Shown piece after piece: positions 1-64,000 of a stretch of DNA of 64,000 nucleotides. Numbering within the stretch: position 1 is the stretch's first letter; each line of letters opens with the position of its first letter. This DNA comes from Spirochaeta cellobiosiphila DSM 17781 (lineage in GTDB: Bacteria; Spirochaetota; Spirochaetia; DSM-17781), in contig NZ_AUFW01000019.1 in the NCBI RefSeq assembly GCF_000426705.1, forward strand, positions 62,001 to 126,000, given 5' to 3'. The notes below the pieces were generated by a model. It was not told where the DNA came from and made no database searches. It was given only the letters and a program-made list of their open reading frames with translations. Made by a program: the position numbers and the translations under genes.

Positions 1-865
1 GGGGCATAGCATTAGGATAGCTGTATCTCCCTTTATTTCCGTTCTCCAAAGAAGAGAAAGTCCAGGGTCCTGGATTATGAAATGCATATAGGATATTAGG
101 ATCCTCTTGTGGTTTAAGAAAAGGCATACCTTTGGGATCTGCCCATAGATAGCCATCAAGTAAAATAGGAGTTTCTGAATCCACCTCTCTAATGGCTTCG
201 ATCATCAGAGTATTAAACAAGTTTAAATCCGCAACGGTTCCCTCTGCCCTCTCCAACCATCTTTTAAAACTACCATTAGGTCTATCGAAACCATATGCAT
301 AAGCAGCACAAGGTTCATTAATAGGATTATAGGCAACAATCGCGGGATGATCCTTAACAGCACTAGCAAGCTCTTTCCAAAAATCAAATGACTGTCTCCA
401 GTACTTCTCATCTTCCCAAAGTCGAGTATCTGTTTCAACTTCATTAGGATTACCATATCTATGTCCAGGGAGTTCGAACATTGTTAACACTATTGCTATA
501 TCATTTTTATAAGCATCATCCAAAATATCCAGCAATAATTCCAGATCATCTCGATTGATTGTCTCAAAATCATCAAGATCGCCTATCAGAAAATCCTTTT
601 CATTTGCAGGTAATAGGTTTGGTCCAAAACGAATGTATTGCAAACCTATTTCTTTTGCTTTATTAAAGTAATCTGGCTCATATCTTTCCATGAAGAAATT
701 CCCACCTTTCTTCTGCTCCAACCAGAATCCAATCTTTCCTGAAGTATTGTTGCCAGATAGAGCTTTCTGATTCTGATGTAAAGTTATTTTATCTGGTGCT
801 TTTTGAAGTGTTGCTGAACATCCAATAAGGAATACCATTATCAAAGATATAATAGTTTTTCTCAT
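1..865 (-). CDS. Secreted GH5-type glycoside hydrolase lipoprotein (partial)
   Basis: Reading frame open from the ATG at 865 to the window edge, so the C-terminus is missing. The first residues form a lipoprotein signal peptide with a lipobox ending in LIGC (Cys16). The body looks like a (beta/alpha)8 glycosidase of the cellulase (GH5) type: the segment YNPINEPCAAYAYGFDRPNG carries the Asn-Glu-Pro motif in which Glu is the general acid, and IRFGPN and ILLDGYLWADP fit neighbouring barrel strands. The nucleophile Glu would lie beyond the window, so family assignment and activity stay provisional. Probably lipid-anchored in the envelope and acting on a beta-glucan or similar polysaccharide. Confidence 0.75.
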   Translation of the reverse strand, partial: MRKTIISLIMVFLIGCSATLQKAPDKITLHQNQKALSGNNTSGKIGFWLEQKKGGNFFMERYEPDYFNKAKEIGLQYIRFGPNLLPANEKDFLIGDLDDFETINRDDLELLLDILDDAYKNDIAIVLTMFELPGHRYGNPNEVETDTRLWEDEKYWRQSFDFWKELASAVKDHPAIVAYNPINEPCAAYAYGFDRPNGSFKRWLERAEGTVADLNLFNTLMIEAIREVDSETPILLDGYLWADPKGMPFLKPQEDPNILYAFHNPGPWTFSSLENGNKGRYSYPNAMP

Positions 866-952
866 TTTTACCCCGATTTTATAAATATGACATTTTATTA
901 TAAGTAGTTATAAGTGAAAATCACAGCTCTCCAAAAGACATTCTTCATATTT

Positions 953-1726
953 TCAAAATACCTTTAGAGATTGGAAAGACAAAAATTTTACAGTCTCTTC
1001 TACTTCCCTATAAAACACCTGAATCATATTTCTTTTTGATTCTCTAAATGAGATTAATAATTCATCGATTAAATATATACGGAAATCATAATAATCACTG
1101 TGTCTTGAATCAATGCTTTTTAATAGAAAAAGGATTTCTAGCATTCTATATAATTTTGATCTTAGGGAATAATTACTCATTTCTAATGTTTTAGATATTA
1201 TTTTAGAATCCTGTATCTCCTCTACAGATTCAAAGATAAAATAATTACCACGTTTAACATATTCATCATCTGTTCTGTTATATATATGTATTTGTCCTAG
1301 AGTTCTTTCTTCCTGGATATATGTGATGGAACCATCTTGTTTGACAAATATCCTATCAATGGACAAGTCTAGTGGTAATTGGATTCTGGGTTCCAGATAA
1401 TAGTTGTCTTTATTTATAAGATAACCTTCATTATCTATATGTAATGCTCCATCACGGGAATAAAGAAAATGAGTTGAATTTGAATCAGAATAACAAAAAA
1501 AGCCATTTCCATTTATAGCACAATCCAATGCTACTCCTGTGTAACGTAAAGTAGCTTGTAGATCTATATCAGCAAAGTTATCCTTGTAACCATTTTCAGA
1601 AATAAAAGATAAATCTTCCACATGTAATTGGTATTCATGCTGATATTTTGATATTTCATTTTTGTTACACCCTATAACTAAAAGAAGAAAAAGAGGTGAT
1701 GCTATAATCCACACAACTTGTTTCAA
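953..1726 (-). CDS. Lipoprotein with FlgG/FlgE-like rod-hook domain
   Basis: I place the start at the TTG at 1726: it follows a GGGAG ribosome site by about 7 nt and gives a clean lipoprotein signal peptide (charged start, hydrophobic core, LVIGC lipobox). The frame is open to an ATG at 1801, but that start would bury the signal. The middle resembles flagellar rod/hook proteins: AINGNGFFCYSD, LYSRDGALHIDNEGYLIN and a GQIHIY stretch match the FlgE/F/G core. Near the C-terminus LEMSN matches the LExSNV motif of FlgG/FlgF, although the usual extreme C-terminal helix then differs. No flagellar genes lie nearby. Function unknown; possibly a periplasmic envelope protein derived from a rod protein. 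Confidence 0.65.
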   Translation of the reverse strand: MKQVVWIIASPLFLLLVIGCNKNEISKYQHEYQLHVEDLSFISENGYKDNFADIDLQATLRYTGVALDCAINGNGFFCYSDSNSTHFLYSRDGALHIDNEGYLINKDNYYLEPRIQLPLDLSIDRIFVKQDGSITYIQEERTLGQIHIYNRTDDEYVKRGNYFIFESVEEIQDSKIISKTLEMSNYSLRSKLYRMLEILFLLKSIDSRHSDYYDFRIYLIDELLISFRESKRNMIQVFYREVEETVKFLSFQSLKVF

Positions 1727-1891
1727 ATGTGATCTCCCAATGAAATAAAAACTTTTACAAATATTGGTAATATTCTTAAGACTGGAGTACAGTGAAAACA
1801 TATCTCTTGTTAGACAATTTTCTGTTGAGGAGAAAAGAATTGAAGAACCTTCTCCATTTTTACTGTTCCAATCATGTTCTTTTTACATGTC

Positions 1892-2455
1892 TCACGTTTC
1901 CTTTAAAACTCCTGATATCATCCCTAATATTATTTGGTAATTTGTATCAACTGGGTTGTCCCCATTAAGTTCTATAGTACTACATGATAAATCTTCTAAC
2001 CAAGTTTTCTGTTGATATCTACTTCTGACATCCATGCCACCGGTTTCATATCGATCTGCCCACTCCATAAATTGTAAAAAATCTTTATATCGATGTCCTT
2101 TGGGAGAGATCTCATCTCCATAGCGTTTAACTTCTCTTTCCCGTAGTCGTTTTAAACGGATTTCATTTGTAACTGAAATAAATATAACTAAATCAAACAA
2201 TGGAATTATGGGATTCCCCCAATCTATTACAGCTCCCGATAAGATCCAATTATCGTAGTAATATAGTTCTTTTTTTAACAAGTTAAGACGTACATCCCTT
2301 GGATTAGTTTCTGTATATTTTGTTTTCCAGAAAAAATCATCAGAATCTAAGTGTTTATGAGGGAGTTTTTTACATAATTTTTCGGCTAATGTTGTTGTGC
2401 CTGATCCAGAAGCGCCAAAAATATGAATATGTTTGTACTTGATATTCTCTTCCAA
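1892..2455 (-). CDS. P-loop NTPase, adenylate-kinase-like
   Basis: A small P-loop kinase-like protein. The Walker A motif GASGSGTT lies near the N-terminus after a short beta strand (HIHIF), and LDSDDFFW and RLKRLREREVKRYG resemble the acceptor and lid regions of adenylate-kinase-like or topology-modulation (FlaR-type) proteins. I prefer the TTG at 2455, preceded by GGAG at 7 nt, which starts the protein just before the first strand; the frame continues to an ATG at 2509. Expected to be a cytoplasmic nucleotide-binding enzyme; substrate unknown. It borders a run of decayed genes. Confidence 0.65.
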   Translation of the reverse strand: MEENIKYKHIHIFGASGSGTTTLAEKLCKKLPHKHLDSDDFFWKTKYTETNPRDVRLNLLKKELYYYDNWILSGAVIDWGNPIIPLFDLVIFISVTNEIRLKRLREREVKRYGDEISPKGHRYKDFLQFMEWADRYETGGMDVRSRYQQKTWLEDLSCSTIELNGDNPVDTNYQIILGMISGVLKET

Positions 2456-2535
2456 TATATCACTCCAGTTTTGATTTCTTATTGTAACTAATATTCTTGA
2501 TATACCCAAAGAAGGTATTCCATGCTAAAGGAAAT

Positions 2536-2712
2536 TCACTCTCTAGGAAACTTTGTTTCTAATAGATCAAATGCACCATTAATCTTACTTTCAATTTCCT
2601 TCATTTTGTATACAATAGTTGATAAAAAACTTCCAGCTTCTACAACTCTATAATGAGCCCATTCTTCAGTTAAATCGATTCTCTTGATTTCACACCTATC
2701 AGACCTCAGCTC
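2536..2712 (-). pseudogene. C-terminal remnant of an unrecognised gene
   Basis: A stretch of about 58 open codons ending in TGA (2536-2538), preceded by in-frame TAA and without a start codon. It contains EIKRIDLTEEWAHYRVVEAG, which reads as genuine protein sequence rather than random translation. Most likely the surviving tail of a degraded gene; the family is not recognised. Confidence 0.4.
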
Positions 2713-2781
2713 TTACTATATAATATTATTGTAAATTGCACAGAGACTATGTTCTAACGCCTTTCTCTTTAGATTTTTGAA

Positions 2782-2938
2782 TTATATCCGCAAAAAACCA
2801 TCTGTATTCATTTTCTTTATGCCAAGGTCACCTAGATGTTCATATCCTAGTTCCTTTAATTCCTGCGTTATCTTATGAAAGCGGGCCATATTCTCAATTA
2901 AAATATCTATATCTATTATTTGTTCAGTATAACCCTAT
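2782..2938 (-). pseudogene. GrpB-family nucleotidyltransferase remnant
   Basis: Fragment of about 50 codons reading IIDIDILIENMARF, then LKELGYEHLGDLGI, which matches the GrpB family signature (KPIIDI followed by GY.h.GdlGI). Both the N-terminal HVGST part and the C-terminal half are missing, and no start codon is visible. Interpreted as a gene remnant. Confidence 0.5.
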
Positions 2939-3082
2939 TCATTTCAAACCCTTTACCACTTTTTCCTTAAATGGGATGCCTTTTTTAATAAAAAAACCAC
3001 ATATCACTTATAATGTTGAACATATAGCTTCATCGATATATGTTTTCCTTGCCCGGCTAATAAGTAAATCATAATCTTTTTA

Positions 3083-3499
3083 TCAACTTACAGTTTTCAC
3101 TCTACCAAGGAGATCACAGAGAGTTTCTACTTCTCTCTTAGAGAGAGCCGCGAATAATTTATCCTCAATGGCAAAAACAATACCATCTGCTTCTTTTAAT
3201 AAAGCTAATCCTCTAGGAGTAAGTTCAATTTTTTGTATTCGTCCGTGAGTCTCCGAATCAAACCATTTTATGAGTCCATTTTCTTCGAGCTTGTTTACAA
3301 TCAAAATTATAGTTTGAGGGGATACGAAACATTTTCTGGCAACTTCAGCATTTGATATACCAGGGAAATTCATCAATAACACTTAAACTAGAATATTGAG
3401 ACGTTGTTAAGCCAATCGTTTTTAGCTCCCTATCCATATGATTTCTTATTTCCTGTTGCACTACTTTTAGTAAATATCCAGCATGGTGACAACAATTAA
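3083..3499 (-). pseudogene. MarR-family regulator, frameshifted
   Basis: The intact 3' part (3083-3382) encodes the winged helix of a MarR repressor: ISNAEVARKCFVSPQTI, then NKLEENGLI and TPRGLALL. The N-terminal helix (QQEIRNHMDRELKTIGLTTS) lies upstream in another frame. The frames join at a CCC run (3363-3365); removing one C restores DEFPGISNAE. No start codon is seen upstream of the first part. Either a true pseudogene or a sequencing slip. It diverges from a broken VOC gene, a common pairing of a regulator and its target. Confidence 0.6.
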
Positions 3500-3673
3500 C
3501 GGATTAGACTTTTTTTCCCTACAAGTTTTTGATTTAGATAAGTCCAAAGAATTTTATACAGAAGTTATTGGGTTTGACACTATACCACAGAGTCCACCCC
3601 AAGTCCCTTTGGATTAACCTTTCAGTTCAAAGATATCAATGGTTATACACTAACAGTCCATGACAAAGCTTAA
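3484..3673 (+). pseudogene. VOC (glyoxalase-fold) protein remnant
   Basis: Begins with an ATG and reads MVTTINGLDFF, then FDLDKSKEFYTEVIGF, the typical first betaalphabetabetabeta unit of a vicinal-oxygen-chelate protein, before a stop at about 3618. A second frame (3620-3673) reads FQFKDINGYTLTVHDKA and a stop, which is the usual C-terminal end of the same family. The middle is deleted and the frame broken, so the gene is dead. Confidence 0.6.
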
Positions 3674-3880
3674 GTTATATTGAATTACTAAATCTTATAG
3701 AGTCTGTATTACCTCTTAGAGATACCGTCCCTCTAGCCTAATCTGTAACATTCAAAGTCATGCTAGATTTCAAGTGTTTTATCAGAGCTATAGGAATACA
3801 ACATAATAGTTCCTACCATAGCGGAAACCAGATAATTTCAAATCAATGATGTTATTAAACTTCCCTTCTATCTTACCCAC

Positions 3881-4162
3881 TCACCAAATCCTAGAATAAA
3901 TAAGTAAATCGACAAAACCTTTATTTCCCCAATATTCTGGTAATAGGTCATATCCGAGACAAGCACGCTTATGATATGAGTTTATTAGGTACAATCCACA
4001 GGTTCCTATAATCGTACCCGATTTGGATATAGTAAAACGCACTTGTTTCTTTTCCTGATAGAAATTTAACCAACGCTGGATATGCTTTTCAGCTTGGCTA
4101 ATCTCAGTGAAGGGTTCGAGGTCATAATATTTACAAACCTGTTCTGATTCTATTATATTCAT
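3881..4162 (-). pseudogene. GNAT acetyltransferase, truncated
   Basis: The 93-residue product starts like a RimJ/RimL-type N-acetyltransferase: the segment GTIIGTCGLYLI precedes the central strands and GYDLLPEYWGNKG is the family's conserved turn before the acetyl-CoA loop. It then ends, at about half the usual 170-180 residues, so the acetyl-CoA-binding half is missing. Likely inactive; last member of the cluster of decayed genes at 2.5-4.2 kb. Confidence 0.55.
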
Positions 4163-4610
4163 TTTCCTATTATAGGCATAATGTTAATATTCTTTCATCT
4201 TATTTATATTGACCGATTTCCTCTTAAATGTAAGGAATGCTTTCTGTTATTAAAAAGGAAATCGGTATAGCAATAGATTATTTATTGAAAACATAAACAC
4301 TAACTTTTTCTCGTCATTGCCCCAAGTTCGTCCCCCTATGGCCCTGTCATCTTATGATGTAGTAACAGAACAACCTTTCGTCAGTTTCTAATTATAGATC
4401 TAACATATTACTAAAGAGGAATAAGAACAATTTAACTGCATATGTTGGAGGTGATTTGCTTTATGAAGTTTAATTTTGACGAGATCAATCAGTATACAGC
4501 ATTTACTGGTACTAACAATATTTATCATATGGATAATAGTTGCAAAAAACCCACCTTTTTAATAAGGCGGGTCTCTTTATGGCATTAGATAGATATAAGT
4601 GTTGGTTGGT
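4163..4610. other. Intergenic region, 10-bp inverted repeat
   Basis: No convincing gene. A perfect 10-bp inverted repeat (ACCGATTTCC at 4212-4221, GGAAATCGGT at 4257-4266) encloses 35 bases. A 41-codon open frame (4463-4588, +) with weak coding character runs into the terminator of the next gene and is probably fortuitous. Confidence 0.4.
4548..4582 (-). terminator. Rho-independent terminator of the enoyl-CoA reductase gene
   Basis: On the minus strand ACCCGCC, a loop, then GGTGGGT followed by six T. One A.C mismatch in a 7-bp stem. It lies about 30 bases past the stop codon of the leftward reductase gene. Confidence 0.75.
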
Positions 4611-5777
4611 TTAGATTTCTACATCTGCATCGTAATCGACGCCTGGAATATCAAAACCATTTTGATTCATGAATTCAGTTCTGAAACCTTCCAAGTCTGT
4701 TAATTCTTCTAAATTATCATCCTTGATTTGAGACCAGATGTCTTCAACAGCTTGTTGAACATCATCTCTTAATTCCCAATCATCCATACGAATCATTTTA
4801 TCCTCATCAATTTTCACAGCATCAGAGCCATAGATTTTATCAGATAACATACGGTACATTTGCTCAATACAAGCTTCATGTAGACCTTTTTCTTTCATGA
4901 CTTTGTACAAAATACCTGTGTATAGAGACACAACAGGAATAACAGAACTAGCCCGCGTTACAAGAGCTTTGTTTACAGAGATATAGGCTTCACCATTAAC
5001 CTTTGTCATTAGCTCTCTAATCTTGTCTGCTGTATCTTCCAAGTGTTTCTTAGCTTGTCCAATAGTCCCGTTTCTATAGATAGCATGAGTTACTTTGGGT
5101 CCAATATAGGAGTATGCAATAATCTTAGCACCTGTTTCCAGAACGTCAGCTTCCAGTAAAGCATTTACCCATAGCTCCCAATCTTCACCACCCATTACTT
5201 TCTTGGTAGCAATGACTTCTTCTTCATTAGCAGGTTCAATAACAGCTAGCTTTACTTCTCCTTTGATAGGATCAATACTTTTGGCTGAATAAGAATCACC
5301 TAGAGTTTTTAGAACAGATCGATACGTTTCTCCCGTGTCAGGATCTACCCGGATCCCACTCGCCAGGGAGTAGACAACCAAATCAACCTTTCCAAGATCG
5401 GCTTTAATGGCATTGATAACTTCTGCTTTCATTTCATGGCTGAAAGCATCCCCATTAAAACTCTTAGCATAAAGACCTGCTTCTTTAGCATATCTTTCAA
5501 ATGCAGCAGTGTTATACCAACCTGCTGTACCAGGTCTCTTTCCACTTCCTTCTTTCTCAAAAGCAACACCAATAGTAGAGGCTCCTGATCCAAAGGCAGT
5601 AGTTATCCTTGTGGCTAAACCAAACCCTGTTGAACTACCAATAACAAGGACTTTTTTAGGACCATTAAAAGCTCCATGGCTCTTAACATAGTTGATTTGT
5701 CTTTCGACCTCTTTATCACATCCAACGGGATGGGCTGACATACAAATATTATTACGAATTTTAGGTGTTACGACCAT
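4611..5777 (-). CDS. fabV: Trans-2-enoyl-CoA / enoyl-ACP reductase (FabV/Ter)
   Basis: NADH-dependent reductase converting trans-2-enoyl-CoA (or enoyl-ACP) to the acyl thioester, used in butyrate-type fermentation or fatty-acid synthesis. The 388-residue length is usual for FabV/Ter. Visible hallmarks: the Rossmann loop GSSTGFGLATR near residue 48, the YSLASG strand, and the catalytic Tyr-x8-Lys motif YRNGTIGQAK that distinguishes FabV/Ter from the Y-x6-K of FabI. The ATG at 5777 has AAAGGA 7 nt upstream. Single-gene unit with its own terminator. The sequence alone does not separate the CoA-specific Ter from the ACP-specific FabV. Confidence 0.93.
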   Translation of the reverse strand: MVVTPKIRNNICMSAHPVGCDKEVERQINYVKSHGAFNGPKKVLVIGSSTGFGLATRITTAFGSGASTIGVAFEKEGSGKRPGTAGWYNTAAFERYAKEAGLYAKSFNGDAFSHEMKAEVINAIKADLGKVDLVVYSLASGIRVDPDTGETYRSVLKTLGDSYSAKSIDPIKGEVKLAVIEPANEEEVIATKKVMGGEDWELWVNALLEADVLETGAKIIAYSYIGPKVTHAIYRNGTIGQAKKHLEDTADKIRELMTKVNGEAYISVNKALVTRASSVIPVVSLYTGILYKVMKEKGLHEACIEQMYRMLSDKIYGSDAVKIDEDKMIRMDDWELRDDVQQAVEDIWSQIKDDNLEELTDLEGFRTEFMNQNGFDIPGVDYDADVEI

Positions 5778-5869
5778 TTCACTTTCCTTTCTTCTAAGGT
5801 GTTTAAAACTCTACCGCTTAGGGGCAGAACTGTCAAGATAATGAATATGCAAGGCTCAAAATTCAGGAA

Positions 5870-7093
5870 TTACTTATTCTTTTGCCATATACCTGGTTGT
5901 ATCTCTCGGAGACCATAACGATAGAGATCTCCTTTTCCACTGAATATGACATAGGTTTTGTCATTTATAGACCTCCAAAAGTCGGACATATCCTTAATGT
6001 CCTCAATCTTGTTCAAGGACAGATCCAGGTATATAACACCGACAAAGGGAACCTGTTCTGGTAAATCTTCCAGCTTATGATAATTCTGTAATCTTTGGAG
6101 AAGACTGTTCATTTTCACAAAATGTTTAGAGGGATCCTTACTTTTAAGGAAAAATCGACTTTTTTCATCTTGAGATAGATAAGGAAACATGTTCTCTTGG
6201 TAGATACCAGAATGGATTTTTTCCAGCTCCTCTTCTCCCTGTACATAAAAATCCCCTCTGACTCCATCAACGAGAGTAGACATCATAATGAACAACTGGA
6301 TACCTCGTGAGGATTGCTTTCCTATATACATATATTTCGTAAGTATCAAATCATCAGTTTTATCTTTGATTTCATAAAGGAAACGCTGGATTTGATCAGG
6401 TGCTTTTACTGCTGGTTTATCCTCTTTACTGGTCTTAAGTCCGCCGCCATGATCATGAAGATCATTAATATGGATTGTAGTTTGAACTGGCTTCTGATGG
6501 CCAAACAAGCGATAAAGCAGGATAGCCCCCAGGAATAGTAAAAAGAACCCCGTAGGTTGACTTAATATACTTATAGGGGCCTGGCTTAGGACGGGAATAT
6601 CATAGGATACGCCCCCACTAACAAAATGTGGTAAGCTTATGGTGCCCGCCCCCAGGGCTTCTCTTATTAAGGAGAGAAACAATCCTAGTAAAATATACCC
6701 TAAACCTTCTAGTAAGATATGGCCTAACCAGGTGGATAAGTTCTCCTCTTCAGAACGGCCTTTTTGCAATTCAAATATATACGTACCAAGGAACAATATT
6801 TTTATATAAAAACCAATAGCTTTATAGTAAGTAGGACTAAAGAACCAAAGACCACTTAAAAATAATGTCCCCCCCACTAAAAGTGTACCAAGAAAAGCCC
6901 AATCCTTTTGGTTTTCTTTCATAGAGGGTTCGATAAATGCATAGACAGCCCCCTGATAGAGGGTAATAAAAAGCACAGCTATGGCCATGATAATGGCATA
7001 ATCCACACGTAAGGTTAGACCTACTAATGGGGCTATACCAAGAAGTTTGACAAAGTAAGTATTTTTAAACACCAAAGATGTTCTAATTTCCAC
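5870..7093 (-). CDS. Rnf/Nqr-like membrane protein with cytoplasmic C-domain
   Basis: 407 residues. About 200 N-terminal residues form roughly six hydrophobic segments; FKNTYFVKLLGIAPL at the start and LIREALGAGTI later resemble the integral subunits RnfA/RnfE and NqrD/NqrE, which carry ions in redox-driven pumps. After the last membrane segment (ending near FFLLFLGAILLYRLFG) comes a hydrophilic stretch of about 190 residues, with a His/Gly-rich linker (HINDLHDHGGG), absent from Rnf subunits. No other rnf genes are adjacent. The gene overlaps the AI-2E-type gene by 11 bases and ends the operon. Function unknown; the Rnf relation is inferred from motifs. Confidence 0.55.
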   Translation of the reverse strand: MEIRTSLVFKNTYFVKLLGIAPLVGLTLRVDYAIIMAIAVLFITLYQGAVYAFIEPSMKENQKDWAFLGTLLVGGTLFLSGLWFFSPTYYKAIGFYIKILFLGTYIFELQKGRSEEENLSTWLGHILLEGLGYILLGLFLSLIREALGAGTISLPHFVSGGVSYDIPVLSQAPISILSQPTGFFLLFLGAILLYRLFGHQKPVQTTIHINDLHDHGGGLKTSKEDKPAVKAPDQIQRFLYEIKDKTDDLILTKYMYIGKQSSRGIQLFIMMSTLVDGVRGDFYVQGEEELEKIHSGIYQENMFPYLSQDEKSRFFLKSKDPSKHFVKMNSLLQRLQNYHKLEDLPEQVPFVGVIYLDLSLNKIEDIKDMSDFWRSINDKTYVIFSGKGDLYRYGLREIQPGIWQKNK

Positions 7094-8123
7094 TATTTTT
7101 CTCCCGAATCACACGACCTGAGGCCATTAAGACAGATATTGGACGTAGGGCATCAATATTGGCAGATATGATTTTGATGATTACCATTAAAGGCACACTT
7201 AATATCATTCCAACAATTCCCCATAGCCATCCGAAGAATAATAAACTCACCAAAATTAGTAAAGGTGACAAATCCAAACTATCTCCTTGCATTTTTGGTT
7301 CAGCTAAATTACCTAATATCATCTGAATGCTAGCAGTTCCAATGAAGACAATCAATGGAACTCGCCAATCAGGGTAAAACTGTACAAAAGCCAGTATAGA
7401 AGTTAGGAACACAACAAATATGGAACCAATGTTGGGAATAAAATTAAACAGGAATCCAATGATTCCCCATATAGGAGCAAAGTCCACCCCTGCCCAGGTT
7501 ACCACAAGAAAGATTAAAAATCCTGTTAGTAGGGATATACTCATCTTGACAATCAAATACCGGCCAATCTGAGAGTTAATGTCATGAATCATTCGAAATA
7601 TACGTGTAGAAGTTTTGATATGAAAAGCTCTTCTAACCTTTAAGTCAAAGTAAGGAGCTTCAAAGGATACAAACATTAGAAATATCAAGACAATGCCTAA
7701 AGCCTTAAGAAAGGACATAAAATTACTGGACCACCCCACTAATATATTACTTAGAGTGGATGTCCAATTAAACTCATCAATCAAATCACCCGGAATCTGA
7801 AAACGGGTCATGATATCCTCAAGGATAGCCAGGAATCGATCCTGATACTTTGGCATCTCATGTACAAAGGACCGTAAGCTGGAATAGAAAAATATACCAA
7901 GAACATAGATTAGTCCTAATATGAGGCCTATCATTAATAAAATAGCAATGAACCGGGGAATCCTCAGTTTGGTCAGAAATTTTACAATAGGTAAGAGGGT
8001 AAAGTGCAATAACACCGCAATGACTAGGGGTTGGAGGACATTCTGGGTCAGCTTGGCGATGGCCATAAAGGCTATCAACAGCATGGTACTGAGGAAAAAA
8101 GTATTTAGTCTTTCAGAATTCAC
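7083..8123 (-). CDS. AI-2E family transporter (PerM/YhhT-type)
   Basis: 346-residue membrane protein of the AI-2E family (about eight membrane segments). The typical pattern is visible: a hydrophobic pair at the N-terminus, a soluble central region, then FNFIPNIGSIF, GNLAEPKMQG and the closing helix pair LFFGWLWGIVGMILSVPLM. Members export autoinducer-2 or act as Na+/H+ antiporters; substrate cannot be read from sequence. Lies 15 bases downstream of the CDF gene and overlaps the next gene, so it is co-transcribed in the leftward operon. Confidence 0.85.
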   Translation of the reverse strand: MNSERLNTFFLSTMLLIAFMAIAKLTQNVLQPLVIAVLLHFTLLPIVKFLTKLRIPRFIAILLMIGLILGLIYVLGIFFYSSLRSFVHEMPKYQDRFLAILEDIMTRFQIPGDLIDEFNWTSTLSNILVGWSSNFMSFLKALGIVLIFLMFVSFEAPYFDLKVRRAFHIKTSTRIFRMIHDINSQIGRYLIVKMSISLLTGFLIFLVVTWAGVDFAPIWGIIGFLFNFIPNIGSIFVVFLTSILAFVQFYPDWRVPLIVFIGTASIQMILGNLAEPKMQGDSLDLSPLLILVSLLFFGWLWGIVGMILSVPLMVIIKIISANIDALRPISVLMASGRVIREKNSGN

Positions 8124-8138
8124 AGAATGTCTCCTTTG

Positions 8139-9071
8139 TTATTGGGGATTCAAATCCGATTCCTTTAAACCGAACTCTTCCCTGGAATGATGGATACCCT
8201 CTGGTTCAACATGGATAAGAACATCATAAATATTTTCCACACTATGTCGTATGGACTTCTCCACTTCAGAAGCCAATTGATGTCCTTCTGCCACACTTAA
8301 CTGAGGATCAACCTCAATATCCATTTCCACTACATATAAATTATTCACTTTCCGTATTCGAGTCTTATGAGGATTATTAACGCCTTGTATTTTTTTTACT
8401 GCATCAAATACTATTTTATATATCTCTGGATCACTGATACCATCCATTAATTCTTCACTGGTTTCGATAAAAATCTCAAATCCTACTTTAACGATGATTA
8501 CACTCAAAAAGAGAGCCAGTATTTTATCCAATATAGGGAGCCCAAGGATAAAGGTAAAGAATAAACCTATTAAGACACTGAAAGAGATCAGGATATCATT
8601 ACGCATATTCTTTGCATCAGCGATAAGCATATTCGATTGGGTTAACCGCCCTATTCGCCCTTTATAGAGAGCCAAAAGAATCTTTCCTATAACACTGATT
8701 CCTGTAGCGATTAGAGCTAAGGACGTTGGAATAGCCATAGATTGTTTTATTATTAATTGCTTTATAGTAGTAACGGCCAGTTGAAAACCAGCAAAAACGA
8801 TCACAAAGGATAGAACTTTTGTAGCGATTGTTTCAGCCCTTCCATGTCCATAGGGATGTTGAGCATCCGGCGGTTTTGCAGCAATTCTAGCTGATACAAG
8901 GGTGATGATACTGGTTAAGATATCTGTCGCCGAATCGACACCATCCCCAATAACAGCCAAAGAACCACTTAGGAAACCTAAAACTAGTTTTGTTCCACTC
9001 AAGAGGGCATTCCCCATGATTCCCGCCCAACTGGCACGATTGATTAAATGTAAACGCTCTTTACTATCCAT
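8139..9071 (-). CDS. Cation diffusion facilitator (CDF) metal exporter
   Basis: 310-residue CDF protein: an N-terminal six-helix membrane domain followed by a cytoplasmic betaalphabetabeta domain (about residues 210-300). The metal-site motifs are present: GDGVDSATD in helix II (the HxxxD/DxxxD position) and HPYGHGRAET after helix III. The C-terminal VVEMDIEVDP and HVEP match the metallochaperone-like domain. Expected to export Zn2+, Mn2+, Fe2+ or similar by proton antiport. Its start overlaps the end of the radical-SAM gene by one base, consistent with translational coupling. Confidence 0.9.
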   Translation of the reverse strand: MDSKERLHLINRASWAGIMGNALLSGTKLVLGFLSGSLAVIGDGVDSATDILTSIITLVSARIAAKPPDAQHPYGHGRAETIATKVLSFVIVFAGFQLAVTTIKQLIIKQSMAIPTSLALIATGISVIGKILLALYKGRIGRLTQSNMLIADAKNMRNDILISFSVLIGLFFTFILGLPILDKILALFLSVIIVKVGFEIFIETSEELMDGISDPEIYKIVFDAVKKIQGVNNPHKTRIRKVNNLYVVEMDIEVDPQLSVAEGHQLASEVEKSIRHSVENIYDVLIHVEPEGIHHSREEFGLKESDLNPQ

Positions 9072-10030
9072 TACACCTCTTTTGGATAAGGGTAGATATG
9101 TCCTTCCAAATTTTTAATATAATACCATTTATCATCTTCATGACTGATTCGATCTTCTGTCAGAGGAACTTTCCCTCCTCCTTGAGGCAAGTCAACCGCA
9201 TAGGTGGGAATACCCATACCACTTAAATGTTGTCTTAACTTCTCCATTATAGTTAGACCTTTACGAATATCAACACGGAAATGGGATGTTCCTGATGCCA
9301 AATCCCCCTGAAATAAGTAATACGGCTTGATTCCTAATTGAAGTAAACGACGATACAAGGTTTTTAACACCTGCCAATCATCATTGACTCCTTTTAAAAG
9401 AACAGATTGGTTTAAAAACTGTACACCAGTTTTTCGAAGATCTCCGATGGCTTTTATAAAATCAGGTGTTATCTCCTGAACATGATTGATGTGTAAGATC
9501 ATCCATATAGGTCCATATTCTTCCATTACCCTTAAGAGCCCCTCATCAATTCTCTTGGGCATAACGATAGGAACCCGGGTTCCAATTCTAACGGTCAATT
9601 CCTGTTTTGTATCTTTTAAGGAACTAATGATATCCTTGATATTACTATTACTCAAGCTTAAAGGATCGCCCCCTGTGATGAGAACTTCATCGATTTGGGG
9701 ATGGTCTTTAAGGAATAAACATGCTTCACTCAACTCTTCTGCTGTAATACGGGAACCTTCCTGTCCTGTAAAATGTCTACGAAAGCAATACCGACAGTAA
9801 GCGGCGCAGCGATCATTAACAAGTAAGAGCATGCGGTCATAGTAATGATGTACCACTCTTGATGCGGTTTTATATAAGTTATCCCCCAGGGGGTCAGTTG
9901 TTTCATATTCTTTTATAATTGACTCTTCCGGACGTGGCCAAAACTGGGCCGCTACAGGATCCTTATTAGGATCGGAAGATCTGAGCATGCCCGTTATAGC
10001 CCCTGTCACTTTGAAGGGCATAAAATCCAT
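9071..10030 (-). CDS. KamA-family radical SAM aminomutase (lysine 2,3-aminomutase/EpmB type)
   Basis: Radical SAM, PLP-dependent aminomutase family. C75-x3-C79-x2-C82 (CAAYCRYC) binds the 4Fe-4S cluster; GGDPL is the SAM-binding loop; PQGGGK places the PLP lysine at K287. Both acidic residues that hold the lysine substrate in lysine 2,3-aminomutase have counterparts (FQGDLASG, D243; AVDLPQ, D280). At 319 residues it is shorter than clostridial KamA and near EpmB, which beta-lysylates EF-P. No kamD/E or efp neighbours are present to decide. Part of the leftward operon. Confidence 0.85.
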   Translation of the reverse strand: MDFMPFKVTGAITGMLRSSDPNKDPVAAQFWPRPEESIIKEYETTDPLGDNLYKTASRVVHHYYDRMLLLVNDRCAAYCRYCFRRHFTGQEGSRITAEELSEACLFLKDHPQIDEVLITGGDPLSLSNSNIKDIISSLKDTKQELTVRIGTRVPIVMPKRIDEGLLRVMEEYGPIWMILHINHVQEITPDFIKAIGDLRKTGVQFLNQSVLLKGVNDDWQVLKTLYRRLLQLGIKPYYLFQGDLASGTSHFRVDIRKGLTIMEKLRQHLSGMGIPTYAVDLPQGGGKVPLTEDRISHEDDKWYYIKNLEGHIYPYPKEV

Positions 10031-10081
10031 TATTCCTCACATATTGTCTTGATAATCAGAAGAGATAGTACTAATTAATCA

Positions 10082-10354
10082 TTATTTAGGTTCATCATCG
10101 AATTTCCTTTCGAAGATAGCCAGCATATCCTTCATGGCCTCTTCTTCATCAGGACCTTCTGTTGTGATTTCCAATTCTTCCTGGAATTGAGCACCTAGAG
10201 CAATGATCTCCATTATATTGCAGGCATCAGCTTCAATACCTGATTTGATAATTGTTATCTTTGATTGGTATTTTTGACCTGTCTGGACTATCATCGCAGA
10301 AGGTCTGGCATGAATACCTTTTGGATTAGTTAGGACTATCTCTTTTTTAATCAT
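10082..10354 (-). CDS. HPr-like phosphocarrier without regulatory Ser46
   Basis: 90-residue HPr-family protein. The active-site loop GIHARPSAM carries His15, the residue phosphorylated by enzyme I. At the regulatory position the usual KSIMGV is replaced by CNIMEI, giving Asn46 instead of the Ser phosphorylated by HPr kinase. It can therefore act in phosphate relay but not in Ser-46 signalling. It overlaps the UPF0149 gene by 8 bases and is followed by kamA-type and transport genes rather than PTS genes, so a regulatory role is possible. Confidence 0.9.
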   Translation of the reverse strand: MIKKEIVLTNPKGIHARPSAMIVQTGQKYQSKITIIKSGIEADACNIMEIIALGAQFQEELEITTEGPDEEEAMKDMLAIFERKFDDEPK

Positions 10355-10964
10355 GGTCTAATTTCTCCAATTCCGTTTTAACTTTTTGCATTAGGTCCCG
10401 ATCCACTACATCAATGTGTTCCACTTCATGGATTTCTATCCAAAGCTTAAAGATTTCCATTACCATAAAAGGAAGGAAAGACTGTGCCCGAGACAATTCT
10501 TCAGCCCTAGTGTGCCTGTCTGGATCCATACCCATATCTTTATAGAACTGATCTGCATTATACACGATAAGGGCATTTTGCATGAGATGTTTTAGTTCAA
10601 AACTACCTTTTTCTATATACTCATCACCCCAAAAGCCAAGGGCTGATAGAAAACCTTCTGCCCAGGCATCAAGATTCTGAGTTACAGGAGCAAAGAAAGA
10701 TTCATCATAGTTGGCCACCTTCTCATGCATCTCTTTATGTAATGATAATGCTAAAGTGACAGGTTTTTCACCTAAATCTTCCTGAGCTTGCTTTGGCCCC
10801 TGTCCCTGAGGGTCTAAAAGAAAATTTGTCCAGGCCGTTGGGACTAATTCAATTGGCGAACAAACAATACCTGCGAGGAATCCATGCCAGAATTCAAAAG
10901 GTGTCTGTGCCTGCTGAATTCGGTTTAATTCCTCTCCCATAATTATCCAAGAATTTAAATTCAT
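10347..10964 (-). CDS. UPF0149 (YecA/YgfB-like) family protein
   Basis: 205 residues, mostly helical and acidic. FWHGFLAGIVCSPIELVP near the N-terminus and AWAEGFLSALGFWG in the middle are the two signature segments of the UPF0149 family. No SEC-C metal-binding tail is visible. Function unknown in general; first gene of the leftward six-gene operon and divergent from the TrmB-type regulator. Confidence 0.75.
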   Translation of the reverse strand: MNLNSWIIMGEELNRIQQAQTPFEFWHGFLAGIVCSPIELVPTAWTNFLLDPQGQGPKQAQEDLGEKPVTLALSLHKEMHEKVANYDESFFAPVTQNLDAWAEGFLSALGFWGDEYIEKGSFELKHLMQNALIVYNADQFYKDMGMDPDRHTRAEELSRAQSFLPFMVMEIFKLWIEIHEVEHIDVVDRDLMQKVKTELEKLDHD

Positions 10965-11011
10965 ACTGAGAAATATGTATGGAAACCTACTAAAATTTCA
11001 AGGGAAATCGA

Positions 11012-11040
11012 TTGACCTGTACAATATTTCCCAATAGAGT
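11012..11040 (+). promoter_or_regulatory. Sigma-70-type promoter of the TrmB-ilvE operon
   Basis: TTGACC at 11012-11017, 17-base spacer, TAGAGT at 11035-11040. Transcription would start near 11047, so only a very short leader precedes the proposed start codon. Confidence 0.55.
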
Positions 11041-11050
11041 AAACACTACT

Positions 11051-11857
11051 ATGGTAGTTAATATGATCAATAACTTAAAGAAGTGGGGATTATCCGAGTA
11101 CGAAGCCAAAGCTTATCTGGCTCTCCTATCTAATCCTGCTGTAACAGCTTACGAAGCGGCCAAGTCAGCCAGGATTCCCACGTCCAAGATATACGAGACC
11201 CTAAAAAAACTTCAAAACAAGGGAATGGCTATTGAGGTTAACCAAGAGGGTAAAGCCTATTACCATCCCTTGCCACAGGAAGAATTCATTAAAAGATCCC
11301 GTACTCAGGTGGATAAGGAACTGGAAGAATTGGAAGCAGATCTAAAGACTTTCCAAACTCAACCATCCCCAGAATTCGTATGGAATCTACGCTCCTATGA
11401 AGAAGCACTGGACAAGGCAAGAGAGTTTTATCAAGACGCTCAACAGAGCATCTTGATTAGTGGATGGGAAGAAGACATCAAAAACCTCCGCCCTATTATC
11501 AAGGAAAAGGAAAAGCTAGGAATCAAGGTTGTTACTGTCCATTTTGGAATGCTTAGGGAATCGATTGGTTTGAATTTTTATCATCCTATTGAAGATACGA
11601 TCTACCACGAACAGGGAGGAAGAACATTTCTTACTGTGATAGATTCCCGGAAAGTGCTCTGGGGAACTTTTACAGATACAGGATTTGATTTGGCAACCTA
11701 TAGCCACAACAAAGGTTTTGTTCATTTGGCTGAAGATTATATAAAGCATGATATCTACATTATGAAAATCGTAAAACGTTTTGATAAGGAATTAATCGCC
11801 ACCTTTGGCGAGAAATATCACCTCTTAAGAGACATCTACCAGGATAAGGAGAAGTAA
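11051..11857 (+). CDS. TrmB-family transcriptional regulator
   Basis: Winged-helix regulator. The N-terminal domain (about residues 5-75) contains WGLSEYEAKAYLALL and ARIPTSKIYETLKKL, the TrmB signature. The C-terminal half resembles the TrmB effector domain with a phospholipase-D-like fold (ILISGWEEDI; HEQGGRTFLTVIDS). I chose the ATG at 11051 because the promoter at 11012-11040 excludes the longer reading; an ATG at 11063 is possible. No clear ribosome site is seen. First gene of a rightward operon, one base before the aminotransferase gene, which it may control. Confidence 0.85.
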   Translation: MVVNMINNLKKWGLSEYEAKAYLALLSNPAVTAYEAAKSARIPTSKIYETLKKLQNKGMAIEVNQEGKAYYHPLPQEEFIKRSRTQVDKELEELEADLKTFQTQPSPEFVWNLRSYEEALDKAREFYQDAQQSILISGWEEDIKNLRPIIKEKEKLGIKVVTVHFGMLRESIGLNFYHPIEDTIYHEQGGRTFLTVIDSRKVLWGTFTDTGFDLATYSHNKGFVHLAEDYIKHDIYIMKIVKRFDKELIATFGEKYHLLRDIYQDKEK

Positions 11858-11858
11858 A

Positions 11859-12704
11859 ATGGTTTGGATGAATGGAAATTTTATCAAAGATGAAGAAGCT
11901 AAAATCTCTGTTTGGGATCATGGTCTTCTCTATGGTGACGGGATATTCGAAGGGATTCGTATCTATAACAACAAGATCTTTAAACTTCATGAACATGTGA
12001 TCCGTTTGTTTGATAGTGCCATCGCACTACGTCTGGATATTCCCTATACCCCGGAACACATCAGTTCTGTTCTGGAAGAAGGTTGCCGGGTCTATGGCCA
12101 AAAGGAAGGTTATATTCGTCTGGTCATAACAAGAGGTGTTGGAACACTGGGACTAGATCCTGATAAGTGTGAGACCCCTAACGTCTTTATGATATTCAGT
12201 ACCATTCAGCTCTACCCTAAGGAATACTATGAAAAAGGTATTCCTGTGGTCACAGCAGCCACAAGAAGACCTTCTTCAGATGTACTTGATCCCCGGGTAA
12301 AAAGCTTGAACTACCTGAATAATATTATGGCCAAGATCGAGGCCAAACAAGCAGGTTGTATGGAAGCGATTCTCCTTAACAAAGAAGGTTATGTCGTTGA
12401 ATGTACGGCAGATAATATCTTTGTCATTCGAGACGGAATCATCAAGACTCCCGATTTAAGCCTGGGAGCGTTAGGTGGCATCACAAGAGCCACAATCCTT
12501 GAAATCGCCCGGGAAGAAGGACTCCCCTTTAGGGAAACAAACCTCACCCGGTATGATCTTTACACAGCTGATGAAATATTCATGACTGGAAGTGGGGCAG
12601 AGCTTATGCCCATTACAGCTGTTGACGGAAGGGATATCCCCTATAAAAAGGATGGATTAACCAAAAGACTTCATGGTAAATTCGTACAAAAGGTCAATGA
12701 ATAG
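11859..12704 (+). CDS. ilvE: Branched-chain-type aminotransferase (class IV PLP)
   Basis: 281-residue fold-type IV PLP transaminase interconverting branched-chain amino acids and 2-keto acids. Visible: GDGIFEGIRIY at the start, VKSLNYLNNIMAKIEA with the PLP lysine, CTADNIFVI, LGGITRATILEIA (phosphate-binding loop) and EIFMTGSGAELMPI. D-amino-acid transaminase is the alternative in this fold, but the spacing and length fit IlvE. The one-base gap after the regulator indicates co-expression. Confidence 0.88.
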   Translation: MVWMNGNFIKDEEAKISVWDHGLLYGDGIFEGIRIYNNKIFKLHEHVIRLFDSAIALRLDIPYTPEHISSVLEEGCRVYGQKEGYIRLVITRGVGTLGLDPDKCETPNVFMIFSTIQLYPKEYYEKGIPVVTAATRRPSSDVLDPRVKSLNYLNNIMAKIEAKQAGCMEAILLNKEGYVVECTADNIFVIRDGIIKTPDLSLGALGGITRATILEIAREEGLPFRETNLTRYDLYTADEIFMTGSGAELMPITAVDGRDIPYKKDGLTKRLHGKFVQKVNE

Positions 12705-12712
12705 GATAGATT

Positions 12713-13690
12713 ATGAACGAAAAAGACAAAGCTATATACCATATTGATATACTATTACGTAACAAAGATAAGAATATTACGAATCATGAAGATATGCAGA
12801 AGGCTTTGTCTGAAGTCGGTATCTATAAAAATACAGAGTCGATTAAAAAATACCTGGCGGACATGCGTTCCGCCGGAGCACCTATAGTCAAAGAGAAAGG
12901 TTGTTATCGTTATGAGAATAAGCATTATATCCATCCTCTAGTAGAGTTAACTCCCGATGATTACCTTCAGTTCCAGTTCACCATTGCAGGACTGGAAGTC
13001 TATAAGAACACCCCGCTCTATCATCATTCTCAGGAGCTTTTACGCAAATTCACTACAGAAGATGATCAAAATATTGATAACTGGCTCCATCAGCATGTAA
13101 GTATCTTACCCGAATCCTGGGTATCTATTCAGGAAGAGGTATGGAATCATTTATTGGAAAGTCTGAACAATAGCCATTATGTGATTATTGAATACCAGAG
13201 AGACTCCTCAGTGGAAGCCAAAAAAGTGACTCTTGAGCCCTATCATATATACTTTGTCAAAGGGAATTGGTACTTAATAGGGCGCAATAAATCACGGGAT
13301 CGTTTTACCACCTATGCCCTATCCAGAATCAATCAGGTCTCAGTTTTGGAAGAGCAGTTCAAAAGGGAAAGCTTTGATTTTGAAAGTTTTATTGATCAGG
13401 ATAATTACGGATTCTTTGGGGCCTCTTCTTCCCCCTTCTTGGTAAAGGTTCTCGTCGATATCAATAAAGGTCACTGGATTTATGAACGAAGATGGACGGC
13501 CGACCAAAAACTCTCCCCCTATGATGATACTAACCTGCTATTAGAGTTCTATGCCAATAATGAATGGGAAGTGCGCTATCTCATTCTCAGTTGGGGAGCA
13601 AGCGTCCAGGTTCTAGAGCCAAAGGATTTGGTTGATAACATCAAAGAAGAGCTTCACCATACCTTATCAAAATACCAGACAAAAAGCTGA
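12713..13690 (+). CDS. WYL-domain transcriptional regulator
   Basis: 325 residues: an N-terminal winged helix (about 5-65, with ITNHEDMQKALSEVGI) followed by a WYL domain, recognised by VIIEYQRDS, the Trp-Tyr-Leu triplet in VKGNWYLIGRNK and the RFTTYALSRI segment. A C-terminal extension with WTADQKL and EVRYLILSWGASVQVLEP completes the usual WYL regulator. WYL domains bind nucleotide-type ligands or nucleic acids. Lies 8 bases after the aminotransferase gene. Confidence 0.88.
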   Translation: MNEKDKAIYHIDILLRNKDKNITNHEDMQKALSEVGIYKNTESIKKYLADMRSAGAPIVKEKGCYRYENKHYIHPLVELTPDDYLQFQFTIAGLEVYKNTPLYHHSQELLRKFTTEDDQNIDNWLHQHVSILPESWVSIQEEVWNHLLESLNNSHYVIIEYQRDSSVEAKKVTLEPYHIYFVKGNWYLIGRNKSRDRFTTYALSRINQVSVLEEQFKRESFDFESFIDQDNYGFFGASSSPFLVKVLVDINKGHWIYERRWTADQKLSPYDDTNLLLEFYANNEWEVRYLILSWGASVQVLEPKDLVDNIKEELHHTLSKYQTKS

Positions 13691-13734
13691 GCTTCCCCTT
13701 GAAGGGCCTATCCTAAGGAATTAGAGTTAATCTT

Positions 13735-14325
13735 ATGGGTAAAGGGAGAGGAAAAAGCCTCAGTGGCTTTTTACTTATTGCAGAGCCTAATCTATATGAT
13801 CCGAACTTCTACCATGGAGTGATTCTTATAGTTCAGCATGATGAGGAAGGAGCATTAGGCTTTGTCTTAAATAGACAGTTGGATAACAAACTCATAGAAG
13901 TAATAAAGGATATACAAGATCCGCATATAGCCCAACAGAAAGTCTATTGGGGAGGACCTCTTCACGAACACCTTCTCTTTGTCCTACACAATGGGATCCC
14001 CAAAAAATACCGAAGTATCGAATCCCTTGAACCAGTAAAAGATGTCATATTTGAACCGGATCACCATTTGATCAAATCCTATCTCCATGATAAAACTGAA
14101 GAAGCCAATCCAGGCTTCACCCTCCTTCCTTTTGCAGGATGTGCGGTTTGGGCTCCAGAACAGTTAGAAAAGGAAATTGAGGAACAACTCTGGACAACCC
14201 TTGCTTTCGACAAAGATATTGTTTTCAGTGATAACAAGAAAGACCTTTGGCGAGCTGCGCTGATTAAGAAGGGAGGAATATACGGGGTCGTTGCGGCCAC
14301 AGGCTATAAACCTTCACTTAATTAA
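13735..14325 (+). CDS. YqgE/AlgH family protein (UPF0301)
   Basis: 196 residues of the YqgE/AlgH family. Recognised by SGFLLIAEPNLYDPNF, the GALGFVLNR strand, VYWGGPL and FAGCAVWAPEQLEKEI, all in the expected order. The biochemical role of the family is not settled; it often sits near nucleotide metabolism or Holliday-junction resolvase genes, and here it precedes pyrE by about 10 bases. Confidence 0.9.
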   Translation: MGKGRGKSLSGFLLIAEPNLYDPNFYHGVILIVQHDEEGALGFVLNRQLDNKLIEVIKDIQDPHIAQQKVYWGGPLHEHLLFVLHNGIPKKYRSIESLEPVKDVIFEPDHHLIKSYLHDKTEEANPGFTLLPFAGCAVWAPEQLEKEIEEQLWTTLAFDKDIVFSDNKKDLWRAALIKKGGIYGVVAATGYKPSLN

Positions 14326-14335
14326 AGGATCGATC

Positions 14336-15007
14336 ATGGAACAATATAAGGAAGACTTCATTACCTTCATGGTAAGAAGCGGTGTGCTTACCTTTGGGGA
14401 CTTCACAACTAAATCAGGAAGAAAAACACCTTTTTTTATCAACACAGGCAATTATGACTCTGGTGATCAGATGGCTCAACTTGGTAAATACTATGGGGAA
14501 GCCCTAATGAATGTATATGGTGAGGACTTTGATGTCTTATTCGGGCCTGCCTATAAAGGAATTCCTTTAGTCATAACAACAGCCATGGCCCTCTCAGACA
14601 AATATAAACTGGATAAGTTCTTTGCCTTTAACCGTAAGGAAGCCAAAGATCATGGAGAAGGGGGCAATCTAATTGGACATAAACTAAAAGATGGGGAAAA
14701 ACTCATTATTGTTGAAGACGTGACCACCGCCGGAACCAGTATCAGAGAGAGTATCCCTCTCTTACAAAAAGCAGCTGATGTTAAAATAAAAGCCCTATTA
14801 GTGTCTGTAGATAGACAAGAGAAAGGAACAGGTGATAAATCAGCCCTGGCCCAGATAGAAGAAGACTACGGCATTCAGCCTATTCCTATAGTTACCTTAG
14901 ATGAAATCGTAGAATACCTGTACAATCGACCCATTGACGGGACTGTCTATATTGACGATACAATCCTGGAACGGATTAAAGAGTATCGTACAAAATACGG
15001 GGCTTAA
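14336..15007 (+). CDS. pyrE: Orotate phosphoribosyltransferase
   Basis: Catalyses orotate + PRPP to OMP in pyrimidine synthesis. The start is placed at the ATG at 14336, after AAAGGA, because the longer frame to 14291 would overlap yqgE without a ribosome site. Landmarks: TKSGRKTPFFINTG at the N-terminus, the substrate segment FGPAYKGIPLV, AFNRKEAKDHGEGG (flexible catalytic loop) and LIIVEDVTTAGTS (PRPP-binding motif). Length of 223 residues is normal. Confidence 0.93.
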   Translation: MEQYKEDFITFMVRSGVLTFGDFTTKSGRKTPFFINTGNYDSGDQMAQLGKYYGEALMNVYGEDFDVLFGPAYKGIPLVITTAMALSDKYKLDKFFAFNRKEAKDHGEGGNLIGHKLKDGEKLIIVEDVTTAGTSIRESIPLLQKAADVKIKALLVSVDRQEKGTGDKSALAQIEEDYGIQPIPIVTLDEIVEYLYNRPIDGTVYIDDTILERIKEYRTKYGA

Positions 15008-15013
15008 ACCATA

Positions 15014-15364
15014 ATGGACAAAGTATTTATTAAGAACTTAAAAGTTCCCTGCTTAGTGGGAATCTACCCTCATGAGAGAGAAGCTCCCCAAGAGCTTCTT
15101 CTCAACATTACCCTGGGAACAACTATTACAGAAGCGGCTCGGTTAGATGAACTATCCCTCTCGATTGATTATGAGGAAATGAAAAACAAGGTCATTGACT
15201 ACATCCGCAGTACGGAGTTCTTTTTATTAGAGACTCTAGCAGAGAAGACGGCCGCTTTTTGCCTGGAACATCCTCTGGCTGAAGAAGTCACCCTTTCCAT
15301 TGAAAAGGTAGGAATATTCCCAGACTGTGAGAGTGTGGGAATAGAGATAACAAGAAGGAATTAA
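15014..15364 (+). CDS. folB: Dihydroneopterin aldolase
   Basis: 116-residue folate enzyme cleaving 7,8-dihydroneopterin to 6-hydroxymethyl-dihydropterin. Shows the FolB pattern: [20 protein letters not shown] near the start, [11 protein letters not shown], the [16 protein letters not shown] helix with the pterin-binding Glu, and a closing VEITRRN-like strand (GIEITRR). Six bases after pyrE and five before folE. Confidence 0.92.
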
Positions 15365-15369
15365 GATCA

Positions 15370-15933
15370 ATGAATCTAGATAATATGGAAAACTATATAA
15401 CAGGTATCCTCAATGAGATGGGGGAAGACACTAATCGTAACGGTTTACTCAAAACACCTTCACGGGTGGCCAAAGCCTATGAGTTCCTAACCCAGGGCTA
15501 TCACCAGAACCTGGAAGAAGTTATTAATGGGGCTGTCTTTGAGACTAGTAATAAAGATATGGTTATAGCAAAGGACATTGAAATATTCAGCTTATGTGAG
15601 CACCATATGCTTCCTTTCTTTGGAAAGGTCCACATTGGTTATATTCCCAAGACTAAGGTACTGGGGGTGAGTAAATTAGCCCGTATTGCGGATATGTTTG
15701 CCCATCGATTACAAATACAGGAAAACCTAACTCACCAGATTGCTGAAGCAGTCATGACTTCCATCGATGCCCTTGGTGTTGGTGTGGTTATGGAAGCTAA
15801 ACATATGTGTATGATGATGCGCGGTGTAGAAAAGCAGCATTCTAATATGGTCACATCAAGCGTCCTGGGAAGCTTCCGGGAGAATATTAAGACCAGAGAA
15901 GAGTTTATGACTCTGATCCGGTCTAACTTCTAA
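15370..15933 (+). CDS. folE: GTP cyclohydrolase I
   Basis: 187-residue FolE, first enzyme of folate/pterin synthesis (GTP to dihydroneopterin triphosphate). Zinc and catalytic residues visible in [17 protein letters not shown] and [13 protein letters not shown], with the intersubunit segment [18 protein letters not shown] between them. Adjacent to folB, giving a two-step folate cassette; no folK or folP is present nearby. The stop codon overlaps the end of the convergent nth gene. Confidence 0.95.
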
Positions 15934-16553
15934 AGTTCCCGTGAGGGACAAACTTCCTGTAGAAAACACTGTTCACAAAGAGGTCGGCGGGATTTGCACA
16001 GATCCCGTCCGTGATAATTGGCTGTCATTGAAAGACGTAACCAACGTTCTTTGGGAATGATCTGTTGAATATCCTGTTCCACTTTAATAGGGTCTGTGGC
16101 ATCAGTGAACCCTAGACGGCGCATTACTCTGCCGAAATGAGTATCCACAATGATGCCTGGTTCATCCCATATATGCCCTCGTACCACATTGGCGGTTTTA
16201 CGCCCGACTCCCGGTAAGGAAGTCAATTCTTCTAATTCTCTTGGAACCTTTGATTTGTATTTCTTTACAAGCATTGAGGCAGTAGCTTTGATATTCTTAG
16301 CCTTATTTTTATAGAATCCTGTTCTTCTGACTAGTTCTTCCAGATTATCGAGATCTGCATGGGCCAAAGCTTCTGCATTAGGATAGGCTTTAAAGAGATC
16401 AGGAGTAACTCTATTCACCATAGCATCTGTGCACTGAGCTGATAGAATAACAGCAATTAATAGTTCAAAAGGATTGTTATAATGCAGTAATGTACGTGTG
16501 TTTGGGTAATGAAGAGCAAGAATCTCTTCCATATCTATCTTAGTCATAGTCAT
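15930..16553 (-). CDS. nth: Endonuclease III (DNA glycosylase/AP lyase)
   Basis: 207-residue base-excision repair enzyme for oxidised pyrimidines. Helix-hairpin-helix with catalytic Lys in [12 protein letters not shown], catalytic Asp in [10 protein letters not shown], and the C-terminal iron-sulfur loop with Cys spacing 6-2-5 ([17 protein letters not shown]). Convergent with folE, overlapping by four bases. Confidence 0.95.
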
Positions 16554-16639
16554 GTGGCTTTAAGTTAATTGTACCAGAGTCCTTAGTCAATAGACGTTGT
16601 ATAAAGGACGAATAAGGATTAGATTAGGAGTCAATTATT

Positions 16640-17566
16640 ATGCAATTTGGTTATTCATTCTTTTGGTTTATAACATACTCCATTCTTGTAGCAGGTACGG
16701 CTATCTCTGCTGGAGCGATTCATTACGACAAACGTTTCTCTCTTATAACAGCTATGAATCTATCATTGATCTTGATAGCAGTATCGGTTTTCTTTATTTT
16801 ATTTTTCTATTACCAAGGAGATATTAGTGTAGAAGGCTGGGGATATTTCCTTCTAGTCTTTCTTTTCTTCCTGGGCTTAGCCACTTCTTCCTATTTTATT
16901 CTTCCTATACCTGATACTTTATTGTCCCAAGATACTGAGCAGAATAAATGGCTCCTTGCCATTAAAACTATTATAGCCCTAGGATTCTTAGGTTACACCA
17001 TCACCGCCTTTTTGGATAAATTATTCTTTTATAATGAAGGAAATAGCATTCTCAATGGAATATTCCAGCTCCTTGTATTCTTTTGTTTTTTAGCAAGCTC
17101 TATCTACTCATATGTTAGGTTTATGAGGGGAAAACTTATACAATCTCCTTTGTATAAGGTCTTCATCACTCTACTGGGAATATTAGGGATATCTTCCATT
17201 TTTATTATTGATGTATTTTATGGCCTTTGGTCGAAAATCCATACTCAGAATGAACTCAGCATATTTTATCTCCTGCCAGCCTACTCTATTTTGTTATCTT
17301 CCCTTTTGACTATCCATATTCTTAAGACTCTTCGCCAAAACAGGACAAAAAATCTTACAGGATACAAGGATATACTGTCAGAAAGCGGGATTAGTCCTCG
17401 GGAAGAAGAGATCATTCAGCTCTTGATTAAGGGGAATAGCTACAAAGATATAGCGGAAACCCTGTTCATCTCCTTAGCTACGGTTCAGACCCATGTCCGT
17501 AGTATTTACAAGAAAATGGGTGTAAGAAATAAAGTTGAACTCATAAATTCCCTCCAAATACCATAA
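16640..17566 (+). CDS. Membrane-anchored LuxR-type regulator
   Basis: 308 residues. About 230 N-terminal residues form seven or so hydrophobic helices without a recognised sensor signature. The last 60 residues are a LuxR/GerE helix-turn-helix: SPREEEIIQLLIKGNSYKDI, then LFISLATVQTHVRSIYKKMG. Start at the ATG at 16640 with AGGAG 11 nt upstream. Probably a membrane sensor that regulates the envelope genes immediately downstream; a directly repeated motif overlaps its stop codon. Confidence 0.82.
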   Translation: MQFGYSFFWFITYSILVAGTAISAGAIHYDKRFSLITAMNLSLILIAVSVFFILFFYYQGDISVEGWGYFLLVFLFFLGLATSSYFILPIPDTLLSQDTEQNKWLLAIKTIIALGFLGYTITAFLDKLFFYNEGNSILNGIFQLLVFFCFLASSIYSYVRFMRGKLIQSPLYKVFITLLGILGISSIFIIDVFYGLWSKIHTQNELSIFYLLPAYSILLSSLLTIHILKTLRQNRTKNLTGYKDILSESGISPREEEIIQLLIKGNSYKDIAETLFISLATVQTHVRSIYKKMGVRNKVELINSLQIP

Positions 17567-17596
17567 ATATGTGAGCCCAATACCATCAATATGTGA
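17557..17596 (+). promoter_or_regulatory. Candidate regulator site: 22-bp-period direct repeat
   Basis: Two copies of AATACCATmAATATGTGA (m = A or C), starting at 17557 and 17579, one mismatch apart. They overlap the end of the LuxR-type gene and lie about 65 bases before the next gene. A period of 22 bp puts both on one face of the helix, as expected for cooperative binding. Possibly the binding site of the adjacent regulator. Confidence 0.4.
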
Positions 17597-17661
17597 CAGA
17601 TTAGCTTACTTTTTTTCCTCATAATTCTCCTTAGATCACAAACAAAGAGGAGAAAAGATCT

Positions 17662-18567
17662 ATGATAAATCGCAATGTTTTATTCGTAATGATTCTGGAA
17701 CTGTTGCTGATTCTGCCCTTGTGCGCAGCTGATATCCAGGAAGAAGAAAGCTATTCTATAGCGAACATGGACAAGGTTATTATCGACCAGAGCAAATTAA
17801 AAGCTGTGGCCATAGGGATTAGTATTGTTCCCACTAAGACTTTGATAACCAGCGGTCCCCAAGAAAGTCTACTCGTTAAGATCGAAGCACAACAGTTCTT
17901 TAGAAAGAGTAATCCTGTAAAAATCAATACAACACAGGAAGGAAGAGAGCTTCGAATATTGATGCAATACCGTAATCCTCTCAGATTTGGTATTAGTTTT
18001 GGTAAAATAAAAATCCATGTGATTGTTCCCGAATCCTGGTTAAAGGATGTAGAGCTATATAATGGCCGTACAGAGACTATCGTATCGAATCTAAGGATAG
18101 CTCACTTCAAAGCGAACCCAATCTTGACTGATATTGACCTGCAGAACTCAAATTTTGAGTCCATTGATATAAACCTGGGATCAGACTCCAGTCTTATGGC
18201 ACAAGGGGTTCACGCTAATGCCTGGACTATCATGGGAAAACTCGGCACGGTCAAAGCCAAAGAGGTAAGTGGTGCTATGAACATCAGTACTTTTGACGGG
18301 AACATAGACATTGATTTTGCTACATTCCAGGGAATGTCAGAATTTTCTTCTACCCTGGGAAACATCAATATTAAAATACCAGAACAAACAGAAATGGCTT
18401 TGGACTTATCCAGTACTCTAGAGAAAATAAAGACAGACATACCTATTATGGGCTCCATCGGTGATAATGATGACAGACACATAAAAGGAACAACTGGTCC
18501 TACTTCCAACAAAATAACCGCTCATACTGGTGACGGTGTCATTAAAATACTCACAAAAAAATCATAA
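17662..18567 (+). CDS. Exported DUF4097-like beta-helix protein
   Basis: 301 residues with an N-terminal signal peptide (hydrophobic core and CAADI cleavage region). The mature part is a repetitive beta-strand protein resembling DUF4097/DUF2807 putative adhesins: IHVIVPESWLKDVELYNGRT, TVKAKEVSGAMNISTFDGNI and EFSSTLGNINIKIPE are successive strand turns. Expected in the periplasm or at the cell surface. GAGGAG precedes the ATG by 9 nt. Probably co-transcribed with the next gene (15-base gap). Confidence 0.65.
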   Translation: MINRNVLFVMILELLLILPLCAADIQEEESYSIANMDKVIIDQSKLKAVAIGISIVPTKTLITSGPQESLLVKIEAQQFFRKSNPVKINTTQEGRELRILMQYRNPLRFGISFGKIKIHVIVPESWLKDVELYNGRTETIVSNLRIAHFKANPILTDIDLQNSNFESIDINLGSDSSLMAQGVHANAWTIMGKLGTVKAKEVSGAMNISTFDGNIDIDFATFQGMSEFSSTLGNINIKIPEQTEMALDLSSTLEKIKTDIPIMGSIGDNDDRHIKGTTGPTSNKITAHTGDGVIKILTKKS

Positions 18568-18582
18568 GGAACACTCAACACA

Positions 18583-19581
18583 ATGAAATATACAACACTG
18601 ATCCTGGCGTTATGCCTCAGCCTTTCTAGCATCCTCTATGCTGAAGACAATACTAGTCAGCAATTAAGTCCCTTCCAGATTACAGTGGCCTATCCCCTGG
18701 CGACTCATGGTTCGGAATCTCTTCATTATACAAATATGTTATCCCTTAACTGGTTCTATGGGCTCAATGGGGGCGTCAAAGGTTTAGAATTAGGAACCCT
18801 ATTTAACTACAATGCCCAGGATGTGATGGGCTTACAATGGGCTGGTATTACAAACATTAATGGGGGTGACTCTAAAGGGGTGATCCTATCAGGGGTAACA
18901 AACATTGGTTATGGCCGTTATACAGGTCTCTTTCTATCGGGAATTCTCAATTATTCCCGGAAAGGTTTAACTGGAGTGGCGGCAGCCCCTGTTAACATTA
19001 ATACATCAGAAGTAGAAGGCCTTCAATTAGGAGTCTTTAACTACACAAAGAATCTTAAGGGAGTTCAGTTTGGATTGGTGAATTATGTAGAGAATGCAGA
19101 TAAAGGACTTCCTATTGGCTTAGTTAACATTGTCAAAGATGGATATATGGGAGTAGAAAATGTATCTGGTGAGGTTATTTATACCAGTCTGATTCTAAAG
19201 GTGGGGATGGAGCGATACTATACAAGCTACAAATTTGGTTTGACACAGAATGATCATCAGATACTTTATGTCACAGGCTTGGGCATTGGGCGTAATGTGA
19301 CATTGTCCGACACCCAAAAGTTGAGTATTGATCTATCTGTGAACCAAATCCATGAATCCAGTACCATTCATGAGTCTTTAAACCTATTACATAAACTGGA
19401 TCTTAATTACAAGAGGAAGATCATCAACAATCTGTCCTTCCTATTGGGACCTTCTTTGAACTTTTATGTATATGATGAAAAGCTTATTAGAGTTCCTTAT
19501 TCCTTTGGGACATGGGACTTAGGTGATAATAAGGCTAATATGTGGATAGGGATGAATACTGGGATAGGATATAGTTTTTAG
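18583..19581 (+). CDS. LA_2272-family surface-repeat outer-membrane protein
   Basis: 332 residues with signal peptide (cleavage near LYAED). The central part consists of repeats of the form (K)G(V/L)(Q)xGxxNxxxx, for example VEGLQLGVFNYTKNLKGVQFGLVNY, cut here into VEGLQLGVFNY and LKGVQFGLVNY, typical of the LA_2272 family first seen in Leptospira. It ends in an aromatic-rich strand with C-terminal GIGYSF, as in outer-membrane beta-barrels. Function unknown. Confidence 0.75.
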   Translation: MKYTTLILALCLSLSSILYAEDNTSQQLSPFQITVAYPLATHGSESLHYTNMLSLNWFYGLNGGVKGLELGTLFNYNAQDVMGLQWAGITNINGGDSKGVILSGVTNIGYGRYTGLFLSGILNYSRKGLTGVAAAPVNINTSEVEGLQLGVFNYTKNLKGVQFGLVNYVENADKGLPIGLVNIVKDGYMGVENVSGEVIYTSLILKVGMERYYTSYKFGLTQNDHQILYVTGLGIGRNVTLSDTQKLSIDLSVNQIHESSTIHESLNLLHKLDLNYKRKIINNLSFLLGPSLNFYVYDEKLIRVPYSFGTWDLGDNKANMWIGMNTGIGYSF

Positions 19582-19605
19582 TTGACTAAATTAATTAATG
19601 GATGC

Positions 19606-19631
19606 AAGTGAGTACTTTTCCGTACTCACTT
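19606..19631. terminator. Bidirectional hairpin between convergent genes
   Basis: Perfect 10-bp stem AAGTGAGTAC / GTACTCACTT with a 6-base loop, placed between two convergent genes. There is no strong T run, so termination is inferred from position. Confidence 0.6.
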
Positions 19632-19640
19632 ACATTCAAG

Positions 19641-20732
19641 CTATTCTGTAAGCTCTAAATTTAGTGTGTAAGCTGTTCCAGTTCCCCACTTAGACCCTTG
19701 TTTTATGGAAAAGGATACAAGATCATCTGGGGTAACATTGAGCTTAATTTCTTGATTGTATTCAATACTAACTGGATCAGAGTATTTACCATTTTTTATA
19801 AAGGTATAGTGAAACCATCCGGAATTTGCTTTAGTTAAGGTAAATTTAAATATTCCATCTTCAAGAAAACCCATTTTCCCAGATCTATCTGAACCACCCG
19901 TATATGACATAAAAGATCCTATTATTTCGGCTTTTTTACCTACTTTAAAATCATCAATATCAGTTAAAAAAGTGGTTATATTATCAAAATCAAATGTCCT
20001 AGTTACCACTTTAGTTGTTGAATTAAAAATATAGGCTCTAAAATACATTTCATTATGAAAAGAATCAATAATATTTCTTACTTTGCCACTATCATCAGAG
20101 AAAAAATTGTCATAACCTACAATGTAATAATAATTATCATCATCAAATTCATGTCCATCATTATTGTAAGCTACATATGCATTACTAGGAGTTGTTTTGA
20201 GGTATAGATCTTTGTAGCTACTATAATGTCCACTAGGAGATATATCTATAAAATCTTTAAGATAATCATCTGAAACTGTTAAATACCCATATTTCTCCTC
20301 TATTCTACTATCAATTACTTTAAAGCCATACCAAGTATATCCATTAAATTCCAAGTAAACATCTCGATGATCACCTAATAGAACAATGATTGAACCTGAT
20401 TTATTGCTAACAGTTTCTTTCTCAACTATATAGTTTTTACTTCCGTCACTATTAAGACTATAAACGCTTAAGGAAACAGAACCAGTTAGCATATAATTCT
20501 TATAGGTTTTACTATCATAGATAGAAACTTGAATAAAATCACTAACCGCTTTTAAGTGATAATCGGTATTATAGTCATCTGGAGATTTAACATATTCTAC
20601 ATCATAGCCTATTGAAGCTATTTCATGAGGTTCTTCTTTATCAGTAAAATAAAAACGCTCAGGTTCTTCCGTTGCATCTGTACAACTCATCAGTAGAGCA
20701 ACAATAATAAGAGAAGACAATATCTTTTTCAT
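19641..20732 (-). CDS. Hypothetical lipoprotein
   Basis: 363 residues. Lipoprotein signal MKKILSSLIIVALLMSC with the lipid-attached Cys at residue 17. The remainder is rich in Asp, Tyr and Ser and reads as beta-strand segments (for example YLEFNGYTWYGFKVID and WFHYTFIKNGKYSDP), possibly Ig-like. No family recognised. Last chromosomal gene before the prophage. Confidence 0.7.
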   Translation of the reverse strand: MKKILSSLIIVALLMSCTDATEEPERFYFTDKEEPHEIASIGYDVEYVKSPDDYNTDYHLKAVSDFIQVSIYDSKTYKNYMLTGSVSLSVYSLNSDGSKNYIVEKETVSNKSGSIIVLLGDHRDVYLEFNGYTWYGFKVIDSRIEEKYGYLTVSDDYLKDFIDISPSGHYSSYKDLYLKTTPSNAYVAYNNDGHEFDDDNYYYIVGYDNFFSDDSGKVRNIIDSFHNEMYFRAYIFNSTTKVVTRTFDFDNITTFLTDIDDFKVGKKAEIIGSFMSYTGGSDRSGKMGFLEDGIFKFTLTKANSGWFHYTFIKNGKYSDPVSIEYNQEIKLNVTPDDLVSFSIKQGSKWGTGTAYTLNLELTE

Positions 20733-20832
20733 TATTTTTCCTTTTTTTCTTATATTTAAATTAAATAAAAACTATGTCTATGATACTAATTAAAACTAAA
20801 AATAAAATCAAATTGGTTCATTTTTAGTGAAA

Positions 20833-20931
20833 TTCACTAAACATAAAAAAACCCTTAAACCGTTGTCAAGCAAAGGTTTAAGGGTCATTACGCCCTGCAC
20901 GATTCGAACGTGCGACCTACGGCTTAGAAGG
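20833..20931. repeat. attL: 99-bp prophage direct repeat with tRNA-Arg 3' fragment
   Basis: Identical over 99 bp to 62497-62595. It contains the last 43 bases of tRNA-Arg (20889-20931, minus strand) and its terminator hairpin, then diverges at 20932. This is the displaced bacterial 3' end, as expected for integration into a tRNA gene. Confidence 0.93.
20852..20884 (-). terminator. Copy of the tRNA-Arg terminator in attL
   Basis: CCCTTAAACC / GGTTTAAGGG stem (10 bp) followed on the minus strand by a T run. Duplicated by integration together with the tRNA 3' end. Confidence 0.75.
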
Positions 20932-21037
20932 AGGTCCTATAGGTACATTATTTACCCACAAAAAACCACATAAATGCTTGTATTTAAAGAGTTTATAAAA
21001 TACACTTATTTTTACTAATACTACTGAATTTAAAAAT

Positions 21038-21059
21038 AAAATGACAATAGAATGACAAT
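21038..21059. repeat. Candidate integrase arm-type site (left)
   Basis: 22-bp sequence made of two ATGACAAT units 10 bp apart. The same 22 bp occur at 62457-62478, in the same orientation, just inside the other end of the prophage. The position next to the integrase gene and both att cores fits arm-type binding sites. Confidence 0.6.
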
Positions 21060-21073
21060 TTGGGGGATAAAAA

Positions 21074-22222
21074 TTGCCTAGACAACAACAACCTTATGCG
21101 TTACGAAAACGTGGTGATTATTGGCATTATAAACTTAAGGATAGCCACTTTAAAACCACAGGAAAAAAGAATAAAGCGCAAGCCATGACTTACGCTTTAA
21201 ATAAGTTTAATGAATCACAAAAAATCGCTAATCACAAGCAAACCATCAAGAATTGGATTAACCTATTCTATATACCTGAAACCTGTCCTCATGTACAAAG
21301 ATTAAGAGCTGAAGGGAAACGTATATCAGAACGCCATTGCAATACAGAACGTAGTAGAATAGAGCGTTTAATACTAACAGATAAGAAAATATGTAATATG
21401 GTTATGAGTGAAACTAGGCGTGGTGATATCCTAGATTTTAGAGAAAGACTTATCAAAAAACACGGAAGAACTAGCAAGGTTAATAAAGCAATAGGGACTC
21501 TTAAAACGGCTTTTAAAGAAGCTTACTTCCGAGAAATAATAGATAGAGATCCAACCCAAGGAATTGGTAATATTAAGTATGAAGTACAGCAGGTCGGTAT
21601 CTTTACAAGATCAGAGTTAAAGAAACTCTTTCACACAGAATATCCAGGCATTTGGGTTGATAAAATGACTTATTTAATCTTCTATATGGCGGCCTCAGCA
21701 GGACTAAGACGAGGTGAGATCTTCGCTCTAAAATGGTCAGACTTAAACGGCAATGTATTAACAATAAATAGAGCCTGGGCAGATGCTAAAGGAACTATAC
21801 TAGATCTGCCAAAATGGGGAAAGAAACGTGAGACAATCATCACCCATGACCTCGCTAATAAGCTTGCAGAATACAGAGAAACCCAATTCGCTAGGCAAGA
21901 TGATGACTTTATATTCTCCTATTCTGATGGACAAAGAGTATCCTTTACTCTTTGGAAAAGACGCTTTGCTACTGCATTAAAAAGAGCAGCAGAAATGGAA
22001 GATGATGATAGTCCCGATTTCAAAAATATTGAAAATAGAAACCTAAAACCTCATAGCTTTAGGCATACACTGAACACCCTACTCCTTGCTGAAGGGATGT
22101 CAGATATTCTCATTCAAGCTTCCTTTGGCTGGAGTAATCCAGTTACTCAGCAAGGTTATACCCATTTGGGTGTAGAGCATATTAGGGAGCAGAAGAATAT
22201 TGTTGAGGGGATATTTGGGTAA
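21074..22222 (+). CDS. int: Prophage tyrosine integrase
   Basis: 382-residue phage integrase catalysing recombination at the tRNA-Arg site. N-terminal arm-binding region (about 1-60), SAM-like core-binding domain (60-165) and catalytic domain: Arg in AGLRRGEIF (about R212), HSFRHTLN (H327, R330), Trp353 at the second His position (a known variant) and nucleophile Tyr362 in GYTHLG. Start is a TTG at 21074 after GGGGGAT. It reads inward from attL, the normal arrangement. Confidence 0.93.
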   Translation: MPRQQQPYALRKRGDYWHYKLKDSHFKTTGKKNKAQAMTYALNKFNESQKIANHKQTIKNWINLFYIPETCPHVQRLRAEGKRISERHCNTERSRIERLILTDKKICNMVMSETRRGDILDFRERLIKKHGRTSKVNKAIGTLKTAFKEAYFREIIDRDPTQGIGNIKYEVQQVGIFTRSELKKLFHTEYPGIWVDKMTYLIFYMAASAGLRRGEIFALKWSDLNGNVLTINRAWADAKGTILDLPKWGKKRETIITHDLANKLAEYRETQFARQDDDFIFSYSDGQRVSFTLWKRRFATALKRAAEMEDDDSPDFKNIENRNLKPHSFRHTLNTLLLAEGMSDILIQASFGWSNPVTQQGYTHLGVEHIREQKNIVEGIFG

Positions 22223-22223
22223 A

Positions 22224-22949
22224 TTAAATTATCCCACTGTCGCATTGATATTTACATAAAAAACCATAAGTTTGGACTAGAGAATTCATATTATATACTA
22301 TCGTTACAACGCAATTATCGTCTTTTAATTCATCTTTCAATTTACTGAAGCTATATTCAAGTAGACGAATATTAAAAAGATAATTAAGAATTTTTTTTGT
22401 TTCATCAATTTCTTCCATTGGAAGTTGATAGCTCACTGGGAAAGGTAATCTAAAACACTCATATCTGAAGAATTTGTTCAATGTGATGAAAATAAGCTCA
22501 AGAATATATTTATTATTTGCTTCATCCATATGATTTTTGAATGAACTATATTGGGTACTCAACGATTCAACTTTGGAAATGCACAATTGATCGTAAAATG
22601 TTTTTAAAGGTACTTCATAATAGTGGGATTCAAGCATGTTATCTATTTTATAAAATTTACCAATATCCTTATTTAAAGAAGATTTATTCTCGTCTTTGGA
22701 AGTTATATTTTCCGCATATTCAGTATTGACTACTTGAGAGCTTGTGGGATTTATATCTATCCCATGTTCAGTATTTTCTACTTGAGAGCTTGTGGGAGTT
22801 ATATCTATCCCATGTTCAGTATTTTCTACTTGAGAGCTTGTGGGAGTTATATATTTACCATATTCATTATTGACTACTTGAAAGTTTGTGGGAGTTATCA
22901 TTTCTCCACATCTAATAAATTCCATATCAGTAATATAATCTTGACTCAT
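22224..22949 (-). CDS. Hypothetical protein with four 16-residue tandem repeats
   Basis: 241 residues, unrecognised. Residues 18-81 consist of four near-identical 16-residue units (consensus ITPTSSQVENTEHGID), probably an extended, variable N-terminal spacer. The C-terminal 150 residues look globular and helical (FYDQLCISKVESLSTQYSSF). Convergent with the integrase, separated by one base; divergent from the DUF2971 gene. Confidence 0.6.
   Translation of the reverse strand: MSQDYITDMEFIRCGEMITPTNFQVVNNEYGKYITPTSSQVENTEHGIDITPTSSQVENTEHGIDINPTSSQVVNTEYAENITSKDENKSSLNKDIGKFYKIDNMLESHYYEVPLKTFYDQLCISKVESLSTQYSSFKNHMDEANNKYILELIFITLNKFFRYECFRLPFPVSYQLPMEEIDETKKILNYLFNIRLLEYSFSKLKDELKDDNCVVTIVYNMNSLVQTYGFLCKYQCDSGII
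22707..22898. repeat. 48-bp tandem repeat (about four copies)
   Basis: Period 48 bp, in frame with the gene at 22224-22949. The two middle copies differ by one base; the outer copies are more diverged. Copy number could change by slippage without breaking the frame. Confidence 0.85.
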
Positions 22950-23101
22950 TTAACTGCTCCTTATCATTATTTGATTTTTACACTATATTTGGTGTCTATA
23001 ATGTAGATTATAAACAAAAAACACTATCGTCAAATTTATTTTACTTATATTTCAAATTAAAAAGCGATATTATACTTTATTATATGTAAAGGAGTTCAAA
23101 G

Positions 23102-24484
23102 TTGGATAATGAGTATTTTTATAGGTTCCGCCCAATAGAGTTTAGATATGAGGATAAGGACGGTAAACCAATAAAGAAATGTGTATCTGAAGAGCTTAGG
23201 AATCAGGAAATTGCCCTTTGTACAGTATCTGAAAACAACGATCCTATGGATGGATTAATGTCAATCTATTGGGAAGGCGATGCTGTTTTATGGAAGAACT
23301 TAATAAAACATTATGCTCTTTGCCTATTTGACAACTTAATTAAATTACCATTATATGGAAACGATGTCTCTTTTTCGATTACAGATGTTAAGATCAGTTT
23401 AACTCCTGAAGACTTTAGAAATGTAGAAATTAAAAATTTGTTTGAAACCTATTTAGCTAACGTACTTACAAACAAAAATATAAATTTTCTAAAAGACATT
23501 CTAATAAAGCTTCATAAAGTTAATCAATCAACAATGAAAGGCTTACTGGGAATATTTCAAGAAGATTTCTCTTATGAATTTTCGAAAGTTATATATCAAA
23601 GTGAATTTAGTAAATTTTATAGATTCCCAAAATTTAAAACAAAGGATAAATCAAGTATATTTTATTTTCTGGAAAATGAAGATGAACTAAATCTCGAAAG
23701 TATATCAAATGTCATTGGTAACATTGAAATGAGTAGTATTTTAATTCAAAGAAAAGAGAACAAAGAAGTAATACCAATTTCCAAAGAAAATTACATCAAT
23801 ATAACATTGTTATTCCATAATTATTACATTAAAGCTTGTAATAGATTTGTTTTTCCGATTCATTATCTAGCGTCTTTCTCTAAACATTATTCAAACATAA
23901 CAATGTGGGGACATTATGCCTCTGGCCATAGAGGTATTTGTTTAGTGTTTAAAAAAGATAAACATCTAAAGCTCACGACAAGACAAAAACTTCCCTTTAA
24001 AGAAGTCATATATGAAGATAAAGCAATTGAAATGAATTTTTTCACAAGTTTGGCAGCTCTTTCACTATATAAAATTGACAAATATTGGCTAGAAGACGGA
24101 AATTCCTTTAGTAAGTATGAAGGTATCTCTGTATATGATTCTGATAGTTTTCGTGATGATTACTGGTCACGTTTCAACAGAAAAACACAAACAAAAACTG
24201 AATCATGGAGTAGCGAGCAGGAAGTCCGAGTAGTATTTTCAAATCATTGGGGTCCTGAAATAGAATATGCAGCTAGAATAAAACAATATGATTTTGATTG
24301 TCTAGATGGAATTATATTTGGCATAAAAACACCAGATAAAGTTAAAATTGATATTATATCTGTGGTAGAAAATATATTAAAAGAAAGAAGAGATACTCGA
24401 AACTTCAATTTTTACCAAGCAGAAATAGATTTAGAAAAGTATAAGATGAAATATTTTAAGTTGAATATAAGCCTCAATGATTGA
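23102..24484 (+). CDS. DUF2971-family protein
   Basis: 460 residues starting with TTG at 23102 after AAAGGAG. YRFRP near the N-terminus and MWGHYASGHRGICLVF (about residue 275) match the DUF2971 family; SEQEVRVVF near the C-terminus is also typical. DUF2971 genes are common in accessory DNA and prophages and have no settled function; a defence role is possible. Unusually long for the family because of an insert between residues 70 and 260. Confidence 0.65.
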   Translation: MDNEYFYRFRPIEFRYEDKDGKPIKKCVSEELRNQEIALCTVSENNDPMDGLMSIYWEGDAVLWKNLIKHYALCLFDNLIKLPLYGNDVSFSITDVKISLTPEDFRNVEIKNLFETYLANVLTNKNINFLKDILIKLHKVNQSTMKGLLGIFQEDFSYEFSKVIYQSEFSKFYRFPKFKTKDKSSIFYFLENEDELNLESISNVIGNIEMSSILIQRKENKEVIPISKENYINITLLFHNYYIKACNRFVFPIHYLASFSKHYSNITMWGHYASGHRGICLVFKKDKHLKLTTRQKLPFKEVIYEDKAIEMNFFTSLAALSLYKIDKYWLEDGNSFSKYEGISVYDSDSFRDDYWSRFNRKTQTKTESWSSEQEVRVVFSNHWGPEIEYAARIKQYDFDCLDGIIFGIKTPDKVKIDIISVVENILKERRDTRNFNFYQAEIDLEKYKMKYFKLNISLND

Positions 24485-24520
24485 AAATCACTTGTACTAT
24501 TCCAAGCAAACTCATAAAAA

Positions 24521-24537
24521 TTAACCAAGAAGGTTAA
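24521..24537. promoter_or_regulatory. Operator O3: TTAACC-N5-GGTTAA
   Basis: TTAACCAAGAAGGTTAA, a 6-bp inverted repeat with 5-bp spacer, 51 bp (three times 17) upstream of the tandem operators before the repressor gene. Confidence 0.65.
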
Positions 24538-24544
24538 TTTACAA

Positions 24545-24573
24545 TTGACATATTTTACATACAGCACTATATT
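24545..24573 (+). promoter_or_regulatory. Promoter of the XRE-ImmA pair
   Basis: TTGACA at 24545-24550, 17-base spacer, TATATT at 24568-24573. The -10 box overlaps the first tandem operator, so binding of the repressor would block it. Confidence 0.75.
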
Positions 24574-24605
24574 AACCTCACAGGTTAATTAACCTCACAG
24601 GTTAA
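24572..24605. promoter_or_regulatory. Tandem operators O1 and O2
   Basis: Two abutting copies of TTAACCTCACAGGTTAA (24572-24588 and 24589-24605). Each has perfect 7-bp arms around CAC. They cover the -10 box and start region of the promoter, implying autorepression. Confidence 0.8.
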
Positions 24606-24627
24606 TTTTCATAATAGGAGTATGGAA

Positions 24628-24981
24628 ATGGCAACCAAACTAGGACAGGCTTTTAGAGATCTGAGACTAACTAAAGGCGTTACTATGGGTAAAATGGCAG
24701 AAGCATTAAATGTAACCCCACCATTTCTTTCAGCCATTGAACACGGTAAAAAGAAGCCGAGTGATGAGCTAATTGAAAAAGTTATTCAGTATTTTGAACT
24801 AAATGAAGAAAAAGCACATTCAATCAAAGATTTAGTAGCTAAGGAAATAGGAGAAAAGAAAATCTCCTTAGATGGATTATTGGAAACAGACAAGGACGAC
24901 ATACTTGCCTTTGCTAGAAAATATACAGGGTTGGGAGAAGATGCAAAAAATATGATCAGGAAAATGCTTGATGAAAACTGA
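24628..24981 (+). CDS. XRE-family repressor
   Basis: 117-residue repressor with an N-terminal Cro/CI helix-turn-helix (LGQAFRDLRLTKGVTMGKMA, then TPPFLSAIEHGKKKPSDELI) and a helical C-terminus. I take the second ATG (24628) because GGAG at 24617-24620 is 7 nt before it and only 1 nt before the first. Its operators probably are the TTAACC-N5-GGTTAA sites upstream. The stop overlaps the ImmA-type gene, so the two are coupled, as in ImmR/ImmA of ICEBs1. Confidence 0.88.
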   Translation: MATKLGQAFRDLRLTKGVTMGKMAEALNVTPPFLSAIEHGKKKPSDELIEKVIQYFELNEEKAHSIKDLVAKEIGEKKISLDGLLETDKDDILAFARKYTGLGEDAKNMIRKMLDEN

Positions 24982-25591
24982 ACGAGCCCCAGAAGGTTTT
25001 AGAGTTAAACCAAGGTCTGTAGATCAAATCAGGAAAATAGCCTTAAATCTAAAAGACATGTTGATACGCAATAGGGATTATGTCCCTATTGTCCCCCTAC
25101 TAGAAGCACTAGCCTATAATGAAGTAATTGATTACGAAATTATTGAAGATTGTGATATTGAAAGTGATACATGGGGTTATACGTTACTGGGAAGGAATTC
25201 TGAAGGAGGGATTATACCTTTCATTAGAATTCCCAATAAGGTTTATGCGGGAGCTTTAAAAGGCGATGGCTTCCATCGATTTACTATTGCTCATGAGATT
25301 GGTCACGCAATCCTTCATAAAACAGATTTATTAATCAATTTTATTCGTGCTGAAAGATCAACCTCACACAGGAAGGAAAAAAAATGGTACGAAGATAGCG
25401 AATGGCAAGCGAATACCTTCGCATCAGAGCTATTGGCTGATATAAGGAGTATAACAACAGCTGATAATGAAATAACAATTTCTAACAAGTTTGGTATATC
25501 TAGATCGGCAGCTAGAACAAGAATAGGTAAATTAATAAGAGATAAAAAAAGACTCAATCAGCGGGCACTGAAGAGTCTTTATAATAAATAA
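24971..25591 (+). CDS. ImmA/IrrE-family metallopeptidase
   Basis: 206 residues with the zinc motif HEIGHAILH (HExxH, about residue 105) and downstream WQANTFASELL carrying the third ligand region typical of ImmA/IrrE. The family cleaves or inactivates the cognate XRE repressor in response to damage or signals. Start ATG at 24971 inside the end of the repressor gene. Function as antirepressor protease is inferred from the pairing. Confidence 0.9.
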   Translation: MKTERAPEGFRVKPRSVDQIRKIALNLKDMLIRNRDYVPIVPLLEALAYNEVIDYEIIEDCDIESDTWGYTLLGRNSEGGIIPFIRIPNKVYAGALKGDGFHRFTIAHEIGHAILHKTDLLINFIRAERSTSHRKEKKWYEDSEWQANTFASELLADIRSITTADNEITISNKFGISRSAARTRIGKLIRDKKRLNQRALKSLYNK

Positions 25592-25741
25592 AAGGTTAAA
25601 TCTGTGGGATACCAAAGGTACTAACCAACATAAAGATTTAAACTAAATTTACATCTGACAGTGCAAATTTTAGTTCAATTACAAAAAAGAGTCAATCTTT
25701 TTAAATATCTTTATGTCTCCCACTAAGTTAGGAGCAATTAC

Positions 25742-25864
25742 TTGAAAAATACGAAAGTAATATATGTAAAGTGGATTACTCGTAGAGGTAAAAGAATTTA
25801 TGCCTCACAATACGGGAAAAAAGCATTTCGCTTAGAAATTCCAAGACATAAGTTTAAAGGGTAA
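25742..25864 (+). CDS. Small basic protein (40 aa)
   Basis: TTG start 7 nt after GGAG. Product is Lys/Arg-rich (VKWITRRGKRIYASQYGKKA) with no recognised family. A clean terminator follows 18 bases after the stop, which supports a real gene. Confidence 0.5.
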   Translation: MKNTKVIYVKWITRRGKRIYASQYGKKAFRLEIPRHKFKG

Positions 25865-25881
25865 TGACCGTACCATCCTAT

Positions 25882-25905
25882 AGAGGTTTGCCCAACCTCT
25901 TTTTT
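25882..25905 (+). terminator. Rho-independent terminator
   Basis: AGAGGTT / AACCTCT perfect 7-bp stem, 5-base loop, then TTTTT. Ends the repressor-side transcription unit. Confidence 0.8.
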
Positions 25906-25951
25906 CATCTATTCGTGGAATAGTAGTATCAAATACATAGGAAGTATTTTA

Positions 25952-26149
25952 ATGGCAACAAAATACACACAAAGAGAAATATGGGCAATCAGAGAAATAG
26001 CTCAAAAACATGGTAGCATATGCTATGTTAATGATTATAATTTGGAAAAAGAATATTTTGATCTGACTAATATTGATAGAAAAAGTGGTGCCATTTATAT
26101 GGCGTACTGGAGAATGCAGCAAGGTAAATATGATCATTATTTAAGGTAG
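25952..26149 (+). CDS. Small hypothetical protein (65 aa)
   Basis: ATG preceded by AGGAAG at 8 nt. Sequence MATKYTQREIWAIREIAQKH suggests a short helical domain; no family recognised. The opposite strand is also open here but lacks a ribosome site. Confidence 0.5.
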   Translation: MATKYTQREIWAIREIAQKHGSICYVNDYNLEKEYFDLTNIDRKSGAIYMAYWRMQQGKYDHYLR

Positions 26150-26166
26150 ATTTTCATAGTTATACG

Positions 26167-26189
26167 AGAGGGTACTCATTACCCTCTCA
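26167..26189 (+). terminator. Hairpin after the 65-aa gene
   Basis: GAGAGGGTA / TACCCTCTC, 9-bp stem and 5-base loop, 17 bases after the stop codon. The T run is weak. Confidence 0.5.
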
Positions 26190-26208
26190 TTGTATAAAAA
26201 GGAGATAC

Positions 26209-26268
26209 ATGGATATTAAGAAATATCATATTGAATGGAAGGAGTATTCTTGTAATGATTTTTTTTGA
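26209..26268 (+). CDS. Very short ORF ending in a T8 tract
   Basis: 19 codons from an ATG with AAAGGAGAT upstream. The ORF ends in TTT TTT TGA; a one-base slip in the T tract would extend it by about 16 codons to a second T8 tract. May be a leader, a broken gene or chance. Confidence 0.3.
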   Translation: MDIKKYHIEWKEYSCNDFF

Positions 26269-26417
26269 GATTTATACAGAAAAAAATATAGATTCAATGT
26301 ATTTTTTTTGAATCCAAGACTGTCTTGAAATAAAAGGAATTACTGTCCGTTTTTACAGGAATATGCAATTAAATAAACTTAACCTAAATATCCTCAATAG
26401 AAAGTATTTTTTTATTA

Positions 26418-28268
26418 TTATATTCTATCTTTTAATGTAACTAATAGTTCATTATACCTAATATTTTTCATATGCCCTTTTTCTCCATTCTCAAGTAGTT
26501 TCTCGATATAATTTATAACTGTCCTTATGGCAATTACTTGTTCGTTAACATCCTGCCTTTTCCCAGATATTTGTCCTGCTACGGATTCTAAGTATCTTTC
26601 AAAAAATGTTATACCTTGATTACTTATATTATCAAAATAAGAAAGATTTTCACTTCTTATCATTTTTTGAAATAAAGAAGTATCATCAAAATACTTATTA
26701 TTTACACCCTTTAAATCATAGATAGCAATATATTGATCTATATACTTAAACATTTCTTTAATATAAATATCGTCAATTTTATATTTTTCTTTGGTGACCA
26801 GTTCTATATATTCATTTTGTATATCTTCACTCATTTCAGGATTTTCTAGTATAAACTCTGTAAGACCAGAAGTAAATCTTTCTAATTCAATCATACTATT
26901 TTTATAAGATTCTATATATGATTTAATATATAAATCCAAATAATTCATATCTAATTCTCCAAGATAATCTGATGCTTTTATACGCTGAAATATACGAAAT
27001 GCTCTAGAAATATCTTCTGCTTTATATCTACCTTCAATTAAGAATTTAATGATTCTATCAAATAGATCTTGTAATTCTTCTTCTTCCATAGAATAGAATC
27101 TTTCCAAAACATCTAGTGATCTAACATATAAAGTACTATTATAGTCTAAGCTAGTATCCAATTCCTCTTTTAATAGATTACTTTTAATACTTGTCCCTAG
27201 AACGATATACTTAAATAACTGATCAATATACTTAAAGTTCAAACCTTGATTCACTATATATTTCTCATAGAAATTAAGTAAAAATATTTCTTTAGAATTA
27301 AGAATTGCATTAGTATTATTTTCTGAGTCACCAGTTAATTTCCTAGTCTTCCCTTCATCATTTATCTTATTTACTATCTTGTTAATTTGAGATTCAATAA
27401 TTTTAAGAGAATCATAATTATCAATTAAAACATTACATGAACTTTTTTTTTCTAGTATTAGAATACTTATATTTTTAAAAATGAACTCGAAATATTCTTT
27501 ATCAAAGAATTTTTTATTACACTTTTTAATTTCAAGCATTTGATCAAGTATTATCTGTACAGTTCTCCAATTTTTGATTTTTAATTTTAATATAATATCT
27601 AAGATATAATCCTTATGTTCTTTCATACACATATATCTTGTATTCATATTCATTACAGATCCTAACTGTTCTTTTTGATTAGGTGTGAAATTAATTGTAT
27701 GCCGGACTACTTTTTCTTTAATTTCTTTATATAAAATAGAATTAGATAGTTTAGTTTCATCACAAATAAAAATTGTCCTTAAACCTATTTCTGTAACATA
27801 TTTATGAATATTACCAATTAATAAATTAATTTCAGGGAGTATTGCATATCGTTCTAAATCGTCAATAACGATTACATATATTTCTTCTTCCTTTAAAGTT
27901 CTATTTTGTTCTAATAAAGATTTAAGCAATGAACCAATTCTTATCGGCTCTTTTTCATAATCACGGATATCAATTTTTTCAATAAAAGAGTAATTACAGT
28001 TCCCTGATTTGGTTTTCAACTTTAGATCATAGATGATATTTTTTACAACTTCACCAAAAGATTTTACACCTTGAACTGAGGTATATAGCAATGTAAACCT
28101 TATAGATTTATCTTTTTCTTTTCGAATATAATTTCTAAGATAGTTGTCCAATTCGTTTCTTACAAAATATGTCTTGCCGCTTCCCCATTCTCCATCAATC
28201 ATATAGGCAAAATCTATTTTATATTCAATATCCAAATAGTTTTTAATTGTTCTGATCAGATTTTTCAT
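26418..28268 (-). CDS. KAP-type P-loop NTPase
   Basis: 616 residues. Walker A GEWGSGKT at 26-33 and Walker B YVIVIDDLER at 131-140 match the KAP/STAND-like P-loop NTPases linked to phage defence; the usual KAP membrane insert is absent. The C-terminal 400 residues are helical with no recognised domain and could form a sensor or effector. Last gene of a leftward three-gene operon, 18 bases after the AbiC-like gene, so ATP-dependent sensing for a membrane or nuclease effector is a reasonable inference. Strongly AT-rich. Confidence 0.8.
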   Translation of the reverse strand: MKNLIRTIKNYLDIEYKIDFAYMIDGEWGSGKTYFVRNELDNYLRNYIRKEKDKSIRFTLLYTSVQGVKSFGEVVKNIIYDLKLKTKSGNCNYSFIEKIDIRDYEKEPIRIGSLLKSLLEQNRTLKEEEIYVIVIDDLERYAILPEINLLIGNIHKYVTEIGLRTIFICDETKLSNSILYKEIKEKVVRHTINFTPNQKEQLGSVMNMNTRYMCMKEHKDYILDIILKLKIKNWRTVQIILDQMLEIKKCNKKFFDKEYFEFIFKNISILILEKKSSCNVLIDNYDSLKIIESQINKIVNKINDEGKTRKLTGDSENNTNAILNSKEIFLLNFYEKYIVNQGLNFKYIDQLFKYIVLGTSIKSNLLKEELDTSLDYNSTLYVRSLDVLERFYSMEEEELQDLFDRIIKFLIEGRYKAEDISRAFRIFQRIKASDYLGELDMNYLDLYIKSYIESYKNSMIELERFTSGLTEFILENPEMSEDIQNEYIELVTKEKYKIDDIYIKEMFKYIDQYIAIYDLKGVNNKYFDDTSLFQKMIRSENLSYFDNISNQGITFFERYLESVAGQISGKRQDVNEQVIAIRTVINYIEKLLENGEKGHMKNIRYNELLVTLKDRI

Positions 28269-28286
28269 ACGCTTTCGCCTTTTTAA

Positions 28287-29183
28287 TTATAAAATTATTT
28301 TTATATGCCTAAGTTGACTATATTGAACCTCTGAACTTAGGTTGTACTTATTAATTATATTTTTCCAGTTTTGTCCTATATCAGTATTTGAATAATAAAA
28401 AAGTAAAATTTGTTCGTCGATAGATAATTGAGTTCTTAATATATTTACATATTCGGACTTTTCCCCTTCACTTAGATATTCAGATTGTTCAATCACGTTT
28501 ACTGCTTCATACATATTCCGAAAATATGAACCTAATGAGGCAGAGCAGCTCCTAGAAAGGTCCCAATTATACTCCTGTTCATATCTTGTTATTTCATGCA
28601 TAATCCGACTTTCAAACTGATCATCAAGTTTAATTTGACTATCAATTTTTGTAATTCTTCCAAAATACATTAATTGAAATCCTATATCATATATTATCTG
28701 ATCAGATAATTTTTCTTTGATAAATAGGTAATCAATATTACGTGTCAATAATGATATACAATTTTCTAGTTGTTCCTTCATATTAGCTAAAGCTGCTGTT
28801 CCGACCAACTTTTTATTTTTGCTTCGTTCGTAATTAGATATTTTTATTCTATTTAAATTGTCACGGTGAAAATCAAGTAGTTTAAAATATAAAGTTTCAA
28901 TTTTTTCAATCTCTTGAGAACTTCTTTGATTAACAAAAACTGTGGCTACAAATAGTGCACTAGCGATAGTCCCAGTTGTACCTACTAATCCACTAAATAA
29001 ACTGCTAAATATAGGAATCAATTCAAAGTCAAATTTCCCTGAAAATGTTATAAAAGACTTGTTAAAAATTATTAAGAAATAAAGTATAATAGTTAAAAAT
29101 AAAAAGACGAAGCTAGAATACTTCAATACACTTTGAAAAATTACATACTTTAGTCTACTGTTTCTTGCCATTCTATATTCCAA
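28287..29183 (-). CDS. AbiC-like membrane protein (putative abortive infection)
   Basis: 298 residues. Two N-terminal membrane segments (about 13-37 and 55-80) are followed by a cytoplasmic helical domain. The segment LGSYFRNMYEAVNVIEQSEY and then ILRTQLSIDEQILLFYYS match the conserved block of the putative phage abortive infection family (putAbiC, PF16872). Three bases separate it from the HNH gene and 18 from the KAP gene. Probably the membrane component of a defence system; mechanism unknown. Confidence 0.7.
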   Translation of the reverse strand: MEYRMARNSRLKYVIFQSVLKYSSFVFLFLTIILYFLIIFNKSFITFSGKFDFELIPIFSSLFSGLVGTTGTIASALFVATVFVNQRSSQEIEKIETLYFKLLDFHRDNLNRIKISNYERSKNKKLVGTAALANMKEQLENCISLLTRNIDYLFIKEKLSDQIIYDIGFQLMYFGRITKIDSQIKLDDQFESRIMHEITRYEQEYNWDLSRSCSASLGSYFRNMYEAVNVIEQSEYLSEGEKSEYVNILRTQLSIDEQILLFYYSNTDIGQNWKNIINKYNLSSEVQYSQLRHIKIIL

Positions 29184-29186
29184 TAA

Positions 29187-29942
29187 TTAATTATTGTTTT
29201 CTTCATATATTTTCTTCAATACTTCGATAGAAAGACAAGGCTTCTTAATATGTAACACTGCATGACAATTCGGACATACTGGTCTTAAATCCTTTTTGGG
29301 ATCAATATTATGAATACCAGTGAAAGAAGTAATTTCTTTTAAATGATGTATATGAATGATTTTACTTGCAATCTCACCATATACATTTTCCATCGATTGC
29401 CCACAAACAGCGCATTTATATCCATATTCTTTTATACATTCCTCACGGGCTTTTTTATTTCGCTCAATAGTTTTTGATAGTATTCTTTTTATTGCCCCCT
29501 CATTGTATACCTCTTCATTAAAGTTCTTATCCAAAATATTACTCGATTTAGGATCAGGGCAACGAAGTAGCCATATTATTATTACTGGACTATTTTTAAT
29601 CACAATGAATGGGATTGCTAAACCATGAAAAACAAATGGATCAGTGTTTTTTTCTCTACAAAAAATATAAACATTTTTAGTAGTAATTAGTTCTTGTATT
29701 TGTGGTTGTTCAAATACAGTTTTAGATTTGGCTTCCCAGTGTAGTATTTCAGGTGAAACAAAATAATTATTATAATCATGTCCTGTTCGACCACTACTAT
29801 CTATATTAACAAACAAATAATAGTCACTATTATATTTGTTATAGCCTGTATCCCAATTCCCACCTTGCTTATTTTTAGGTACTTTAATTAGAGAGTAAAT
29901 ATCTTTTTTACTATATGTAGTACCACAAGAAAATAAACTCAT
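29187..29942 (-). CDS. DUF3427-like domain fused to HNH endonuclease
   Basis: 251 residues. The N-terminal 150 residues (FSCGTTYSKKDIYSLI, HDYNNYFVSPEILHWEAKS, VYIFCREKNTDPFVFHGLA) resemble DUF3427, found in defence helicase-nucleases. The C-terminal part is an HNH nuclease: CAVCGQ, the IHHLKE His pair and CPNCHAVLH supply metal and catalytic ligands. First gene of the HNH, AbiC-like, KAP operon. Likely a DNA-targeting component; target and any modification dependence unknown. Confidence 0.72.
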   Translation of the reverse strand: MSLFSCGTTYSKKDIYSLIKVPKNKQGGNWDTGYNKYNSDYYLFVNIDSSGRTGHDYNNYFVSPEILHWEAKSKTVFEQPQIQELITTKNVYIFCREKNTDPFVFHGLAIPFIVIKNSPVIIIWLLRCPDPKSSNILDKNFNEEVYNEGAIKRILSKTIERNKKAREECIKEYGYKCAVCGQSMENVYGEIASKIIHIHHLKEITSFTGIHNIDPKKDLRPVCPNCHAVLHIKKPCLSIEVLKKIYEENNN

Positions 29943-30317
29943 ATATGACTCCTTACTTTCCCATTTTATTTATATTTTAATTACAAAAACTTCTACAATT
30001 GTACTTGATCCACAGATGCACATATTATATTAACACGTTTCAAGTATTAATATTTAATCTAATTGAACCTTATCAGTGCTGTTTACATTTCTGATACACT
30101 TAATAAATATTGGATTAACAATATTTATTTCTAATGGAGTAGTAATGCTGTCAAGTTCTAAGAGTTCCTTACTATCAAAATCTAAAAATCTAACGTTTTT
30201 CTGTAAGATATGAACAGTACTTTACAACAGGGCAAACAAGATCTTCATGCATTTCTCCACTCAATTTTTAAGAGGATTTATTCGTAACAACTTATACTTC
30301 CTACAATTCTCAGTTTT
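29943..30317. other. Non-coding stretch with a short gene remnant
   Basis: No intact gene. On the minus strand 30054-30222 is open without a start codon (includes KNVRFLDFDSKELLELDSIT), likely a C-terminal remnant of an unrecognised gene. The remainder probably contains the promoter of the HNH operon. Confidence 0.4.
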
Positions 30318-30555
30318 AAACAGGAGCCAAAGCCCCTATTACAAAAAAAAGTGGGGGTATAATCTCGTAGAAAAGAAAGCAATGTTTCCCAAGAAAAGAA
30401 CCTAGTCGATAACACACAACTAAGTTAGTAGTAAAGTTTAGAACAATTTAAAAACATTTTATTTTTCAATTCATACACTTATTGTTACTCAATTATCGAT
30501 CATTTTGATTCAAGTATTAATGAAGTAAATAAAATAAATTACCGATCGATTTATT
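30318..30555. repeat. Cassette-flanking direct repeat, copy 1
   Basis: About 238 bp nearly identical to 33309-33544 in the same orientation. It holds the last 20 or so codons of the XRE gene at 33482 (with AAA changed to TAA), its 3' untranslated region and the terminator hairpin. Copy 1 is therefore a relic of a second XRE gene. Confidence 0.9.
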
Positions 30556-30623
30556 TACAGGCTCGAGTTCTAGCTGATAATACAATTTCATTACTATAAT
30601 CTTTAGTAATATGCTTTTATATT

Positions 30624-31295
30624 TCAACACTCTTCTCTCCCAAGTAATGCAACTTCAATATGTCTAACAAATAACTGTAGATTATAGAATTTACGGTTAA
30701 AAAAACGTTCTATTATCCAGTAAGACATTCCAATTACTGGTATCCAAAAAATAAAAATCATTAAAGCTTTCCCACCATCAAAAGTTGCTCCAGTTATATT
30801 AATTGTTACAAGACTGATAATAAATGGAATATAGACTAATTGAAAAAATGAAATCGGAGCTAAGGGTTTAAATTCTGGATTTAAAATCTCTAAGTTAAAA
30901 TTAGCAACTCTCTTCGATATTTTTAATTCTGCTTCGGTAATCTCTTTATATTTAGTACTAACATAGAACATTTCATGTGATGAAGGGTTTTTCTTTACTC
31001 CAGTAATTTTATAGTAAACTTTCTTTGTATGATACTGACGTCGAAGAACTAGGATAGTCATAAACGACAGAGAAACTACCAATGCTAATAAAAAATAATT
31101 ACTCATATCCTTATAGTAATCCTTGTTAATTAAATACACTGTTAACGATATTAAAATATTAGCTATATTTAATATCTGTGATGATACCATCAGTATATAA
31201 TTAAGAGTGTCATATAGAATAGATTCTTCATTATACAATGAGTATACTTTTTCAAAGATGCCTAGTGAAGGTGAATTTTCTAATATATTGTCCAT
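30624..31295 (-). CDS. Hypothetical four-helix membrane protein
   Basis: 223 residues, with two hydrophobic pairs (about 30-55 and 63-85, then 150-172 and 178-197) separated by a cytoplasmic loop containing KYKEITEAELKISKRV. No family recognised; the layout resembles SLATT-type membrane effectors but the match is not secure. Last gene of the repeat-flanked cassette; a membrane effector role is speculative. Confidence 0.55.
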   Translation of the reverse strand: MDNILENSPSLGIFEKVYSLYNEESILYDTLNYILMVSSQILNIANILISLTVYLINKDYYKDMSNYFLLALVVSLSFMTILVLRRQYHTKKVYYKITGVKKNPSSHEMFYVSTKYKEITEAELKISKRVANFNLEILNPEFKPLAPISFFQLVYIPFIISLVTINITGATFDGGKALMIFIFWIPVIGMSYWIIERFFNRKFYNLQLFVRHIEVALLGREEC

Positions 31296-31350
31296 ATAAT
31301 CTCCATTAAATATTATTTAAAATGATTTACATTATCCTGATTAATATAAA

Positions 31351-31473
31351 CTATAGTGCTTGCAATGCTTCTTCTAAATCTTCTTTCAATTCTAATAACC
31401 GGATTTTTCTCATATTACTCATTTTTGAATTTATTACCTTTATTTCAACTTGTCCACTAAGTGTAATCCCCAA
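31351..31473 (-). CDS. Possible small protein (40 aa)
   Basis: TTG start at 31473, four bases after the stop of the preceding gene, with a weak GAGA ribosome site. C-terminus IRLLELKEDLEEALQAL predicts an amphipathic helix. Too short for a firm call. Confidence 0.35.
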   Translation of the reverse strand: MGITLSGQVEIKVINSKMSNMRKIRLLELKEDLEEALQAL

Positions 31474-31476
31474 TAT

Positions 31477-32205
31477 TTATATCTCTTTATAAGTTTCCTT
31501 TATAATATGTTCACAAAATTTAATACCCAATTCATTAAGACTACCTCCCCGAGGAATACCAGGAGAAGAGCCATTAGCGTTCCCTCCTCCTATAAATGCA
31601 ATTGGTATTTTTATTAAACATGACTGAACTATAGATGAATAATCTAGATTTGCTTCTTCACTATTTAATTTCAAAAGAGATATATTAGTTTCAGTTTCTT
31701 GTTTTTTCATTTCAATATCATAGTACTTTTTTAGTAAAGGAAAACCGACTGTGGGATGAATATTATCGATACTAAACAAAAGAGTATTATATTCATCAAT
31801 AGTAAATATATTCTTATCGAACGTTTTTACAAATAAAAGTCCTAAAACCTTAGCTTTCAATTCAGATTGGTATCTATCTAATTGCACAATTGTGTTTTCA
31901 ATTAACTTATGCATATTTTGGTTATGAACTAAGAGTTTTTTTATTTTTTCCATATCATTACTTGATATTACTTGATTAATTACACCAATGAAGCAAGCAT
32001 ACTTTTTAACAAAAAAAGCTTCTTGAATATTAGAACGTATATTATTTAGCGTATATAAACTTTTGAGAAATGGTATTTCTTGAAGTAAACTATCGCTACT
32101 AGATATTCGCTCAATCAAACTATCAAACCCCATTTCACCATATTCAGTTAATACTTCTTTACTTCCATTCAAGAAAGAATTTATTAACTTATTTTTTTCA
32201 TCCAT
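31477..32205 (-). CDS. Hypothetical protein
   Basis: 242 residues, unrecognised. Mostly helical, with a glycine-rich loop near the C-terminus (GGGNANGSSPGIPRGGS). YACFIGVINQVISS and VLGLLFVKTFD are moderately hydrophobic but not clear membrane helices. Middle gene of the repeat-flanked cassette. Confidence 0.55.
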   Translation of the reverse strand: MDEKNKLINSFLNGSKEVLTEYGEMGFDSLIERISSSDSLLQEIPFLKSLYTLNNIRSNIQEAFFVKKYACFIGVINQVISSNDMEKIKKLLVHNQNMHKLIENTIVQLDRYQSELKAKVLGLLFVKTFDKNIFTIDEYNTLLFSIDNIHPTVGFPLLKKYYDIEMKKQETETNISLLKLNSEEANLDYSSIVQSCLIKIPIAFIGGGNANGSSPGIPRGGSLNELGIKFCEHIIKETYKEI

Positions 32206-32336
32206 ATCTTTTACAACCTTATTTGTTATAGATGGTCCCTATTTAAAGGGGAATAGCTATACCTTTTATTAATATATTGGTATCAATAATCAAGTTTATC
32301 ATTTTGATTTCCTTTTAATCTGAATTATGCATTTTA

Positions 32337-32729
32337 TTAACAATATTTTAGCAATATTCCCCCTAATTCATGTAAAAACTTTCTATCAAAGGACTTATCA
32401 GTTTTAGTTTCATGTAAATATCTCCAATCTTCAAAGGTCCTTGAAAATGCATGTAATTTTGAAAGAAATGTTTCTCTATCAAAACTCATCCTTTCAATAA
32501 TATCTTTTCCAATATTTACTTCTAATTCATTAAATAGTTTTTCAAGATCATGACCTCTAGTCGCATTTCCTATCAAATATTTGAGAGCTAATTCTATTGA
32601 AAAAGCATAGTTAACAGCTGCTGGTACAGCTAAAAATTGGATATTGCCTTCAACTTCTATTTGCTGCATACACCTTTCACCAGCCAAGTAAAATGAGTGG
32701 GCATTTGATTTTAATAACTGATTATTCAT
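32337..32729 (-). CDS. HEPN-like protein
   Basis: 130 residues, all-helical. VNYAFSIELALKYLI followed by RGHDLEKLFNEL matches the HEPN-domain pattern (Glu-Leu-x-LK-x-L then GHdL). No clear RX4-6H nuclease motif is seen, so catalysis is uncertain. Its start overlaps the stop of the previous gene by four bases (ATGA), implying coupled translation and probably complex formation. Confidence 0.55.
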   Translation of the reverse strand: MNNQLLKSNAHSFYLAGERCMQQIEVEGNIQFLAVPAAVNYAFSIELALKYLIGNATRGHDLEKLFNELEVNIGKDIIERMSFDRETFLSKLHAFSRTFEDWRYLHETKTDKSFDRKFLHELGGILLKYC

Positions 32730-33280
32730 ATAAAATCCTTATCAAGATAATTATTCTCATCACTAAAAAACTTCTTCCAGGTATCTATAGTTGTTGAAAT
32801 TACATCACTTACATCTTCATCCCTTCCATTAATCTCAACCACATACTTATATTGTGTAAAATAACCCGAATAGGAATCATCATCTCCAGCACCAAAAGTT
32901 CCAGATACACTACATATTGGACCTTTTTTGCCCTTTACTATAGGTACTTTTTTGAAATGCTTAGCTTTATTAGCTAAAAGTCGAATTGTAAACTGGTAAG
33001 GATTTGTTGAAGGAAAAGTTCTTTTTTTATAGTAAGGATTAAAATCTCGAGGTATTTTGTCACTAGGTTCATATGGATTTAACAATTTTAAACAATTATC
33101 TTTTCCACTTTCTGAAATTATTTCTTCATCTTTTAAAGTCCAATCAAACAAATGATTCAATGAAATTATGGTATTTATCAATCCATACTCATATTCAGGA
33201 TATGTATTCCTTTTTGAAGTTTGTTCCCAATTGAAAATTACCATCTTAAAGTAATCATTTATGTTTAATAAATTGAACAT
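32726..33280 (-). CDS. Hypothetical protein, partner of the HEPN-like gene
   Basis: 184 residues. YGLINTIISLNHLFDWTLKD and TIRLLANKAKHFKKV suggest an alpha-helical HEPN-like N-terminal half with a conserved KHF motif; the second half has beta segments (YKYVVEINGRDEDV). First gene of the cassette, coupled to the HEPN-like gene. Not assigned to a named family. Confidence 0.5.
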   Translation of the reverse strand: MFNLLNINDYFKMVIFNWEQTSKRNTYPEYEYGLINTIISLNHLFDWTLKDEEIISESGKDNCLKLLNPYEPSDKIPRDFNPYYKKRTFPSTNPYQFTIRLLANKAKHFKKVPIVKGKKGPICSVSGTFGAGDDDSYSGYFTQYKYVVEINGRDEDVSDVISTTIDTWKKFFSDENNYLDKDFI

Positions 33281-33308
33281 TATTCTAACCTTCTTGTACT
33301 AAAGATAA

Positions 33309-33544
33309 AAACAGGGGCCAAAGCCCCTATTACAAAAAAGGGGGGGTATAATCTCGTAGAAAAGAAAGCAATGTTTCCCAAGAAAAGAACCTAGTCGATA
33401 ACACACAACTAAGTTAGTAGTAAAGTTTAGAACAATTTAAAAACATTTTATTTTTCAATTCATACACTTATTGTTACTCAATTATCGATCATTTTGATTC
33501 AAGTATTTATGAAGTAAATAAAATAAATTACCGATCGATCTATT
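33309..33544. repeat. Cassette-flanking direct repeat, copy 2
   Basis: Copy of 30318-30555, here joined to the intact XRE gene. Covers its last codons, the 3' untranslated region and the terminator. The 2.99-kb period encloses genes 30624-33280. Confidence 0.9.
33311..33332 (-). terminator. Terminator of the XRE gene
   Basis: AGGGGC / GCCCCT stem with 4-base loop, followed on the minus strand by GTTTTT. Also present in repeat copy 1. Confidence 0.65.
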
Positions 33545-33901
33545 GGGAAGGAAAATCAATAACATTTCCCCCTCTTTCCCTTTAGGACTAACACTATCCA
33601 AACGAAGAAACATCTTCCCCATCTCATACAATTCTACCACCCTATCTCTAGATAGTTCAAATAGAATCTTGAGAAAATCGTTGATTAACTCTTGTCTGCT
33701 TATTCGTCCGAGAATGAGATATTCAACAGGACAATCCAATGCTTCAGCAATTAAAATGGCTTGATCAGCCCTTGGGAGAAGGATTTCGGACTGTAAAAAG
33801 GAATCTATAACAGAACTTTTCACCCCTGTACGATAGATCAATTCTTTTCTAGATACTGATTTCTTTTTCATTAAATATTTAAGTCTATTTTTAAAGCTCA
33901 T
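33482..33901 (-). CDS. XRE-family regulator
   Basis: 139 residues. N-terminal helix-turn-helix (VSRKELIYRTGVKSSVIDSF, then PRADQAILIAEALDCPVEYL) and a helical C-terminal part. Organised like the regulator at 36822-37232, so the two may be diverged paralogues. Lies between the SIR2 gene and the repeat-flanked cassette, and its 3' end is duplicated at 30.5 kb. Confidence 0.82.
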   Translation of the reverse strand: MSFKNRLKYLMKKKSVSRKELIYRTGVKSSVIDSFLQSEILLPRADQAILIAEALDCPVEYLILGRISRQELINDFLKILFELSRDRVVELYEMGKMFLRLDSVSPKGKEGEMLLIFLPNRSIGNLFYLLHKYLNQNDR

Positions 33902-33951
33902 ATCAAAAATATGTTTACAGTTTTATAATAAATCAATTACACTTTCTCTTT

Positions 33952-35286
33952 TTATATAATATCTATATCATCGTATCCATTGCATTTAACATATTGTTTA
34001 ATTTCTTCATGTATTTTGTAAGAGATTTCAATCTTTCTATTAGACCAAAGTTTTAATGTATCAGCATTTGCATCAATATTATTCTTAATTTGACGAAATA
34101 CTTTACATAGATTAGAAGTTAAAAGTTCGAATAATGATGGTTTTCTTTTATCAAAATTCACGTATTTAAATATATCAAGAATGATTTCTAAGATTTTTTT
34201 AAATGGCTTTCCAGAATCTTTTGTATCTATATCATTCCAACATTCATCAAATATCTTGTATAAAAAAAGTAGATTATCTTCACTAGTAGATAAGTGATTA
34301 TCATTAACCATTGTTAAACTTTCAATTCTATAACTATGATCATTTATAAATTTATCTGTATTTGGTTCACTTATACTAACAAGTGAAAATCTATGTTTGG
34401 CTTCCCCATTGAGGGGTGATTGCTCCCATTTGTATCTTTGTTTAATTACCTTCGTAATATCTTTTATACTTTTTAATAAAGAACTGGTCTTTAAAATGAT
34501 TATACCTTCTTCTGAAATTACAACTTTTCCATCGTCTTCAGCATCAGAATAGGCTAATTGAATAACACCATTAGGATAATATTCCTTATTTTGAGTATAT
34601 ATATTCTCCGACCAATCAATGGCAGTTAGAACATTAGGGTCGCCTATACTATATCCCATCATCAAAGTGGTAGATTCATTAATTGTAAAAGATAGCTTTT
34701 GTAAATTATAACTGTTTGGCCTAAACAGTTTTATATAGTCTTCGTTAGTTATAATTATTGAATTTGGATCAGTTCTAATTCCATGAAGATGGTATATGGG
34801 GAGTACTCCATTTTGGGTAATAAAAGAATCTTTAGTACTTAAGGATATAAAATTATCAGGCAATAAACTTTCTAATAGCAAATCGTAGTTTGTTGTAATA
34901 ATCCATTCAGGTTTTAATTCTTCAACATGAACGCCAAAACAAAATCGTTGCATTTGATTAGAATACCAACAAGTTAGTTGGGAAATCAGATTCTTCATCC
35001 TTGTTCTAGCTTCTGCTACTGGAATATTATCCTTTTTTGCTATCTTTTTGCACATAATTGATGCAATTTCAGGACAAGAATGAAATTTTATCATTTTTTC
35101 ATCCAATTCTACATTCATATTACTACCAATTTCTTTAAGGAGCTCTATCCATGTTAATGGTCTAGCGTTCTGATCTAAATTCTCTATTTCGAAAAGAGCT
35201 TTTGAAAAACCTGATCCAATAAATAATCCCAGATTACCAAACCGTGCAGATTCTGCTATTCTTTCGTATACATCATTTTTTGTCAT
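33952..35286 (-). CDS. SIR2-like NAD-dependent defence protein
   Basis: 444 residues. GLFIGSGFSKALFE near residue 20 is the NAD-binding loop, ITTNYDLLLE supplies the catalytic Asn-x-Asp and IYHLHG the catalytic His of the SIR2-like (SIR2_2) fold. Such proteins in Thoeris, DSR and related systems deplete NAD upon infection. The C-terminal 170 residues are helical and unrecognised and may be the sensor. Stands alone between two regulators; no TIR or Argonaute partner. Confidence 0.75.
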   Translation of the reverse strand: MTKNDVYERIAESARFGNLGLFIGSGFSKALFEIENLDQNARPLTWIELLKEIGSNMNVELDEKMIKFHSCPEIASIMCKKIAKKDNIPVAEARTRMKNLISQLTCWYSNQMQRFCFGVHVEELKPEWIITTNYDLLLESLLPDNFISLSTKDSFITQNGVLPIYHLHGIRTDPNSIIITNEDYIKLFRPNSYNLQKLSFTINESTTLMMGYSIGDPNVLTAIDWSENIYTQNKEYYPNGVIQLAYSDAEDDGKVVISEEGIIILKTSSLLKSIKDITKVIKQRYKWEQSPLNGEAKHRFSLVSISEPNTDKFINDHSYRIESLTMVNDNHLSTSEDNLLFLYKIFDECWNDIDTKDSGKPFKKILEIILDIFKYVNFDKRKPSLFELLTSNLCKVFRQIKNNIDANADTLKLWSNRKIEISYKIHEEIKQYVKCNGYDDIDII

Positions 35287-35379
35287 TGTTTTGTATCCTT
35301 CAATGAAACACCATCAAATCACAATTGATTATCAAATAAACTATTATATTAAAGATAATGTATCTGTATTTCCTATCTT

Positions 35380-35702
35380 CTACGTTAATTTCTTTCTGAC
35401 CTTATCCAATCTCTCTAACAACTTCTTATAACTTTAACCTCTAGCACGAATTAGTAAACTATATCGTTCTAAAATATTTAATTCTTTCTCATATTCATTA
35501 TTTTTCTAAATAAAGTAGCAAGCTGCTCATAATACCAAGGAGCCACACCTGTTTCTGTTACTCTAGATTCATCTTCAACAGCATCTAGAATGTCTAATAA
35601 TAAAATAATGGCATTAATGACGTCATTATCTTTTTTATATTTTTAAATCTGATCAATGTAATCAGAGTAATGCTTTCCTTTGTAATATCCTATTTTAGAC
35701 AT
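35380..35702 (-). pseudogene. Decayed small gene
   Basis: Starts with ATG at 35702 (MSKIGYYKGKHYSDYIDQI) and soon meets an in-frame TAA. It continues with LLLDILDAVEDE and VAPWYYEQLATLFRK, then needs a frameshift to read NEYEKELNILERYSLLIRA, followed by another stop. The pattern is that of a small helical protein seen in accessory DNA; now broken by two stops and one frameshift. Confidence 0.55.
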
Positions 35703-35783
35703 AATCTACTCCCGCGATTTTGAGTAAACAATTTTTATTTAACATTAGCTTTTTACAACTTCATATGTCATAAATATGAAGTA

Positions 35784-36764
35784 TTAAATTTCCATCCACT
35801 CAATTAACGAAATTTCACCTAATTTTGTTAAAGACCAATACAAATGCTCTATATCTTGTTTATCTTTTCTTTTTTTTATGCAAATCAAACCCAATTTTTC
35901 AAAACAAATTTCAATTTTATGAAAATCCTGATAATCAATTTTAAATTTGTCGTTCATTTTAATAATGTTCTTGCTTAATTGTGTTGTAAAGATTTTAACA
36001 ACCGATTCTTCAATATTTTCTGTTCGCAGAAATGGTGCTATTGTTAAAAATATTTCCTTATATGTAATGGTTAAATCTCTATTACTAACACCAATTATTC
36101 TATCATTATACATTGATTTTTTAAGAACTCTTCCTTTAATGCAAATAGATTTATCTAATTGATTTTCAATATCTTTATTTGACATAGGAACATCAACATC
36201 TATGGCTTGTTCTGATAAAGTATTATCCTGAGTAAAAGATGTTCTAATCCATCCATCTAGTATATATTCCTTATCAATATCAGCTAATGTCTGAACAATA
36301 GCTAATTGCAAATCTTTCTCAGACGAAACATATTTTACAACTCTACTATTTACCAGATTTAAAAATTCTTCATACTTAGCAACATTCTCTTTCTCATAAA
36401 AGTTATTATCACTTCTTTTGTTTCGAACATATTCATCCTCTAGGATAATTGTGAATATAGGGAAATTTTTTTTACTCTTTTTATATATTTTTTCTCGTTC
36501 TAAGGCATATTCATACTCAAGGTGCGTATAACTTTTACCAGTTTTTATATCAATACTACCATAACGTTTACCCAAAATAAGTAAATAAATATCTGAGTCA
36601 TCTATCCATCTATTAATTGTCTCTAATTGTTCTTTTCCTGGTTTAAAAAGTTCCATCCCTGCAGGTATATGATTAGCCATTAATATAGCCTCTACAGCCG
36701 CATTTCTTTCATCTATTAAATCTATATATGTTGAAGAAATAAATACCTGATACTTCTTTTTCAA
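35784..36764 (-). CDS. DUF4062-domain protein
   Basis: 326 residues. The first 90 residues carry the DUF4062 signature: YQVFISSTYIDLIDERNAA, MELFKPGKEQLETI, IDDSDIYLLILGKRYGSID and SYTHLEYEYALE. This fold is related to TIR-like domains and occurs in STAND-type and antiviral proteins. The C-terminal half has no recognised domain; its end resembles a winged helix (HKIEICFEKLGLICIKKR). Probably a stand-alone defence or signalling factor. Confidence 0.75.
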   Translation of the reverse strand: MKKKYQVFISSTYIDLIDERNAAVEAILMANHIPAGMELFKPGKEQLETINRWIDDSDIYLLILGKRYGSIDIKTGKSYTHLEYEYALEREKIYKKSKKNFPIFTIILEDEYVRNKRSDNNFYEKENVAKYEEFLNLVNSRVVKYVSSEKDLQLAIVQTLADIDKEYILDGWIRTSFTQDNTLSEQAIDVDVPMSNKDIENQLDKSICIKGRVLKKSMYNDRIIGVSNRDLTITYKEIFLTIAPFLRTENIEESVVKIFTTQLSKNIIKMNDKFKIDYQDFHKIEICFEKLGLICIKKRKDKQDIEHLYWSLTKLGEISLIEWMEI

Positions 36765-36821
36765 ATCACGCCCCTATTTTCTATATTTTTTGATTTATCA
36801 TTTTATCACAAGCAAATTAAT

Positions 36822-37232
36822 CTAAGCCTGATCAGCCATCTTCCCCTCATCCAACTTCTGAAAAACCCTAACCATCTCTAAAAGCTCTTTTATCCTACTA
36901 CTAGATAATTTCGAAGCTTCATTGCATAATTCCCTAATTATTGACTTCTCACCATATGAGACAATATTTTCTTTCATATATATATCATCAATAAAATCTT
37001 GCCTTTTATATTGAGTATTTTCCTTTCCTGTAACTAAATACTCTAAGCTAACGTTCAAAGCTTCTGCTACAGAAAATGCAATGTCAACTCTAGGTATTTT
37101 AGACTGACTACTTAACCATCCCTCTATCGTTCTATAGCTTAATCCAGTTAGATTTCCTAAGTCTTTAGCGGTGATGTCCTTTGCTTTCATAATAGAACGT
37201 AAATTAACTTGAAAACTCATACAACACTCCAT
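36822..37232 (-). CDS. XRE-family repressor at the divergent early promoter
   Basis: 136 residues with a Cro/CI helix-turn-helix (AKDLGNLTGLSYRTIEGWLS, then PRVDIAFSVAEALNVSLEYL). Divergent from the rightward early phage genes, the position of a phage immunity repressor. No protease-type cleavage domain is present. Confidence 0.82.
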   Translation of the reverse strand: MECCMSFQVNLRSIMKAKDITAKDLGNLTGLSYRTIEGWLSSQSKIPRVDIAFSVAEALNVSLEYLVTGKENTQYKRQDFIDDIYMKENIVSYGEKSIIRELCNEASKLSSSRIKELLEMVRVFQKLDEGKMADQA

Positions 37233-37280
37233 AAGAACCTATTTTCATTGTATTATCGTTATGTTAGCACGCTCTTTAAA

Positions 37281-37332
37281 GTAATTATATGTAATTCCCT
37301 CTTGACAAACACTTCCTATAGAGTAATCATAT
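37281..37332. promoter_or_regulatory. Divergent promoter/operator region
   Basis: GTAATyATAT occurs at 37281-37290 and 37323-37332, 42 bp apart. The first copy contains TATAAT on the minus strand (37284-37289). A TTGACA box for the rightward side lies at 37302-37307, and the second copy overlaps its expected -10. Candidate operators for the divergent XRE repressor. Confidence 0.45.
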
Positions 37333-37357
37333 AGAAAACACGCCTAAAGGAGTGGAT

Positions 37358-37540
37358 ATGATCACATCACAAGATAGTATAAAACTAGACACTGTAATTC
37401 GGGTTTCAAATGATGAAGCTAGACGTTTGAAATTATTCTTGAGTAAAACAGGTCGTAAACGAGCACCATTTGTCAAAACCTTGCTTATTTCATCCCTTGA
37501 AGAGTGGGAGAAATCTTCTAATCTAGAGAAGGAAGTATAG
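37358..37540 (+). CDS. Small early protein, RHH-like (60 aa)
   Basis: First rightward early gene. The ATG at 37358 follows AAAGGAG; the GTG at 37352 overlaps that site and is rejected. IKLDTVIRVSNDEARRLKLF and VKTLLISSLEEWE suggest a short ribbon-helix-helix type DNA-binding protein. Role uncertain (Cro- or excisionase-like possible). Confidence 0.5.
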   Translation: MITSQDSIKLDTVIRVSNDEARRLKLFLSKTGRKRAPFVKTLLISSLEEWEKSSNLEKEV

Positions 37541-37542
37541 TC

Positions 37543-37863
37543 ATGAGCACAATAGCCTACTCCATCCTAGATGAAAAAGAAGCCGCCGACTTTGTGCAGC
37601 ACCTAAAAGCACTAGAAGCTAAGATAGACATAATCCAATCACGATCCTTTCTCACCAAAGAATGGTATTCACGGGAAGAAGTAGCGGAAATGAAAGGATA
37701 TTCTATCAACCTAGTATCAACACAGCCCCTATTACTACCAAACTTTGGAGTACCTCACAGACTGTCCCAAGGCAAATGGGGGTTCCATTGGAAGGAAGTA
37801 GCAGAATGGCTTCCAAAAGACTATGACCAGATTCTTGCGGAATATGAAGGGCAAGAGCCATGA
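37543..37863 (+). CDS. Phage helix-turn-helix protein (106 aa)
   Basis: C-terminal half reads EWYSREEVAEMKGYSINLV and then GFHWKEVAEWLP, the layout of an excisionase/MerR-like HTH_17 domain that recognises DNA. N-terminal half forms a coiled helix. Overlaps the antirepressor gene by four bases. Confidence 0.55.
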   Translation: MSTIAYSILDEKEAADFVQHLKALEAKIDIIQSRSFLTKEWYSREEVAEMKGYSINLVSTQPLLLPNFGVPHRLSQGKWGFHWKEVAEWLPKDYDQILAEYEGQEP

Positions 37864-38585
37864 GTGATATTATAAGCTTTGATAACACATCCTTTGGGAA
37901 AGTTCGAGTAGTCTACAAAGAACAACAGCCTTGGTTCATAGCGATGGATATATGCCAGTCACTAGAAATCACACCAAGGGATAGTGTTAGATACTTGGAT
38001 GATGAAGACAAAAGCAATGTGTCTAGTAAACACATTGGTCTATCAGGAGGAAGAGACCTTCTTATCATCAATGAATCTGGCTTATATTCCCTTATCCTAC
38101 GTTCTCGTAAACCTCAAGCCAAAGCCTTCAAACGATGGGTAACCTCTGAAGTACTCCCCTCTATACGTCGAACAGGATCTTACAACAGTAAGAAGATACC
38201 CCAAACCTTCCCTGAAGCTCTACGAGCCTATGCTGAAGAAGTCGAAAAACGACAATCCTTGGAGATAGATAACCAAATCAAAGAATCCAGGATCAACAAA
38301 CTTATTCATACAGGTAAAACCTATACCATAACAGAACTAGCAAAGGAATTAGGATTTACCAGTGCTTCAAAGCTTAATAAGCAACTTCAAAAACTTGGTT
38401 TTCAATACAAAGTGAATGGCTGTTGGGTATGCACTAGCAAGTATTCTGACAAAGGATATGAACAAATCAAACAGGAGGAACGAGGTAATAAAATATTGTA
38501 TTACAGGAAATTAACAGGTTTAGGAAGAGATTTTGTTACAACCTTGATTTCACAGGAAGAACACGATGAAGACAAAAAAAGCTGA
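37860..38585 (+). CDS. BRO-family phage antirepressor
   Basis: 241 residues. N-terminal BRO-N domain (about 5-110): PWFIAMDICQSLEI, YLDDEDKSNV, LLIINESGLYSLILRSRKP, FKRWVTSEVLPSIRRTGSY. The C-terminal part (YTITELAKELGFTSASKLNK) resembles the ANT/KilA-type C-terminal DNA-binding domain. Likely counteracts the repressor during induction. Confidence 0.9.
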   Translation: MSDIISFDNTSFGKVRVVYKEQQPWFIAMDICQSLEITPRDSVRYLDDEDKSNVSSKHIGLSGGRDLLIINESGLYSLILRSRKPQAKAFKRWVTSEVLPSIRRTGSYNSKKIPQTFPEALRAYAEEVEKRQSLEIDNQIKESRINKLIHTGKTYTITELAKELGFTSASKLNKQLQKLGFQYKVNGCWVCTSKYSDKGYEQIKQEERGNKILYYRKLTGLGRDFVTTLISQEEHDEDKKS

Positions 38586-38668
38586 CCAACGGCCAGCCTC
38601 TCAACAATTTAGAAGGTATGTGAATGACCTTCATATATCCATAATACTAACAAACAAAGGATATTGCA

Positions 38669-38905
38669 ATGGAAAATTATGATGATTACTTACTTATCCT
38701 TAGAAAGGATCAATACGACGATATTATGCAAAACCTAAACTCTATTGATACCGACCTAACCAAAGCAAACACGACCTCAGAGTCGCTTTTGAAAGATATA
38801 ACAAATAAAAGGAGGTTAAAAAACATACACACCACCTTCAAGAACACTTATCTCATCAATAAAAGCCTATTGAGCAAGCGAATCTTGAAGCAAATCGAAC
38901 AATAA
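38669..38905 (+). CDS. Small hypothetical phage protein (78 aa)
   Basis: Helical, with MQNLNSIDTDLTKANTTSE in the middle; AAAGGATATTGCA precedes the ATG. No family recognised. Co-directional with flanking early genes. Confidence 0.5.
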   Translation: MENYDDYLLILRKDQYDDIMQNLNSIDTDLTKANTTSESLLKDITNKRRLKNIHTTFKNTYLINKSLLSKRILKQIEQ

Positions 38906-38936
38906 AAACAGTATCCCAACAATTTAGGAGAAGTGT

Positions 38937-39845
38937 ATGAATCTATCATTTATTAAACTCGATATTAACATACTCAATGACACCAAGATCAAAGTCATTC
39001 GAAAGATGCCTGACGGTGACAATATGTTTGTCCTATGGGTAGGAATACTCTGTCTAGGCATGAAAAGCGGTCGCCCAGGAGTACTGGAAATCGGTGAAAA
39101 CATTCCCTTCACCGATGAAATCCTGAGTGATGAGCTGGACATTCCCCTCAACACGGTAAAGCTAGGATTAGAAATGTTCGAACGATTACGAATGGTGGAA
39201 AAAGTCGAAGAGGGAACCTATTTAATTTCTAACTTTGAGAAACACCAGGAACTTGAGAAAATCGAGAATATGAGGGAAAAGGAACGTCAAAGAAAGGCGA
39301 AATACAGAGAAAAATTAGCCCTTGGATTGTCTTCAAATCAGGATGTCCCACGGGACAAGACAGGGACAGAACAGGGACAGGACGAGGACGTCCCCATGCC
39401 GTCCCCCGAATGTCCCGCTACAGATAAGAATAAGAATAAGACAAAGAATAAGAACAAGAGTATATACACAGGGACAGACCTGGAAGAAATCATCCAATTC
39501 GCTAAGGACCAAGATTTCAAACCTGACTTTCGTAAGCTACTCCCTCACATATCAGCCTATCGTTTGGGAACAGTACTTGAGGAAATGAGTTTCTATTCTA
39601 AATCAGAAGTGAAGGAAGCCATTACCAACTATATCCAGATCATGAATGATCAGGATAACTACAAATTAGGATTCCGCTACCAGGACCTTCTCAGCTTCTT
39701 GGAAAAGGGGATTAATCTATTCATCAACGATTCAGATCCTTTCACCGTTTACCGTAAGAATCGCGAACTACACCCCAGAGAAAGCCCTCAGGATTCATAC
39801 CAGGATAATTTTTGGGAGGAGGTAGAAAACCATGACAGATCGTGA
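38937..39845 (+). CDS. Phage replisome organiser / DnaD-like replication protein
   Basis: 302 residues. The N-terminal domain (FIKLDINILNDTKIKVIRKM, DNMFVLWVGILCLGMKSGR) matches the phage replisome organiser N-terminal winged helix that binds the origin. A low-complexity Lys/Asn linker (DKNKNKTKNKNKS) leads to a DnaD-like C-terminal part (EMSFYSKSEVKEAITNYI). Initiates phage DNA replication and recruits host helicase; the origin may lie in this gene, but no iterons are visible. Confidence 0.82.
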   Translation: MNLSFIKLDINILNDTKIKVIRKMPDGDNMFVLWVGILCLGMKSGRPGVLEIGENIPFTDEILSDELDIPLNTVKLGLEMFERLRMVEKVEEGTYLISNFEKHQELEKIENMREKERQRKAKYREKLALGLSSNQDVPRDKTGTEQGQDEDVPMPSPECPATDKNKNKTKNKNKSIYTGTDLEEIIQFAKDQDFKPDFRKLLPHISAYRLGTVLEEMSFYSKSEVKEAITNYIQIMNDQDNYKLGFRYQDLLSFLEKGINLFINDSDPFTVYRKNRELHPRESPQDSYQDNFWEEVENHDRS

Positions 39846-40302
39846 TTTTGTGGAAGGACTAAGACAGCGGTTCAACAAACTAACACCTGTTGATGCTAGG
39901 GATATTCTTGACGGTGTAAGACGATTTACAGACTCAGGAAGGAGTAAGTTATTTAGAATCTTCATTGACAGCTATGATTCATCCTTTCCCCCAAAATGGG
40001 GAATGATCAACAAGATTGCAAAGGTCAATGAGATACCTTTCCAGCAAAGATATAGCTCAAAAGTCATCTTTTGGAAGTGTAATAACTGTGGATGCTTATT
40101 TGAAAACTCTCCTGAAATATCCCGTTGTCCAAGCTGTAATGAGAATTATGAAAGGACTCTGTACACAGCAGAGACCTATCCAGAGGAAGTTATGCTAGAA
40201 GACGAAGCCCTTAAGCGACTGCACCAGTACAAAAACAGAGTAGAAGTAACCCCAGAATTGAAGAAGCAACTTAGTTTTGTGGGTTTAGATAAGAGCAATT
40301 AA
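39832..40302 (+). CDS. Zinc-ribbon replication-associated protein
   Basis: 156 residues. C-terminal zinc ribbon CNNCGCLFENSPEISRCPSC (CxxC-x13-CxxC). The N-terminal part (LTPVDARDILDGVRRF) is helical. Overlaps the replication gene by 14 bases, so probably involved in replication; exact role unknown. Confidence 0.6.
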   Translation: MTDRDFVEGLRQRFNKLTPVDARDILDGVRRFTDSGRSKLFRIFIDSYDSSFPPKWGMINKIAKVNEIPFQQRYSSKVIFWKCNNCGCLFENSPEISRCPSCNENYERTLYTAETYPEEVMLEDEALKRLHQYKNRVEVTPELKKQLSFVGLDKSN

Positions 40303-40317
40303 ACCTAAGGAATCAAA

Positions 40318-40500
40318 ATGTATTATATAGATGGACAAGCTTTTTATGATTATTCGGCTATTCCTGAATGGGTAAGGTTAACACCACCGAGAAGAAGATT
40401 TCCCATTAAAGCAGAAGGACCTAAAGAGGATAGGCCCCTACCCAAAGGAGAAATAGGATTACGATCCATGAGAGGCTTAAAATGTGTTTATCCAGATTAA
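40318..40500 (+). CDS. Small hypothetical protein (60 aa)
   Basis: ATG after TAAGGAATCAAA. Sequence YYIDGQAFYDYSAIPEWVRL and Pro/Arg-rich middle; no family recognised. Its 3' end overlaps a small membrane-protein ORF in another frame. Confidence 0.45.
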   Translation: MYYIDGQAFYDYSAIPEWVRLTPPRRRFPIKAEGPKEDRPLPKGEIGLRSMRGLKCVYPD

Positions 40501-40616
40501 AAAGGAAAAACCAATTCCTTTATAAGTTGGGGATTATTTTAAGATTATCCATAGTAGCAATTCCCTTTACCCTATTGGTAATTCTAGCTACTACGTTGTA
40601 TTTTAAGGGGCATTAG
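40482..40616 (+). CDS. Small single-pass membrane protein (44 aa)
   Basis: ATG at 40482 with GAGAGG 6 nt upstream. Basic N-terminus (MCLSRLKRKNQFLYKLG) followed by one long hydrophobic helix (IVAIPFTLLVILATTLYF). Overlaps the previous gene and ends 11 bases before the next start, as expected of a compact phage operon. Confidence 0.55.
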   Translation: MCLSRLKRKNQFLYKLGIILRLSIVAIPFTLLVILATTLYFKGH

Positions 40617-40627
40617 GAGTGAGTACC

Positions 40628-41281
40628 ATGGGAACAGAGACAAACATAGATATTGAAGACATCAAAAAGAAGGTAGCCAAACTCTTGTCATTATCTGAAA
40701 GCGATAATGAACATGAAGCGAACCTTGCCATGTTACAAGCGAATAAATTACTAGCAAAATACAACCTCGAAATGTCTGATATATCCCTGGAAGAACCAGA
40801 CCTGATAGAAGATTCCCTGTTCAAATCTTCTAAGAAATGGGAAAGGCGAATAGCTGCAGTCATCGCAGAGCTTAACTTTTGTTCAACCATGCTTGTTACA
40901 TATTCCACAGGTAGTGTTCAAATAGTATTTGTAGGAACGAAAGACAATGTGGAAGTAACTAAGATCATGTTTAAGAAAATCAGATCTCACTTCCTACAGA
41001 AGTCAAAATACTATCACCCAAGATTAAGAGATTCTTACTTAATGGGTGTATCCATCAGCATTATAGGAACTGTGACAGAAGTATTATCCAAAAGAAAACA
41101 GCCAGACAATACAGAAGAAAAAGGATTACTAGTCATTCAAAACCGATCGAATGAGTATGTAGAACAACTTACCAAAGGGAGAATGAGAAGATCCAGACAA
41201 TCAACGGTCATTAAGGAAGCTTACTTAAAAGGCCAAAGGGATGGACTTCAAGCTCCTATATTTGATGAAATAAAGAGGTAA
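40628..41281 (+). CDS. DUF2786-family protein
   Basis: 217 residues. N-terminal DUF2786 domain recognised by IKKKVAKLLSLSESDNEHEA followed by ANLAMLQANKLLAKYNL. The C-terminal region is basic (GRMRRSRQSTVIKEAYLKG). The ATG at 40628 lies 8 nt after AGGAG and is preferred to the GTG at 40619 within that site. Common in phages; function unknown. Confidence 0.75.
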   Translation: MGTETNIDIEDIKKKVAKLLSLSESDNEHEANLAMLQANKLLAKYNLEMSDISLEEPDLIEDSLFKSSKKWERRIAAVIAELNFCSTMLVTYSTGSVQIVFVGTKDNVEVTKIMFKKIRSHFLQKSKYYHPRLRDSYLMGVSISIIGTVTEVLSKRKQPDNTEEKGLLVIQNRSNEYVEQLTKGRMRRSRQSTVIKEAYLKGQRDGLQAPIFDEIKR

Positions 41282-41285
41282 CACC

Positions 41286-41636
41286 ATGCTAGTAGATTTA
41301 ACAAATGAAGAAGTGGACGTATTGCTTCAATATATTGATTTTACAAAGACCCTTGATGATGATCCATTCTTCCAAAAGATATTTATTAATGATCCAACTT
41401 TTCCAGATAAAACGATAACAGTTAAAGAAAAGTTAGACAGACTAATCTGTAAAGAACAAAATACTGCTGTTTATAGCAATGACATTAGGAATCTAAACGA
41501 TGGTCTTCAATGGTTGGACAAAGCCGTTAGGACCATTAACTATGGAGAATGCGGTATCAAACTGACCCTCAAAAGAGGAAAGATCTCATTGATAGATCCC
41601 TTTTACAAACCAAGGTTTCTACCAAACGAAGCTTAA
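41286..41636 (+). CDS. Hypothetical phage protein (116 aa)
   Basis: Five bases after the DUF2786 gene and co-directional. Acidic, helical N-terminus (LTNEEVDVLLQYIDFTKTLD). No family recognised. Confidence 0.5.
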   Translation: MLVDLTNEEVDVLLQYIDFTKTLDDDPFFQKIFINDPTFPDKTITVKEKLDRLICKEQNTAVYSNDIRNLNDGLQWLDKAVRTINYGECGIKLTLKRGKISLIDPFYKPRFLPNEA

Positions 41637-41683
41637 CTAAACACAAAGACAAATTACTAAGATAGCCAACTAGGAAAAACCAG

Positions 41684-41726
41684 GGGCAATGCTAAGGATA
41701 ACTATATCCTTTCATTGCCCTTTTTT
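41684..41726 (+). terminator. Rho-independent terminator of the early operon
   Basis: GGGCAATG / CATTGCCC with inner AAGGATA / TATCCTT pairing, then TTTTTT. Separates the early genes from the pre-late genes. Confidence 0.82.
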
Positions 41727-41742
41727 ATTACAGGAGGAACAC

Positions 41743-42009
41743 ATGAAGGAATTCACTATAACAAAAGCCCCAGAAACTGATCATGTCATTATCAAGATTG
41801 AAGGAGCGGTAAAGCCAGCTCTTTATCATTCCAATAAGGAAATGACAAAACATTTCAGAGATCAAGCAGAGGTTTTAGCTGATCAATTGATTAAAGCCTT
41901 ACCTGCCCAAACCTGTATAGAACTATTCAAGAATTTACAGGATAGATTTCTAGCTCCCATTGAAGATTCTATTCGCCTACCTGAAGAATCAATGGAGAAT
42001 TACCTATGA
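41743..42009 (+). CDS. Hypothetical phage protein (88 aa)
   Basis: ATG at 41743 after CAGGAGG. The longer frame to 41689 runs through the terminator and is rejected. Helical; QAEVLADQLIKALPAQTCIE. Overlaps the next gene by four bases. Confidence 0.55.
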   Translation: MKEFTITKAPETDHVIIKIEGAVKPALYHSNKEMTKHFRDQAEVLADQLIKALPAQTCIELFKNLQDRFLAPIEDSIRLPEESMENYL

Positions 42010-42263
42010 CAGCAAAGGAGTTTTTAATCATTGAAGAAAAACTCCGCAAAGCAGGGCCCATCGGATTAACCTCTCATGAATTGTCCCATATCTTACAGAC
42101 CTCAAAGCCCAGAGCATTGAGGTTATTGTTAGATATAGGAGCCACATTACCCATTAAACAGGAAGTGAGGTATTGCAAAGGGGGATCCGTATTGGTCTTT
42201 AGGATGGATATCTATGCGAGAGTTCAACAGCTCCGTTCTAGTTATGAGGGTTATTTGAAATGA
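42006..42263 (+). CDS. Small winged-helix protein (85 aa)
   Basis: LRKAGPIGLTSHELSHILQT and PRALRLLLDIGATLPI resemble a winged-helix DNA-binding domain. Overlaps the flanking genes by four bases each and so is coupled to the recombinase gene that follows. May regulate or direct that recombinase. Confidence 0.5.
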   Translation: MTAKEFLIIEEKLRKAGPIGLTSHELSHILQTSKPRALRLLLDIGATLPIKQEVRYCKGGSVLVFRMDIYARVQQLRSSYEGYLK

Positions 42264-43105
42264 ACGACACAGAATACAAATGGCTGAGTATCAAAGACAA
42301 TTATGTTCCAGGCATTAAGAAGTTTATTGCCTTCTGTAAAACCAGAAGACTGGATCTATCATCAAGTAGTTTGATCCAATTCAAACAGTTCTTACGAGAA
42401 CAGGGGTATGCCGTAAGAACAAGGAACCAATACATAGCAGGAGTGAAAAAGAGGTTGATTACCCTATTTGAGGAATCAGACGAAGCCTTAGATAATGTCA
42501 AAGCTTTTAGATTCTATGAAGGAATACGTAAGGTCAAACCCGATCCTATTAATTCCAAAGCCATCAATCTATCTAAGATACTAACACCCATTGAGAGAAA
42601 CAGAATTATCCTATCATCCTCCTTGAAAGCCTCCCTATTCATTGAGTTCATTACTAAGACAGGGCTAAGAGTATCCGAGGTATGTGTTCAACGCCAGCGA
42701 AGGATTGAAGCAATCGATGAAGAACATTCCTTGATCAGGGTTGATGGTAAGGGAGCCAAAGAGCGAACTGTTCAAGTCAAAACCATCTTAATTAATAGGA
42801 TTGTCAGAGCTTTTGAATCAAAAGTTTTTCTCTTTGAGACATCGACAGGAAAGGCCTACACTAGGCAGCAGGTCTACAAGATAGTGAGACGGGGAGCTAG
42901 GAGAAAGATTGGTCCTCATGTCTGCCGTCATACCTTTGCAACGGAAGTACTGAGGCAAGCCCCACAAGCAAGGAAAGCCTTATCACTCATGCTTGGTCAT
43001 AGTTCAATCAAGACGACAGATGATACCTATGTGCATATAGATCTACCTTATACCCTCCTGGATAACTTGTACACTCAGACAGAAGGTTTACAAAATGAAC
43101 CTTAA
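42260..43105 (+). CDS. Second tyrosine recombinase (XerC/D-like)
   Basis: 281 residues. N-terminal SAM-like domain (20-95) and catalytic domain with R137 (TGLRVSE), K164 (GKGAKE), H220 and R223 (HVCRHTFATEV), H247 (LGHSSI) and nucleophile Y257 (TYVHI). All catalytic positions are present, so it is probably active. Unlike the integrase at attL it has no arm-binding domain and lies between early genes and terS, just before a large inverted repeat. Possible roles: resolving concatemers or multimers, or DNA inversion. Confidence 0.88.
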   Translation: MNDTEYKWLSIKDNYVPGIKKFIAFCKTRRLDLSSSSLIQFKQFLREQGYAVRTRNQYIAGVKKRLITLFEESDEALDNVKAFRFYEGIRKVKPDPINSKAINLSKILTPIERNRIILSSSLKASLFIEFITKTGLRVSEVCVQRQRRIEAIDEEHSLIRVDGKGAKERTVQVKTILINRIVRAFESKVFLFETSTGKAYTRQQVYKIVRRGARRKIGPHVCRHTFATEVLRQAPQARKALSLMLGHSSIKTTDDTYVHIDLPYTLLDNLYTQTEGLQNEP

Positions 43106-43325
43106 GTTGACACAAAATGTAAACCCTAAGCTGTTTTATGCTTTACTGCACCCTAGGTTTACACTTTTGCCTTGCTTTTGTGGAAAAAAGGGGTTCATAA
43201 CGTATCTTTTGAACCTGTTTTTTCCACAAGTAAAGCAAAAAGGGTCCTTCCAGAGGGGGTTTTATGGATATCGGGCACAAAGCGCGCTGAGATTTTTCCC
43301 ACACAGATTTTATTTAGGGTTTACA
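43085..43325. promoter_or_regulatory. Four TGTAAACC sites: candidate terminase recognition region
   Basis: TGTAAACC occurs at 43085-43092 (-), 43118-43125 (+), 43156-43163 (-) and 43318-43325 (-). Four copies of an 8-mer in 241 bp are far above chance. The region directly precedes terS, where cos/pac sites usually lie, so these may be small-terminase binding sites; regulator operators are the alternative. Confidence 0.5.
43172..43238. repeat. Large imperfect inverted repeat before terS
   Basis: Left arm 43172-43197, right arm 43210-43238, 12-base centre. The arms share TTGCTT, TTGTGGAAAAAA and GGTTCA with small gaps. No T run follows, so it is not a standard terminator. Could be a cos/pac element or the site of the adjacent recombinase. 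Confidence 0.7.
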
Positions 43326-43327
43326 AA

Positions 43328-43879
43328 ATGGCTGAATTGATAGGAGTTTCAGAGTTTGCCAATCGTAAGAAGGTTACAAGACAGGCGGTCTATAAAGCCC
43401 TCAGTTCCGGACGTATTGAGTACAGTAATGAAAACCCCAAGAAGATTGATTGGGAGCTCATGTCTTACAGATGGGAAGAAAGAGATAGGCCTTCAACAAC
43501 AAGTGAGAAGACCCATGGATCCACCAAGAAAGAGAAGGAATATTATGACACTCAACTCAAGAAACTCGAGTACGAGGAGAAATCAGGAACATTAATTACT
43601 AAGGAAACTGTGGAGGATGTACTCTTTGATTTCACCCATCGCATGAAAGAATTAATAATGGCTATCCCCATACGTTCAGCCCCCCGTTGTCAGTCTGTCT
43701 TTGTAGATTATGTAGATTCTATATTAGGTGAAACTCTAAGTGAAAAAAAGAAGGAAGAGATACTGGAGAGGTTAGATGTAAAGGCTATTGAACGGCTTCT
43801 TGAGGAATGTTTGGAACCTGAAATGCGCTCCTTACTTGAAACAGCATCTGAGGAGGATTTCTTTGGGAAAGACTCCTGA
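43328..43879 (+). CDS. terS: Terminase small subunit (Nu1-like)
   Basis: 183 residues starting at ATG 43328. N-terminal winged helix (LIGVSEFANRKKVTRQAVYK) as in Nu1 of lambda, which binds the cos region; a central coiled coil (KKEKEYYDTQLKKLEYEEKS); and a C-terminal segment (EMRSLLETASEEDFFG) that would contact the large subunit. The open frame further upstream crosses the inverted repeat and is not used. Confidence 0.82.
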   Translation: MAELIGVSEFANRKKVTRQAVYKALSSGRIEYSNENPKKIDWELMSYRWEERDRPSTTSEKTHGSTKKEKEYYDTQLKKLEYEEKSGTLITKETVEDVLFDFTHRMKELIMAIPIRSAPRCQSVFVDYVDSILGETLSEKKKEEILERLDVKAIERLLEECLEPEMRSLLETASEEDFFGKDS

Positions 43880-45761
43880 TCAACAATGGGTTCAAACTTT
43901 ACTATCTAAATACATCTCACCTGGGAAAAAACTAACAGTAACCCAATGGGCAAATGCTAACCGGTACCTATCAAAGGAATCGAGTGCAGAGCCAGGAATA
44001 TGGAGAACATCCAGAACACCCTTTCTTAAAGGGATTATGGATAGCTTATCAGATCCTAAGGTCAAAGAAACATGGTTTATGAAAGGTTCCCAAACCGGAG
44101 GAACAGAAGCAGGAAATAACTGGTTGGGATTCATAATCGATCATGCTCCCGGTCCTGCTATGATGATCATGGGGGATGAGCAATCAGCAAAGGACAATTC
44201 TCTCATACGTATTGATCCAATGATTGAGAACTCCCCTTCCCTCCGCTCCAAAGTACGAAGCGCGAGAGAACAGGATTCTGGAAACACCAGGTTAATGAAA
44301 AGATTCCCTGGAGGATATCTTTCCATCATTTCCGCTAGATCTGCAAGCAAACTAAGATCTAAACCTATCAAATATCTATTTGCTGATGAAGTGGATTCTT
44401 ATCCCGGTGATGTGGGAGGTGAAGGAGATCCTGTCAAACTAGCCCAAAAGCGATTGAGGACATTCACCAGAGCCAAGTCATTTGCTGTTTCAACACCAAC
44501 AATCAAGGGCCATTCCAGAATCGAAAAAGGTTATGAACAATCTGATAGACGGAAATATCATGTTCCCTGCCCTCATTGTGGAGCAAAACAGGAACTGATT
44601 TGGGAACAAATCAAATACACAGAGGACAATCCCTATACCACCTATTACGAATGCAAATCATGCAAAGCTAAGATTCATGAACACCATAAGGAAAAACTGT
44701 TACGCGAAGGAGTTTGGGTTGCAACAAATCCTAAGGCACGAGAAGGTATTGTAGGTTTTCATTTATCCTCACTCTACAGTCCGTGGACCTCGTGGGCAGA
44801 AGTAGTTCAGATCTATTTGGATTCTAAAGACGATCCAGCCGCTTACATAACCTTTGTAAACCATGAACTAGGTCTCCCATATGAAGACAAAGGGGAAGCG
44901 CCTGCCTGGGAAAAACTCTTCTACCGAAAGGGTGGATATTTAAGAGGACAAGTTCCTGATGGCGTTCTATTCCTTACTGCTGGTGTGGATATACAACAAG
45001 ACCGGATAGAATGTGAAGTCGTTGGTTGGGGGCGAGGAAAAGAATCTTGGTCTATTGATTACTTCATATTCCTAGGAGATACCAGTACAAAGGGAACCGG
45101 ACCATGGAAAGAACTATCTGAACTACTTGAAAGGCAATTTGAACGCGTATCAGGGGGATCGATGCCCATATGGACAATGGCAATTGACCAAGGATATCGC
45201 AAGACTCAAGTCTTTGATTTCTGTATGAAATACACCCAAAACCGAGTCATTCCAGTAAAAGGGTCCTACTCACTTCAATCAGTTATATCCAGACCACAAC
45301 CGGCTTATCTTGTCGTATCAGGTAAGAAAACCCAAATATCCTTATACCGTTATGACGTTGGTGACGGAATCATTAAATCCGAAATCTACAGTTATCTAAA
45401 ATCTGAGCCAGAAGAAGGAGAATATCCTCCTGGTTATTGTCATTTTCCAGAAAACTATGATGAATCCTATTTTCAAATGTTAACAGCAGAACAGTTGGTC
45501 CAGAGGGAGAACTCCAAAACAAAAGTGATTACCTTTGCATGGGAAAAGATAAGAGAAAGGAATGAATCCCTAGATTGTCGTAAATATGCTCGATCAGCGG
45601 CGGCTTTAAGAGGAATTGACTCCTTTTCTGACAAAATATGGAGTCAAATGGAAGCCTGTTATCCAACAGGAGAAGAGAAAGTGCAACAAAATTATTCCAC
45701 TAAACCCCGCAAAACAGCCCGAAAAGGGCGCAAAATCTATAGTTCTGGCATTAGGTCTTGA
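43863..45761 (+). CDS. terL: Terminase large subunit (GpA family)
   Basis: 632 residues, start TTG at 43863 six nt after AGGAGG. ATPase motor: KGSQTGGTEAGNNWLG is the GpA-type P-loop region and YLFADEVDSY is Walker B. A zinc-binding region follows (PCPHCG, CKSCKAK). The nuclease half contains the acidic residues GVDIQQDRIECEVVG and MAIDQGYRKTQV. Cuts concatemeric DNA and drives packaging. Overlaps terS by 17 bases. Confidence 0.92.
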   Translation: MGKTPDQQWVQTLLSKYISPGKKLTVTQWANANRYLSKESSAEPGIWRTSRTPFLKGIMDSLSDPKVKETWFMKGSQTGGTEAGNNWLGFIIDHAPGPAMMIMGDEQSAKDNSLIRIDPMIENSPSLRSKVRSAREQDSGNTRLMKRFPGGYLSIISARSASKLRSKPIKYLFADEVDSYPGDVGGEGDPVKLAQKRLRTFTRAKSFAVSTPTIKGHSRIEKGYEQSDRRKYHVPCPHCGAKQELIWEQIKYTEDNPYTTYYECKSCKAKIHEHHKEKLLREGVWVATNPKAREGIVGFHLSSLYSPWTSWAEVVQIYLDSKDDPAAYITFVNHELGLPYEDKGEAPAWEKLFYRKGGYLRGQVPDGVLFLTAGVDIQQDRIECEVVGWGRGKESWSIDYFIFLGDTSTKGTGPWKELSELLERQFERVSGGSMPIWTMAIDQGYRKTQVFDFCMKYTQNRVIPVKGSYSLQSVISRPQPAYLVVSGKKTQISLYRYDVGDGIIKSEIYSYLKSEPEEGEYPPGYCHFPENYDESYFQMLTAEQLVQRENSKTKVITFAWEKIRERNESLDCRKYARSAAALRGIDSFSDKIWSQMEACYPTGEEKVQQNYSTKPRKTARKGRKIYSSGIRS

Positions 45762-45792
45762 TAAAAAAGACCGGTCAGGTATTTTGATAACT

Positions 45793-46023
45793 ATGACGAA
45801 GGCACAGGCACAGGAATTGGCTCAAGCCAAAGAAGCGCTTAATCAAGCAATACAAACAGAAAGAGACATCATGACAGCTCAATCCTACGAGCATAATGAT
45901 AGCGGAAGCTCCACTAAGGTGACAAAAGCATCCCTCAACCAAGTAGCAGAAAGAATTAGATATTGGAAGAGAGAAATAGCTCGCTTAGAAGGCCGTTATG
46001 CCTACAGAGGAAGGAAAAGTTGA
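45793..46023 (+). CDS. gpW-like head-tail joining protein
   Basis: 76 residues. TKAQAQELAQAKEALNQAI and a closing helix (RIRYWKREIARLEGRY) match the small helical gpW/DUF6148-type proteins located between terL and portal in lambda-like phages. Start at ATG 45793; the longer frame overlapping terL is not needed. Confidence 0.72.
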   Translation: MTKAQAQELAQAKEALNQAIQTERDIMTAQSYEHNDSGSSTKVTKASLNQVAERIRYWKREIARLEGRYAYRGRKS

Positions 46024-47540
46024 ATATCGTTGATTCCATTCTTAAGTCAGTATCCCCTTCAACCTACCTAAAACGAGTTGCTACTCGTAAAGTTATTAGT
46101 GCCATTGAAGGCAATTCTTCACGCAAAACCAAACGATCCAAAGGATCAAAAGGACTTGAGACAGAATCAAACGAATATGCCAACCTAGAAGCCCTTCGGG
46201 ACAAATCAAGAAAGCTTTTTAAATACAATACCACAGCCCGAGGAGCCATTCTCAATAAGGTTACTAATGAAATAGGAACTGGTTTACATCTCAATGCTCA
46301 AATCGATGCTTCCATTTTAGGTATATCAGAGGAAGAAAAAGACCAATGGGAAGAACGAGTGGAAATGTGTTTTGACCTATGGGCTAAGAGTAAGAATGTA
46401 GATGTTAGAAGAATATCTAATTTCTACGAACTCACAGACCTCATAAGCCTTTCCCACTTGATTGACGGCGATGCCTTTGCCTTATTTCCTAAGGTTCAAC
46501 GTACAGGAGATATTTCTCCTGTAAAGGTCCAACTAATAGAAGCTTCTCGTTGTTCTAATCCCAATTATGGAATGGACAGTAAAACAATCGCTGGTGGTGT
46601 GGAAGTTGACAAATACGGCGCGCCAATAGCTTACCACTTTTCTACAAGCCAAGATTCTTATGGTGCTGTTAAAAGCTGGAAAAGAGTCGAAGCTTACGGA
46701 AAGAAAACAGGTCAAGTAAATGTCGCTCATGTTTTCAAACCATCCGCACCAGGAGACAGAAGAGCCTATCCTTGGATAACACCTATCATTAAGAGTCTTA
46801 AAACTTTGGGAGATTATCAAGAAGCAGAATTAGCCGCCGCCGCAGTTTCTGCTCTATTTACTGTATTCGTTAAGAATGACACAGGAAAAGTCACTGACAC
46901 TATTAGTGATTATCCAGGGAGGGAAAGAGTCACAGTCACCAACGAGGAAGAAGATGACAACGATACAAAGAATCTTCACCTTGGAACTGGGGCAGTCGTC
47001 GGACTTGCCGATGGGGAAACCATTGAAACAGCCAATCCTTCCCGACCAAATCAAGGATATAAGTCCTTTATTGATGCCGTATTAAGGGAAATTGGAATGT
47101 CTCTTAATATTCCCTTTGAAGTTCTTGTCAAACACTTCACTAGCTCTTATACCGCCGCCCGAGCCGCATTACAAGAAGCCTATAAGGAATATAAAAGAGG
47201 ACGTTCCTTCATCGCCAATGCTTTTTGTCAGGTGGTCTATGAACATTGGTTAACCTGGGAGATCTACTCAGGAAGAATCAATGCTCCTGGTTTCTTTAGT
47301 GATCCCCTTAAAAAAGCAGCTTGGTTAAATGCCGCATGGATTGGTCCTTCCGTGGGAAGTCTCGATCCTTTGAAAGAAGCAAAAGCTTCAAAACTCCTTA
47401 TTGATAATATCCTTTCTAATCATTCCCGAGAATCTATAGCCATTCATGGGGAAGATTGGAACAAGATTTTGAAGCGGTACATGGTTGAACATAAAAAAAT
47501 TGCTTCGATTACCCCAGAAAAGGAAGTTGTAAATGTATAA
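46020..47540 (+). CDS. Portal protein (lambda gpB family)
   Basis: 506 residues, TTG start at 46020 after AGGAAGGA and overlapping the gpW stop. RGAILNKVTNEIGTGL, LIEASRCSNPNYG, VAHVFKPSAPGDRRAYPWI and FTSSYTAARAALQEAYKEY are hallmarks of the lambda-type portal family. Forms the dodecameric ring through which DNA enters the head. Confidence 0.9.
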   Translation: MNIVDSILKSVSPSTYLKRVATRKVISAIEGNSSRKTKRSKGSKGLETESNEYANLEALRDKSRKLFKYNTTARGAILNKVTNEIGTGLHLNAQIDASILGISEEEKDQWEERVEMCFDLWAKSKNVDVRRISNFYELTDLISLSHLIDGDAFALFPKVQRTGDISPVKVQLIEASRCSNPNYGMDSKTIAGGVEVDKYGAPIAYHFSTSQDSYGAVKSWKRVEAYGKKTGQVNVAHVFKPSAPGDRRAYPWITPIIKSLKTLGDYQEAELAAAAVSALFTVFVKNDTGKVTDTISDYPGRERVTVTNEEEDDNDTKNLHLGTGAVVGLADGETIETANPSRPNQGYKSFIDAVLREIGMSLNIPFEVLVKHFTSSYTAARAALQEAYKEYKRGRSFIANAFCQVVYEHWLTWEIYSGRINAPGFFSDPLKKAAWLNAAWIGPSVGSLDPLKEAKASKLLIDNILSNHSRESIAIHGEDWNKILKRYMVEHKKIASITPEKEVVNV

Positions 47541-48714
47541 GAAACGATTCACACCCTACTTAATGACTCAAGATGCAGTTAATGAACTACAAGCCATACA
47601 AGCTGATTCTGATTTTCTGAAAGCATTGATTACAGAAATGAGAGAAGGTTCCAATATTGATCCCTTACGTGTAGTAAATGGGATAGCAGTGATTAGTATT
47701 GCAGGAGCTGTAAGTCGTTATATGACATGGTATACCTATTTTACTGGTGGATCCGCTTATGACATTCTCACAAAGGTTCTTGAACATTGCCAGAATGACA
47801 GCAAGATCAAGGCAATCATACTGGATATTAATTCTCCTGGGGGAAGTGTGGATGGAACAGAACAGTTCGCCAATTATATCTCGAACTTTCCTAAACCTAT
47901 CTATTCTTTTATTGATGGTCTGGGAGCTTCAGCCTTATATTGGGTAGCCTCTTCAACTAGTAAGATATTCGCAACTCCTACTTCTCGTATCGGTTCTATT
48001 GGTGTTATAGCAACCTTTATTGATGATTCCTTAGCCCTAGCCAATGAGGGATATGAGAGAATTACCTTCACCTCAAAACATGCTCAATTTAAAGCTCCTT
48101 CCCCTACCTCTGATATTGGAAAAGAAGAATATCAAAACATGGTTGATGATATCGAATCAGTTTTCCATGAAAGGGTGGCTTCTGGTCGAGGGGTTACCGT
48201 CGAAGACGTAAAGAAAGAATACGGCCAGGGAAAAGTATTTATTGCATCTAAAGCTCTAGAAATTGGGCTTATTGATAAAGTTGTTACCTCTTTTGAAGAG
48301 GTGATTGAGGAAGTAAAAGACCAAATCACAAAGGAGGATGATCGTTATATGGATGAACAAGAACTTAGATCTAAGTTTCCAGACATAGTTCAGGCTATTG
48401 AAACCAAAGCGGTTAAACAAGAGTCAGAAAGAATCAAAGGAATCGAAGCCCTTGAAAGTATGGATGGGGCAAAAGAAGTACTAAGTACTCTTAAATACGA
48501 TGGGAAAACCAGCCCAGAAAGTGCAGCTCATGCCATTGTGTTAAAACAGAAAGAAATGAGAGATCATGGAATGGCAAACATCTTAGAAGATGCTTCAGCA
48601 GTTCCCGTTATTGGACCAGAGTCCGCTTCTGCTATTGGTTCCAATGAACCAACTCCAGAAGCCAAAGAGGATCGCTTAGTCTCTGGTTTTCTTAAAAGAC
48701 ACAAAAGGAAATAA
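47533..48714 (+). CDS. Head maturation protease (S49/SppA family) with nested scaffold
   Basis: 393 residues. N-terminal serine protease of the S49 type, as in lambda gpC: IILDINSPGGSVDGT, the nucleophile Ser in GLGASALYW and TSRIGSIGVIATF. The last 120 residues, after KEDDRY, are a hydrophilic coiled-coil scaffold region. Processes scaffold and portal during prohead assembly. Overlaps the portal gene by 8 bases. Confidence 0.88.
   Translation: MYKKRFTPYLMTQDAVNELQAIQADSDFLKALITEMREGSNIDPLRVVNGIAVISIAGAVSRYMTWYTYFTGGSAYDILTKVLEHCQNDSKIKAIILDINSPGGSVDGTEQFANYISNFPKPIYSFIDGLGASALYWVASSTSKIFATPTSRIGSIGVIATFIDDSLALANEGYERITFTSKHAQFKAPSPTSDIGKEEYQNMVDDIESVFHERVASGRGVTVEDVKKEYGQGKVFIASKALEIGLIDKVVTSFEEVIEEVKDQITKEDDRYMDEQELRSKFPDIVQAIETKAVKQESERIKGIEALESMDGAKEVLSTLKYDGKTSPESAAHAIVLKQKEMRDHGMANILEDASAVPVIGPESASAIGSNEPTPEAKEDRLVSGFLKRHKRK
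48349..48714 (+). CDS. Probable internal-start scaffold (Nu3-like)
   Basis: An ATG in frame within the protease gene, 11 nt after a strong AAGGAGG. It would give a 121-residue scaffold identical to the protease C-terminus, as Nu3 is nested within C in lambda. Inferred from the ribosome site and the analogy. Confidence 0.55.
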   Translation: MDEQELRSKFPDIVQAIETKAVKQESERIKGIEALESMDGAKEVLSTLKYDGKTSPESAAHAIVLKQKEMRDHGMANILEDASAVPVIGPESASAIGSNEPTPEAKEDRLVSGFLKRHKRK

Positions 48715-48716
48715 CC

Positions 48717-49064
48717 ATGATAACAGAAGAAGTCAACAGTTATGACCTCCTAATCCTAGGGGGAAATGTTAAGACCTCTAGAGGGACTCTAGAACAAAGC
48801 GAAACCCCCTATGTTAGGGGTACCGTACTAGCAAAACTATCTGATGATCTATATGGCGTTTGTAAAAGTGATCATGAAACAGAAGTAAATCAAACACCGA
48901 ACTGCATTCTACTGGAAGACGTTGATGCCACTGAGTCTAGTGTTGATAATATTGCCATCCTGTTAGCTGGCGATGTGGAAACATCCCAGGTTGTTACAAT
49001 GGATCCAGACACTACGGACACACACAAAGAGAGCTTAAGAGCTTTGTCTATCTATCTCAAATAA
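48717..49064 (+). CDS. Head decoration protein (gpD-like)
   Basis: 115 residues. LILGGNVKTSRGTLEQSE, TVLAKLSDDLYGV and NIAILLAGDVETS follow the pattern of lambda gpD, the trimeric capsid-stabilising protein. Two bases after the protease gene and just before the major capsid gene. Confidence 0.85.
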   Translation: MITEEVNSYDLLILGGNVKTSRGTLEQSETPYVRGTVLAKLSDDLYGVCKSDHETEVNQTPNCILLEDVDATESSVDNIAILLAGDVETSQVVTMDPDTTDTHKESLRALSIYLK

Positions 49065-49088
49065 ACCAAAAGGAGACCAATTACAATT

Positions 49089-50108
49089 ATGGGTTATTTT
49101 ACAATTAAGGCTCTTTCTAGGGCTGTTGTTGGGATAAGAGAAAACTTTGGATTCCTTAAAAGTTTCTTCTTTACTGCACCCGAAACCTACTATGAAGAAA
49201 ACATTGTCATTGATGTTCAATCAGCGACAAGAGAAGTTGCCACGTACATACACCCCGATGAAGAATCAGCTTTGGTAAAACGAGATGGCTACAAAACTAA
49301 AACGGTTACACCTGATCTTTTGTCAGAAAAGATTCCAACAAAGGCAACTGATTCTGTAAAAAGACTTCCAGGTGAAGATCTATCAGGTGATACTATTACA
49401 CCTGAAGAACGAGCCTTTGAACTAGCCGTCATGGATGCTAAACAGTTATCAGACCGTCAGGAACGAGCCGAAGAAAAGCAGGCTGCAGAAGCCATTTTCA
49501 CTGGAATGGTAACAACTAGAGAGGGGAAAGTTTTCGACTTTGGCATGAGACCAGAGCACCAGATTGCTATGGTGGGTACTGATCAATGGAATAATGAGGC
49601 TTCCAATCCAATTCTCACCATGAAAACATTAAAGAAGCTTATACAAATGAACGGTGGACGAACTCCTAATTCCTGCATTATGGATGCTAATGCATTGTAT
49701 GATTTTCTCTCTCATCCAAAAGTAAAAGATTCATTCATGGATGTACGTAACTACAACATGGGTAATATTTCACCACAAATCATGGAATTAGGGGGAGAAT
49801 TAGTAGGAAGATTAAACATTCCCGGCTTAATTTTGGACCTCTACACTTATGAAGCCACTTACGAGAATAAAGGAAAATCAACTCCTTACGTTCCCGAAAA
49901 CACTTGCTGGATGGGATACCGAGGGGCTCAATATACTCCCATGTATGCAGGAGTCGCTTTGGATGAAGTAATGTACAAAGGTGTACGAGTCATTGACAGC
50001 TTCAAAACAAAAGATCCTGATCGAAGATTTATCCGATGTCAATCAAGACCTCTTTATGTACCCAAAGAAATTGACACCTTCGGTGTAATCAAAACAAGAG
50101 TGGCATAG
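49089..50108 (+). CDS. Major capsid protein (gpE family)
   Basis: 339 residues, normal for lambda gpE (HK97 fold). FGFLKSFFFTAPETYYEENI at the N-terminus, the long central helix AFELAVMDAKQLSDRQERAE, and WMGYRGAQYTPMYAG with SRPLYVPKEIDTFGVIKT near the C-terminus match the gpE family. AAAGGAG precedes the start. Confidence 0.93.
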   Translation: MGYFTIKALSRAVVGIRENFGFLKSFFFTAPETYYEENIVIDVQSATREVATYIHPDEESALVKRDGYKTKTVTPDLLSEKIPTKATDSVKRLPGEDLSGDTITPEERAFELAVMDAKQLSDRQERAEEKQAAEAIFTGMVTTREGKVFDFGMRPEHQIAMVGTDQWNNEASNPILTMKTLKKLIQMNGGRTPNSCIMDANALYDFLSHPKVKDSFMDVRNYNMGNISPQIMELGGELVGRLNIPGLILDLYTYEATYENKGKSTPYVPENTCWMGYRGAQYTPMYAGVALDEVMYKGVRVIDSFKTKDPDRRFIRCQSRPLYVPKEIDTFGVIKTRVA

Positions 50109-50117
50109 GAGAATTAA

Positions 50118-50342
50118 ATGGCAAAGTATTATGTACATAAGACAGTTTTCAAAAATGGAACAGCCTATGACCGTGGGGCTCCAATCGAACTCACAGAGGA
50201 TGAGTTTAAGTCTTTGAGTAAGACAGGACATGTGGGAGCAGATACTCCCAAGACGGATAAAAAGGCAGTTAAAGTGTCTGAGGTAAAGAAAAACATTGTC
50301 GACGAAGGTAAAAAAGATGGCTCTAAAGGATCTAATCAATAA
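50118..50342 (+). CDS. Small hypothetical protein at the FI position (74 aa)
   Basis: AGGAGAATTAA then ATG. N-terminal YYVHKTVFKNGTAYDRGAP and ELTEDEFKSLSKTGHV resemble small head-completion or tail proteins; the lysine-rich tail is disordered. Located where lambda has FI. Confidence 0.55.
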   Translation: MAKYYVHKTVFKNGTAYDRGAPIELTEDEFKSLSKTGHVGADTPKTDKKAVKVSEVKKNIVDEGKKDGSKGSNQ

Positions 50343-50622
50343 GGATGGAGCCAAACTATTTAGTTCCACTGACTTTGAGGACATCATTCTAAGGGCTACC
50401 GACAAAGATGATGTGATTATTAAAGGTCGTTATTATGAATCGGAACAGGTCGTTGAAGAAGGTGTTCCTAAAATAGTGATGACACCTCATGTGGTGTTTT
50501 GGAAAAGTCTTATACCGGATAACTTCAATTTTAAAGATTATCAGGTAATTATTGATGATCATATTTGGGATGTTCTTCGCAAAGAAGTGACTCGATTCAA
50601 AGTAAAGGTGTTTTTAAGTTAA
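50317..50622 (+). CDS. Head-tail joining protein (FII-like position)
   Basis: 101 residues from ATG 50317, overlapping the preceding gene. DFEDIILRATDKDDVIIKGR and DYQVIIDDHIWDVLRKEV give a small beta-rich protein consistent with the FII attachment family. Assignment rests on position and size. Confidence 0.55.
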   Translation: MALKDLINKDGAKLFSSTDFEDIILRATDKDDVIIKGRYYESEQVVEEGVPKIVMTPHVVFWKSLIPDNFNFKDYQVIIDDHIWDVLRKEVTRFKVKVFLS

Positions 50623-51011
50623 TGAATTTCTTGCCTGATTATAAGATAGATGTTGAGAGTATCTTTGACCTTATTAAGGCCATTCCTAAGATAAGGATCA
50701 GACTACTTTCCTTTATATCTAAAGATGCAAAAGATATTCTAAGACATGATTTTTTATCAGGTCAGGAGATTCAACTTAGAAGCACAAAGAAAGGATTGAT
50801 ATCCTATGGGCCTAAGAATAGAACAGCTAAGAAGTATGTATTAAGAGCATACCCAGTTAATCTATTTGAAAACGGCAGAAGATTAAGGTCAGGAGAAAGG
50901 GAACCTGGAAGGGATATATTTAAGGCAAAACTTCCACCTCGTGTTCAATCACGCTTAGGAGACAGGATTAGAGCTTTTGAAAAAATATTGGAGCAAGAGT
51001 TAAGTGACTAA
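50622..51011 (+). CDS. Minor tail protein (gpZ / HK97 gp10-like)
   Basis: 129 residues; start ATG 50622 overlaps the previous stop (TAATG). LISYGPKNRTAKKYVLRAYP and LFENGRRLRSGEREPG resemble tail-completion proteins of the gpZ/gp10 type. Overlaps the next gene by 8 bases. Confidence 0.65.
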   Translation: MNFLPDYKIDVESIFDLIKAIPKIRIRLLSFISKDAKDILRHDFLSGQEIQLRSTKKGLISYGPKNRTAKKYVLRAYPVNLFENGRRLRSGEREPGRDIFKAKLPPRVQSRLGDRIRAFEKILEQELSD

Positions 51012-51435
51012 CTACATTAATGACATAACAAATGAAGTGGTAAAGGGAATACTCTCCTACTTTAAGGAAGAACTTCCCGAAGAACTAAACAACCTGAGCC
51101 TTATAGACTGCAAAAGCTATTCCCTGAATACTTTTGAGTCTAATGATGACAATGATCTTCCTGCCATGGCTATTGCTTCAGGAGAAGTACACCATGGGGT
51201 ATCTGAACAAGAGAACAAGATATATATAGATATCATTCTTCCTAATTCAGAGAATAAGAACATATATCTATATCAGAAGGCTTTAGTTAAAACTTTGACT
51301 AAAGATCACCATTTAGGAGGGGTTGTTATCGACTGTAAGGATATTACCGTTGAACCAATCCCCTTTTCAGCCAAATCAAAAGGAAAGCCTGTGGTATTAA
51401 TGGATTTTACTACAGAGGCTTCAAGGGAAGGATAA
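51004..51435 (+). CDS. Tail terminator (gpU-like)
   Basis: 143 residues, GTG start. INDITNEVVKGILSYFKEEL, PAMAIASGEV and YIDIILPNSENKNIYLYQKA resemble minor tail protein U and related tail terminators that cap the tail tube. Position between Z-like and tail-tube genes supports this. Confidence 0.65.
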   Translation: MTNYINDITNEVVKGILSYFKEELPEELNNLSLIDCKSYSLNTFESNDDNDLPAMAIASGEVHHGVSEQENKIYIDIILPNSENKNIYLYQKALVKTLTKDHHLGGVVIDCKDITVEPIPFSAKSKGKPVVLMDFTTEASREG

Positions 51436-51437
51436 AA

Positions 51438-52088
51438 ATGAGGAATTCTGGTAAAGATGGATTCATATACCATCTAACAGAAGGGGCTAAAGTGGTAGGT
51501 GATGGATCTACCCAGATTACAAAAGACTCCTTCTATAAGATCTTAGCTAAAGGGGCAGGAAGTGGACTACCAGAGCCTGTTCCTGTTGGATATCCTTTTT
51601 ACTGTTCAACAGACATCACTTTAGCAACAGGGGACAGTATTGCAGAATGGGTATTCAGCAAAATGGGAATTGCTAAAGATATGGACATGTCTTTTTCCAA
51701 AGAAAATATGGATGCTACCACACAGATTGATGAAAACTATGCTTACGTACCTGCAAAGTTTTCCAAGAACTCTGGAACTCTAAATGCCATCTATGAGTCA
51801 ACAGATGAAACCGCCAAGAACTTACTAAATAAGTTCTTCCCTAGTATCGAAGATGATGGAGCAGGCTCCTACACCTTTAAATCTGTAAACTCTGATGTTC
51901 TTTGGTTTGCAACTACCCTTTTTGAAACAACCGAAATTGGTAAGGTAGAAGTCACCATATTCAAACCTTGTATGATCAATGGGGGAAGCTTGAAAAAACC
52001 CATGGAGGGAGTATTAGAGTTTAACTTCAACTATGATGTTGATGGTTCTCAAAAGCCTCTAGTCTACTATCGTAAGGTGGCCGCTTGA
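51438..52088 (+). CDS. Major tail tube protein (gpV-like)
   Basis: 216 residues. KSGTL-type assembly strands (FSKNSGTLNAIYESTD), DVLWFATTLFETTEIGK and MEGVLEFNFNYDVDG fit a siphophage tail tube subunit. AAGGATAAAA precedes the ATG. Position before the tail chaperones agrees. Confidence 0.75.
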   Translation: MRNSGKDGFIYHLTEGAKVVGDGSTQITKDSFYKILAKGAGSGLPEPVPVGYPFYCSTDITLATGDSIAEWVFSKMGIAKDMDMSFSKENMDATTQIDENYAYVPAKFSKNSGTLNAIYESTDETAKNLLNKFFPSIEDDGAGSYTFKSVNSDVLWFATTLFETTEIGKVEVTIFKPCMINGGSLKKPMEGVLEFNFNYDVDGSQKPLVYYRKVAA

Positions 52089-52276
52089 TGAAGTTAGCCT
52101 ATAAAGAAGGAAAACTATTCAATAGTGATGGCAAGGAAATCGAAAATGCGGACATAAATAAGGTCTATAAGGGTCCTGATTATTATGTACTAGAAGCTAG
52201 TATCCGAGTCGATATGAACCCAAAAAAGACAACCAAATCACCTGCTAAAAAAGGAGAAGATAATAATGAGAGTTAA
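52088..52276 (+). CDS. Small hypothetical tail-region protein (62 aa)
   Basis: ATG 52088 overlaps the tail-tube stop. KLAYKEGKLFNSDGKEI then a lysine-rich tail (PKKTTKSPAKKGED). Unrecognised; overlaps the tail chaperone gene by 11 bases. Confidence 0.5.
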   Translation: MKLAYKEGKLFNSDGKEIENADINKVYKGPDYYVLEASIRVDMNPKKTTKSPAKKGEDNNES

Positions 52277-52721
52277 CGCTCCCAAAAACTATACCTCTAT
52301 CTCTTCCAATTTGGAAGAAACCTATATTCCCAAGTTCAATGGGAATCGTGATCTACCAGCTTCCGAGCAAGTCATTGTAACCCTCAAGCGACTGACAAAT
52401 GGGAAAAAAAAGAAGCTTAGAACCTTTCAGTACGATCGAAATACGGAAGGAATCACCACGATGACTCAGACGGAACAATTGATGACAGATCATGTTCCTT
52501 CTATAGATAACTTCTTTGTGGGAGAGGTAAAAATTGACAATGGTGAAAAGTTATTCAATACCAGAGGAAATGATGCTTATTCCCTACTAGTTGAATTAGA
52601 AGGAGAACTGTTCAAGGATGAACTAGAAGAAGAGGAAGTTGAAGACTTAAAAAAGGATTCTGCCTCGCCTATCTTGGATGGTTCAAAGAAGACTGGCGAG
52701 AAGAATTCTCAGAAGGAATAG
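52266..52721 (+). CDS. Tail assembly chaperone, unshifted product (gpG-like)
   Basis: 151 residues. TYIPKFNGNRDLPASEQVIV and NFFVGEVKIDNGEKLFNTRG match phage tail chaperones that coat the tape measure. Carries an A AAA AAG slippery heptamer at 52649-52655 near its 3' end, giving the G/GT arrangement of lambda. Confidence 0.8.
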   Translation: MRVNAPKNYTSISSNLEETYIPKFNGNRDLPASEQVIVTLKRLTNGKKKKLRTFQYDRNTEGITTMTQTEQLMTDHVPSIDNFFVGEVKIDNGEKLFNTRGNDAYSLLVELEGELFKDELEEEEVEDLKKDSASPILDGSKKTGEKNSQKE

Positions 52722-52957
52722 TCCTCTGTCCAGGTTTCTGGATAAGGCGTAAAGAAGTAAAGAAATACAAGACTGAGGCGTTTTTTGAAGCCTTAGAGAT
52801 ATACCAAAGGTTTAACCTTCTTGGTGTATTGCCAAATGGGAAGGGAACGAACCAAGAAAGACCAATTGTCATTCAAATATTGATGGCATTTGAGTCAGAA
52901 AAGCGAAAGCTTGAATCTTGGGAGTTGAAAAGATCAAGGGAAGGAAATGGCATCTAA
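52266..52957 (+). CDS. Tail assembly chaperone fusion by -1 frameshift (gpGT-like)
   Basis: After a -1 slip at 52649-52655, translation continues from 52655 to the TAA at 52955-52957, adding 100 residues (GFCLAYLGWFKEDWREEF, VLCPGFWIRRKEVKKY, LMAFESEKRKLESWELKR). The fusion is 230 residues. The shifted frame is open for 300 bases up to the tape measure gene and has clear coding character although it lacks a start of its own. Confidence 0.8.
52649..52655 (+). promoter_or_regulatory. Programmed -1 ribosomal frameshift site
   Basis: Heptamer A AAA AAG in the correct phase. A GC-rich stem CTCGCC (52664-52669) / GGCGAG (52695-52700) starts 8 nt downstream, and a GAGGAAG internal SD-like sequence lies about 12 nt upstream; both are known stimulators. 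Confidence 0.8.
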
Positions 52958-55900
52958 AATAGAACTAGAGATTATTGCACAATCCAAAAAAGCTATTGAA
53001 GATATGAAAAAGTTCGGAAATGAACTGAGCTATACAGAAGATGTTATGCAAAAGTTCAAGAACTCCGCCAAAGAATCAGATCTCAGAGGCTTCGAAACTC
53101 GTCTTCTAAGATCAGCCACAGCGGCTAATTATATGGGAGGGCAAATGTCCTCCTTGAGAACCACAAACAATATGTTATCCGGCCAAATCAAAAGGATGAT
53201 CAAAAGTGGTATTGATCCTAACGATAAAGCCATTAAGAAACTATCAATCACCTATAAAAAGAATGAAGCTCAAATTAAAAAACTTATTATCCAAGACAAA
53301 GCCTTAGCTGTTGCTAAAAAAGCCGGACAAGGAGCAGCATTGGGAACAGTGGCCGCGTTAACAGCAGTCACTGTTGCTGGGATGAAAGGCGCCGCTGAGT
53401 TTGAAAGATATAGAAAAGAGTTTGGCGTTCTCTTTAAGGATATGGCTAAAGGGGCTAGTTACTTTGAAAAGCTCCAAAAGTTCAGCGCTAACACACCTTT
53501 ACAGATGGATGGATTATCCAACACAACAAAGACCCTACGAAGCTATGGAACAGAAATAAAGGACCTAATACCTCAAATCCAAATGTTAGGTGATACGGCT
53601 CTAGGAAACCAGGAAAAATTAGATTCCTTAGCCAGAGGTTTTGGAAAGATCCAAACAAAGGGAAAAGCATCAATGGAAGAATTGAATATTATCATTGATG
53701 CAGGGATTCCTATACTTGATGAATTATCAAAACAGCTAAATGTCTCAAAGAGTGATCTTCTGAAAATGGTTACCCAAGGCAAAGTCTCCTTTGATAATGT
53801 AAATCAGGCCTTTAAAAGTATGACTTCTGAAGGTGGACAATTCCATAATGGAATGAAAGAACTCTCCACTACCCTTTCAGGTAAACTCTCCACAGCTATG
53901 GACAATGTTAAGATTGCAGGAGCTACCACTTTTGAACCAGCTATTGAAGGAGCAGGTGAAGCTCTCGATGCCTTAACAGAATTATCCAAGAATTATGTAG
54001 CCTTTTTAAAACAGATAAGAGGAGAACGAAGTTTTGACTTTTCAGAGTTAGATGAAGCCAAGAAGAAAGTACTTCAAAATGCCACTTCCTATGAAGACCT
54101 AGGTTATATGAATGGTATGAGTAAGGGCATCTATGAAGCCGCGAAAGCCACAGAGAATTGGGCCGAAGCTCTTAAAAAAGCTGATGAAGCTTACTCACTT
54201 GAAAATCAAATTAGACAACTCAAAAAACTCGACGAAACAAGAACAGAAAGCGCAAAGATTTCGATACAATCCGCATTAAATGACTTAAACAGTGGCATTG
54301 GTGAGGGTGATTGGTGGGATACTTTTGACACAGTCGAAGAACAATTTGAATCGGCGGTTGATAGCATAACCAATGATATGGGCCAGTTGCTAGAAGGTCT
54401 TGGAGGAAAGGATTTAAGAATAGCCATTGCCTCAGGTGATGTGGAAGTACTCAAGAAAGCCCTCGAGAATCTTGAGTTAATTAATCCAGATCTCAAAGAA
54501 ATGCAGGACCGACTTAACCAATTACAATCAGGAAAAGGAATAATCACCCCAGAAAAACAAGAAGATCCTTATGAAGGGAAAACATGGCGTGACTGGTCTG
54601 AAGATATCCTCGGATTTGGACAAGGAACAGGGGCGGCTAATGCGGAATCATTCATTGAAACAATTAATACAGGATTAGAAACCCAATCAGCTATAGCTCA
54701 ATCATTAGGTGAAGAGTTTGATCTAGTTGGGGCTAAGCAAGAAAAAATAAAAGCCGTTATCCAAAAACTCCTAACTATTCCTAAAGATCAAATAGACCAG
54801 GCTTTCCGAATAGATGACAACACAATACAAAGATTGGTAGAAGCCTATAACTTGCTTGAATCTGCTAATGAAAGCTCTATGTTAGACCAGATGTATAAAG
54901 ATGCATCTGAACAATTAGATAAAATATCTATCCAGGAAGAGACTCTAGCCACAGCAAGAAAAAAGCTCATTGAACTAGAGACAACTGGCCACAATTTATC
55001 AAACCAGGCTTTAGATGAAGAAATAAAGAAGTATGAAATTATAGTATCTCAACTAGAAGATGCTTTAGATATAAAGTCAAAGATGTCAGACTCTGACAAG
55101 TCAATGACAGATTACGCAAAAAACTCAGCAGAAAGTGGGGAGCTTGGAGAAGTTGGGCAGCTAGCAACTGGGGCTGATCCTATTACATTGATAGTACAAG
55201 CCCTTGTAGATTTTGCAACTTCCATTGAAGGTGTCAATGAAGTACTTAACCCATTTGCCACTATTTTTGAAGGAATGCGCTCCCTCATTGGTCCTGAATT
55301 AGAAGAAGCTCTTCGACCTGTAGTCTACTTGCTACATAGCGCAGGAAATAACATTGCCAAGCTTTTAGTACCTCCTATTAGAGCGGCTGGTTTTGCAATC
55401 AAGGTGCTAGTTTCAGCGATAGAAATAATACAAACACCAACTAAGTTCCTTGCTGATATATTCATGTGGGCTGGAAATAACATAGTAGCGACTATTGAGT
55501 ATATAACAAGTTTTGGGACTCGAAGTAATTTTACCAAATTTAACTCAAATGCCTTTTCTGGATTAGATGATAGGCTTGATTACATATGGAATGGAGCCTC
55601 GGAAAAAGAAAAAGAAAGAGCAGAAAAATCACTTGAACTAATTGAAGATCAAATAGATACGGAAAAGGAAAAACGACAAGAATTACTATCTGCTATAGAT
55701 GAGTGGTATGACAATGAAATCTATCTTCTTCGTAGAGAATTAGACAATAATTTGATATCCCAAACAGATTATACAAACACCCTCAAAGATTTACAGGAAG
55801 AAGAAGAAAAAAGGACAGATGCTGTTGAAGCCGCTAGCGACTTACAACTGGAACAATTAGAATCTCAAAAAGAACTAATTCAATCTAATATTGAGCTAAT

Positions 55901-56330
55901 AGAATCTCAAGCCATGTTAGCTGCTTCCTTAAATAATGTAGAATTTAAAAAAGCCGATGGACCTTTGGATGCGGCTCTCAGTCCAATTAAAGCAGTAACT
56001 GACACTGTTGGTTCAGTGGTAAAGTCTGTTAAAAAGTTCTTTGGATTCGATGTAGGGACTTCAAATGTCCCTAAGGATATGTTTGCCATGGTTCACCAAG
56101 GAGAAGGAATTATCCCCAAAACCTTCAATGAAGGGATAAAAAGTGGTGATTACACTCTAGTAGGTAAAAAGCAAAATCTTTATGGACTAGATCAAGAAAG
56201 CCAACAGCTTGGGGGTAACCAACAAAATATAACCATTAACTTAAATGGTTCTATTGTAGGAATTGAAGACCTCTATTCAAAGATAAAAGCCATTGAGAAT
56301 AATCTAAATCGAAAAAGGATTGCAGGATGA
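52947..56330 (+). CDS. Tail tape measure protein
   Basis: 1127 residues, setting tail length. N-terminal coiled coil, then the tape measure domain (FSANTPLQMDGLSNTTKTL, LARGFGKIQTKGKASMEELN, TTLSGKLSTAMDNVKIAG). Hydrophobic segments near 725-800 and 830-860 and a C-terminal GTSNVPKDMFAMVHQGEGII motif (the DNVPALLxPGE-type cleavage/assembly segment). AAGGGAAGGAA precedes the ATG. Overlaps the next gene by four bases. Confidence 0.93.
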   Translation: MASKIELEIIAQSKKAIEDMKKFGNELSYTEDVMQKFKNSAKESDLRGFETRLLRSATAANYMGGQMSSLRTTNNMLSGQIKRMIKSGIDPNDKAIKKLSITYKKNEAQIKKLIIQDKALAVAKKAGQGAALGTVAALTAVTVAGMKGAAEFERYRKEFGVLFKDMAKGASYFEKLQKFSANTPLQMDGLSNTTKTLRSYGTEIKDLIPQIQMLGDTALGNQEKLDSLARGFGKIQTKGKASMEELNIIIDAGIPILDELSKQLNVSKSDLLKMVTQGKVSFDNVNQAFKSMTSEGGQFHNGMKELSTTLSGKLSTAMDNVKIAGATTFEPAIEGAGEALDALTELSKNYVAFLKQIRGERSFDFSELDEAKKKVLQNATSYEDLGYMNGMSKGIYEAAKATENWAEALKKADEAYSLENQIRQLKKLDETRTESAKISIQSALNDLNSGIGEGDWWDTFDTVEEQFESAVDSITNDMGQLLEGLGGKDLRIAIASGDVEVLKKALENLELINPDLKEMQDRLNQLQSGKGIITPEKQEDPYEGKTWRDWSEDILGFGQGTGAANAESFIETINTGLETQSAIAQSLGEEFDLVGAKQEKIKAVIQKLLTIPKDQIDQAFRIDDNTIQRLVEAYNLLESANESSMLDQMYKDASEQLDKISIQEETLATARKKLIELETTGHNLSNQALDEEIKKYEIIVSQLEDALDIKSKMSDSDKSMTDYAKNSAESGELGEVGQLATGADPITLIVQALVDFATSIEGVNEVLNPFATIFEGMRSLIGPELEEALRPVVYLLHSAGNNIAKLLVPPIRAAGFAIKVLVSAIEIIQTPTKFLADIFMWAGNNIVATIEYITSFGTRSNFTKFNSNAFSGLDDRLDYIWNGASEKEKERAEKSLELIEDQIDTEKEKRQELLSAIDEWYDNEIYLLRRELDNNLISQTDYTNTLKDLQEEEEKRTDAVEAASDLQLEQLESQKELIQSNIELIESQAMLAASLNNVEFKKADGPLDAALSPIKAVTDTVGSVVKSVKKFFGFDVGTSNVPKDMFAMVHQGEGIIPKTFNEGIKSGDYTLVGKKQNLYGLDQESQQLGGNQQNITINLNGSIVGIEDLYSKIKAIENNLNRKRIAG

Positions 56331-59300
56331 TACATAGAATCTACCTCCAATTTCCTGAAGAATCTAATGAAATAGAAATCTCAGATCTAGTAGATTTAAG
56401 ACAGACCCAAATCAACCAGGTTCTTTATAATTCTAGCCTTAGGTCTGCCATTAATTCTTATAGAACAGCTATCAAATATAACTCTGGCATAGCTCAAAAT
56501 CTTTTAATTAGAACAGGAACCATCAAGGCTAGAGTTATAGATTTAGACAATAACCCAGTGTTTACAGGCTATGTTGAAGCCAATACTGGATTGGCTATTG
56601 GGAAAACTACAGGTTGGATTAATCTTGAAATCTTTGATAACTCCTATCTTCTAGACAAGGATATTAATCTAAGTATTAGTTGGGATAATTTCAAAGTTTG
56701 TAATCCTGATAATACAGAAGAATCAATTGTTCATAAATTAATCTCATTAGCTGGTTACGAAGATGATTATATAAACACAATTACAGATCTAATTGATGTA
56801 GAACTTAGAAACTTTACACTCACAGCCGGAGACTCTCAATATCGTTCCATTTTGGATACTCTATTATATGAGTATGGTTATGTATTCAATTTGAATGCTC
56901 TGGGTCAATTCTATCTCTATAATTGGGGTGAGTCCAAGAGTGATCAATACTCAATTGAACCTAAGAATATTATCGCGGATAGTCTAACAATTGAATCAGT
57001 ACAAAATGAGTTTACAGGCATCAACATAAAATGGTCTGAGTTGGCAGAAATAGAGGATGTTCTTTTATATCGCGAAAACACCCCCTATGATTCTAAAGGG
57101 AATAGAACAGGAGAAATGCTTGGAGGTGGTGAATACTACCCTCTTCTAGGTTTCGCAGAGGACCACTTTCAAAAATATGATGATAAGTGGCTAGATCTAC
57201 CCTATTTATCAGGAGATGCCCTATTAGAGAATGATGATATTTCTTTATTAACCACTTGGAATCAATATTTAGACTATAGTGTTGATCTTGGTATTACAGT
57301 CGAAAAAGAGATATATGAAGCAAAAAGGGCTCAAATATTGTTACGTAATCCGACAACAGAAATTAAACGACTATATTACATGGATATTCGTGGAGATGCC
57401 TTATACAGAAAGAACATTCAAGAATCTATTGTCGATTTTATAGATGGCTCAAATCGTAAAGAATATGAAACAAAATACATTTATGATTTGAATAGTGCCT
57501 CTAATTTATCAAACTATATTTCAAATAGACTAAATGGCTACACTACCCTCATTAAGTTCAAATCTAGAGCCAAATATTCACTCGGTTCTATAGTTAGCTT
57601 TACCACTTTAATAACTGGATTTAATGACGTTCTCAATTTATCTGGAAGAATATCTAATATAACCATGAATGAAGAATATGATTTTTCCATTTACACTTTA
57701 GAGAGCTTGGGGAATGCTCAAATCTACACCCCCATAACATCCAGTACAAATGGCCGATCATCTAACCTTCTCTTTATGGACCAGTTAAATAAGAAATTAG
57801 GAAACACACCAAGCTATGATGAAATCCAAGTTGGATGGGAAAGCGAAGAAGACGGATATTTCAAAGATCCCCAAAAGCTCACAAACAAAGGGAAAATAGA
57901 AAATGTATATGGACAGGCTACAGGCTTATCCATTCTATTATCCTGGGATCGTCCAGTATTATTAACCGGAAAGTTCTTCTATGAAATACAAATTGCTGAA
58001 GATTCAGATGGTGACCTAGAGTGGAAATCTATCTCCATTGATGGAGGCTTAGGGAACACAAACTCTGTTACTGTTGCTTATGCAGAATGCTTTTCTACAG
58101 GCAAACTTAACCTTGATGAAGAAAATGGGATTGTAAATCCTACTATCTATTGCTTTAGGGTAAGGGTGGCGGTTTATCCTGGTGATGAAGACTCACCGAG
58201 AGGTGATTGGTCAGACACAAAGAGAGTCATAGTAAAGCCCATATACTCAGGAGAGTTAGGAGCTGGTTCTGTTTCAGGTGAAGTGTTGAACAATGCCTTT
58301 TCTAAAGGAAAACTTACACTTAATACTGAAACAGGACTTTGGGAATTAGCCACAAACTCTATTTCATCTGAAGAGCTTCAAAACGATTCTGTTACTTCCC
58401 AAGCTATTCAAGCTAATGCCGTTGGACTAGAAGCTATTAGTCTTGATGTGTATGCAGACATTAAAAGGGAAATATCATTTGAAGGTTTAGCTTTCTATCT
58501 GAACAATGAACCAGAAGAAGGAGATGTCCGCTCTCTATTAATCAATACACATATAGCTTTTCAAAAATATACTGAGGGAGATTGGGATAGTCTCTTCTTA
58601 TTGAATGAAGAAGGTATTCATTTAAAAGGAGATATGACAATTGATTCCGATCTCCTAATTGGTGAAAAGTTGTTTGTAAATCAGATTGGAACTTCAACTA
58701 TTTCCACAATGAAAATGTCTGCACAAAGTTTTGAGTTCTATTCAGGAAATGCAGCAAATGTAAGAGCTGGTTATATAGGAATTGATTCTAATTGGTACTT
58801 CGATGGCCCCATCAACCTGACTTCAAACGGTTCGAAAATATATGAGGAAATTGAACCTGATGCCAAGATGGTAATTGAGCCTCTAAATGATGAAAGTAAA
58901 GCATTACATTTTGATTCATCTCTTGGTGAGTGGATATTTAACACTTCAATTTCCGCTAAAGGAATTGTCACTGCGAATTATTTTGAAACTAATATGATTG
59001 AATCAGAAAATATCATAGAAGGAATTGTAGGTGTAGCAGATAAAAAAGGGGCTGAGTTTGATAAAATTATTTATACAATTGGGGAAAGTAATAAGACCTT
59101 AGATTCATTAACTGGATTTGGATATCATTATGGAGACGAAATTCCTTATGGAAACGATGATCAATTGTTTTTTGCGAAGGATGGAATTGTGGGTCATAGA
59201 ATAGGTTTACACGGGTGCCTATACTCTGAATTATATCATTATGCTAAAGGTTTTATAGGAGATACAGCCGCAGTGAAAAAGTTGTATTTAAAAGGAGATG

Positions 59301-59818
59301 GGGCTCTTAAGTTGACAACCATAGAAATTGATGACTCAAAAAGTATTGTAAAACTTGGTGGTTTTTTTCAATTTGGAGCAAATACTTTTTCATACCCTCC
59401 TGGAATATATGCTAGCAGTTTTATTGCAAGCTATAATGATTCTGGAGATCCAGATACTGTACTGTCAAAAGAATTTCTAAAGACTCCTGGATGGATTTAC
59501 TCAGGAAAGGGGCATCAGATAAATGATTATTGGGGTGTAACAACAAGAAAAACAGAAAATGATTGGTATAACGTATTCGGTGATAGAATACCAGATATTG
59601 GTGATAAATTAATGTTAACAGGAGGAGGGCATTTTATTAATGATCACATTGGACGTTCCAGACCTGGAATTGCTTGTTTCATAGAAAGGTTGTCTAGTAA
59701 CACCATACAGCTAAATTATTATTCAACTTCGGATTCAATTGATTATGCAGTATCAAAAAGAAATATAGTAGCTGGAGATGGAGGGCTTGTAAGCCAAGCG
59801 CATTATATAGCATGGTAG
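56327..59818 (+). CDS. Tail tip / host-specificity protein
   Basis: 1163 residues. N-terminal 380 residues resemble a baseplate-hub domain (VDLRQTQINQVLYNSSLRSA, SAINSYRTAIKYNSGIAQNL). A fibronectin-III-like domain lies at about 520-640 (ILLSWDRPVLLTGKFFYEIQ, FRVRVAVYPGDEDSPRGDWS). A repetitive helical/beta region follows (NSISSEELQNDSVTSQAIQA), then a C-terminal receptor-binding part. Comparable in position to lambda J. Confidence 0.78.
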   Translation: MIHRIYLQFPEESNEIEISDLVDLRQTQINQVLYNSSLRSAINSYRTAIKYNSGIAQNLLIRTGTIKARVIDLDNNPVFTGYVEANTGLAIGKTTGWINLEIFDNSYLLDKDINLSISWDNFKVCNPDNTEESIVHKLISLAGYEDDYINTITDLIDVELRNFTLTAGDSQYRSILDTLLYEYGYVFNLNALGQFYLYNWGESKSDQYSIEPKNIIADSLTIESVQNEFTGINIKWSELAEIEDVLLYRENTPYDSKGNRTGEMLGGGEYYPLLGFAEDHFQKYDDKWLDLPYLSGDALLENDDISLLTTWNQYLDYSVDLGITVEKEIYEAKRAQILLRNPTTEIKRLYYMDIRGDALYRKNIQESIVDFIDGSNRKEYETKYIYDLNSASNLSNYISNRLNGYTTLIKFKSRAKYSLGSIVSFTTLITGFNDVLNLSGRISNITMNEEYDFSIYTLESLGNAQIYTPITSSTNGRSSNLLFMDQLNKKLGNTPSYDEIQVGWESEEDGYFKDPQKLTNKGKIENVYGQATGLSILLSWDRPVLLTGKFFYEIQIAEDSDGDLEWKSISIDGGLGNTNSVTVAYAECFSTGKLNLDEENGIVNPTIYCFRVRVAVYPGDEDSPRGDWSDTKRVIVKPIYSGELGAGSVSGEVLNNAFSKGKLTLNTETGLWELATNSISSEELQNDSVTSQAIQANAVGLEAISLDVYADIKREISFEGLAFYLNNEPEEGDVRSLLINTHIAFQKYTEGDWDSLFLLNEEGIHLKGDMTIDSDLLIGEKLFVNQIGTSTISTMKMSAQSFEFYSGNAANVRAGYIGIDSNWYFDGPINLTSNGSKIYEEIEPDAKMVIEPLNDESKALHFDSSLGEWIFNTSISAKGIVTANYFETNMIESENIIEGIVGVADKKGAEFDKIIYTIGESNKTLDSLTGFGYHYGDEIPYGNDDQLFFAKDGIVGHRIGLHGCLYSELYHYAKGFIGDTAAVKKLYLKGDGALKLTTIEIDDSKSIVKLGGFFQFGANTFSYPPGIYASSFIASYNDSGDPDTVLSKEFLKTPGWIYSGKGHQINDYWGVTTRKTENDWYNVFGDRIPDIGDKLMLTGGGHFINDHIGRSRPGIACFIERLSSNTIQLNYYSTSDSIDYAVSKRNIVAGDGGLVSQAHYIAW

Positions 59819-59825
59819 GTGGATA

Positions 59826-60001
59826 ATGAATAAAAATTAATATACATATTTATATTTAGCACTCTATTCTTATTTTCTTGTAGTGAGAATAGTCCGAATA
59901 CGCCTAGTTATGTGATTACACCAGAAAATATAAGAGAGCGAGCGTTTGAACTAACTGAAGAATATATCTGAATGAATTATGAATGGGGTGGTCAAAGCTA
60001 A
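59826..60001 (+). pseudogene. NlpC/P60 lipoprotein remnant
   Basis: ATG at 59826 after GGTGG. Adding one A to the A5 run at 59832-59836 restores MNKKLIYIFIFSTLFLFSC, a lipoprotein signal. It continues with NIRERAFELTEEYI, an in-frame TGA (59969-59971, where the family has Gly), MNYEWGGQS and a stop. This matches the start of an NlpC/P60 peptidase (YIGxxYxWGG), including the start of the catalytic region but not its Cys. Three lesions: frameshift, nonsense, truncation. Confidence 0.6.
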
Positions 60002-60045
60002 TATTAGAAAATAGATATTAATAATTTTTTAAGGGAAGGGTTATT

Positions 60046-60366
60046 ATGAGGGTGACATATGGTCAAATTTTAGTATTAATAAAAAGTGGTGCATTTAAGG
60101 TTCTATCAAATATAAAAGCAAAAAGTTTTAGCTCTGCTGAAAACTATCTAGAGTTTCTGGAATCAATCGAAACACAAGCAAGAAAATACAATTCTCTAAT
60201 ATCCAAACTTGATGATTCTATCGAAATAGAAGAACTAATCAATAATGAAGTTGAAATAACAGACTCTCCATTTTCAAGAGAAACACTAGAAACGTGTAAT
60301 GATGAGTTTTCAGCAAATATTATTATTGGTATACGTCCATTTCTATCTGAGAAAGAAATTGGTTAG
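60046..60366 (+). CDS. Hypothetical phage protein (106 aa)
   Basis: ATG 60046 after GGAAGGG. Helical and acidic; KSFSSAENYLEFLESIETQA. Unrecognised; first gene of the lysis block. Confidence 0.5.
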   Translation: MRVTYGQILVLIKSGAFKVLSNIKAKSFSSAENYLEFLESIETQARKYNSLISKLDDSIEIEELINNEVEITDSPFSRETLETCNDEFSANIIIGIRPFLSEKEIG

Positions 60367-60374
60367 GATACATT

Positions 60375-60674
60375 ATGGGAGATGAAGACAGAGAACAAGA
60401 CAAACAAATAGGTAAACTCTGGGCAGAAGTCAAAAGACTATGGGATTTTCTTCATGGTCCTAATGGTGATAACGGGCTTAGAAGTAGGATAGTTAAACTA
60501 GAGGATCAATCAATAAATTTTGCAACAAAAAAGGATGTTCTCTCAGTGAAACAGGAAGTCCTTACTGCAATTAAAGAATCAAAAAGAACAGGTCAAGAAA
60601 GATTTAAGAACTGGGTTTATTTCTTGGCAGTAGTATCAACAATAATATTTGGGTTATGGGACAAGCTATTTTAG
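60375..60674 (+). CDS. XhlA-like membrane-associated protein
   Basis: 99 residues. Long amphipathic/coiled N-terminal part (QIGKLWAEVKRLWDFLHG, VLSVKQEVLTAIKESK) and one C-terminal membrane helix (WVYFLAVVSTIIFGLW), the layout of XhlA/holin-accessory proteins. Located directly before the peptidase gene. Confidence 0.6.
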   Translation: MGDEDREQDKQIGKLWAEVKRLWDFLHGPNGDNGLRSRIVKLEDQSINFATKKDVLSVKQEVLTAIKESKRTGQERFKNWVYFLAVVSTIIFGLWDKLF

Positions 60675-60686
60675 GAGGGATTTATT

Positions 60687-61169
60687 TTGAGGATGACTAT
60701 AAGATTTTGTCACATGGATTCCCCTTCTCTGCTACAGGAAGGGGAAATAATTAGTTATGGAACAAAGATTGGTAGAATGGGAAACACTGGAAGTTCTAAA
60801 GGTGCTCATGTTCATACTGACATTGTCCAAGGATACAAAAAAGATGTTTATCATTTGAAAGACATAATGAATAACATTACAGATCTTGAATCTGTTTGCC
60901 GCCAATTCTACTATTTTCTTCAAGACGATTTCTTTAATACACCGCTTTTTGTTACGTCACATTTTGGAACCATTGATTATGGTAAATATAGAAATGGAAA
61001 AGTTAGTGAATGGAAGTTTCATCCTGCTTATGACATTGTTCCAGAGAACCGCCATTTAACCAAGGCTAACTTTGATTTCTATTGGAATAGATCAGTAAAT
61101 GGCGTATGCCTTAAATCTGGTTTTGATAGAGATTATGGTAATTATGTGAATATAGGTTTCGAGGTATAA
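60687..61169 (+). CDS. M23 peptidase in circularly permuted order (endolysin)
   Basis: 160 residues. TTG start at 60687, six nt after AGGAGGGA. Residues 1-45 match the C-terminal half of a LytM/M23 domain (RFCHMDS, GTKIGRMGNTGSSKGAHVH, with HxH at 41-43). Residues 90-160 match the N-terminal half (TSHFG, HPAYD with His112 and Asp116, YGNYVNIG). All zinc ligands are present but in reversed order, and the end of the protein would continue directly into its start. Expected to cut peptidoglycan cross-bridges; activity unproven. Confidence 0.65.
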   Translation: MRMTIRFCHMDSPSLLQEGEIISYGTKIGRMGNTGSSKGAHVHTDIVQGYKKDVYHLKDIMNNITDLESVCRQFYYFLQDDFFNTPLFVTSHFGTIDYGKYRNGKVSEWKFHPAYDIVPENRHLTKANFDFYWNRSVNGVCLKSGFDRDYGNYVNIGFEV

Positions 61170-61171
61170 GT

Positions 61172-61657
61172 ATGGGATTTGATATAGCTAGCTTTCTTGG
61201 TGTAGGAAAAACAATAAAGGATGGAGCTGAGGGAATAGGCTCAGCTACAGAGCAAATCATATATGCGGGAAAGGGAAAACTCCCTCCTGAAGAACAAGTT
61301 AAGATAGAACAAATTAAGTCTCAGGCTGAAGGACAGATGTGGGAAACTATTTCAAAGATGTCCAATTCGTTTCAAAACTTTACATTGAAATATGAAGGGG
61401 AGGCAAAAGACCTACCTAGGCCTATTCTGCTTGCCAGGTCTTTAGTTAGGCCATTATTCACTTATCTTGTACTTGGTCAGGTGGGTATTATCTTTGGATT
61501 GGACTTCTGGAGATATATGAAAGGAACAGGTGCTTTCGAGTTAGTCAAAGGAATGCCTTCTGAATGGTGGGTAATGGTTTGGATTGTGATTGGTTTCTAT
61601 TTTGGAGAAAGAGCTGTTACTAATGCCTTATCAAACTCTGTTACTAGTAAAAAATAA
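61172..61657 (+). CDS. Three-helix phage holin-type protein
   Basis: 161 residues. Soluble N-terminal half with amphipathic helix, then hydrophobic segments PLFTYLVLGQVGIIFGLDFW and WWVMVWIVIGFYFGERAV, resembling the 3TM holin family (gene-transfer release type). Two bases after the endolysin. Likely permeabilises the inner membrane or stabilises the lysis complex. Confidence 0.65.
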   Translation: MGFDIASFLGVGKTIKDGAEGIGSATEQIIYAGKGKLPPEEQVKIEQIKSQAEGQMWETISKMSNSFQNFTLKYEGEAKDLPRPILLARSLVRPLFTYLVLGQVGIIFGLDFWRYMKGTGAFELVKGMPSEWWVMVWIVIGFYFGERAVTNALSNSVTSKK

Positions 61658-61661
61658 CTCG

Positions 61662-61679
61662 AGTGCAAGCGCTTGCACT
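61662..61679. repeat. Perfect 18-bp palindrome
   Basis: AGTGCAAGCGCTTGCACT, 5 bases after the holin stop. Shares the core CAAGCGCTTG with a second palindrome 76 bp away. Confidence 0.85.
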
Positions 61680-61737
61680 TCACTACACAATTAATACAAT
61701 ATGTGTACTAATAACGCATTAAATACACAATGTATTT

Positions 61738-61761
61738 TCGTGTCCAAGCGCTTGGACACGA
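61738..61761. repeat. Perfect 24-bp palindrome
   Basis: Centre GTCCAAGCGCTTGGAC, arms 12 bp. GC-rich within AT-rich DNA, between the convergent holin and DUF3102-like genes. The core resembles LacI-family operators; a bidirectional transcription-stop hairpin is the alternative. Confidence 0.85.
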
Positions 61762-61836
61762 CTACTTTTCTTATCAATGATACAAAATCTATACACCATT
61801 TTCTATCGCTCAATACTTTTCAATTTTGAACTAATG

Positions 61837-62418
61837 TTATTTGCCTTCTCGATGCATTTTCAATGCTCTTTCAATAACCTTTTTTTCACCTTCATCTTGT
61901 ATTTCAATAATATAGACATCATTTCCAGAACTGATGATCTTATCTAATCTATCTCTTGAAATTAAAACAGAATCACCTATCTTAACTTCTTCATTAGTGA
62001 AATCAATCTTTCGATCTGTATCATAAATAGACTTAGTCGATTTTGGTTTATCGATCTTATTACTATCTTTAGTTTTTAGGAGTGCTAAAAAGCTTTTTAG
62101 ATTAAGTTCAAGACTTGGATTGTATTGATCCTTATTAAGATAAGCTAAAATATAACGTTGAGCCTGTCGTACTCCAAAAGGTAAATTATCATTTACCCAT
62201 GGAGTAAATTCTCCATGTGGCAACACTTTCTTTTGATCAAAAATGATCTCACCTATTCGGAAAATATTCGACATTGAATCTTGGGCTGCTTTTGTGAATC
62301 TTTCTTCAATTTCATTATATAAATTGATGATTTCATCTTCTGGAGAGTCATACTTTCTGGATTCTTCTGTATAGGCTGAAGGATCCCATTTATTTCTGAT
62401 TATTTTACTATCTTTCAC
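61837..62418 (-). CDS. DUF3102-like protein
   Basis: 193 residues. FRIGEIIFDQKKVLPHGEFT followed by PWVNDNLPFGVRQAQRYI matches the DUF3102 pattern (IGxxLxxAKxxLxHGxFxxWxxxxxxxSxRTAQxYM). The C-terminal half (KIGDSVLISRDRLDKIIS) may be a small beta domain. Transcribed away from attR; a lysogeny-expressed moron is possible. Confidence 0.6.
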   Translation of the reverse strand: MKDSKIIRNKWDPSAYTEESRKYDSPEDEIINLYNEIEERFTKAAQDSMSNIFRIGEIIFDQKKVLPHGEFTPWVNDNLPFGVRQAQRYILAYLNKDQYNPSLELNLKSFLALLKTKDSNKIDKPKSTKSIYDTDRKIDFTNEEVKIGDSVLISRDRLDKIISSGNDVYIIEIQDEGEKKVIERALKMHREGK

Positions 62419-62456
62419 TGTATTTTCTCACTTTTTTTGGTGTTATGAGAAATTGA

Positions 62457-62478
62457 AAAATGACAATAGAATGACAAT
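62457..62478. repeat. Candidate integrase arm-type site (right)
   Basis: Identical 22 bp to 21038-21059, same orientation, 18 bases inside the attR repeat. Confidence 0.6.
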
Positions 62479-62496
62479 CGGCCAAAACAGCCGATT

Positions 62497-62595
62497 TTCA
62501 CTAAACATAAAAAAACCCTTAAACCGTTGTCAAGCAAAGGTTTAAGGGTCATTACGCCCTGCACGATTCGAACGTGCGACCTACGGCTTAGAAGG
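62497..62595. repeat. attR: 99-bp prophage direct repeat
   Basis: Identical to 20833-20931. Here it continues into the 5' part of the intact tRNA-Arg, so the phage supplies the functional 3' end and terminator. Confidence 0.93.
62507..62548 (-). terminator. Terminator of the tRNA transcript
   Basis: CCCTTAAACC (62516-62525) / GGTTTAAGGG (62539-62548), 10-bp stem; on the minus strand it follows the tRNA by 4 bases and ends in seven T. Confidence 0.85.
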
Positions 62596-62626
62596 CCGTT
62601 GCTCTATCCAACTGAGCTAAGAGCGC
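62553..62626 (-). tRNA. tRNA-Arg(TCT)
   Basis: Complete cloverleaf: acceptor GCGCTCT / AGGGCGT (G1-U72 and a U-G pair), anticodon stem ACGGC / GCCGT, loop CTTCTAA giving anticodon TCT, T arm GCACG-TTCGAAT-CGTGC. CCA not encoded. It is the prophage insertion site. Confidence 0.95.
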
Positions 62627-62633
62627 ATAAATA

Positions 62634-62706
62634 TCGGGATGGCGGGACTCGAACTCGCGATCTCCTGCTCCCAAAGCAGGCGCCTTAGCCACTAGGCTAC
62701 ATCCCG
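62634..62706 (-). tRNA. tRNA-Pro(TGG)
   Basis: Acceptor CGGGATG / CATCCCG, anticodon stem CCTGC / GCAGG, loop TTTGGGA giving anticodon TGG, discriminator A and C1-G72 as in bacterial tRNA-Pro. T stem GCGAG / CCCGC contains one A.C mismatch. CCA not encoded. Seven bases upstream of tRNA-Arg and probably co-transcribed. Confidence 0.92.
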
Positions 62707-62768
62707 TAACGCTCGTGAAATATAACAACTTAGCTTTATTTGGTCAATACATTTGGAATAAAAGAATT

Positions 62769-64000
62769 CTAAGTTTTTTTACCCTTCTTTTTGATCATTT
62801 TATTAGCCTCTTCCCTCTCCTTAGTGAGTTGTAAAATGGTCTGTTCAAAATCAGGATAACGCTGCAGAACTTGGGTAAAGACATCCTTCGGCAGTCGGTA
62901 AAGATCACAATACTCCAGGGCTTTAATGGTAGCTGTACGGGGGACACTTAGAAGAAGAGCCATCTCTCCAAAAAATTGTCCTTGAGTTAAAGTGGCATAA
63001 ACCATTTGCTCATTCGGTGACAGGACCTGTACGGACCCCTTACTGATAAAGAACATATCTGCCCCTAATTCACCTGCCTTTACAATATAGTCATCAGGGG
63101 AATAGACGACTGGTAGTAGGTTAACAATAATGTCACGGATGAACTCTTTACTGGCTTCCTTGAAGAGAGGGACTTTTTTAATGATATCCATATTAAGATA
63201 GAGGCTGACCTCCATTTTAAGAGGTTCCGGCAGATCATTGAGGACCTGAGTCTCCTCATATCCTCTTCGCGTTTCCCATAAGTACTGGTAATAGTCATTG
63301 ATCTTTCGCTGAACCTTATGAGGAATACGTCTGTATTTTAAAAAGGTGTTAACCCTTTCAAGCCTCTCTTTAAATTGGTTTTTAGCCACATCGATATTAA
63401 CAATAAGGTTGGCAATATTACCAATGAGAAGACCATACATAGCAGCACCTAAGATTTCAATGATAATAACAAACAGAACCTGACCTCTCGTCTGGGGAGT
63501 GATATCACCATATCCAATAGTGGTAATAGTCGTTATGGTCCAATAGAAGGCATAAAGATACTTATCCCCTTCATTATTACCGGCCACATTAGGATTGATA
63601 GCTAACCAGGCACAACTAATGAAGTGAGCCACCATCAAGAACCAAAAGAGTAGTACAATCATTCGTAAGATAGCAGGGTTCATCCGTTGACTGACTTCTC
63701 CCTGAATGGTTTTGATCACCCGAATCAGTTTGAGAACTCTAACCACACGTAAAACTTTAATGATTCGTCCCAATTGGAAGAGAGGAAGGCCTTTTAATAT
63801 TAATCCAAAGGGAATGAAAGCAAGTATATCAATAAGAAACCAATGCCTCAGGTAGTGATTAACGATGAGCTTTCGATCCTTAACCAATTTACCTTCTACC
63901 TGGAAGGAAAGGTTCAAATTATAAAGGATATCCAGACCAAAGATGATCGTGACAATGCTATCAGCTATCATCGTTATTATGGGGTTCAAGTTCGGGAAGA
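62769..64000 (-). CDS. Voltage/cyclic-nucleotide-gated potassium channel (partial)
   Basis: The frame is open to the window end, so the N-terminus (S1 and perhaps more) is missing. Visible: charged S4 (RIIKVLRVVRVLKLIRVIK), pore helix and selectivity filter TTIGYGD, S6 (VIIEILGAAMYGLLIGNIA), C-linker, and a cyclic-nucleotide-binding domain with FFGEMALLLSVPRTATIKA (phosphate-binding cassette). Together these indicate an eag/HCN/MloK-like K+ channel of the inner membrane. Confidence 0.9.
   Translation of the reverse strand, partial: FPNLNPIITMIADSIVTIIFGLDILYNLNLSFQVEGKLVKDRKLIVNHYLRHWFLIDILAFIPFGLILKGLPLFQLGRIIKVLRVVRVLKLIRVIKTIQGEVSQRMNPAILRMIVLLFWFLMVAHFISCAWLAINPNVAGNNEGDKYLYAFYWTITTITTIGYGDITPQTRGQVLFVIIIEILGAAMYGLLIGNIANLIVNIDVAKNQFKERLERVNTFLKYRRIPHKVQRKINDYYQYLWETRRGYEETQVLNDLPEPLKMEVSLYLNMDIIKKVPLFKEASKEFIRDIIVNLLPVVYSPDDYIVKAGELGADMFFISKGSVQVLSPNEQMVYATLTQGQFFGEMALLLSVPRTATIKALEYCDLYRLPKDVFTQVLQRYPDFEQTILQLTKEREEANKMIKKKGKKT

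Follow-up and report, generated by a model that had tools for sequence, protein, structure and literature searches.

A rare, phage-borne M23 peptidase of apparently permuted domain order in a prophage of Spirochaeta cellobiosiphila

Background

SCOP places the fold of the M23 peptidases under the duplicated hybrid motif (b.84.3), and the family (PF01551) includes LytM, lysostaphin and MepM/ShyA. Small phage M23 proteins also occur in Thermus and Meiothermus phages (Lalka27b XKB89895.1, MMP7 AZF88268.1). Circularly permuted enzymes are described for another cell-wall-related peptidase superfamily, NlpC/P60, in YaeF/poxvirus G6R and the LRAT-like families (Anantharaman and Aravind 2003, as cited in PMC6403190). 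Those enzymes resemble the protein studied here in that catalytic residues are swapped in sequence, but they have a cysteine peptidase fold that is unrelated to M23. Among the papers listed in full-text searches of an open-access collection, we found no report of a permuted M23 domain.

The window analyzed here is the whole 64,000-nucleotide stretch of the S. cellobiosiphila DSM 17781 genome, and the protein encoded from its position 60687 (the 60687 protein) is similar to the M23 family in its motifs and ligands (HxxxD, YxH, GxxIGxxGNTGxSxGxHxH), in its strand blocks and in scoring above the gathering threshold. It differs from LytM, lysostaphin and MepM/ShyA in that its halves are reversed, its termini lie in the mid-domain hairpin and the old termini are fused by a linker. 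In our assessment the gene probably encodes an M23 zinc endopeptidase of the LytM type that has been circularly permuted in nature and would serve as a prophage endolysin.

Sequence layout and profile tests

The motifs of the 60687 protein follow the order YxH, HxH, HxxxD, YGN, against the canonical HxxxD, YGNYV, YxH, HxH (Table 1). The first-half motifs are located toward the C-terminus, with TSxFG at residues 90-94, HPAYD at 112-116, then GVxLxSG, and YGNYVNI at 150-156. The chain ends a few residues past YGNYVxI and begins with the TxYxH strand, which canonically comes next. The original prediction had the protein beginning at the M23 strand that follows the middle of the domain and ending before that point, with HxH (41-43) ahead of HxxxD (112-116) in reversal of LytM; both statements are borne out, the cut falling between YGNYVxI and TxYxH and the motifs being HVH and HPAYD at those residues. 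All zinc ligands had also been said to be present, and HxxxD (H112/D116), HxH (H41/H43) and the catalytic YxH (H9) are indeed all retained, these five zinc and catalytic residues being invariant in the three permuted members described below. From family knowledge we take His41 to be catalytic and His43 to bind zinc.

The ribosome site that had been noted was likewise found, with a spacing of 7 nt to the TTG start, and the alternative ATG lies only two codons inside the TTG. A TAG stop (60672-60674) stands in frame four codons 5' of the start, and this stop, the unrelated upstream ORF and the finding of no M23 half upstream rule out a frameshift or a missed upstream N-terminal half. A scan for hydrophobic 19-mers revealed no transmembrane or strongly hydrophobic N-terminal segment in the 60687 protein, and all three permuted members score below the threshold.

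Table 1. Features of the predicted permuted M23 gene and of its prophage neighbors, in window coordinates
Feature	Position	Strand	Basis or remark
Shine-Dalgarno AGGAGGG, TTG 7 nt downstream	60673..60679	+	Sequence; overlap with the stop codon of the preceding ORF
Predicted circularly permuted M23 endopeptidase gene, 160 aa	60687..61169	+	TTG start; alternative ATG 60693; ORF, Pfam, rejoining and rotation tests
N-terminal block, residues 3-50, corresponding to the canonical M23 second half (TxYxH strand to HxH)	60693..60836	+	
His9 in YxH motif (RFCHM here)	60711..60713	+	Invariant across the three permuted members
HVH, residues 41-43	60807..60815	+	Sequence; invariant; His41 catalytic and His43 zinc ligand by LytM analogy
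Linker, residues 51-86, bridging the canonical C- and N-termini	60837..60944	+	Helix 67-79 in the predicted model
C-terminal block, residues 87-160, corresponding to the canonical M23 first half (TSxFG, HxxxD, GxV, YGNYVxI)	60945..61166	+	
HPAYD, residues 112-116; His112 and Asp116 zinc ligands by analogy	61020..61034	+	Sequence; H and D invariant
Tape measure protein, same prophage	52947..56330	+	
99-aa protein, coiled coil and one C-terminal TM segment	60375..60674	+	XhlA-like architecture; no family match
161-aa protein	61172..61657	+	Weak GTA_holin_3TM-like match, E 0.097; otherwise orphan

Pfam PF01551 matches the native protein at residues 5-48, corresponding to profile positions 47-89 only (E 6.1e-8, 33.2 bits, above the gathering cut-off of 28.7 bits), and the first-half block on its own falls below Pfam detection. 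When the two halves are exchanged the match becomes continuous (profile 21-89, 40.4 bits). With the profile used for the chance test, built from 18 canonical M23 domains of class relatives, the rejoined protein gives a single unbroken match of 48.6 bits and the native protein gives 31.2 + 7.6 bits in reversed order; shuffling the C-terminal half 2000 times never yielded 48.6 bits, the highest shuffled score being 41.0. A rotation scan with a profile of 109 canonical M23 sequences gave 75.2 bits for the best rotation versus 52.1 for the native order (0 of 1000 shuffles reach 75.2), and the optimum is flat-topped for cuts at residues 68-84, which lie within the linker. Rotation optima fall within or adjoining the linker in all three permuted members (0/1000 shuffles for each). 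In tblastn against 50,697 phages, the native protein yielded just two matches, both to the N-terminal half (E<=0.01), and the rejoined protein yielded M23-type matches in 67 records (E<=1), a contrast that is indicative only, as the two limits differ. The rejoined query finds canonical phage M23s, the best of which cover 72-89% of its length. These rejoining tests with their controls, together with two further phage contigs, support a circular permutation of the M23 domain at the level of sequence.

Permuted relatives and structure prediction

A search for homologues with the same motif order had been suggested, and two IMG/VR contigs share the order, the cut point and the ligands. IMGVR_UViG_3300009788_000219 (L183) carries at 2995-3474 a 159-aa ORF of the same permuted order, with 38% identity over residues 2-160 (E 1e-27) and a C-terminal GFEV common to both proteins, and the two sequences clearly form one family. 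IMGVR_UViG_3300012041_000011 (L099) carries at 2085-2579 a 164-aa permuted ORF that is cut at the same hairpin, and within this single ORF PF01551 matches at profile positions 42-91 and then 3-30. BLAST between this protein and the 60687 protein aligns the N-terminal half only; once rejoined, it aligns over 130 aa with a relative of canonical order (L204) at 37% identity. The L099 protein may go back to a common permutation event, or its permutation may have arisen separately at that hinge. The Lalka27b and MMP7 proteins have in common with this member the sequence around an HPGxD entry and a YxDPxxF exit but, unlike the permuted members, they are in canonical order. Among the three permuted members (159-164 aa, alignment identity 36-41%) the landmarks lie at closely similar positions, YxH at 9-10, HxH at 41-42, HPxxD at 101-112 and Y/WGN at 149-150, and the cut is always between the YGNYVxI and TxYxH strands.

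The permutation had been described as rare in the family, in keeping with which the fetched loci contain three distinct permuted loci only, while the about 300 other M23 ORFs in them are canonical. Homologues with two separate truncated domains, named beforehand as the refuting case, were looked for and not found, and none of the about 300 ORFs is a tandem M23-M23 relative with matching spacing. In a search of 393 genomes from the phylum, a permuted profile covered both halves in the 60687 gene only (118.6 bits, positions 2-116), at a cut-off of 1e-12 that could miss relatives as distant as the IMGVR_UViG_3300009788_000219 protein (about 43 bits with that profile); the remaining listed matches are confined to one half, and any longer ones proved to have the canonical order when read. 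A search with a closer profile at a cut-off of 1e-9 likewise brought up no second host genome with the permuted gene. Two other phyla gave no match in 362 and 378 genomes at E 1e-14, in sets that held no positive control. Candidate permuted matches in genomes G436, G186, G102 and G000:C27 were canonical on reading.

Separately, we observed that the M23 profile matches four loci (L233, L234, L240 and L242) in two pieces (23-91 and 86-117) about 20 residues apart, as if the second half carried an insertion ahead of HxH.

AlphaFold2 with the three permuted sequences alone gave a weak model (pLDDT 57). With a 43-row alignment, which includes canonical M23 half-fragments and so leans towards an M23 fold, the model is moderately confident (pLDDT 75.6, pTM 0.71) and places strands at the positions predicted from M23, with most core blocks at about 80-93 pLDDT and the linker at 55-71. 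Foldseek searches of PDB and BFVD with either model matched no M23 structure and returned only noise. The aligner follows chain order and is expected to be hampered by a permutation, although even then one half might have matched, which counts against the permuted reading. The null result fits a permutation without proving it.

Alternative explanations and proposed mechanism

It is scarcely credible that the gene is an artefact of sequencing or assembly, or that the motifs occur by chance in a small phage protein of another kind. A single host genome carries the permuted M23 in the collections searched, as an artefact might, but the layout is repeated in two independent metagenome contigs and chance is excluded by the shuffle controls. 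The same gene could be the now non-functional remnant of a two-domain M23-M23 protein whose first domain was cut at the front and whose second was cut at the back. Permutations usually arise through tandem duplication and trimming, and by sequence alone such a remnant looks identical; it is nonetheless improbable, because three deeply diverged copies have retained length, cut point, start position and ligands, which decay would not preserve, and no tandem relative of such spacing was recovered among the about 300 ORFs. The copies in independent contigs and the shuffle controls thus make assembly error, chance and two decayed domains unlikely, and the permuted M23 of the prophage is, as far as sequence can tell, a real, rare and phage-borne variant.

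A permuted M23 fold need not be an endolysin, and the protein might instead be a virion-associated or regulatory peptidase or a non-catalytic activator. Tape measure and tail proteins also contain M23 domains, and catalytically dead LytM factors are known in EnvC and NlpD. We regard this as unlikely, given that the zinc and catalytic residues are complete, that the 60687 protein is a stand-alone protein encoded downstream of the tape-measure and tail genes among small transmembrane proteins, and that its counterpart in IMGVR_UViG_3300009788_000219 precedes a transmembrane protein and a pair of overlapping ORFs that weakly match Rz-spanin. These overlapping frames (3712-4116 and 3719-4201) both have an N-terminal transmembrane segment and resemble a nested spanin pair (weak phrog_214). 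A cytosolic phage endolysin is the most likely identity of the 60687 protein, with peptidase activity and the exact lysis role being inferred. There is also a small chance that the permutation is functional and not neutral, the protein, with its termini in mid-domain, becoming active only on exchange of halves between two chains or on rearrangement of the linker, with one event having spread among unrelated phages; if so, phages would gain a self-timed endolysin.

Under the preferred reading, a natural permutant acting as an endolysin, the chain would start with the second half of the M23 fold and finish after the first, with the old C- and N-termini joined by a linker of ~36 residues. The halves would fold together into one ordinary M23 site, with His112, Asp116 and His43 as ligands and His41 and His9 as catalytic residues, and this site would cut peptide bonds or cross-links of peptidoglycan. 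Because it has no signal peptide or transmembrane segment, the predicted endolysin would remain in the cytoplasm until a holin opens the membrane. The gene probably goes back to a tandemly duplicated M23 gene that was later trimmed at either end, as is standard for circular permutants.

We take the cut in the permuted M23s to fall at the boundary between the two duplicated-hybrid-motif halves, and for this reason they suggest that the halves of the fold are exchangeable in nature. The hinge position is a possible place for re-terminating lysins. The permuted M23s also point to a blind spot in annotation, as a linear profile detects half a domain and would mark such genes as truncated.

Prophage setting

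The IMG/VR-predicted provirus is 39,317 bp long and ends at window position 62418 (coordinates obtained by arithmetic), just before tRNA-Arg and tRNA-Pro genes. Its genes include an integrase, terminase, portal, protease, decoration, major head and tape measure, and the prophage record has one PF01551 match; no second lysin was recognized among the prophage ORFs scanned. The original prediction had placed the M23 gene in a lysis cassette. The location downstream of the tail genes, flanked by a coiled-coil protein with one TM segment and a weakly GTA-holin-like protein, agrees with this claim, but neither neighbor has a firm holin or other family match, and the claim is supported only in part. 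Relatives of these neighbors were sought for a comparison of gene slots, and none was found. A lysis context is plausible for the gene, its neighbors being orphans, with the 161-aa protein a possible holin and the 99-aa protein a possible lysis accessory protein.

Just 3' of the 161-aa gene, at 61660-61760, we observed two palindromes with a common core, GTGCAAGCGCTTGCAC and TGTCCAAGCGCTTGGACA, which are possible operator or terminator sites. A convergent gene of the phrog_6146/DUF3102 type (61837-62418, minus strand) occupies the predicted provirus end and adjoins the tRNA-Arg gene (62552-62627), and an attachment site possibly lies near. Farther on, at 62769-63989 on the minus strand, the host encodes a cyclic-nucleotide-gated channel whose nearest solved structure is SthK of Spirochaeta thermophila (3e-119), a model channel.
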